From Chrysochromulina tobinii (lineage: Eukaryota; Haptophyta; Prymnesiales; Chrysochromulinaceae), in NCBI GenBank assembly GCA_001275005.1, contig JWZX01003160.1, positions 1 through 35,086 of the forward strand: a stretch of DNA of 35,086 nt. Direction: 5' to 3'. Below are positions 1-35,086 of this stretch, piece after piece. The notes under the pieces were generated by a model. That model did not search any database, was not told where the DNA came from, and saw nothing but the letters and a program-made list of their open reading frames with translations. Numbering within the stretch: position 1 is the first letter of the stretch; each line of letters opens with the position of its first letter. A program made the translations under genes and the position numbers.

Positions 1-106
1 CTGTCAAGGTCTGTCGAGGTCTGTCGAGTAGCTGTCGAGCTATCCTGTCGAGTAGCTGTCGAGTATCCTGTCAAGGAGCTGTCGAGTTTCCTGTCGAGTT
101 GTCGAG
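1..106. repeat. CTGTCGAG tandem repeat tract (cut by window edge)
   Basis: The first 106 bases are built almost entirely from the octamer CTGTCGAG and one-base variants such as CTGTCAAG, joined by short linkers (TAG, TATC, TTTC). From position 21 the octamers pair into a higher-order unit of about 23-24 nt (21-44, 45-67, 68-90). The tract starts at the window edge, so its true length is unknown. It looks like a minisatellite. Confidence 0.8.
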
Positions 107-841
107 GCCCAAGGGCTCAATTTAGACCATGGCGGCGTTTACCCATTACCGTTTTGGCATTTGGGCGGCGGGCGGGCCGGCCCGGCGCGTGGGGGACATG
201 GCGGGGGCGGGGCGACCAGAGGAGGCAAATCCGGGACATTACACCGATTGGACATTGAGCCCGGCGACCGGACCCGCGGACAGCCGTCCCCGAGACGGCG
301 GACGGAGACGGGTGTCGCTGTCGGGGACGCTCGCTCCCGCGCCGGCCGGCCCGCCGGGCGGCCCCGGCATCGCGGCATGGGCGGACCCCGCGGCCGAAAG
401 ACGAAACGTCAAACGAACTGACGCTTATTACAAATATTACTGACGAAGCTTACGGAATCGGAAACGTACTTTGAACTTTCAACTTATATGTACGTTCGGC
501 GAGTGAAGTTTTGCCGGTCTCTGTCGGAGGCTGCTAGAATGACCCCATCCAATCTCTCTAGAGCTCATCACCCATCTCGCGGGGCGGCTTTCTTGGCGCT
601 CATGATGGCGCCCGCTCAGCGGAAGAGGTGCTGAGCCACTGATGTCGCGGCAAAAGCTAGGCCGAGCGCAGCCTCTTGGCGCTGGCGCTTAGCCCACTCG
701 TCTTCTGTCGCACGTTTGATCTCATTGTGAGCCAATTGTGAGCGATCGCTCACAATTTTTCCGAGTGTGTTTGTTCGCACCGCTATTCATACAAGTCAGT
801 GACAAAGTGACGCCAGTGTGGGGTGACGCGCCGACCACGCG
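107..841. other. Intergenic spacer and probable 5' region of the CCCH gene
   Basis: Positions 107-410 are extremely GC-rich, and the short open frames there have no recognisable domain and overlap on both strands. From about 420 the composition becomes more mixed. The last 120 bases carry a perfect palindrome (annotated separately) upstream of the ATG at 842. I see no gene or tRNA here. Confidence 0.5.
734..757. promoter_or_regulatory. Perfect 24-bp palindrome upstream of the CCCH gene
   Basis: The half-site AATTGTGAGCGA is followed immediately by its exact reverse complement, giving 24 bp of perfect dyad symmetry about 85 bp before the ATG at 842. A partial extra copy (ATTGTGAGC) sits just upstream at 724-732. 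In DNA this could be a binding site for a dimeric protein. In RNA it could form a hairpin in the 5' UTR. The function is inferred from symmetry and position only. Confidence 0.4.
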
Positions 842-2383
842 ATGAAGCCTTTCGTTTCGGCAGGTATCCTGCCGCAAGACCCTCAAGACCTCAACACATT
901 TGTGCCACCAAGGCCACCGACCGTTCCTGCCCACTATGTATACGATCCGAAGCAGGGTATCTGGCTACCTCCTTCGGCCATCAGCTGCCATCCTGGTGGT
1001 GCGACCGCAGGCCATGTCATCGAGGTGCACAAGTTTACGGGCCCAAAGATGCCGGGTGTCGACGACCCAAACGAGCCGATTTGCTTTGGGTATATCAACA
1101 TGGGTGTGTGCCCCCGGCTCTCTCGTGGCGATCGGTGCAGGCATCGCCACTTGCCACCAGACCACCCTGCGGTCATTGAGGACCGCGTCAGGTGCGGAAA
1201 GTTGCCATCCACAGCGCTCGAGGCGGTTCGGACAGGTAATACGGTGGAGCTCGCGCGCATTCTGTGGTTCGCCGCCGATGCAAGAGTCATCTCCAGCGTC
1301 AATCTCCCGCCCCGGCCGCCGCCGGAGAAGACGTCGGTGGCGGCGTCGGGGTCCGTCATGCGCGATGGCTTCATGATGGATCCTGGCCCCGAGTTCCAGA
1401 TGTGCTTCGACTACGTGACCAAGGGCGCCTGCAAGCGGCTGGCAAACGGGATCGTGTGCCGCTCGCGCCACCTACCCAAAGACCACCCGGACGTAGTCGA
1501 GTACCTCAAGAAGCCAATCCCTGCCTCCACCTCAGGGCTGCGCTTCAAAAGCAAAGAAGAGAAGGAGAAGGCGGCGCGCGAGGAGGCAGCCAAGATGATG
1601 GCGATGCAGATGCAGGCAATGATGCCCGGACTGCCGCCTGCAGCCGCCAACGCGTATGCGACTTCGGTGGCCGCCGCGCCGGTGGGTATCAGGGACGCAG
1701 CTGCAATGCAACAGGCGGCCTTTCTAGCCACCCTGCAGGCCAAGTACGTGGCCGCCGCTGCTGCCACCGCCGCCGCCGCCGCCGGGCCATCTGCCGCGTG
1801 CTCGGTCGCGCCGCCGTACGAAGCACCTGCCTTTGGCGAGCGTGAACGCGGCCGCGCCCGGTTCGAGGATCGATACGATAGGGATAGAGACAGGGTTCGG
1901 GAAAGGGGCAGGGAGAGGTCGCGTGAGCGAGAGCGACGAGGTGGCAGGGATCGCTATGGTGACAGCGACGACGACCGCTACGACAACCGCTACGCCGACC
2001 GCTACGCCGACCGCTACGCCGATCGCTACGACGACCGTTACGACGACCGTTACGACGACCGTTACGACGACCGTTACGACGACCGTTACGACGATCGGGG
2101 TGGCGACCGCGGCGGCGACCGGGGTGGCGACCGTCGCCGCGGCGACCGCGGCGGTGAGCGCCGCAGTGGCGATCTCGGCGGCAGCAGGCGACATGGATCA
2201 ATGGACGAACGCGATCGAATCGAGCAGGACGCAGATCCTCTTGATCTACTGCTTAGCCAGCGCTCCCGTTCACACGAGCGTTCTCGAGAGCGACTAGGTC
2301 AGCGCGAGGATAGTGATCCGCCGCCCGACTTCACCGCTGAGGACGAGCCAGAGTACCGCACGTTCTTGGAGCCCAGGGATTGA
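842..2383 (+). CDS. CCCH zinc-finger protein with Arg/Asp-rich (RD/RE) C-terminal domain
   Basis: Single-exon protein of 513 residues starting at the ATG at 842. Two CCCH-type fingers are visible, near residues 81-103 (CFGYINMGVC...CRHRH) and 188-210 (CFDYVTKGAC...CRSRH). Both have C-x8-C-x8-C-x3-H spacing and are followed by LP-DHP. Fingers of this type normally bind single-stranded RNA. After an Ala/Met-rich middle, residues about 335-440 become an RE/RD-rich, SR-like region with tandem DDRY and GGDR units, then a short SRSRSHERSRER stretch and an acidic tail. This layout fits a nuclear RNA-processing or splicing-associated factor; the exact family is not clear. The DDRY units are encoded by a 12-nt DNA repeat (about 1971-2095) that may vary in length between strains. 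The gene converges on the DYRK kinase gene. Confidence 0.85.
   Translation: MKPFVSAGILPQDPQDLNTFVPPRPPTVPAHYVYDPKQGIWLPPSAISCHPGGATAGHVIEVHKFTGPKMPGVDDPNEPICFGYINMGVCPRLSRGDRCRHRHLPPDHPAVIEDRVRCGKLPSTALEAVRTGNTVELARILWFAADARVISSVNLPPRPPPEKTSVAASGSVMRDGFMMDPGPEFQMCFDYVTKGACKRLANGIVCRSRHLPKDHPDVVEYLKKPIPASTSGLRFKSKEEKEKAAREEAAKMMAMQMQAMMPGLPPAAANAYATSVAAAPVGIRDAAAMQQAAFLATLQAKYVAAAAATAAAAAGPSAACSVAPPYEAPAFGERERGRARFEDRYDRDRDRVRERGRERSRERERRGGRDRYGDSDDDRYDNRYADRYADRYADRYDDRYDDRYDDRYDDRYDDRYDDRGGDRGGDRGGDRRRGDRGGERRSGDLGGSRRHGSMDERDRIEQDADPLDLLLSQRSRSHERSRERLGQREDSDPPPDFTAEDEPEYRTFLEPRD
1971..2095 (+). repeat. 12-nt coding microsatellite (DDRY repeats)
   Basis: About ten tandem copies of a 12-nt unit (CGACGACCGTTA and variants CGCTACGCCGAC) encode repeated DDRY/ADRY. 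The copies are nearly identical over the last half-dozen units, which points to recent expansion by slippage or unequal exchange. Confidence 0.8.
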
Positions 2384-3236
2384 TTGATCCGGTAGACCTA
2401 ACTGGGAACAAGGCTTGGAGCTGAAGAGTGCGCTGCGGCATCTGGATGGAAGAGTCCATCTGAAGGTTCGTGGCTCGTGCGTCGTGGCGGTCGCACGACG
2501 GCGACGCGCCCGAGACGGGGGAAGGCTCTCCTCTCGCGCCAACTCGCGGTCGCGCCACCCTGTCAATGGCGGCACGGAGCGCTTTGTGGCCCGGCCGCGT
2601 TATCCGCGTTTGAGAACGTTTGAGCATTTGAGGTCTCTCACTTGTCACTACATAGTAGTTTAGTCCACGATCCGTTCTAATTATGCGTAACCAGATGTTT
2701 GTAACCGGGCCGGACCGGCCCGGTATACCGCTCCAGCCCCACCACGATACACGACCACGAGTTATATTTATCTGCTCTCGTCTACGCTCCAACGTTGAAC
2801 AGCACGCAGCGCCGAGGAGTCATCACGTCACCGTTTACCGGCGCGACCCCCGGCCGAGCCGCGGGGCCCCGTGCCCACATCATTCTTCCGATACCTGTGC
2901 GATCTCTACCGTACGTTCTCCATCCTCCCAGTCTGCCATCGATGGCCCCACACGTTCTCCATGCAGTCTCCGACGCCCCTCTGTGCTGCCCGCTGCCCAT
3001 GCGCCCCGAAGCTGGCAGGGCCTCGTACCGACCTCGTACCGGTACCGGCCTCCCTAGCCCGCCCCCACGTGCCTTGCACACCGCACATGCACAGGACATC
3101 ACACGACATGATGCCACGCTCCGGCTACGGGCCAGCTGCGTCCAGCACACACAGCCCCTGCACCCGGCGCGCCTCGCGAGCGTGCACGCTCTCTTCCGTT
3201 GCTCAGCCAAGATTGAGCTGCCTCCGTGCGTCTCGC
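2384..3236. other. Convergent intergenic region between CCCH and DYRK genes
   Basis: This 850-nt stretch lies between the 3' ends of two convergent genes. Open frames within it are low-complexity with no domain I recognise. It should hold both 3' UTRs. The one clear structure is a 21-nt GC-rich hairpin at 2704-2724. Confidence 0.5.
2704..2724. terminator. Perfect GC hairpin between convergent genes
   Basis: ACCGGGCCGG, one A, then its exact reverse complement CCGGCCCGGT: ten paired bases around a single-base centre. It lies 320 nt past the CCCH stop and 510 nt past the DYRK stop. In eukaryotes such a hairpin is not a classical terminator, so a role in 3'-end formation or in separating the two transcripts is only a possibility. 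It may also be a protein-binding palindrome. Confidence 0.25.
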
Positions 3237-6156
3237 TCAGGCGGTCTCCTCCGTCGAGGGTGGCGGCCAGCCGTATGGATCAGTGGTGAGCCAGGGGTGC
3301 TGGAGCGCCTGCTCGGCCGTCGGGCGCTCCTCGGGGTCAATCCTGAGAAGCGAGCCCACAAACGAGAGGAAGAGCTTATCGTCCGTGTGGCAGCGGTGCT
3401 TGAGGGAGGTCTGCTTGGGGCGCAGCAGGAAGGGCTGCTCGTCGCGGTCGCGCTCGTACACCATGCCGTCCACAAAGTACTTGTGCGAGTGCCGCCCCTT
3501 GGCAAGGAAAGCCTCGGGGAAGGGGCCGACGATGGCCGAGATACGGGCGAGCATCGATGCGACGGAATCGTTCTGGAAGAGCACGTAGCCGGTGAGCAGC
3601 TCAGCTAGGATCGCGCCGAGCGACCAGATGTCGATCTTGCCGTCGTACTGCAGTCCGAGGATCACCTCGGGCGCGCGGTAGCTGCGGCTCTGTACATAGC
3701 TGGACAGGTGGTCAGTCAGGTAGCACGACGAGCCGAAGTCGATCACCTTGACCTCGCATCGCGAATAGCTCTTGATGAGAATGTTCTCCGGCTTGAGGTC
3801 GCAGTGGATGAGGTTGAGCTTGTGCACAAAGTCGAGCGCCTCCAGGCACTGCTTGGCGATCCGTCGCAGCCGAGGCAGCGTGAAGTAGGGCTCGCCGCCC
3901 TGCTCGCGGTTGTATTTCGAGAACTCGTAGAGGTTGTCGCGCAGCAGCTCGCACACGATGAAGAGATGCTCCTTGTGGTAAAAGAAGTCGTAGATGTGAA
4001 CTACATGGTGAGAGTCGTCCGGGTCGTGTTGCTTGAGGTAGTCGAGCAGCATCACCTCATCGAGCGACTGGTCGAAGAAGTCCTTGTTGTTCTTGATGAT
4101 CTTGACGCACACCATCTCCCCCGTGTGGAGATCGAGGCACTGCACCGCCTTCGAGAAGGCGGCGGAGCCGAGGAATTCCTTGACCTGGTAGCGCGCCGCA
4201 ATGAGCGAGTGCAGGCGGATCTGGAAGTCCTTGTGCTCTTCGAATCCGGTGCGCCCACGCTCATGCACCACCTTGAGCGACATGGTCGCCAGCTTCGCTG
4301 CCTCGCGCGTGGCCTTCTCGTATGGGTCGACCTCCGGGTCCGACTCGCCGATGACCTCCTCCTCTTCGCCGCCCTCCTCCTCATCGGCGCCCTCCTCCTC
4401 CTCGCCCTCGGCGGGCGGCCCAAGGATGTCGGACGCAAGCACGCCGCGCCCGCCCACGTGCCTCGCGTCCTCAAGGGCGTCCTCGTCCTCGTCCTCATAA
4501 AACTCAGCTTCCTCATCCTCCTCTCCCTCATTCTCCTCGCCATCCTCCTCATCGTCGTCGATGTCGTCGAGGTCGTCCTCGTCCGGCGCCTGCTCCTGCG
4601 CCATCTTCCGGTGCTTGGGCGGTGCCGAGGCTGCCTCCTGCGACAAGATCGACGGCGAGTCGAGGCTGGACAGCGCACCGAGCGCGAGCGGCTTCTCGGC
4701 CTTCGACCCGCCCGCGGAGACCGTGCGAATCGCACTCTCGAGGGATGCTTCCACAGCGCTCTCCATTGCCTTCACCTGCTCGGCGAGGGCCGCGAGGCGA
4801 GCCTTAGCGTCGAGCACACCCTTCTCTTTGGCCTCCTCCGCGCTCGTGGCATCCGCCCCCCCGTTGCCTGGCGCTGTGGTGAGCACATCCGCGGTCGGCG
4901 CTGTGGTGGGCACGCCCTCAGCCGTGGGCTTGGCGGCGCCCTGGACGAGGGCGGTGATGTGGGCGAGCACGGCGGCGGGGTCGGGCAGCGTCGAGGGAGA
5001 TGGGCCGTGCTTGGACGCTGGCGTCATCCCCGACATCGCCCCGCCCTCTACCACCAGCTTGAAGGGCGTCGTGCTGGGCGACGACGTGGCCACACTCACG
5101 CTCGGTGCACCACTCGTCGTCGGCGGCGGGGTGGCGGCCTCGCCAGGGGCCGATGAGGCGGACACAGCCGATGCACTTGGCGTCGTGCTGGGCGCCATGC
5201 TGGGCGTCGTGCTGGGGCTCGGCCGCGGCGCGGAGGCTCACCATCACTTCGGCAGCGTCGCCATGGGGCCTTGTCGCTTGACCCGCCGTGACCACGGCCT
5301 CCATCTGCATCACCTGCTCATGCAGCGCACGCAGCCGCGCCTTGGTGGCTTCCGCATCGGACGGGGTGGACGGGGTGGCCGCGGGGGTGGCCGCCGCCGG
5401 CTCCGCGGCCTTGGACGGCGCGCATCCCGTCTTCACGCCCGCACCATTGCTTGAGCACAGCACGCGAGGGTCGGGCGCAGTCGCAGCAGCGCCGCTCGCG
5501 CTGGCCAAGGCGGTGGCGGCGCCTGCCTGCTCCACCTCGTCGTCATCGTCGCCGTCGACGTCATCGCCCGCCTCGTCGTCGGCCATCTCGCCACGGTCGG
5601 CTGCCGTCGGATACTCATACATCTCAAAGATTGGGTCGCGGGGGTTGCGGCCAGCGCTCAGCTCCTCGGCGGCAAAGGAATCCCTCGAAGTAATCGAAGC
5701 GGCGAAGCCGCGCATGAGCGCCTCCTCGCTGCATTCGATCTGCAAGTAGCCGAGCGCCTCATCATCGGTCCACGCGTCTACATCGCCGTCCGCGTCCGGG
5801 TCGTGCCAGCGTATCGTCACCGGCGCCGCGGCCGGTGCTGGGGCAGAGGGCTTTGCGGCGGCGGCGGCGTGCGTGTCCGGGCTCTGCGGCATGTCCTCGT
5901 CCGCGACGATCGCCTTCAGGACGGGCGGACGCATCTCCTGAAGGATGCTTCCGGTCGACTTCGCAGGGCCCGCCGTGGCGCCGCGAATGAGCATTGCCTC
6001 GAGCTGCGAGAAGCCTTGCTCCGTCACGGGCAGAGGTGTCCGCTCGAGCTCGAGCTGCTCCCGCAGAGCGGCCTCTGCGTTGACAAAGCCCTTTGCAGCG
6101 AGGAATTCGAGCACCAGCTCTATGGGCTCGACGCTCTCGGTCATCTTTTGCGCCAT
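3237..6156 (-). CDS. LisH-domain DYRK-family protein kinase (plant-type DYRKP)
   Basis: Dual-specificity Ser/Thr/Tyr kinase of the DYRK group, closest to the plant type. The start is ATG 6156; only a TTG lies upstream. A LisH-like segment (ELVLEFLAAKGFVNAEAALR) is at the N-terminus. After a long Ala/Pro and acidic linker the kinase domain spans about residues 622-928. It has a nucleotide loop LGSAAFSKAV, the Lys in VCVKIIKNNKDFFDQS, catalytic HCDLKPENIL, DFGSS, and the activation loop SYVQSRSYRAPE, whose first Tyr is the expected autophosphorylation site. The coding frame changes near 5240. A GT-AG intron 5241-5139 (GATG/GTGAGC to GGCGAG/GCC, 103 nt) restores a phase-0 join and about 938 residues. 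A one-base indel near 5230 would also work. The linker contains a diverged duplication (ATKARLRALHEQVMQMEAVV and DAKARLAALAEQVKAMESAV). Kinase identity is secure; the join is inferred. Confidence 0.9.
5139..5241 (-). other. Putative intron of the DYRK gene
   Basis: On the coding strand the exon ends GAAGTGATG and is followed by GTGAGC. A pyrimidine-richer stretch leads to CCCCTGGCGAG at 5139. Removing these 103 nt joins the LisH-encoding frame to the kinase-encoding frame in phase 0. The downstream frame is also open back to 5237 with the same Ser/Thr/Pro composition, so a one-base indel rather than an intron is a real alternative. Confidence 0.45.
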
Positions 6157-6580
6157 CGCTGGCGACTCCAATCGGCGGCGCTCGCAGAGACAGTTGGTCC
6201 CTTCGCGCCGGCGCCCGCCGGCGCGGCGCGCGCCGCTGGAGCCTGCCGCTGGAGCCTAGACAAGGCACTCGGGTGAAAACAAAAGTACGCGGAGAGCAGG
6301 TTTCCTGTCATATCGCCGCTGCTGCTTCTCACGTCGACATGACAGCAGGAAACTGAAAACAAAAGTACGCGGACCATGCGGACCCTACGAACCGAAAGCA
6401 TCCGCTCGGACAACGAATCTGATCGGAAGTTCGGCATCCGCTGGGGTCACACGACACGGTTGCTTCTGAGCATACAATAGAAACGCTGCATGCACAGTAA
6501 TTGCCGGTCAACGTCATGCGCATCATCATCATCAGCATATCCAGCCCTCAGGAGAGGCCGGCCGCACGCGCCGCTGCCGA
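6157..6580. other. Intergenic region between Cbf5 and DYRK genes
   Basis: Both flanking genes are on the minus strand, so this holds the Cbf5 3' UTR and the DYRK promoter. It contains an exact 20-nt direct repeat, listed separately, and an imperfect inverted repeat between its copies (6296-6311 with 6339-6355). No gene is visible. Confidence 0.5.
6274..6373. repeat. 20-nt direct repeat flanking an imperfect inverted repeat
   Basis: TGAAAACAAAAGTACGCGGA occurs exactly at 6274-6293 and 6354-6373. Between the copies, TTTCCTGTCAT (6301-6311) and ATGACAGCAGGAAA (6339-6352) form a gapped inverted repeat. Direct repeats around inverted repeats resemble the footprint of a small transposed element, but no coding capacity is present. 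It lies about 120-220 nt upstream of the DYRK start, so it could also be regulatory. Confidence 0.6.
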
Positions 6581-8065
6581 CTACTCCTTCTTCTTCTTCT
6601 TCTTCGGTGCCTCGTCGGAGTCCGAGTCCGAGTCCGCATCCTTCTTCTTCTTCGTCGCGCTGTCCCCGCCGGCCGATGCCGCTTCCTTGGCCGCCTTCTT
6701 AGCGGCCTTGGCGGCCTTCTTGGCCGCCTTCTCCTCCTTGCTCAGCTTCTTTTCGCCCTCCTCGGCTGCGCCATTAGTCGGTGTCGTCGATGACGCGACG
6801 GGCCGGCTGCTGCTCGCACCGGGCGCGGCCGCGCCGCTGCTGCTGCCACCGGGCGTCGTGCCGGGCGTCATGCCGCCGCCGCTGAGCCACTCGGCGGGAG
6901 TGAGTGCGTTGGGCTTGCCGTGCTTGTCGAGCTTGCCCTCGGCGATGAGCGCCTTCTTCTGCGTCGCCTTCGGGCCGAGGCCCCACCGGCGCGGGTACGT
7001 GTCACGGTCCATGACGACACGTTTGATCTTGGCGACAGCGCCGTGGTCGCAGTGCGCCATGTCGGCCGTTGCCATGAGGGCGATGCCGACCGCGACGGCT
7101 TCGCCCTTGGTGGTCATGAGCACCACCTCCTCGTTCACCTCGATGCCCGCCGCGAAGCGAAGCAGGCCGGGCAGCATCAGCTTGGCACCGTAGCACACAG
7201 CGTTGACGGCCGAGTCCTTGAGGACGATCCGCTTGTAGTTGGTGAGCAGGATCTCAAGCGGTTTGATGACGTGGCGCAAGTAGGTCTCGTCCTTCGTCTG
7301 GTCGTACATGTACTGCGCGTCCATCACGTCGTGCATCGTCATCAGGTGCTCATTCTCCGACAGGATACCCGAACGTGAGCGGCGGAGCTCCTGCATGTGG
7401 CCACCGGTCCCAAGCACTAGCCCGAGGTGCACGCAGAGTGTGCGGATGTAGGTGCCCGCCTCGCAGTCGACGCGGAAGACGGTGAGGTTGCGCTCCTTGT
7501 CGAACTCGGTCAACTTGTTATCGTAGATCGTGCGCACGCGCAGCTGCCGCTTCACAGCCGAGATGAGCGGCGGACGCTGGAACAGCGCGCCCGTCAGCTG
7601 CTCGAGTGCCTGCAGCATTTTGCGCTCGCTCTCGACGGCAGCGTGCGTGCGCAGCACCGCAATGTACTGCTTGCCCGCACCCTGCTGCGACTTGACGAGC
7701 CGCGTCGCTCGGTTGATACAGACGATCAGGCAGCCAGTCACCTTCGGGTCAAGCGTGCCCGAGTGCCCTGTCTTCTCGACGCGCAGAATGCGCCGGATCC
7801 ACGCGACGACCTCGTGCGACGAGGGGTTGGCCGGCTTGTCGAGGTTGATCACGCCGTACTTGAGGTACTCCTCGAGTGGCCGCTTGAGCGGCGTAAACCC
7901 CGAGGGGATGGGCGTGTAGTGGCCCGTGCGCACGTGCAATTGGTCATAGTTCTTGAGGAGCAGCGGCCACTTGGAAGTGTCAAGCGGCGGCGTGGTCGCC
8001 TCCGGCTTGATCAGGAAGTCGTGCGCCGACTGGTCTGAGGAGGAGGACGCCTTTTTGCCAGACAT
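6581..8065 (-). CDS. CBF5: Cbf5/dyskerin, H/ACA snoRNP pseudouridine synthase
   Basis: Full-length intronless protein of 494 residues from ATG 8065. It is the catalytic subunit of H/ACA small nucleolar RNPs, which convert uridine to pseudouridine in rRNA and snRNA in the nucleolus. The N-terminal dyskerin-like region ([29 protein letters not shown]) leads into the TruB catalytic domain. The motif [12 protein letters not shown] carries the catalytic Asp at about residue 106, followed by YIAVLRTH, the PPLISAVKR block and the [10 protein letters not shown] motif. The PUA RNA-binding domain follows ([20 protein letters not shown] to the region before [13 protein letters not shown]). The tail is Ala/Ser-rich then Lys-rich and ends in poly-Lys, as in dyskerin nucleolar-localisation tails. 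It is divergent from Nup155 across about 240 bp, which may form a shared promoter region. Identity is very secure. Confidence 0.97.
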
Positions 8066-8305
8066 TTTCTGCTCAGGTTAGGTCAGCAGCACTCCGATGC
8101 GTACAGTAGGCCTCGTCGCAAGAGCGATTTCTGTTTCTTCACACTTGCGTCGCGCTGTGAAACGACCCGCGAACCGGGAGCTTAGCGGCAATCCGTTACG
8201 AAGACGCCAGGTTAGCCACACCACACGATTCACACGCAGGCCCCAGCTTGGCCTCCCTTGTGACGTGCAGGGATAGCTTAGGTGCCGCGGAGTAGGCGCG
8301 GGGCG
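8066..8305. promoter_or_regulatory. Short divergent promoter region, CBF5 / NUP155
   Basis: Only 240 nt separate the ATG of CBF5 (minus) from the ATG of NUP155 (plus). Both 5' UTRs and promoters must fit here, which implies a compact bidirectional promoter. I see no TATA box in either direction. Confidence 0.5.
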
Positions 8306-11300
8306 ATGTCGCGCGGCATCCTGTCCAAGGCGGAGAAGGAGAAGCTCGCGGATTCGCGCAAGCAGGTGGCCAAAGTGCTCGAGCGCGATGCCAACCTCTC
8401 CGATCGGGACCTCTACGATCGGCTTCTCAAGCAGGCACGCATGCCGGAGCAGGACATGTACGAGGAAAAGCTCGCGGACAACGCACTCATCCACCAGCGG
8501 CCGGCTTTCAGCGAGGTGCCGGGCGGCTACACGCCGATGCCGGCCGCGCTCCAGCAGGCGGCCCAGGGTGAGTACTACCACAGCTTCCAGGGCCTCTTCC
8601 CGCAGATCCACCGCGCTTGGATGACCATTGACCACGTGCTCTACCTGTGGGACTACAACGACCCACGGGGCTCGTTCTACCTGTATGATGGGCTCGACCA
8701 GACGATCATCCACGCGTCCCTCGTCCGCCCGCGCCAGGGCGTTTTCGAACCCACGCCGGACTGGCTCTTGCTGCTCTCCACGCCGGTTGAGGTCATCCTC
8801 CTCGGGCTGTACACGACCGCCACCCACGACATCAACGTTTTCGAGACGGGCTACTCGGTGGCCACCGACGGCGCGAACCTGCTCCAGATCGTGGGGACGC
8901 CGAGCGGTCGCATCTTCATGGCCGGCGCCGACGGCTTTGTGTACGAGCTCACTTACGGCGATAGCGAGGGCTGGTTCTACACCAACAAGAAGTGCACCAA
9001 GCGCAACCGCTCACGCAAGCGAGACGTGGCGCTGCAATACCTCAGTTCAGTGGTGTACGACTCCTCGGACCCCATCCTCGATCTGGTGTACGATGCTGAG
9101 CGCTCGCTGCTGTACACGCTCTCGCGTGCGTCGACGCTGCAGCTCTTCGACCTTGGCTGGGACGGCGAGGGCCCTGTGCGGTTCGTCGCGCGTCTCGAGG
9201 CCCAGAAGCTCGCTGCCGACCTCCGATCCCAGAGCAAAGTGCGCGACGCGCCCATCTACGCGAAGGTGGATAAGGACATCAAGGAGGGCGAGCAGAACAA
9301 AGAAGGGCAGACCGCCTTCGTGGCGCTCGCGCCGCTCCCGTCGGCGCTCTCCAAGCAACTTCAGCTCGTGATCACGACCGTCTCCGGGGTAAGAGTCTAC
9401 CTGGAAGTCGTCGACGCGAATGGGAAAGGCCTGGAGAGCGCGCCCGACAGCCCGCGCGCCGCGAGAGTGAAAGTGCTCTACGCGCTGCCGCCGCCTCGGC
9501 CTCTCAAGTGCCAGCGCGGCACGGTGCCCAACGCAGCGGACGTGAATGTCTTCGCGGACGAGCTTGCGCGCTCCGGTCTCGAGCCATCCCACAGAGAATG
9601 GGAGTTGCTCTGCCTCTCGGATCTGCCGCTGCTCCCCTCCGACCGGCCAGAGGGCAGAGATGACAAGTCGACCCTCAGCCGGCTGCGCGTCCCAGGAGTT
9701 GTCTTGGCCCTCGCCGAGGACGTCCACGGCGCCGTGACGAGCGCCGCGGGCAGCTACGAGCTCGTCAGTCAGCATCGGGTCGATCCGGCGCGCGCTCGTA
9801 CCTTCATCGTTCTCACGACGAGTGTAGCGGGTGTGAAGCGCATCGTCAAGCGACGACCAGTGGATGAGCTCCAATTGCTCCTCGGGGCGTCTAGTGCCTC
9901 TTGGGTCGACCAGCCATTGGACTTTTTTCGTCGGTACGGCCCTGACGAAGCATGCGCCGTGTGCCTGCGTGCATGCAAGTGCTCACCACGACGCCCCATG
10001 CACTTCCCCACAGATACGGCCCCGACGAAGCATGCGCCATGTGCCTGCTCAGTGCCATCAGCCAGCCTGCCCTCAGCCAGCCAGCCCTCCAGGCGCAGCT
10101 CGCGGAGTGGGCTCGCCGCTGGGGGGAAGGCGCATCATCGGCGATGGCCGCGGGCCAAGGTGGCGCACCGAACGTCGCGCAGACCGCAGCGGCGCACGGG
10201 CAGGCAGTGCCGCTCGCGGAGAAGCGGTACAGCGGGAGACACGGCGGGCTATGCCGGGTGCTCGCGAGGCTGCTTCAGCCCTATTGGGATCGGCCGTTGA
10301 TCCTCAAAGTGCCGGAGCCCTCGAACGCTACCGGTGAAGATTTGCGCCTGTGCGAGCCTCGCGAAAGATGGAACGAGCTCCAGGGCAAATTGCTCTGCCT
10401 CATCAACCATATCGAGACGCACGGAGAAGCTTGGGGACGCTTGGGTGCTGCCGGGTACGCGGGTACGAATCCGCGCGCGTCCCTTGGCGGCGGTGGCGCC
10501 GTCGGGATGCACCAGCTTGGGCAGGGGCTCTTGGCCGACCCGAATGTCCCGCAAGCGCTCAGACATGCATTTCCGCCAGCGCTCAGACTTGGCGCCGTCG
10601 TTTCTCAGGACGAGGCGGATTTGAAGAAGCAGGAGGCTGCCGCGATCGACGCCCTTTTCTACTTTGCGAAGCGTGCGGCGGAGGCGGCCACCTTCCTCGC
10701 GACGATCGCGGCCGATTCGCGCGCGCCCGGCGGCGGCGGTGGTGCCACCGTGCCCGAGCCGGCGCGTCTGCAACTGCTCGACAAACTCGCGAAGCCTCTC
10801 GACGCGCCGCAGCGTGAGGCACTGCTTAAGATGACCCTCTCTGATCTGCTCGTGCCGCTCCAACGGGATGCAAACGGCCGGCCGCAGCCGGACAAGTGGG
10901 ACGCGCGCGTGGAGACCGAGCTGCCCAAGAAGCTCTTCATGGAGCTCGGTAAGGTCGAGGGTGTCCCAGTGGCGTCCCAACTGCAGCGCCACTGCCACAC
11001 CTTCTTCTCGGACGCGCACAAGGAGGAGCAGACTGGTTTGGATGACTTGAAGAAAGCGGAGGAGAAGCCTGAACAGCGGACCGAGAACGTCAAGAAGGCG
11101 CTCGACGCCTTCGGCCGGGTGGCGGCGCACATCGACCTGCCGCAGGTCCTCGACGCGCTGCTCAAGTCCCGTGCCAAGTTCGCCACAGATGGGGCCAGGG
11201 CGGCCGCGGTACTCGAGCTGCTCAACCAAGGGATCGCATCACTACCCCTCGCCGCCGCCAGGTCGGACGATCCTACGGGCGACGCCACAAGCCTGCTAGT

Positions 11301-13080
11301 ACCCGTGGCAGGCGGCGGCGCCATGACCGGCGATCCGATGGCGATCATCAAGGGCTGGCCTGACAAGAAAAAGGAGTGTCTGGTGAGGCGCTTGAGTCGC
11401 TACCACCTGCTGTTCAAGAAGGTGGAGGAGCTCGAGAAGCCGCCGAAGCCGTCGAGCGCGCCGACCCCGCACGACAACGAACGCGGTGGGCTCGACGGGT
11501 TCCGGGTGCTCTCCCTTGCTATGCGACAGCAACCGGTAGATGAGCTCTTCCACTACGCCGCCTATTATTGGCTCCTGTACGGACAGCGGGCCGACATGTT
11601 GCTTCTGCTGGCTCAGGAGAAGAGCTCTCCGTACCTCGAGCGTTTCGTCTTCGATATGCAGCGTTTCAAAGTGAGGACTACGACAGAGCCCGATCTTCGT
11701 CAAGAGCACCGCGAGCTCCTGCACGCCCTTGTTCGCGCGCACGAGGTGTGGAGCCGCTTCGTCTTCGTCTCATCGCAGGAATCCTTCGCCACACTCGACA
11801 AGCTCATGGAGAGCTCGCCCGATGACTCGAAGTGGCAACATGTGGAAGAGGAGCTCGACTCGGGCGAGCTGCTGCCGAGGTTGTATGCCCGCCAGGAGAG
11901 ACTTCTCGAAGCAGCGATGGCCTTCGCAGAGCTCGCCGAGCGGCCCGACTCGGCTGCACCCCAGCCGCCCGCGCCAACCGCGCCCGGGCTCGCTCCCGCG
12001 CCAACGAACCCACCGCCAGCCCCGAGCGCTAACCAGCTGGAGCAGCGCCGTCGGCACGTCGAGAAGCGCGTTTTTTATATGAATCGGGCGCTGTCCTATG
12101 CGCCGAAGGGCGGGTTGGGCGCGGACGAGCGCCGCTCGCTAGAGGACAATCTGCAGCGCGGGAAGCTGCAGATTGACGTGGCGAAGTGGCTTGAAGCACT
12201 CCTGCTGAGCCACGCGGACGTGGAGCTCGAAAGATTGCGGCCGCACACATTGGACGACCGCACTGGAGCTCCACGGGACAAGGAGGAGCTGCGTCAGGCG
12301 ATTGTTCACTTCCACGCGCAGGTGTGCGGCCGGCTGCTCGACATCATCGCGCTCTTCAAGGGCGCGTGGGCAGCTCGCCTCTGGCGGCCGTCGCTGGCAA
12401 TCCTTGACTTTTCGCGCCCGTACCGCGAGTACCCGCAGTTGATTACGAGTGCTCTGCAGGAAATACTCGGCCAGCCGCCGAGTGTCTGGGCGCTGCCCGC
12501 CGTCGACGCCCGCGCCGCCTTTCGCGAGCGCGACGAGCTGCTGCGCGAGGTGGTGGAGCTTCGAAAGCACTTTCCGAATGAATATGCCTTCCAGGCCGAC
12601 GCGGTGATTGCGTGCCTCGAGGCTCACGAGCTAGCCCGCCCAGACCAGGCGAAGCCAGGCGAAGTTGTGAAGATGTTCTGCGCGGGCCGCGCGGGCGTGC
12701 AGCCGCCCGTGTGGCCGCAAGTGCCATGGCCCGTTCTGTACCAGTGCTATGGCTCGCCGGAGCGGTGCGGACCTCTCATGCAGAAGCTCTGGGCGGGGAG
12801 CCGGCGCAACCTCGGCCAAGGAGTGAGGCAGAGTGACGCAGAGGCTCGAGTGACGCAGAGACTCCACCTCATCGGTGGGTTAGTGGAGCTGTTGAGCCGT
12901 TGGAGGGAAGCCGCGCGCGTGGAGTTCATGGCCGCGCAGCGCCAGCTGGGGATCGCCTCCGACTTGGAACGGCTGATGACCGAGCTGGACGGCATCCTCT
13001 CGGCGAACTCGGGAACGTTCCCGAGCGCTCAGGACCTGAGACGTCGAGTCACCGAGCTCCACCATTCCCTCGGCCGCTAG
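8306..13080 (+). CDS. NUP155: Nucleoporin Nup155/Nup170 (two exons)
   Basis: Structural nucleoporin of the inner ring of the nuclear pore. The first ATG in frame is 8306; the earlier GTG at 8282 is unlikely. Exon 1 (8306-9933) carries the N-terminal beta-propeller with family hallmarks: an initial GGYTPMPAAL, then HRAWMTIDHVLYLWDYNDPRGS, GLYTTATHD, GRIFMAGADGFVYELTY and GWFYTNKKCTKRNRS. Exon 2 (10014-13080) carries the alpha-helical C-terminal solenoid, including QPVDELFHYAAYYWLLYG and ERFVFDMQRF. An 80-nt GT-AG intron splits one Arg codon (CG/A), rejoining FFRR to YGPDEACAMCLL. The product is 1564 residues, longer than typical animal Nup155, through Pro/Ala-rich insertions such as that near 11945-12030. 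The intron is unusual (see its own entry). Identity and splice junctions are strong. Confidence 0.93.
9934..10013 (+). other. 80-nt NUP155 intron, introner-like
   Basis: The donor is TCG/GTACGG and the acceptor CCCCACAG/ATACGG; excision restores the reading frame. Bases 9935-9968 match 10015-10048 in the next exon at 32 of 34 positions, at an offset of exactly 80, the intron length. The remainder (9969-10003) begins GTGCATG and ends CATGCAC, a 7-nt inverted repeat. It contains GCATGCAAGTGCTCACCA (9971-9988), which is also found in the RAD54 intron. This combination suggests intron birth from a mobile or duplicating element. Confidence 0.85.
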
Positions 13081-14338
13081 TGACACACGCTTGGGACACA
13101 CGCTTGTGACACACGGCCATTCTGGACGGCGCGCCGGAGGGGACGAGAGGGGCAGCAGGCATGTGCTCGCCACTATGCTCTCTCCCCACTGGACGGCGCG
13201 CCGGATGGGACGGCGCGCTAAAGCGGCCGGCGCGGCGCGAAAGTGCTGAATTCGGCTCTGTGCTGAATTTGGGACTGTGCTGAATTTGGAAATGTAAGTG
13301 CCGCAGAGGCGCATGCGGGAGACGAGGACGGTGGCGGCGGCGACGCTGATGCGGCCATAGTATTGAGGGTATTGGAGGTGGCGCGCCGTTGTGAGCGCGG
13401 AGCCCACGAGGGAGCTGGGGCACGTGCGATGACGACGCTACTCTCGAGAGCGGCTCAGCTCACAGCTGGACGCTGCGGGTCGGGTGGCGAGCGTGACTTT
13501 GTGGCAGAGCTACTTTGGAGGACGCCGCGGCGGCTCCTGTGCGGTCGAGCGCAGATCGGGACGGACACGATATCCCAGCGGCAGCGGCTGCGGGGCGGAG
13601 AACAGAATCCAGGTGTGTGCGTTCGGCCATTCTTGGTTCATGTCGTTGCGGTTCATCTTGTGTGTTTTGTGTGTCATTGCACATTGCGGTGCGCGAGCAA
13701 GCGCGCCGGTCCGTCGGTCCGGTTGTTCCGTTATCGGTGGTGTCGGTGCTTAGTCGGTGCCGCCACATACGTATGGTTTACCATTATGGTATTGAAAGGA
13801 AGGAAAGGAAAGTGGAAAGGCTGAGACACATCCGCGGTGCACGTTCTCAGATAAATTATCATTTGAGATTTCGTACCATGAATTTGAGGACACACACATC
13901 CACACAGACACACCGCATCACCGGGGCCACGGCCAGCACGGTCCACCGCAGATAGGTGTTCGCAGCGGCGCCACCTAAGTTTAGGGGCGAGTCGTGAGTC
14001 GACGTGTCCACCAGGATATAACTCGAGTAACGCGAGTATGATGTATGTTACTTTCCGGCGTTGTGTGAGATGTGAGCGGGTGGCTGGTGTGGCGCGTGGA
14101 AAATTTGCAAGGTCCTGTCCTCATGTGAATTGCGGAGGTTCTCGTTTTCCAGTGGAATTCGATGCCTTGATTCGATGAAGCGAGTTCCGTCATTGAGCGT
14201 TTGTGTTTCACAGCCAATGTTTATAATTCGACACCCAAGACACCGGACCTGCGTACCAGTACATACCGGTACGTGTGCGGTTACATCGTTTCACTATCGT
14301 TTCACAGCAGCAAGCCGGAGTGTGGTCTAGAAAAAAAG
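13081..14338. other. Intergenic region between NUP155 and the SDR gene
   Basis: About 1.26 kb with no recognisable gene. Open frames of 60-150 codons overlap in several frames and show no domain. The 5' end has short tandem units of GACACACGCTTG directly after the NUP155 stop (13082-13115), then a 17-nt direct repeat CTGGACGGCGCGCCGGA (13122-13138 and 13189-13205), then three copies of a 17-nt unit (13243-13293). From about 13780 it becomes more AT-rich than the rest of the window, as expected for a promoter or UTR. Confidence 0.5.
13243..13293. repeat. Three copies of a 17-nt GTGCTGAATT unit
   Basis: Tandem units start at 13243, 13260 and 13277, each beginning GTGCTGAATT followed by a slightly different 7-nt end. 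This is a short minisatellite in noncoding DNA. Confidence 0.75.
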
Positions 14339-15535
14339 ATGCTCGCTCGCGCCTGCAGCTCGCGCCCCGCGAAGCTGCACTACTTTCGCGGTCGCGGGCG
14401 CTCGCAGCTGTCGCGGTGGGCGCTGTTGGTCGGGATCATCATCTTTGCACGGAGGAGGAAGATCCGCGTGCTGGCAGCAATAGCAGCGGCAGCGGCGCTA
14501 GTAGCTGGTGGGGTGTACTATCACCGACTGAGAGCGGCGCTCGCAGCACTCGTGGCCACCAACCGAGATCTTGCCGTGCAATATCACCGACTTAGTGCAG
14601 AACTCGCGACACTCACGACCACATGCCGATATCTTGCAAGATATTACCACCAGATGAAAGCAGCAGTGGCGACGCTTGCGACCGCAAACCGAGCACTTAC
14701 CATCGAGGCCGAGAGCGTGGTCAGAGCCCAGCCTCTCCTAGGTCGCGTTGCGCTCGTCACGGGTGCGGGCGCTGGGATTGGACAAGGTGTGGCAGTGGCG
14801 CTTGCGAGCGCGGGCGCAGTTCTGGTGCTCAGTGACATTTCGCAAGCGGCTGCGAACGAGACTGCCGCGCACTGCAGGGCGATCGGCGCAAAGAGCGTGA
14901 GCGTCGTCGTTGCAGATGTGTTCGACGACGAGAAAGCGGGCAGGCTCATCGTCGAACACGCCATCTCACAGCACGGAAGGCTGGACTGCGTCGTGACAAA
15001 CGCAACCTGCTGGTCGAGCAGGTCATTGAGCGCACGTGCGTCGCTAGTCGAGCAAGACGCGAAGGAGACGATGCGGAGCATTGAAGCCAACCAGCTCGGA
15101 ACACTGCATACGCTGCAAGCCGCTGCCGAGGCGATGCAACTTCAGGAGCCGCTCGATGGGAGTGAGAGCCGAGGGAAGATGGTGATCATCTCCTCGATCA
15201 TGGGTCTGCCCATGCTCTCCAAGCAGGCGGCTTCATACTCGATGAGTAAGGCCGCCATTAGCCACCTCGGCGCGTGCCTCGCTTCACAGCTGATCGACGA
15301 GCGCATCAACGTCAACACAGTCAACACAGTTTGCCCAGGCTGGCTTGACGCATCGGAGGCGGACATTGCTCGACTTGGGGCACAGATGCCATGGAGGCGA
15401 CTCGGCAAGCCTTCCGAGATAGGGAAGGCTGTCGTCTTCCTGTGCAGCGAGGATGCCACGTACATCACGGGTAGCACGCTAGTGGTTGACGGGGGCTACA
15501 CAGTGAGCAACAGGCTTTCGTGTGGCGGCGCGTAA
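14339..15535 (+). CDS. Membrane-anchored short-chain dehydrogenase/reductase with N-terminal repeats
   Basis: NAD(P)-dependent SDR of 398 residues. I chose ATG 14339, right after an A-rich run; the frame is open upstream only to a TTG. Two hydrophobic stretches near the N-terminus (WALLVGIIIFARRR, then VLAAIAAAAALVAGGVYY) suggest a membrane anchor or organelle-targeting leader. Residues 61-123 are three tandem 21-residue units, each starting YHRL or YHQM, with helical coiled-coil character. The SDR domain runs from about residue 133 to the end. It has the dinucleotide-binding TGAGAGIG, an NNAG equivalent TNAT, catalytic Ser in VIISSIMG, the YSMSK motif (YxxxK), and the classical C-terminal CSEDATYITGSTLVVDGGY. 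All catalytic positions are present, so it should be active. The substrate cannot be told from sequence. Classical SDRs of this kind reduce or oxidise carbonyl/alcohol groups (3-oxoacyl reductase-like). Confidence 0.9.
   Translation: MLARACSSRPAKLHYFRGRGRSQLSRWALLVGIIIFARRRKIRVLAAIAAAAALVAGGVYYHRLRAALAALVATNRDLAVQYHRLSAELATLTTTCRYLARYYHQMKAAVATLATANRALTIEAESVVRAQPLLGRVALVTGAGAGIGQGVAVALASAGAVLVLSDISQAAANETAAHCRAIGAKSVSVVVADVFDDEKAGRLIVEHAISQHGRLDCVVTNATCWSSRSLSARASLVEQDAKETMRSIEANQLGTLHTLQAAAEAMQLQEPLDGSESRGKMVIISSIMGLPMLSKQAASYSMSKAAISHLGACLASQLIDERINVNTVNTVCPGWLDASEADIARLGAQMPWRRLGKPSEIGKAVVFLCSEDATYITGSTLVVDGGYTVSNRLSCGGA
14519..14707 (+). repeat. Three 63-nt coding repeats in the SDR gene
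   Basis: Units at 14519-14581, 14582-14644 and 14645-14707 each encode 21 residues beginning Tyr-His. They are clearly related but diverged at DNA level, so the expansion is old. The encoded segment lies between the membrane anchor and the enzyme domain and probably forms a helical stalk. Confidence 0.85.
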
Positions 15536-15765
15536 CATAAAGTAGCGCTCCCGGTCAGCACTCAGGGTCGAGGGTCCTCAGTCCTGTCACGTCAGGTTTT
15601 TTGGCGTTTTGCTCAACGGGCCCGCGCACTCGCACAGCTCACCGGCTCAGCGGCTCTCACGGCAGCGGAGAGGAGTGGGCATAAACTTTTGGTAGGAATG
15701 CAGAGGTTTCGAGGCAAATTGCCGCTTTTTTTCACAAATTTCATTTCCACGGGCGCCACCCTGCC

Positions 15766-17982
15766 ATGCGCAGGAGCAGCTCACCCGTCATGAAATGCGA
15801 GGTGGATGCGGCGCGTCGGGAGACGATTGGCACTCCGCGCCGCCACCGCTCGCGCATCGGTGTCGACGCGGGCACACCGCCGACTCCTGTTCCGATGGCA
15901 TTGCCCTTGCCGCCTGCAGAGCCGTCCACGCCGGCAAATGAAGGCGTTGCGTGCACGCCTCACCGGCCGCCGGGAGAGCCCACCAGCGCCAATCGACCAC
16001 CTCCCCCGCACGCACGGCCCCAAAGGCACTCCTCGCGCACGGCCGCGGCAACGGCGGAGGCCACGGCGCGCGCCTCACGCATCTGCGTCGGACTCATGCG
16101 CATCATCCAGCAGGGGACAGAGCTGCAGCGATGGGTGGACAGCGCCGAGGGTGTCCAGTGCCCGCTCGATCAGCTGGAGAGAATCGTGAGTGCGCTACAG
16201 CTCGCCGAGGACGCGCTCTCGCGCCTGCGCGCATGCATCGAAGGCGCTTCCCAGCGGGAGAATGTGTGCGCCGCACTCCTGCGACAGGCAGACAAGACGA
16301 ACGCTCTAAACGAGGCGTACGAGCTGGGCAGCAGGCGCACCCCCGCGCTGACCATGCTGCTGCACAACCTCCTCACGTCCATCTCGGCCACCGCCTGCGC
16401 GTGCGTCAAGCAGCTCAGGCCGGCGCCCTCGCCGGCGTGCTTGGTGCAGCTGGACGACGGGACGGAGGAGGCGCTTCGGCAAGCAGAGCTCGAGCTGAGC
16501 CGTGCGTGCGGCACCGACGGGTGCCTGCCCGAGCCAGCGGAGGGCGCGGCGCCCTCCGACGGTCCCCTGCGCCCCTGGTCGGCGGCGAGCTCGGCGGCGG
16601 ACGCGTCGGTGGATGCGTCGGCGGCGTCGTCCTCGGGGTCTTCGTCCTCGACGGCGGCCTCGGCCTCTGTGACATGGCAGTCGACCTCTCGAAGCTCCAA
16701 GTGGCAGACTACGACAATCGAGACCCTCGAGTGGGAGGCGTGCGTGGCAAGCTGCACGCCGCAGCAGCAGTGCGACTCGCCGGTGCCTCGCTCGCCGCGT
16801 CCGCCCTCATCAAGCGCGTACCGCGCGCGTGCAGAGGCCGCTGCCCTAGCTGCCCGCGTACCCCTGCGGCGCGTGATGCATCAGCAGCATCGTGACTCGC
16901 CGCCGCCCTACGGGCTGGGCGCCGAGAACCACGAGCCCGCCTCCGCGAGTGGAAGTGCTCCGAACAGCGCCTCGGCCGGGCGGCCCTTTTCGAGCCCGCT
17001 CCCCTTGGCGGACTTGGGCGCTCGTCTGGGCGCGGGCGTGCTTGAGCGCCTGGCGGCGGTTGCGCCGCCGCCGCCGCCGCCGCCCACGGACGCGCTCGGC
17101 GCGTCGCAGCCGCCGCCAGGCGACACCTCCACGGCGCGCCCACCCAGCTCTTGTAGCCGACGATGCGCTTCCTATGCCCCACAGCCGCCGCCTGCCGAGG
17201 CCGATCCGCTCGGGGCGGCGCGCCACGGCACGCCACGCACGCGACCCGAAACGCCAGCCGGCGACGGCTGGCGTGTGCCCGTGCGCCCCGAGACGCCAGC
17301 CGGCGACGGCTGGCGTGTGCCCGTGCGACCCGAGACGCCGGCGGCCGGCACGACTTGCGCTGCGCCCTTGGCGGTGCCGCGGCCCATTGCGGCTATCGCC
17401 GGTCCTGATGGCATTCGACCGGCCTCAGCCTACGAGCGGAGGCCCTCGTTCGGCAATCTGGAGCCGCTGCGCGATCCGCCAGCGTGCCCCCCTCTCGAGC
17501 TCTGCTTCGCCTCCCTGGCCGACCGGCCCGATCTCGAGGAGGACTCGCTGAGCGATCGAAGCTTCGAAGCTGCCTTTGGCGACAAGGGTGGCGGCCTTGG
17601 CGGGCTGGGCGGCGGCCCTGGAAGCTTCGGCCGCCCCCGTCGTCTCGAATTCCTCTCGCGCCCGGGCTCAGCGGCGTCGCTGCGGGGGGCACCGCCACCG
17701 CTCCTCTCGCCCAGCTCCGCGTCCTCAGCCGCCTCGTCCTCGCCTACCTCGCTCACTCCGAGCACGTCGCTCACGCCTCTCTCGAACACCTACAGCCCCT
17801 CGCCGCTCGCCGCCTCGATCGATGCGGCCATGCGGGCAGCCAACTCGGCGCGCAGCTCGGCGGTCAGTGACGCCTCCAGGCCAAGCAGTGAATCGCCGGT
17901 GGCGTTGCCGCACAGGCCGCACTCGCCGCCTCCGCTGAGCCGCTGGCCGACCTCTCTGGCGGCCGCCGAGGGCGATTCTTGA
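15766..17982 (+). CDS. Orphan Pro/Ser/Ala-rich protein with a central helical segment
   Basis: Single open frame of 738 codons from ATG 15766. I do not recognise a family. The N-terminal 95 residues are Pro/Arg-rich and probably disordered. Residues about 100-225 look folded and helical, with regular hydrophobic spacing (LMRIIQQGTELQRWVDSA, QLERIVSALQLAEDALSRL, ALTMLLHNLLTSISATACACV). The rest is low-complexity Ser/Pro/Ala with a poly-Pro run and 2.5 copies of a 14-residue unit, RPETPAGDGWRVPV. Two short, more conserved-looking patches, YERRPSFGNLEPL and LEEDSLSDRSFEAAFGDKGG, resemble phosphorylation or docking motifs. Coding status is supported by the frame's length and the sensible helical block; in such GC-rich DNA, long frames can also occur by chance. 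It lies 230 nt downstream of the SDR gene on the same strand. Confidence 0.65.
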   Translation: MRRSSSPVMKCEVDAARRETIGTPRRHRSRIGVDAGTPPTPVPMALPLPPAEPSTPANEGVACTPHRPPGEPTSANRPPPPHARPQRHSSRTAAATAEATARASRICVGLMRIIQQGTELQRWVDSAEGVQCPLDQLERIVSALQLAEDALSRLRACIEGASQRENVCAALLRQADKTNALNEAYELGSRRTPALTMLLHNLLTSISATACACVKQLRPAPSPACLVQLDDGTEEALRQAELELSRACGTDGCLPEPAEGAAPSDGPLRPWSAASSAADASVDASAASSSGSSSSTAASASVTWQSTSRSSKWQTTTIETLEWEACVASCTPQQQCDSPVPRSPRPPSSSAYRARAEAAALAARVPLRRVMHQQHRDSPPPYGLGAENHEPASASGSAPNSASAGRPFSSPLPLADLGARLGAGVLERLAAVAPPPPPPPTDALGASQPPPGDTSTARPPSSCSRRCASYAPQPPPAEADPLGAARHGTPRTRPETPAGDGWRVPVRPETPAGDGWRVPVRPETPAAGTTCAAPLAVPRPIAAIAGPDGIRPASAYERRPSFGNLEPLRDPPACPPLELCFASLADRPDLEEDSLSDRSFEAAFGDKGGGLGGLGGGPGSFGRPRRLEFLSRPGSAASLRGAPPPLLSPSSASSAASSSPTSLTPSTSLTPLSNTYSPSPLAASIDAAMRAANSARSSAVSDASRPSSESPVALPHRPHSPPPLSRWPTSLAAAEGDS
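17242..17346 (+). repeat. 42-nt coding repeat containing a palindrome
   Basis: Two full units (17242-17283, 17284-17325) and a half unit encode the 14-residue repeat. Each full unit carries an inverted repeat, CGCCAGCC and GGCTGGCG separated by six bases (17252-17273 and 17294-17315). The two copies differ at very few positions, so the duplication is recent. Confidence 0.85.
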
Positions 17983-18055
17983 TGATGGAGGCAATCAGAC
18001 TGATGAGGGAGGCAATCAGCATGCCCAGAGCAGCCGAGGGCGATTCTTGATGATG
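17965..18055. repeat. Duplicated C-terminal/stop-codon segment
   Basis: A 23-nt sequence spanning the last codons and stop of the orphan gene (17965-17987) is repeated exactly at 18033-18055, 68 nt downstream. Within the interval, GGAGGCAATCAG also occurs twice. This is a small tandem duplication of the gene's 3' end. Because the first copy retains the stop codon, the protein end is unaffected. Confidence 0.75.
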
Positions 18056-18744
18056 ATATTCATCGACGAGCCAGTGCCACACCGATTCGTGAGAGTGAGC
18101 GAGGGGTCGCACCGCACACGCACTGCCGCACGCGTGCACATGGCGCGCCCAGGCCCTCCGGCACGCGACTGCGGATTGCCGCTCGCGTTCGGATGAGGCC
18201 GGGGCGTTTCAGATGGAGACCAACAAGGATTCAACGACGGGCGAGGCTCAGCGGAGCGTATGGGTGAAGCTTGTCACCCATAGCTGAACAAGGCTCAGCT
18301 GTACTCAGCTGCATGTCTGCGTATGGGTGACACGGCTGGGATGGGCCGCGACGAGGCACTGGCATTGCGACACGGCCATCGCTTGGAGCGATGCGCCCAT
18401 CGCTTGGCGCAACGCTGGGCGCTCTGCGCTGGAAACTGTCCATGTGCGGGCGTGGTCGTGGTGTGCAGCGAATCGATCTCGGCGGTGAAGCTGAGTGACT
18501 TATCGGGAATGCTGTGCGATGTGTGGATGTGGGCGAGGTGGCGCGGGCGTGTACATGTCGGGTGATGGGGCGGGCGAGCGGCGTGTGGGACCTCTGCCTC
18601 CACCCGTGTGTGGCCCGCGGCGACTACCGCCATCGACACATTTGTGAATTGAGAGACATGTGGGAGTGTCTGGGTACGACGCGTGGCTTCGTGAGTCTAC
18701 GTGTTATATCAGAGGAATATCACATGGGGTCCATGAACGAAGAT
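17983..18744. other. Convergent intergenic region, orphan gene / COA5
   Basis: Some 760 nt between two convergent genes. It contains the duplicated 3'-end segment, an inverted repeat TATGGGTGA/TCACCCATA (18259-18267 and 18274-18282) able to form a stem of 9 bp, and a second copy of TATGGGTGA near 18322. No gene is recognisable. Confidence 0.5.
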
Positions 18745-18993
18745 CTACCTCACAGGGGTGGGCTGCTCTTTATCGTGGATGTCCACTGTGCCTGGCATGT
18801 TGCCTTTGATGCGCTTGCGCATATCGAGTTGTCCACGTTTGCACTCGTAATAGGCGGTGCGAAACTCCTTGCAGCCGGATTCCTCCTTTGTCAAAGTCAT
18901 GCACTCCTTCACTGGACGGCCGTTGAGTACGAGAGGCGAGTCAGCGAGGCACTCAAGGAGTGCGTATTTCTGGTCGGCGCATGAGGAAGCCAT
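18745..18993 (-). CDS. COA5: COA5/PET191, cytochrome c oxidase assembly factor
   Basis: Small protein of 82 residues from ATG 18993. It belongs to the PET191 (COA5) family, twin Cys-motif proteins of the mitochondrial intermembrane space needed to assemble complex IV. The family signature is clear: MASSC near the start, ALLECLADSPLVLNGRPVKEC, then ESGCKEFRTAYYECKRGQLD and MRKRIKG. The five cysteines (about residues 5, 14, 30, 40, 50) are in the expected places for the twin CX9C-like helical hairpin. Length matches the family, with a short polar C-terminal extension. The gene is a single exon. It sits 3'-to-3' with the orphan gene. Confidence 0.92.
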   Translation of the reverse strand: MASSCADQKYALLECLADSPLVLNGRPVKECMTLTKEESGCKEFRTAYYECKRGQLDMRKRIKGNMPGTVDIHDKEQPTPVR

Positions 18994-19466
18994 GGCACTA
19001 TCGCCGCGACTGCGACAGTTGGAGGACAGCGTGTCAGCAACAGGGTCACGAAAATGATGCTGAGAACTTCAGGCCTTGCGCGCCTCTCTCTGCGTAGCGG
19101 CCCGCTTCGGTCGCCGACGATGCGAGATATCCGGATAACACTTCCGAGACTCATCTCCCCTACTTCCAACTTCCAACTTCTTCACAGGCTCATCTCCCCT
19201 ACTTCCAACTTCCAACTTCTTCACAGGCTGTTCACACACTATCATCAGCCCCCAGATCACGCAGGATCAGGTGTGGGGCGTTGGCCTCCATGTGTATAAC
19301 GTTTGGGGGCGTGTTGAGGAGGTAGTCGACGTCCTTCGATGCCGCGGCGACGCGTGCCGCGTGGTCTTTATTAGATTTATTTACAATTTAGGGGGGGCGG
19401 GCCAAGCCCAAGGCCGGGCGGGACCAGCGTGAAGTGTGTGACGATCACAAAGCTCAAAAGCACAAG
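18994..19466. other. Intergenic region upstream of COA5
   Basis: About 470 nt between the COA5 start and the 3' end of the ankyrin-TPR gene, both on the minus strand. It includes a perfect 39-bp tandem duplication (19150-19227) and an AT-rich patch near 19370-19390. No gene is visible. Confidence 0.5.
19150..19227. repeat. Perfect tandem duplication, 39-bp unit
   Basis: Units 19150-19188 and 19189-19227 are identical. Each runs CTCATCTCCCC...CTTCTTCACAGG and itself contains the doublet ACTTCCAACTTCCAACTT. On the plus strand each unit ends in a pyrimidine tract followed by CACAGG, like a splice acceptor, but no plus-strand gene is evident. Identity of the copies shows the duplication is recent. 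Confidence 0.9.
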
Positions 19467-21807
19467 CTAGGATGCTGTGTGAAGTGCTGTGCGAAGCAAC
19501 TCTGAGGGCTCATCTTCTTCCGCTTCTGAAGAGTTTGAATCCATACTACTTGTCAGCGGTGTATGGGGATCGACCGGGTAACCGGATGGGCGCCCCTTGT
19601 CTGTTGTCACCTGTGCATGCGCGCCCTTTGCTGCCGCGCGCCAAGCATCGGCTCGGGCAAATATAATTGGTCCGGGCGGCCCGCAGCCAGCGGCACCTAG
19701 GTGACGCGATGACACCTCGTCCTCGTCCTCTTCGCCGTCCTACGTCGAGCATGTCCCACTTGGAGTAGTCGACGGTGCCTTTGCCCCACGCGCGGCTGCC
19801 GGCCTGGGGCTTCTTTGGGTTCATCTTTGGAGGGTCGAGGGGATTCTTTGGAGGGTCGAGCATCGCCGGGTCGATCTTGTCATACATGAGCTTGCCGAGG
19901 ACCTCCTGTAGCTTACATTTGATAAGTGCGAGCGCGGCAGGCGCGAGCATCGTCGAGATCGCATCCTGCGCCGGCCCCGACTCAGCCGCGTGCGTGCTGC
20001 GCAAGTGAAGGTGCTTCCAATCGTGAAACGCGGTGTAATGGTTCACGTTCCACAGGCGCGTCTTGCCACCCAGCTGCTCTTCCCGCTCCGTGCCCTCGCC
20101 CAACACGGCGCGCCAGGGCACTTCGAGCGTCAAGTGGAAGAAAAGCGCGCGCCGCCCACCGTGGTACCGGATCGTGCACTCACCCTCGAGGATGCCGAAC
20201 ACATCGCACTTGCGACCCTCTTCGGGGTCGGGATCAAAGTCGCTCAAGCGTATGATGCCGTGGCGAGCCGTGTAACCGTTGGGTGCCGTGAAGGGTTCCT
20301 TGCGCTCAAATTGGAGACCCTTGAAGCCACGCGCGCAGTGCTGCCGCACGAACCAGATGTAGTCCTGCGTCTTGTCGCCTTGCAACGCGTAGTGGCCGTA
20401 GCCGGACTTGCTCTTCGCGTCGGAAAAGGCTCCGAGCGGGATGCCATGCTCCTCAAGCTCGCGCCGCTCCTTGCCTTCGACTTCGGCCTTTGCCTCCTGT
20501 TGAACGGATTCCACAAAGCGCTCCATCTCGGCGCCCATCTGCTTGCCCGCCTCGCCGATGGGCTTACCGCCACCCGCGTCACACAGAGCTTTGTAGGCGA
20601 GCTGAGCGTCTTGCAGCGCCCCCTCAGGGTCACACAGATGGCGCTTTGCCTGTGCACGTCGGAAGAGCGCCTTCGTGAAACAAGGGTACAACGCGCACGC
20701 ACTGTCGCACTCTGAAACCGCGTCGCGCCAGCGTCGCTGCTTGAGACGGCACGCGGCTAGGTTGCTGTGCAGCACTGCACGCGCTTTCGGCTCGGCCTCG
20801 ACCTCGTCGAGCTGCAGAGCTCTCTCGTAGAGTTCGGCGGCCTCAGTGATCTTGCCCTTGGCGAAGAGCATGTTTGCCTTCTCCTTAGCATCCGACGACG
20901 CGCGCGGCGCTGTGGCGATCGCGTTTGCCTCCGCCTCCGCCTTTGCTTTCGCGTTCGCGTCCACGTGGCGCTTCGACTCCACATCGAGCTCCTGCTGCTT
21001 GGCGGCGATCACGTCGGCGCCCTTCAGACCCACCGCCTTGACCTGCTTCGACAGCTCCGAGAGCATCTTGTCCACGCCTGGCTGCGGCGGCGGCGGCGGC
21101 GGCGACTCAATCAAAGCCGAACTTTCCTCCTCGTCCTGCTCCTCGCCCAGCTCCTCGGAGGCCTCGCCCTCCCTCGAGCAAGGCTTGCGGCCTGACGCCT
21201 TGCGCTCGAGTACCTTAGCGCACGACTCGTGACCGGCGTCTTCGGCGAGTTCGAACGCGATCTTGCCCTCGTACTCGACCAACTCATCGGCGCCCGCACC
21301 CACGAGCAGCTTGACGCACTCGATGTGGCCTTGGTGTGCCGCAAGGATGAGCGGCGTTGCGCCGTCCTTGTCGACCACGTTGAGCAGCGCGCGCGCTTGG
21401 AGAAGAAGCTCGACACACTCAACCGCGCCGTTGAGACACGCACCGTGCAAGGCAGTCGCCGCGTTGAGATTCTCCGCCTTGTCGATTGCCGCTGTTGCCT
21501 TGACCAGGAGATGGGCGCAGCCATGCCAGCCGTTCTCACATGCGATGATAAGCGGCGTCAGGCCATGCTTGCTGGTGCTATCAACGCGTGCACCGGCGCG
21601 CAGCAGCAGCTCAACGCATTGGTCGTGGCCCTCCTGACACGCGGCGTGGAGCGGCGTCATACCATCCTGATCGGCATAGTCCACAGACGGGCAGTCGAGC
21701 AGCGTGCCATCCTCCTCCTCAAGGTACCTTTGCAGCTTCGAAAGCTTGCCGTGGAAGGCAGCCGCGCTCACCTTGGGGCCGAGGGCTCGGACATGCTGCG
21801 ATTTCAT
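19467..21807 (-). CDS. Ankyrin-TPR protein with Aha1-like region and Cdc37-like motif (putative Hsp90/Hsp70 co-chaperone)
   Basis: The first ATG in frame is 21807 (MKSQHVRALGPK). The order of parts is: about five ankyrin repeats (TPLHAACQEGHDQCVELLLRAGA and following, roughly residues 40-195); an acidic linker; a three-unit TPR at about 295-400; a basic/acidic helix; a region resembling the Aha1 N-terminal domain (GILEGECTIRYHGGRRALFF, then a C-terminal helix); and VDYSKWDMLDV. The TPR carries Lys and Asn in KEKAN, Asn in LHSNLAAC and KALFR, matching the five-residue carboxylate clamp that binds the EEVD tail of Hsp90/Hsp70. VDYSKWD followed by acidic residues resembles the Cdc37 N-terminus. 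The acidic stretch DGEEDEDE appears only after dropping one G at 19739-19740, after which the frame runs to 19467. Without that change the frame ends in unrelated residues at 19546. ANK and TPR calls are firm; the Aha1 and Cdc37 calls are tentative. Confidence 0.8.
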
Positions 21808-22187
21808 GCCTCCTCCCTCTTGGCTGGTGAACGCGCTGACTCTTAATTCGTGAAGTGCGGCCCCTCCCCGCACGAAAGCCAGGACCAAGGAGGAATTCCA
21901 AAAACCCCTGTGACAAGAGCTTTATCTGAACGTGACCTGTGGACACGCGGCATGGCTTGCTGTGTGCGCGGGCAAGTGTGCCCCGATTCCCGGATGTGGC
22001 AAGCGCCCGGCCCCGGTCATCTCGCGCTGAGTCTGAGGTCTGACGTGAGTCTGACACTTCTCCCGTCCCTGTAGGAGATGGACAGCACCCACACCCCACA
22101 GCCCCTTCGCATCCTCTAGAGCTCTATCGCTCTCCTCACTCGGGAAGGCGAGGTCTTCCTCTCTCTCCCGGTCTCACTTCACAAGAT
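21808..22187. other. Intergenic region between methyltransferase and ankyrin-TPR genes
   Basis: About 380 nt, with both neighbours on the minus strand. The ankyrin-TPR frame stays open upstream to 21888 but has no ATG there, so that part is probably 5' UTR. Nothing else is recognisable. Confidence 0.5.
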
Positions 22188-23294
22188 TCACTTCACCAGA
22201 TTGAGCTTCTCGAAGACGTAGTATCCGCACATGAACTCGGCACCGTTGTTCGCGCCAAAGGCCTCGGCAACTGCAATGTAGAACATGCGGAAGCCTTCGT
22301 AAAAGTCGGAGCCGTACTTCTTGACGAAGCGCGCCTTGTTCTTCTCCTGCAGCTCGAGCCACGCGAGGCTCGTCTTCATGTAGCCGACCCCACTGATCGG
22401 CTGGACGTCAGCCAAGTACAGGTCCTTGGGTGCGAGATGGAAGTATGAGTTGAGAGCGAGGATCGAGCCGCCCGTGTAGAAGTTGCGCCCCATCCACGTG
22501 TCGGGGCTAAGCAGGTAGCTGCACGACTGGTGCAGCAGCGAGTGCACGAAGAACTTGGCACCCGGCTTTAGGCGGAGTGCAACGCCTCGCAGCAGCTCAC
22601 CGATGTTCTGTGCGTGCTCTACAGTCTCGATGGCAATGGCGGCATCGAAGAGGGGCGCACCCGCGGGCGCGACCTTCGACTTGGATGGATCGACGAAGAG
22701 CGCGTAGTCCTCGACGGACACTGTCAGGTTGGTGATGCCCCGCTCCTTGGCGCGCGCACGGATGAACTCGATCTGCGGCGGCGAGTTCGAGAAGCTGATG
22801 AAGGTGAGGTGCGGGAAGCGCGCCGCGTTGGTGAGCGAGATAGCGCCCCAGCCGCAGCCGAGCTCGAGCACACGCGCGCCGGCGGGCAGCGACGCGAGCC
22901 CCGCCTTTTCCTGGTAGATGGCGACAGTGTAATCCTCTGCCTTGCCGAGGCCGGCGGCGAACCCGTCCTTCTCCGAGCCCTCGGGCCACTCGCACGCGCT
23001 GTACTTGAGACGCGGCCCGAGGTGCAGAAGGAAGAATTCGGGATCGTTTGCGTACAGCTGCTCGTTGGTCACCTCGACCTCGGCCGTCACCGGACGCATG
23101 AAGCGCTCCTTGCGGTCCAGAATGATCTGCTGCACCACGACATCACCACTGCGCATCAGGTAGCCACAATACTTCATCCACGAGGCCACGAGGAAGCGCA
23201 AGAACCATGTGGGCATGTAAGGCTGCACATCCTTGACGAAGAGCTCTGCGAGCTCGCCGTTGAGGAGCAACCGGAGACGCGACTTGGTCGCCAT
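22188..23294 (-). CDS. SAM-dependent methyltransferase, CFA synthase / coclaurine N-methyltransferase family
   Basis: Intact single-exon protein of 368 residues from ATG 23294. It belongs to the cyclopropane-fatty-acid-synthase-like methyltransferases (CMAS fold), the eukaryotic branch of which includes coclaurine N-methyltransferase-like enzymes. An N-terminal helical segment (PTWFLRFLVASWMKYCGYLM) is followed by the family's KYSACEWPEG. The SAM-binding motif I is VLELGCGWGAISL (about residues 140-155), then FISFSNSPPQIEFIRARA, motif II VSVEDYALF and the AIAIETVEHAQNIGELL block. The C-terminus has the family's SYFHLAPKDLYLADVQPISGVGYMKTSLAWL and FYIAVAEAFGANNGAEFMCGYYVF. The substrate is unknown: an amine (N-methylation) or an unsaturated lipid are both possible. 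No signal peptide is apparent. Confidence 0.92.
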   Translation of the reverse strand: MATKSRLRLLLNGELAELFVKDVQPYMPTWFLRFLVASWMKYCGYLMRSGDVVVQQIILDRKERFMRPVTAEVEVTNEQLYANDPEFFLLHLGPRLKYSACEWPEGSEKDGFAAGLGKAEDYTVAIYQEKAGLASLPAGARVLELGCGWGAISLTNAARFPHLTFISFSNSPPQIEFIRARAKERGITNLTVSVEDYALFVDPSKSKVAPAGAPLFDAAIAIETVEHAQNIGELLRGVALRLKPGAKFFVHSLLHQSCSYLLSPDTWMGRNFYTGGSILALNSYFHLAPKDLYLADVQPISGVGYMKTSLAWLELQEKNKARFVKKYGSDFYEGFRMFYIAVAEAFGANNGAEFMCGYYVFEKLNLVK

Positions 23295-23811
23295 TGTAGA
23301 TGCCGACCGGATCCAAGTTCCTGGCGGAGGAACTGCGTTTACATGTATCTCGGGAGAACGCGATCACCTGCGGTTACTTCGAGCGCGTAAAACTCTCCCA
23401 CAACCGCGAACTATTTTCCTCACGGCGACTTCTCTCCATGTCCTTTGGTTCTTTCGGTTAGCGGTTTGTTTTCACGCGACCTATGTTTGGAAGAAACTTG
23501 GCTCCAAATCCACTTGCGCTTCGCAAAAAATGTGAGTTTGCCAATATGTCGCGGTCCTCGCTGCTCTCGTCGCTGCCGGCCTGTACGCCGGCCATCACTC
23601 ACGGCTGGCAATCGACTCTCGCTCTCTCGCTCTCTCGCTCTCTCTTTCTCTCTCTCTCTCTGGCAGGCGACGATCGCCAGAACCCCTACCCAAGTACGAT
23701 GTGTTGCCTTGGTCGGAACCCGCAGATTTTTGCTACCAACCGTCGTGGCCCAGGCGCGCCCCCGGTCCGCCCCCGATCATCAATCCCGTGCAGCATTCTG
23801 GCAAGAGCGAG
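23295..23811. other. Divergent spacer with possible first exon and (CT)n tract
   Basis: Lies between the divergent methyltransferase and ankyrin genes. ATG 23483 begins a plausible short leader (MFGRNLAPNPLALRKK) followed by a strong donor consensus, T/GTGAGT, at 23532. A CT-dinucleotide tract (about 23621-23661) ending GGCAG at 23666 looks like the matching acceptor. The join would put the ankyrin frame out of phase, so I do not include it in the gene. The ankyrin frame itself is open upstream of its first ATG (KYDVLPWSEPADFCYQPSWP), which suggests that the real N-terminus may lie here. Confidence 0.45.
23621..23661. repeat. CT-rich microsatellite
   Basis: A run of CTCTCG, TCTCTC and CTCTCT units ends just before GGCAG. 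It may serve as the polypyrimidine tract of a 5' intron of the ankyrin gene. Length polymorphism would be expected. Confidence 0.7.
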
Positions 23812-24781
23812 ATGATGGGTTCGTCCCTTCAGTCCAACGCAATCAACTCGCGCAAGGCTGGGCCGACCAGCATTGGCGGCGGACTGAAGAAGATGATGTC
23901 GGAGGGTGCGACGCGCGGTCAGAGCGAGGCAAAGCTCCTGTGCGAGTACGCCTCGAAGAAGTGCCAGAGTGAGCTCTCTCTGCTGTTGAAGTCGGGCGCC
24001 GACCCGAATGTTCTATGCAAGGTGGACTGGCAGCCGTTCGAGACGACGCCTCTGCTGGAGGCCTCCGTTGCCGGGTACAAGCGTTTGGTGCGTCTGCTGC
24101 TCGAGCATGGCGCCAAGCCGAACACTGTGGTGGGCCCGGGCTTTACGGCCATCTACAACGCTTGCATGGTGAGCTCGCACCCACCCCTCTTCCTCCACCC
24201 ACCCCGCTCCCTCCACCCACGCACCCCTCACCTTCTGCCCACCCGTCGCTATGCAGAATGGGCACTATGAGGTGGTGGCCCTCCTTCTCGAGCACGGGGC
24301 GACCGTGACGCAGCTGACGGACGAAGGCTTCTCGCCCCTCTACATCTCCGCCCAGAATGGCCATATGGACTGCGTGGTTCTTTGCCTTGGGGCAACGAGC
24401 ATGACCAAGGAGCTCGCCGATCTCGGACCGAAGGAGCTTGGGGGCGCCACAGCGCTGTACATCGCGGTGCAGAATGGGCATCCCGACTGCGTGCACCAGC
24501 TCATCAAGGCGGGTTGCGCCATTGACCCCGTCACCGAAGCGGGTTCGACGCCGTTGATGATTGCCCTGTACCTTTCAGACATTTACGCCGACAAGCCACA
24601 CATCGACTGCGCGCGGATGCTCCTCGAGGCGGGCGCCTCACTCGAGCTGAAGGACAAGTCCGGCCGGGACGCGCTCGGCTGGTGCGGCCACGACTACTCT
24701 CTGATTGACCTTGTGGTCGAGGAGCAGAAGCTGCGCGATCGCCAAAAGAAATCTGGAGAGTTTGGCCGCGGCTTCTGGTGA
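23812..24781 (+). CDS. Ankyrin-repeat protein (two exons, N-terminus uncertain)
   Basis: About 293 residues if started at ATG 23812 (MMGSSLQSNAINSRKAGPT). Exon 1 is 23812-24168 and exon 2 is 24257-24781. The 88-nt GT-AG intron is phase 0 and joins AIYNACM to NGHYEVVALLLEHGA inside a single ankyrin repeat, so the junction is secure. At least five ankyrin repeats are visible: TPLLEASVAGYKRLVRLLLEHGA, the junction repeat, SPLYISAQNGHMDCVVLC, TALYIAVQNGHPDCVHQLI and TPLMIALYLSD...CARMLLEAGA. The N-terminal region is basic and disordered. No catalytic domain is present, so a protein-binding scaffold is the likely role. The open frame continues upstream of 23812 with coding-like composition, so there may be an earlier exon. 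It is divergent from the methyltransferase gene. Confidence 0.85.
24169..24256 (+). other. 88-nt intron of the ankyrin gene
   Basis: The donor is GCATG/GTGAGC and the acceptor CTATGCAG/AATGGG. The interior is almost pure C/T with repeated CCACCC units. It shows no similarity to the NUP155/RAD54 element beyond a short chance match at the donor. Confidence 0.9.
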
Positions 24782-25318
24782 GCTGGCATGGGTGTCGCAA
24801 CTTGTTCAAAGCGCCCGCGGTCCTGCTTGAGCGGGGCAGCTCGGGCATACGTGGCCTTTGTCCATAGACTGCGGGCGGCGCATTATCATGATCGTGGTAG
24901 AACCATGGCGCCCACCATGGCGCCGAGCTGCCGCCCGTACGCTCTCGGTACGTGAACGTGAGCACGAACGCGAGTCGCGGGACGTGCGTGGTGTATGTCT
25001 GGCGTGTGTGGCATAAGTGGAGGGAAGGGGATGCGTGTGGCACCGCCTGGGTGCGACGAGCAAACGAGCGACGAAGGGACGCTCAGTGTGACCGATGTAC
25101 GGCTACATGTACGGTTGCTGACAGTGGTTCTCGGTCACGATGGGGGGACTGAGATGAGGGACTTTTGACTATTTGATGGAGGCACGACCTTTTCTGAGTT
25201 AGTTGGTGACCGAGTGTGAAGACTTGTGGGTTGTGTATTCATATGAAGAGACGTGCTCACACCTCCCTGTGGTCGCAAGCTCGCACCTCTGAGCCGACCA
25301 CTCCGACGCGTCATCCCT
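24782..25318. other. Intergenic region between ankyrin and LRR genes
   Basis: About 540 nt between two plus-strand genes. ACCATGGCGCC occurs twice in close succession (about 24903-24926). No coding region is recognisable. Confidence 0.5.
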
Positions 25319-26002
25319 ATGCATCGCTTACGTAGCAAGCTCGTCACCATGCTGCTCGTGGCGCGGTGCACGGCAAGGGACTGCACCCTATCTGGTGTGG
25401 TGGAGGGCGGGTCGGCTTGGAGCTTCAATCTCGCAGGGTGCAGCTTCGTCGATCTCTCTGCGAGCAACCTGCCCGAGGACGGTCTGCTAGCGCTGGCCGA
25501 GGTGCTAAACACCAACACGGAGCTCACTTCGCTCAGCCTCCGCCACAATTCGATGAGTGACAACGGTGTGAGGGCGCTGGCTGATGCACTCAAGATCAAC
25601 ACCGCTCTCACCGTACTGCTGCTGGGCTTCAACTCGATTGGCAACGAGGGCGCAAGGGCGCTCGCCGGAGCGCTCGAGGTGAACAGCGCGCTCACCCTGC
25701 TGGACCTCGACTCCAACGCAATAGGCGCCGAGGGTGCGAGTGCGCTCGCTGAGGCGCTCAAGGCGAACAGTGCGCTCGTCGTGCTGACCCTCGGCTCCAA
25801 CCCGCTTGATGGTGAATCCCGGCGTGCTGTCGAAACGGTGCTCGCGGTGCGTCCAGAGGAGCGAATGCAGAGGTATGCCGGAGGAGGCGCCAGAGGTATG
25901 GCTTCGCTCCATGAGGAGGTACGGCGTCGCTCCATGCTGGACGACGATGCAACCGGAGCCGACGTCGCCGGTGCAAACGCCAACGCGCGACTTGAGCTGT
26001 AA
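25319..26002 (+). CDS. Small leucine-rich-repeat protein (RNI/NLRC-like)
   Basis: About 227 residues from ATG 25319; the frame has a stop at 25244 and only a GTG before this ATG. Four consecutive 28-residue ribonuclease-inhibitor-type LRRs are visible: LTSLSLRHNSMSDNGVRALA, LTVLLLGFNSIGNEGARALA, LTLLDLDSNAIGAEGASALA and LVVLTLGSNPLDGESRRAV. A preceding NLAGCSFVDLSASNLPEDGLLALAEVL is the capping repeat. The tail is Arg/Ala-rich without a domain. There is no kinase, NACHT or membrane segment, so this is a stand-alone LRR protein or a fragment of a larger one. Such genes are multicopy in many algae and usually mediate protein binding. Role unknown. Confidence 0.8.
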   Translation: MHRLRSKLVTMLLVARCTARDCTLSGVVEGGSAWSFNLAGCSFVDLSASNLPEDGLLALAEVLNTNTELTSLSLRHNSMSDNGVRALADALKINTALTVLLLGFNSIGNEGARALAGALEVNSALTLLDLDSNAIGAEGASALAEALKANSALVVLTLGSNPLDGESRRAVETVLAVRPEERMQRYAGGGARGMASLHEEVRRRSMLDDDATGADVAGANANARLEL

Positions 26003-26312
26003 AGTGTTAACATGAGGGTATAGGTTTTACATTATTACTTTTTACGATTTTCCGCGGCTACAGCCGGTACGCAGCAGTGTCGACGGCGCTAAGTACCGCT
26101 CGTTCCGGTCCACCGGGGTCCGAGATAATTTTTTATCACACGGGTCACGGCCGCCGCGCGCCATAAAATTAGATATGACGCTCTGGCGTGGCCAGGGTGG
26201 CTCACAGACCGGACTGTCACCGCACGGGTACAGCGGCCGGAAGCGCCACGTCTCGCATCGCACGGTCGCAGGTCTGCACTGCCGTCCACCTCTCCGTCCA
26301 CCTACCGTCCAC
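26003..26312. other. Convergent intergenic region, LRR / RP2-like
   Basis: 310 nt between the 3' ends of two convergent genes. The first 60 bases are AT-rich (TTTTACATTATTACTTTTTACG), consistent with a 3' UTR. Nothing else is seen. Confidence 0.5.
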
Positions 26313-27498
26313 CTAAGCGCCCGGCAGCACCAGCGGCAGCGGATTCTCACTTGCGCCGTGGTCCTTGGTCAACAGCTCCAGTTCGACGGCCCAGCGCTCC
26401 CCAAAAGTCTCGACGGGCAATAGAGCCCAATTCGCCGGTGTGGCACCCGGAGCAAGCTCAGGCTCGTTGAAGTCATGAACGGCAAACCACTTGCAGCGGA
26501 AGGCTTCTGGGTCGATGTTGGCCTTAGCAAGGTGCACCGCCAACTTGGGGTAGGCTGCGTTCCACGGCCCGAAGCTCATGCGCGTGCTGCTCTCTATGAT
26601 GGGTTTGAGTGTGAACAGGCGTAGCACGCACTCGTCGCAGTCGCGCGTGCGTAGCTGGCGGCACACGGCGCTCAACCGAACTCCCGAGCACTCGCGCAGC
26701 ATGAGCGAGCCGTCCACAGGCCCCAAGAGCACGCGGCAGCCGTGGCAGCCGTCAATCCGTCACTTGCTGCGTCCAGTCGAGCACGTGTACCTCGCAATCG
26801 ACGAGATCGCTCAGCTCGCAGCAGCCGCCGTTGAGCTCACCAGGCTGCACCACGAGCCGCTCGGAGCGCCTATCGCTCAGCACCATACGCTGAGGTGCAT
26901 TTGGGTCGGCCAATTTGGGAGTGGCCACTGGCAGCGGCGCCACGACCGCGGCCGTGACGGCTTCATCTCCAGATGCCTGAAAGCCAGGGGGCAGCGTGTT
27001 CGGGGTGCGCACACCCCTTTTCGCGGATTGCGGCCGCGCTGGCCGAGGCCGTGCCGCCGATGCAGTTGGCATCGGAGGTGCGGGTGGTGCGGGCGGAAGC
27101 GAAGCGGCGGCGGCAGCGGCGGCGGCAGCGGCGGCCGCCGCGGCAGCCTCAGCAAGCGGGCCACCCGATGGCAAGGAGACGGAGAAAGTAGTGCTCGTCG
27201 TGCTAGTGCGGCACAGAAGCGTTGGCTCGTCGTCATCATCATCCGGCATGTAGAAGGTCGACACGAGCAGCTCGAGGAGCGTTCGCAGCGGCGCCGCTCG
27301 CTTGCGGTTGGCCAGCAGAAGCGGCTCAAGCTTTAGAAGGCGCACGATGTCTGCGCGCGACGTGAGGTCCTCATCGGCCGGTGGTCGTGCGGCGTCGAGC
27401 TCGGACAGCGCCGCTTTAAACCCTTGCCGGCTAAGGTACTCGCGCACCACGCCGAAGGCGAGCGTCTCCGTGGCTGCGTCGGCGGCCGATGGCTGCAT
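26313..27498 (-). CDS. LisH + TBCC-domain protein, RP2-like (one-base frame break)
   Basis: From ATG 27498. An N-terminal LisH-like region (AFGVVREYLSRQGFKAALSEL, about residues 15-45) is followed by a helical segment, a long poly-Ala/Pro linker and a tubulin-cofactor-C (TBCC) beta-helix domain from about residue 190. Motifs are LNGGCCELSDLVDCEVHVLD, LGPVDGSLMLRECSGV, CRQLRTRDC and KPIIESS. The tail PKLAVHLAKANID...KWFAVHDFNEPE...NWALLPVE is characteristic of RP2, the ARL3 GAP involved in ciliary trafficking. The Arg in the QLRTRDC motif corresponds to the catalytic arginine of this family. The frame is broken: QVTD is followed by TGA. Removing one G at 26757-26758 gives QVTIDGCHGCRVLLGPVDG, exactly the family pattern, so the break is either an assembly error or a recent mutation. 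Confidence 0.85.
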
Positions 27499-27808
27499 GG
27501 CCAGAGCGAGTGTGTGCCCCACGTTCGCAAGTCCGCAGAAGTCCGCGGGAAGTTTTTAACCTGTATTCACAGTCGAACTCCAATGCCCTTCTCCTCGTCT
27601 GTCGTCTACAAGTGCGCCATCCTGATCTGGCCGGAAAGACGAGCCGCCGTCCCCTGACCGTCGGCTCCCCAGGCTTCACCTGATGAGTGTGAATGGCGGG
27701 CACACCAGGCTGCTACTCCCGTCCGTGTGCTCAGCTATGTGCTCAGCACTCAGCAAAGAGACCCTCGCTAGACCCGTCGCCGACCCACCGAGTGCACCGG
27801 CATCTTGC
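27499..27808. other. Intergenic region between RAD54 3' end and RP2-like start
   Basis: 310 nt on a tandem minus-strand boundary. It must hold the RAD54 3' UTR and the RP2-like promoter. No gene or repeat is recognised. Confidence 0.5.
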
Positions 27809-30800
27809 CTAGTCGCGCGCCTCTTTGCACACCGGGCCAAAGCCGCGGCCGCTCGCGTCAGTCACCTTGGTGAAGCCCATCGAGATGCATCCGCTCTCCT
27901 CCGCCGCGCGCGCGAGGCACGGGTCAGCCTCGGCAAGCGCCGGGTGGCCCGTCTTGAGGTGCAGCCAGCCGTTGGAGTCGGGCGACGAGCAGCACTTGCA
28001 CGTCATCTTATCGTGGAAGTTGGAGCGAGAGTCGAACTGCGGCTCAAAGAGGGAGCTGAGCTCACCCGCGGAGAAGCGGTTGGCGGCTCCCTCGCCGTCG
28101 ACAATCTCGCCCGCGAGACCATTCTTCGAGAACTGACGACCCAAGCACACCTCTTCGAGGCTGCCCACCTTCAAACAGGGTGGGTTGCAGAGGGAGGGGG
28201 GCGCCATGGTGAGCACTTGCATGCAAGGCAGAGTGGGTTGCAAAGGGAGAGGGGCGCCATGGTGAGCACTTGCATGCAAGTACATGCAAGGAGACGGTTA
28301 CGGCAGCATCGAAGAGGTTCAGGAGAGAGCGAACGTACAGCAAAGAGCCGGTACACGTAACACGGCTTCTGCTGCCCGCTGCGCCACACGCGCGCGAGCG
28401 CCTGGGCGTCGATGGCCGGATTCCAGTCCGGGTCGAAGAGGATGAGTCGGTTGGCGCCGATCAGGTTGATGCCACAGCCGCCGGCCTTCGAGGAGAGTAG
28501 GAAGGCGAAGATGGACGGATCGGTGTTGAACGCGTCGACCCGCTCCTGCCGCTTGTTGGCGGCGAGCGAGCCGTCGAGCCGCATGAAGCGCAGCCGCTCC
28601 TTGCTCAGGACTGCGTCGAAGAGGTCCAGGATCGAGGTCGAGTTGGAGATCAGCACGAAGCGGTCGTCCGTGGTGCGTTTCACCTCGCGCAGCAGAGCGC
28701 GCATCGCCCTCAGCTTGCCAGAGGCGGCAACCGCCGCGTCCACATCGATGGCACCTTGCCGCGCCTCGAGCGCCTCGAGCACGCGCTTGCCGCTTACGCC
28801 GCCGCCTACGCCTCCGCCCGCGCCACCAGTCACCGCCGCCGCTTCAGTCGCTCTTGCTTCGGCCGCGGCGAGGCTCTTGGCTGCGAGAGGGTCGTTGACA
28901 ATCTTCTTGAGCATCGCGACAGTGCGCAGCGCCGTCTTGTTCTGCTGCGCCTTCTCGCCGGTCTTGGCGGCACGTTGCCAGGCTGCGCGGCCGACGGTGA
29001 CCTCGTGCGTGTAGGCAGCCTGCTGCTCGCCCGTGAGGGAGCAGAAGACAAGTACGTCGAGCTTGGCGGGAAGGTACTTGGCGATCACCTCGTTCGAGCG
29101 ACGGAGCATGAGCTGGTTGACGATGGCAATGAAGGCGCTCGATGCGGCGCTCCCGCGCTCAATCTCGGCGTCGCTCGCCTCAAGGTCGCGCGCCTTCTCG
29201 ATCGCCTTGCCATATTTGGCCTGGAACTCCTTCTCCGAGCCGAGCCCGTCCGGGATGCAAAAGTGGAGCAGTGCAAAGAACTCCTCGAGACCATTCTGGA
29301 TGGGTGTACCGGTGACCATCAAGCGCATCTGTGTGGGCAGTCCGAACAACGCTTGAAAGAGGGCCGTCTTGAGATTCTTGAGTTTGTGCGCCTCGTCGCA
29401 CACGAGCAGACCAAGCGGGATCGTGCGCAGCGTCTCGACGTGCAGCCGCGCCGTGTCGTACGAGAGGATGAGCAAACGCGCCGTGCGCAACGCTCGGAAG
29501 CTCATGAGCTTCGCCTCGATGTCATCCTTCATGTCGCTCGTCAGAACTGTGAGGTTGAGCTTTCGGGGCAAGCCCTCAGTCCACTTGGCCACCTCGTCGC
29601 GCCAGTTGTGCACAAGGCTCGTCGGGCAGATGACCGCCGCCGTCGTGATCAGCCCCTTGCTTTTGCCCGGCTCCATGCACGAGTACAGCAGCGTGTGGAT
29701 CGTCGCGATCGTCTGAAGCGTCTTGCCGAGTCCCATATCATCGGCTAGGAGGCACCCCTTACCGATGGCCTTGCGCCCGAGGCACGCCTGCACGATGAAC
29801 TGACAGCCGGCGCTCTGATGCGGGCGCAGCTTGGCGGCGAGCAACGGGTCCATCATGAGCGCGCACTGGCCTTCCTGCCACGGCTCGCAGAGTACAAGCC
29901 GTACCCCCGCGGCTGCCGCTGCGCCATCTGCGCTACTGCCGCCGCCGCCGCTTCCCATTCCGCGCTTCTTCCGCAGAAGGCCGCCGCCGCCGCTACCGAA
30001 GCCGCTCGTGAGGCTCACCATCGTGCCCATCCACATGCTGCCTCCGCCTCCGCCTCCGCCTCTGCCGCGCTCACCCTCGTCGGTCGCCTCCTCGTCGTCG
30101 TCGTCGTCCGCGTCCTCGCCGTCGGCGCGCTCGCGCTTTACCTTTGAGCGCGGCGGGGGGGGTGGCATCGCCCGCGCGATTACCGTGCCCGCGACAGCTT
30201 TGGGCGCGCCGAACTTGCGCTTCTTGAAGGGCATCGCCGGCCTCGCAACCGGAGGCACGTCGCCCTCGGCAGGCAGGTCCTCATCGGCCGTCTCTTCCGC
30301 CCCGCTGACGAGCAACGTGCCTCCCTGCGCTGCCTCGCTGAGGAACGTGCTGACGAAACGAGCCTGGGAAGAAGACGGTGCCGCCGCGCTCATGCCAAGG
30401 CCGCCGTGGCCGCTCGTGAACATGAAGCCGTGAAGTGGCTTGCGGCTGCCGAACAGGCCGCCGATCGGGGTCGAGCGCATCTGCTCTGTTGCATGCGCCC
30501 CGATGAGATCGCAATCTCCATCAACACGTTCCTCGCCGTCGAGCGCCTCCACCTCCTCTTTAGCTTCCTTCGCAGCCGTCGCCGCTGCTGACGCCGCTGA
30601 GGTCTGCGCGGGCTTCCGCGCGAGCTGCTGCTCCACCTGCTGCTCGTGCTGCTCCTCCGCCGGTTCCTCCTCCTTGACAGTGGGCATCGGCAGCAACGTC
30701 GGGCGAGCCGCAGCCGCCGTCGGGCGCGAGCTTCCGTCCTTGCGTGGCGGTGCAAATGACTTGCGCTTGCGCGCGCCGGGCTGCTTGGTGGAGTCGGCTT

Positions 30801-31377
30801 TCACGGCCACGTTCTGCGTCTCGTCGGTGACAAGCAACTCGGGCTCGTCGGCCAGCACGTCAAGCAGATCGGCTACCGCGTCCTTGACGGCGGCCATGAC
30901 AAGCGTGTCGGCGATGGTACCATTCTCGTTACGCGTGCTGCTCGTCAGGATAGCTGCGTGCGATGCCTTGCGCGCCGTGGTCGGCGGCAGCGTCGTTGGC
31001 TCATTGTTGTTCTTGGGCGCATTGAAGCGCTTCTTGGGCTTCGTGGCGGCCGTCGTGACCGCTGCTGGCAGCTCAGCGGCCTTGAGTGCGTCGAAGTCTG
31101 AGGCTGCATCGTCGCCGCTTGGAGCATCCCCAGCTTCGACCACGAAGAGGCCGAGCGTGCCCGATCGCGACGGCGAGTGCTCCCGCGGCATCGCAGTGGG
31201 ACCCTTGGGGGAGTGCTGCTGCACTTGCGTCGGCACGACGGTGCGAGGCTCTTCCGCCGCGTCATCGGCGATCGACGGCGGTTTGGAGGAGGAGGGGTGG
31301 CAGAGGGACGGGCTGTTCAGATCGACAACCGCGAGTGCGGCACGCGAGGGCGAGAGCGCCTGCTCTCGCTCGCTCAT
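27809..31377 (-). CDS. RAD54: RAD54-type SNF2 DNA-repair translocase (two exons)
   Basis: SNF2-family ATPase of the RAD54 group, which remodels RAD51 filaments and D-loops in homologous recombination. I start at ATG 31377 (MSEREQALSPSRAAL); the frame is open a little further. Exon 1 is 28339-31377 and exon 2 is 27809-28168, about 1132 residues. A long disordered N-terminus leads to RSTPIGGLFGSRKPLHGF, FKKRKFGAPK and poly-Gly, then the helicase core. Motifs are LLADDMGLGKT (Walker A, about residue 545), LLVCDEAHKLKN, VTGTPIQNGLEEF, LDGSLAANKRQERVDAFN, LLSSKAGGCGINLIGANRLI and ARVWRSGQQKPCYVYRLFA. Exon 2 carries GSLEEVCLGRQFSKNGL and the RAD54-specific SAGELSSLFEP and CKCC motifs. The usual Asp in VWRDGQ is Ser here. 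The N-terminus is longer than in yeast or human RAD54. Identity is strong. Confidence 0.95.
28169..28338 (-). other. 170-nt RAD54 intron with tandem introner-like units
   Basis: On the coding strand the donor is TTTGCT/GTACG and the acceptor GTTTGAAG/GTGGGC, joining RLFA to VGSLEEV in phase 0. Inside are two 47-nt copies (28234-28280 and 28181-28227), offset by 53 nt. Each contains GCATGCAAGTGCTCACCA followed by TGGCGCCCC, pyrimidines and TGCAACCCA. The first part of this unit also occurs in the NUP155 intron, in the same transcriptional orientation. The intron has no in-frame stop until the TGA that overlaps the acceptor. Confidence 0.88.
28181..28280 (-). mobile_element. Introner-like repeat unit, two tandem copies
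   Basis: Two units of 47 nt (28181-28227 and 28234-28280) differ at only a few positions and are separated by a 6-nt spacer. They make up most of the RAD54 intron. The shared core with the NUP155 intron (9971-9997, 25 of 27 matching) and the consistent orientation relative to transcription are the hallmarks of introner elements. No transposase is present. Confidence 0.6.
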
Positions 31378-31738
31378 GTCCGCTCGCCACACACAGATCG
31401 CCCGATCTCGCGACGTCATATCATTTGTGTGTGCATGCAAACAGGAGGCAAACAACGGGCCCTACGTAAAACCTCACTACAAACCCCTGACGTCAGTAGT
31501 GAACTACTAACGTGCATCGGCCATTCTTACCGGTAACAGGATTCTCCTATTCACGGTCAGTATTCACACTATAGCTCCGCATGACGTGAGGTCTTACGTC
31601 CGATCGGATAAACGGCCGTACTGGGTGAACTCTCTGTCACGTCACAAGGTCACCGATCCGTCTTGTCACATCTGTACCCGATAGACGATAGTTGATACAG
31701 CGGTCAGCGCGAGTCCAGTGCTGTACTACGGCTTACTG
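31378..31738. other. RAD54 upstream region
   Basis: 360 nt between the RAD54 start and the 3' end of the F-box gene. Base composition is more balanced than the coding regions. It holds three TGACGT-core sites (annotated separately) and no gene. Confidence 0.5.
31488..31644. promoter_or_regulatory. Three TGACGT (CRE/bZIP-like) sites upstream of RAD54
   Basis: TGACGTCA at 31488-31495 is the perfect palindromic CRE/ATF octamer. TGACGTGA at 31582-31589 and its reverse complement TCACGTCA at 31637-31644 are one-base variants. They lie roughly 110-270 nt upstream of the RAD54 ATG. Such sites bind bZIP factors in many eukaryotes. Three in 160 bp is suggestive of regulation but unproven here. Confidence 0.35.
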
Positions 31739-33108
31739 TTACTCCCTCAAACTGAGGGGAAGAAGCGAGTCTAAAACAGTTGAGGGTAAGAGGCTCATCA
31801 ATCCTCCAACCACGTTGAGCCCAACAGATGCTACAGTTGAGGTTGAAGGTGAAGGTAAGAGACTCGTCAGCCCTCCAACCAAGTTGAGCCCGACAGATGC
31901 TACAGTTGAGGTTGAAGGTGAAGGTAAGAGACTCGTCAGCCCTCCAACCACGTTGAGCCCGACAGATGCTACAGTTGAGGTAGAGGGAATCGACTGCCAC
32001 AAGGTCGTCGCGTCTTGCGAGTTGTGCAATTCAAGCCACAAACACGGGAGGCGATCACGCATGGAGAGCATCACTCCCAATGCTGGTGCGATTCCGTGTC
32101 CGGAGCTGGGATCGCACTCGACATAGGGAATATGGATGTCCCCATCGCTGTCGCTGCGTGAACTGAGGGTCGTGCTCATGGACGCTGCAAAATCGCGAGC
32201 CTTTTCATACGACACCTCTCGCTCTTGTCGCCTGGGTTGGTTCGATGAGCAGACATCGGAGGCCAACGAGCCACTAGCGAGCGATATGTACTTGGATCAC
32301 GGTATTCCCAATAGGAAGGGTCAACCAATCGTTCGAAAGTTGTGGCCTGGTGAATATTGAAGCACACACAAACGCAATCGGCATCGCGGATGAGACGGTC
32401 ATATGCCTCACGTTCAGTCGCTGGCAAGTCCCAAATCAGCATCTTGTAGACCTTGCCAAGGTAGCGCGCAAAGCACACGCCACATTCGACATCCCCACGC
32501 CACATCGCGTCTCTCGGATAAAACTCACTTGGTCTGTGGCACGACAACTTGAGGAAGGTCGACCCGCAGAAGGAAGGGCCCAGCAGAACAACTTTGCAAA
32601 GGTGATCACAGAAGTTATCACAGTCTTGGTCAAAGGTACTACTGTCAAAGGGCACCGATATACGTTGAGCAAAGACAAAGTGCCGATATGCCGCACGCCA
32701 GCCGGAAGGCGGTGAGACCATGGGAACATGCGCCACGCCCCGTGTGAGTGAATCGCGCAAATAGAGAGAACGCCAGAGATTCTCGCGAGTAGCCACGCGC
32801 GACCACGTCATGCACGTTGCCGCCGCACACAAAACCTCAGGCAAGTGCAGCGCCGACATGCATAACTGGAGCAAGTCCTCATCGAAGAGTACGCGCTTCG
32901 CTATCGTCGTACTGTCCAATTGCGACTCAGCGGTGAGCCTTCCGGGTGTCTGGGCCTCCCCTTTGCAGTCCACCTCCGCCGATGCCCCCACCGCCGATGC
33001 CCCCATAGCTTGCCGTCCTCGCGAGTCAGGATGCAGAGGCCACTCGGTGCCGTCGGGCAGCGAGATGAAGACTAAATTCTCTGGCGTGGAGGGCGAACGC
33101 GAGTCCAT
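31739..33108 (-). CDS. F-box protein fused to a degenerate Ras/Rab-like GTPase domain
   Basis: From ATG 33108 (MDSRSPSTPENLVFISLPDG). An F-box lies at about residues 72-118 (LFDEDLLQLCMSALHLPEVL, TWSRVATRENLWRSLYLRD), expected to bind SKP1 in an SCF ubiquitin ligase. It is followed by a Rab/Ras-like fold: CKVVLLGPSFCGST in place of the P-loop GxxxxGK[ST], so the key Lys is missing; MLIWDLPATER in place of WDTAGQER; ADCVCVCFNIHQATTFERL; SNQPRRQ where NKxD is expected; and EREVSYEKARDFAASM. Most nucleotide-contact residues are lost, so this should be a pseudoGTPase. The frame changes once near 32264-32271 (YRSLVA, then SDVCSSNQ), consistent with a one-base deletion; a short intron that skips the NKxD region is less likely. 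The C-terminus is three 23-residue repeats (STSTVASVGLNVVGGLTSLL). Domain calls are good; the frame repair is inferred. Confidence 0.72.
31782..31988 (-). repeat. Three 69-nt coding repeats, open on both strands
   Basis: Units 31782-31850, 31851-31919 and 31920-31988 are nearly identical. On the minus strand each encodes a 23-residue Ser/Thr then hydrophobic unit at the C-terminus of the F-box protein. On the plus strand the same DNA is also open (LSPTDATVEVEGEGKRLVSP). The period is a multiple of three, as expected for repeats kept in a coding frame. Confidence 0.88.
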
Positions 33109-33948
33109 TGCACGTTCGTGCCTTCGCGCGCTCGTTAATAGTGCTCGCGCCCGCACGATCGCGCGAAAGGCCCCTCTTTCTCTTTGTGAATTTCCGTACC
33201 AGTCCGACAGTCAGTTTCGTCGCGGTCCCCCCGCACTCACCACACCAAAGGACGGCTCCGCTCCCCTCGGTCAACACAAGTACTGAGTACTCGCCCGATT
33301 CCGTATGATGGTATGAATGTCCGCACACAGCACCGCAACGAGGCACCGTAAGCGACGGGTCGGGCATGGCCCTGCCATGGAGGCCGCGATACGCGCGGCC
33401 ATGCCCGCCTCGTAGCGCACGCGCATCCCCGCCCGTCGCACCATTGTTTGATAATCGGATTACATTCGCACCGGCTGTACACCAATTTCGTGCCGTGAAC
33501 ACGCACGATCACATCGTAGACGTAGCCGGGCGCGGGCGGACGGATAGCACTCACGTCGTCGTCGACACAACACCACACACCTTCCACAGGGGAGTCGGGT
33601 CCGGCGCGCGGCACGCGCGCCGGCATGTGTCCATGGAGCATGAAGGTGAGACCCTCACAGCACAGGCGTCACCGTCCGGTCCTAACCCACAGACATCTAC
33701 AGTGGACATACGGCTGCGCTGATATGTACGACGACATGGCTGGCTCGCGACCCTCGTGCGCGGCTCTCCTAGTCCCGCACCCCTCAACCCTCGACTCCCC
33801 ATGAAAGAGGAGTCTTCAGTCTAGCGCCTGTGCGCTAGAAGTGATGGTGCGCTAGAATTGATGTAGATGCCTCGTTACAGGGAGTGGCACACTGTTGACT
33901 GCACATCCGACATGGGCATTCCATCGACTGCGTGCATCGTGTCGACGG
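33109..33948. other. Intergenic region between membrane-protein 3' end and F-box gene
   Basis: 840 nt, with both neighbours on the minus strand. Open frames are short, overlap on both strands and show no domain. GTGCGCTAGAA occurs twice in close succession near 33826-33856. Nothing else is recognised. Confidence 0.5.
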
Positions 33949-35086
33949 TCAGATGTGGTCCCCCTTGGGAACCCAGCTACCTTCGCTCCGTATGGATTCG
34001 ATCTGATGGTTGGCGTCCAAGTTGGCAATGATGGGCTTGTCTAGGGCATGGCTCAGCGGCACAGTCACCACGACGGGCGCCACATCTTTCTTGTCCCCGG
34101 GAGTACCGCGGCCTGCCGCTCTATTACTCGCCTGGGCCCGCGCCTTGGCAGCAGCGTTGCGCGTCCCACCAACGCCAGACTCCTTGGTCTTCGCCGAGCC
34201 GATGTCGACGAAGCCCTCGACATTGTCGACGAAGGCGGATGGCGGGGGGGGCATGGGCCTGCCGTCAAAGCCCTTTTGGCTGGTGTCCGGGCTGGCCAGC
34301 GACGGGCTGCCGGGCCAAGAGACCGGGCTGTTGGGCGCTGAGCCCATCTCGACCGAGTTGGAGAAGCCGCGGTCGTTGAAACGGCTGGACGCTCTGGCGG
34401 ACCCATCCGTGAGGTCGAGCACCCCAAACCTCTTCCTGCCGAGGGTGGGTCGAAAGCCCTTGCGCTTCAAGCGCCAGTAGAGCGACTGGCCGACGACGAG
34501 GAGGAGGAGCACCACGATGGTCCCGCTAAGAATGGAGACCCATCCATCTCCGCCGCCATTGCCACCACCGGCCAGGCCCGCAGCGTCGTTGTTGAAGCAA
34601 TTCATGCACCGATTCGAGGGAGGGGAGACGACAATGACTGACATGGGGCTGCCGCCGACCATCACTGACGCGAGCATGGCGGACGCGCTGGTCGGGCTTG
34701 CGATGTTCGTAGCGATGTTGCTCGTGATCGACGAGGCCGCCGCCTGCTGCATCACGAGGATGCTCACGTCGAGTACGACGCTGCCCACGCGGACGTCGAT
34801 GAGCACGTCGGCCGGAAACACGCCGTTGCCGGCCGCGGTGGCGACCGCCGACCGGATCGAGGCGAGCACCGAAGAGCTGTAGTCGGACACGTCGCCTGCA
34901 GCGGCCAGCATGAAGGAGACCACAGGCCCAATGTGAGGCGGCGGCGGCGGCGACGGCGACGGCGGCGGGTTTGGGTTCGGGGGTGGGGGCGTTGGGGGCG
35001 GGCTGGGTGGCGGCGAGGGCGAGGGCGGCGGGGGCGGGGGCGAGGGCGGCGGCGCATAGTAGGCGGGAGTCGAAATGGAGATGGAG
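33949..35086 (-). CDS. Type I membrane protein with Pro-rich ectodomain (partial, N-terminus outside window)
   Basis: The open frame ends at 33949 and continues past the right edge of the window; the internal ATG at 34923 is not the true start. The visible N-terminal part (35085 to about 34935) is a Ser-Pro/poly-Pro linker like those of algal pherophorin and extensin-type wall proteins. Next is a folded module of about 90 residues (VLASIRSAVATAAGNGVFPADVLIDV, GSVVLDVSILVM), resembling repeated ectodomain modules of algal surface proteins. After CMNCF and a Gly linker comes one transmembrane helix (ILSGTIVVLLLLVVGQSLYW) followed by RLKRKGF, giving an inside-positive type I topology. The cytoplasmic tail of about 180 residues is Ser/Pro-rich with no catalytic domain. 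A cell-surface or adhesion role is plausible but unproven. Confidence 0.78.
   Translation of the reverse strand, partial: SISISTPAYYAPPPSPPPPPPSPSPPPSPPPTPPPPNPNPPPSPSPPPPPHIGPVVSFMLAAAGDVSDYSSSVLASIRSAVATAAGNGVFPADVLIDVRVGSVVLDVSILVMQQAAASSITSNIATNIASPTSASAMLASVMVGGSPMSVIVVSPPSNRCMNCFNNDAAGLAGGGNGGGDGWVSILSGTIVVLLLLVVGQSLYWRLKRKGFRPTLGRKRFGVLDLTDGSARASSRFNDRGFSNSVEMGSAPNSPVSWPGSPSLASPDTSQKGFDGRPMPPPPSAFVDNVEGFVDIGSAKTKESGVGGTRNAAAKARAQASNRAAGRGTPGDKKDVAPVVVTVPLSHALDKPIIANLDANHQIESIRSEGSWVPKGDHI

Follow-up and report, generated by a model that had tools for sequence, protein, structure and literature searches.

A dispersed family of very small, introner-like insertions with long flanking duplications in the haptophyte Chrysochromulina tobinii

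Introduction

The bulk origin of introns has long been in question, and introner families tend to be met as finished introns. According to the accessible part of the account by Gozashti et al. (2022; PMC9860276), introners occur in Micromonas, Aureococcus, dinoflagellates and Chrysochromulina MAGs, with TSDs of 3–9 bp in earlier families and 4 bp in Chrysochromulina; the search required similarity near both splice sites, and family median lengths were 30–654 nt. The introner elements of Amoebophrya, as far as the available text describes them, carry inverted repeats of 8–20 nt and direct repeats of 3–5 nt and have mostly non-canonical splice sites (PMC7789003). Direct repeats of 4–30 bp (mean 11.4) at or near intron borders are given in the available part of another survey (PMC11782384).

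The present study concerns the window, a stretch of 35,086 nt (contig JWZX01003160.1, here C2001) of the C. tobinii assembly GCA_001275005.1 (53.15 Mb, 2253 contigs), in which a first-pass annotation had proposed an introner family from a repeat shared by introns of RAD54 and NUP155. Like the Amoebophrya elements in the excerpted description (PMC7789003), the copies found here form a repeated set of strain-specific introns whose exon borders carry direct repeats; unlike them, they have direct repeats that are long and splice sites of the GT-AG kind, and the three element ends compared showed no inverted repeat. The duplicated exon that gives splice sites, and the repeats that flank a filler, recall intron gain by tandem duplication or double-strand-break repair as outlined in the part of PMC3443670 available to us, except that the filler is one short sequence genome-wide. 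In contrast to the unrelated introns covered by the accessible part of PMC11782384, a single family with near-identical duplications and a shared insert is concerned.

Materials and methods

The survey covered 168 distinct clusters of the core sequence (125 single, 43 tandem), which lie in the window or in one of 120 loci of its own genome. Loci L001–L030 were the best matches to the RAD54 double unit, which over-represents tandem copies, and L031–L121 were mostly exact-core matches in contig order. Clusters close to the end of a stretch, repeated sequences and L061 were excluded before flanking repeats were counted. L061, an IMG/VR match, had been considered as evidence of a virus carrier and was rejected: its core (L061:4495–4512) lies within 60 bases of the end of a contig of 4554 bases and is joined to a 3' splice-site tail, the ORFs look phage-like by eye, and the contig is probably chimeric.

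A null drawn from random genomic positions was discarded because common tandem repeats inflated it (34 of 400 positions scored at least 13), and was replaced by left and right flanks paired across different loci (shuffled). An intron-length filter was also rejected, since the correlation behind it, between the lengths of duplication and insert (r = −0.605), arose from the arbitrary boundary between the two; left and right part lengths gave r = −0.01. The coding strand was called by a codon-usage classifier, which was correct for 42 of 43 and 61 of 66 held-out exon pieces.

Results

The core sequence in the window and in the genome

The 18-mer GCATGCAAGTGCTCACCA is present in the window at 9971–9988 (plus strand), 28207–28224 and 28260–28277 (both minus) and, with three mismatches, at 13155–13172 (plus), where chance would give 0.03 matches at up to three mismatches. 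The genome holds 757 exact copies (374 + 383) against none of the reversed control, and 2573 copies (1248 + 1325) with up to three mismatches against 41 (17 + 24). The sole sequence common to family members is a core of about 24 nt, GCATGCAAGTGCTCACCACGGCGC, which contains a branch-site-like TGCTCAC and is free of stops in all three sense and two of three antisense frames (5/6 open). It is accompanied either by a Y-tract and CAG (type A) or by a donor of its own (type B). The features of the window are as follows, the caret marking a splice junction and D a direct repeat of local sequence.

9934..10013, plus strand: NUP155 intron, type A, 80 nt (mod 3 = 2), CGTCG^GTACGG...CCCCACAG^ATACGG; from sequence, joined-exon alignment and the relative P0001
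9934..9968, plus strand: left (intronic) copy of the 35-nt duplication D, providing the 5' splice site GTACGG; 32/35 identical to the right copy
10014..10048, plus strand: right (exonic) copy of the NUP155 D, from sequence comparison
9969..10013, plus strand: NUP155 inserted element, 45 nt, consisting of core, Y-rich tail and CCCCACAG 3' splice site
9971..9994, plus strand: NUP155 24-nt core GCATGCAAGTGCTCACCACGACGC with branch-site-like TGCTCAC; canonical U2 in the genome
13122..13212, plus strand: degenerate copy 3' of NUP155, with 24-nt direct repeats (13122–13145, 13189–13212) around the core 13155–13172
28169..28338, minus strand: RAD54 intron, 170 nt (mod 3 = 2), GCT^GTACGTTCG...TTTGAAG^GTGGGC; from sequence, joined-exon alignment and the relatives P0018–P0020
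28176..28280, minus strand: two tandem 53-nt units of the RAD54 intron, one core each (28207–28224, 28260–28277)
28150..28165, unstranded: inverted-repeat arm 1 at the start of RAD54 exon 2, 15/16 match to arm 2
28302..28317, unstranded: inverted-repeat arm 2 in the 5' part of the RAD54 intron, 15/16 match to arm 1

The joined exons of NUP155 align to Nup155 (7eye; E 6e-50), the intron site being crossed only by a weak second stretch of the match (i-Evalue 0.00094), and those of RAD54 align to RAD54 (1z3i; E 2e-93) across the intron site; the closest named RAD54 sequences are those of Prymnesium parvum (42%) and Haptolina ericina (45%). These matches show that both hosts are genuine genes. The first-pass annotation was right on the extent of the RAD54 intron (28338–28169, minus strand, GT...AG), on the sense orientation of the cores in both genes and on the identity of NUP155 with each RAD54 unit at 25 of 27 positions, and it erred on the length of that unit, which is 53 nt (28176–28280) and not 47 nt. 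The assembly search that it had suggested yielded the 757 exact and 2573 near copies given above, which confirms its observation of a dispersed family, one larger than it had envisaged, with thousands of copies.

At the NUP155 site, the relatives P0002 (98%) and P0003 (96%) read into the same intron, i.e., the site is filled, and P0001 (81%, 1590 aa) is contiguous, at the protein level, where this may reflect a spliced prediction. As read by eye, the translation of the RAD54 relative P0017 contains two units and that of P0018 (98%) one unit; P0019 (65%) and P0020 (60%) are contiguous at this site, with the same protein-level reservation about spliced predictions. No direct D was seen by eye around the RAD54 intron. 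Judged from sequence, the inverted repeat here is possibly an inverted duplication. The degenerate copy, with a core at 13155, lies downstream of the NUP155 ORF stop (13080); this core has three mismatches and its 24-nt flanking repeats have one, and no GT-AG register was found in 13122–13212.

Other duplications were noted in passing. In P0001, stretches of 27 and 23 residues are each duplicated in tandem and in frame, and neither duplication holds a core, which suggests that exon duplication is frequent in this lineage. The window contains a 69-nt tandem repeat (31781–31981, 2.9 copies) outside the core family, whose unit bears a donor-like GAAGGTAAGAG, a 39-nt tandem repeat (19150–19229) whose unit ends in an acceptor-like TTCACAGG, and two tandem copies of ACCATGGCGCC (24902–24924), which resemble the middle of the RAD54 unit and may be a core remnant. 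Near the cores of L005, L011, L021, L058 and other loci, apparently in other introns, there are arrays of CTGATTGC / CTGATGACC, which resemble the 5' arm of type B and are perhaps a second family.

Flanking duplications and element ends

Direct repeats D with a score of at least 15 flank 95 of the 125 single copies, against 7 of 489 shuffled pairings; the remaining 30 copies score below 15. By a rough rule, 68 of the 95 are of type A, in which D is exon sequence of 17–47 nt (median 29.5). GT opens the left copy of D in 58 of these 68, and CCCCACAG is the usual end of the insert; the intron therefore consists of D plus insert. The start of D approximates [A/C]G^GT[G/A]CG, and its other end has no clear motif. 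Note that the automatic typing admitted misfits, namely L041 (type B), L050 (no CAG^GT) and L011-945 (which starts with TT), and that several of the 26 copies typed as other (of 95) are type A by eye; the register test described below was used for splicing instead. The type A intron lengths fall into 29, 9 and 30 with remainders 0, 1 and 2 modulo 3, a deficit of 3n + 1.

In type B, the donor GTACGTTGATTGCCACTGATGACC belongs to the insert and stands at its start, the insert ends close to CACCACAGCGC, and the AG comes from the right-hand D copy. The type B query gave at least 51 matches (40 of 251 candidates scored), and 24 of the 51 matches listed end at query position 54 or 55, which is 9–10 nt past the branch-like A. 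Among the 32 loci of the type B set (20 from the 51 matches and 12 earlier ones), 29 matched and L047, L101 and L128 did not; a flanking repeat scoring at least 9 was found in 22 of the 29, against 8 of 812 shuffled pairings, with D of 9–32 nt. A subset of 16 introns, hand-picked from the 29, was set aside. At L103, AG^GT within D supplies both splice sites.

Ordinary tandem duplication of exon sequence (the AGGT model), or minisatellite slippage with a convergent branch-site motif, could be considered as a source of such structures, because tandem duplication is frequent here, as the window repeats and P0001 illustrate, and because L103 uses an AG and a GT inside D. The same 18–24-mer, however, lies between the duplicates at very many places, and the model creates no foreign insert; for the family as a whole it is refuted by the insert shared between D copies, and we consider it very improbable. 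A literature search on AGGT tandem duplication returned nothing.

Transposases usually produce a duplication of fixed length. The D copies extend over 9–47 nt overall and are variable, and neither type A (68 rows) nor type B (22 of 29) has a fixed short TSD of 3–9 bp. No terminal inverted repeat was found in the core, type B and NUP155 elements (4/10, 5/10 and 5/10 of the first ten bases). The 3' ends of the elements lie at AG in type A (by rule) and near GGCGC/AGCGC in type B and core-only copies, and both ends vary. A recognisable 3' tail is present in 104 of the 125 single copies, its variants being CGGCGC (66), CGACGC (16), CAGCGC (8) and TGGCGC (7). A non-autonomous DNA transposon, i.e., a MITE-like introner moved with a long stagger by a transposase, would be in line with these tail variants and with the recurrent 3' limit of type B (24 of the 51 matches listed), and the available part of PMC9860276 regards DNA transposition as compatible with most introner families. 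Against it stand the lack of terminal inverted repeats in three examples, the unfixed length of D and the varying element ends, and this origin appears unlikely.

Splice register, orientation and putative branch site

Removal of a GT-AG intron restores the target exactly in 63 of the 95 D-flanked copies, against 4–15 of 95 at seven control offsets, and the antisense CT-AC register shows no excess (13 of 95 against 9–20 at control offsets). A GT-AG register is missing from the other 32 copies, among them 12 (raw count) with a candidate GC-AG register. From this geometry, family members would be spliced as introns, and in the 63 copies a splice site would be co-opted from D with the mRNA length unchanged.

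The core is sense to the coding strand in 136 of 166 clusters and in 103 of 117 strong calls of the classifier (two window clusters left out), and 30 of the 166 are called antisense. TGCTCAC matches TACTAAC, the branch-site consensus, at 5 of 7 positions, the U2 RNA in the genome is canonical (GTGTAGTATC present), and the distance from the putative branch A of type A to the last base of the AG is 14–38 nt (median 27.5). Similarity near both splice sites, the search condition in the accessible text of PMC9860276, is not present, the donor side being D in type A and the acceptor side D in type B.

Copies in open reading frames and differences between relatives

An ORF of 1044 aa at C343:1548–4679 (minus strand; L104/L122/L123), designated G000, is not interrupted by the nine core copies that it contains, of which eight run antisense to it and one sense. 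It carries a 'TIVVVIDGMNVGRN' stretch, which we take to resemble an NYN/ZC3H12A-like RNase; its relative P0139 matched no Pfam family. Three relatives, P0137, P0138 and P0139, are 98, 94 and 87% identical to it in alignment A1, and their lengths differ. G000 reads ELDEAAELRRGEHLHARQAEEAAELRRQ where P0137 reads ELDEAAVLRRQ; the 17-aa insert of G000 is present in P0138, and P0139 has another insert there. RRQQHASAHHGADERRQHA of G000 has similar counterparts in P0137 and P0139, and P0138 reads MHDERRQNA. The number of RRGEHL copies before ISDEE/ISDEV is three in G000, one in P0137 and none in P0138 and P0139. A double insert around HGPSTLPSA (AVVSTCM twice) is found in G000 and in none of the three relatives, and P0139 has a private sense-oriented core copy, GMQVLTTAPRLGFGRGAVG.

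The double insert looks like a gain in G000. At the same time, the 17-aa insert is missing in P0137 yet present in the more distant P0138, and the insert in RRQQHASAHHGADERRQHA is missing in P0138 yet present in P0139; these two differences could be precise losses between repeats. We infer that most differences between the relatives are gains, with a polarity that is only partial. Nine other clusters, hand-picked among those without clear splice signals, lie in ORFs of 399–869 aa, coding being judged by openness alone; in six of them the longest ORF has the same orientation as the core, and in three the opposite one. Since in-frame exonic copies exist in both orientations, the unit shared by all copies is the core, of which introns are one product and in-frame exonic copies the other.

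These data also qualify the picture drawn by the first-pass annotation. It named the kind of element correctly and missed its main feature, the flanking direct repeats. It looked to polymorphism between strains, and differences between relatives are seen at the NUP155 and RAD54 sites (two introns, at the protein level) and in the inserts of the C343 ORF. Its all-sense orientation holds for most clusters (136 of 166) and fails for the core-only copies, whose presence in ORFs in either direction it had not foreseen. Nor are the introns near-identical from end to end, as only the core of about 24 nt is common, and in type A the 5' half of each intron repeats the exon downstream of it and so differs from locus to locus.

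If the core were instead a conserved functional motif of old, immobile introns (a branch site or splicing enhancer), the 5/7 match of TGCTCAC to TACTAAC and the canonical U2 would be explained; the flanking duplications, however, are little diverged (type A D copies differ at 62 of 1406 aligned bases, from 52 ungapped of 68 rows), and antisense copies stand in ORFs. The presence/absence differences between relatives of the C343 ORF refute an immobile motif, and this explanation is scarcely tenable.

Possible traces of copying from neighbouring elements

An identical tract of 44 nt, which includes 18 nt to the left and 2 nt to the right of the core, is found at C343:2842 and again 111 bp away at C343:2953. 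The core copy at 2860, which P0137 lacks and P0138 has, is flanked by 15-nt D copies (at 2830 and 2881) that join the tract at GCC and CGCAG, both of which are common to target and donor (microhomology). Such junctions are what a nascent strand would leave after switching to a neighbouring copy and returning, and an exonic copy with its neighbour's 44 nt favours templated copying. Moreover, among the 104 single copies with a recognisable 3' tail, tails from one contig resemble each other more closely than tails from different contigs (0.463 against 0.377; 1 of 2000 permutations), and long shared flanks occur in four same-contig pairs, the C343 pair included, against 0.85 expected (31 of 2000). 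Part of this same-contig similarity could be gene conversion. Three points count against template switching or limit it: only one donor-recipient pair is clear, the junction microhomology of type A is inseparable from the AG^GT required by splicing, and template switching alone leaves the thousandfold use of one 24-mer unaccounted for.

The same copies bear on RNA-mediated insertion, in which fragments of spliced or trimmed intron RNA would be reverse-transcribed at staggered nicks (target-primed, LINE-like), with the 3' half of an intron as the source of type A and a lariat, cut back to shortly beyond the branch site, as that of type B. Such a process would account for a D of variable length, as target-primed reverse transcription gives, for the 24 of 51 listed type B matches that end 9–10 nt past the branch-like A, for the AG ends of type A inserts, though the typing rule required AG, and for the sense bias. 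Selection for splicing, however, would leave the sense bias and the AG ends equally well. Eight of the nine C343 core copies are antisense to the ORF, which is not expected of excised introns, even if an RNA copy could also insert in antisense, and the C343 copy that carries its neighbour's exonic flank is likewise unexpected. We regard this route as doubtful.

Discussion

The existence of the family is nearly certain, and its best explanation, which we consider probable, is an intron-generating, introner-like family of very small insertions with the structure D-E-D. There is strong support for this structure and for the differences between relatives; we infer the splicing and the copying mechanism. 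The core of about 24 nt, either by itself or joined to a donor arm (5') or an acceptor arm (3'), would be copied to a new site, and 9–47 nt of the target would end up on both sides of the element. Copies would arise at a break or a stalled fork by microhomology-mediated template switching or templated end joining, the strand returning some 10–50 nt behind its departure point; a jump to the other strand may have left the inverted copy of part of RAD54 exon 2, with which it is compatible. The duplication would complete the intron by providing the donor (type A), the acceptor (type B) or both (L103), and selection would retain those inserts that can be spliced out (sense) or that keep the frame and bring no stop. 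For templated copying as the mechanism, we see the chances as about even. The more specific proposal of a transposase-free introner family, in which a branch-site-like 24-mer open in five of six frames is copied by template switching, often from nearby copies, in a genome prone to such microhomology-mediated events, is put forward tentatively, as somewhat less than an even chance.

Compared with the introners in the accessible text of PMC9860276, the family shares the dispersed new introns and the differences between close relatives, and, if spliced as its geometry predicts, would share the donor or acceptor co-opted from a duplication and the mostly unchanged mRNA length; family 5 of Chrysochromulina sp. 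there has its own donor and a co-opted acceptor, as type B has here. It differs in the variable D of 9–47 nt, the common core of only about 24 nt, the unique half of the type A intron and the in-frame exonic copies in both orientations, of which the available part of that account makes no mention (PMC9860276). Within the partial coverage of the introner literature searched, long variable duplications with a core of about 24 nt and antisense exonic copies were not found, which does not prove their absence.

The small unit and the long, little-diverged D make single events readable, with target, sometimes donor, junctions and selective filter. Filled sites differ among relatives, and intron gain and loss could be tracked in natural populations of one alga. 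The data suggest that searches requiring end-to-end intron similarity can miss families whose introns are half made of duplicated exon, and introner counts so far may be too low. If the transposase-free proposal is true, a single process, in which the abundance of the core feeds further copying, would leave both introns and protein insertions as its survivors, and bulk intron gain would proceed without a dedicated mobile element.
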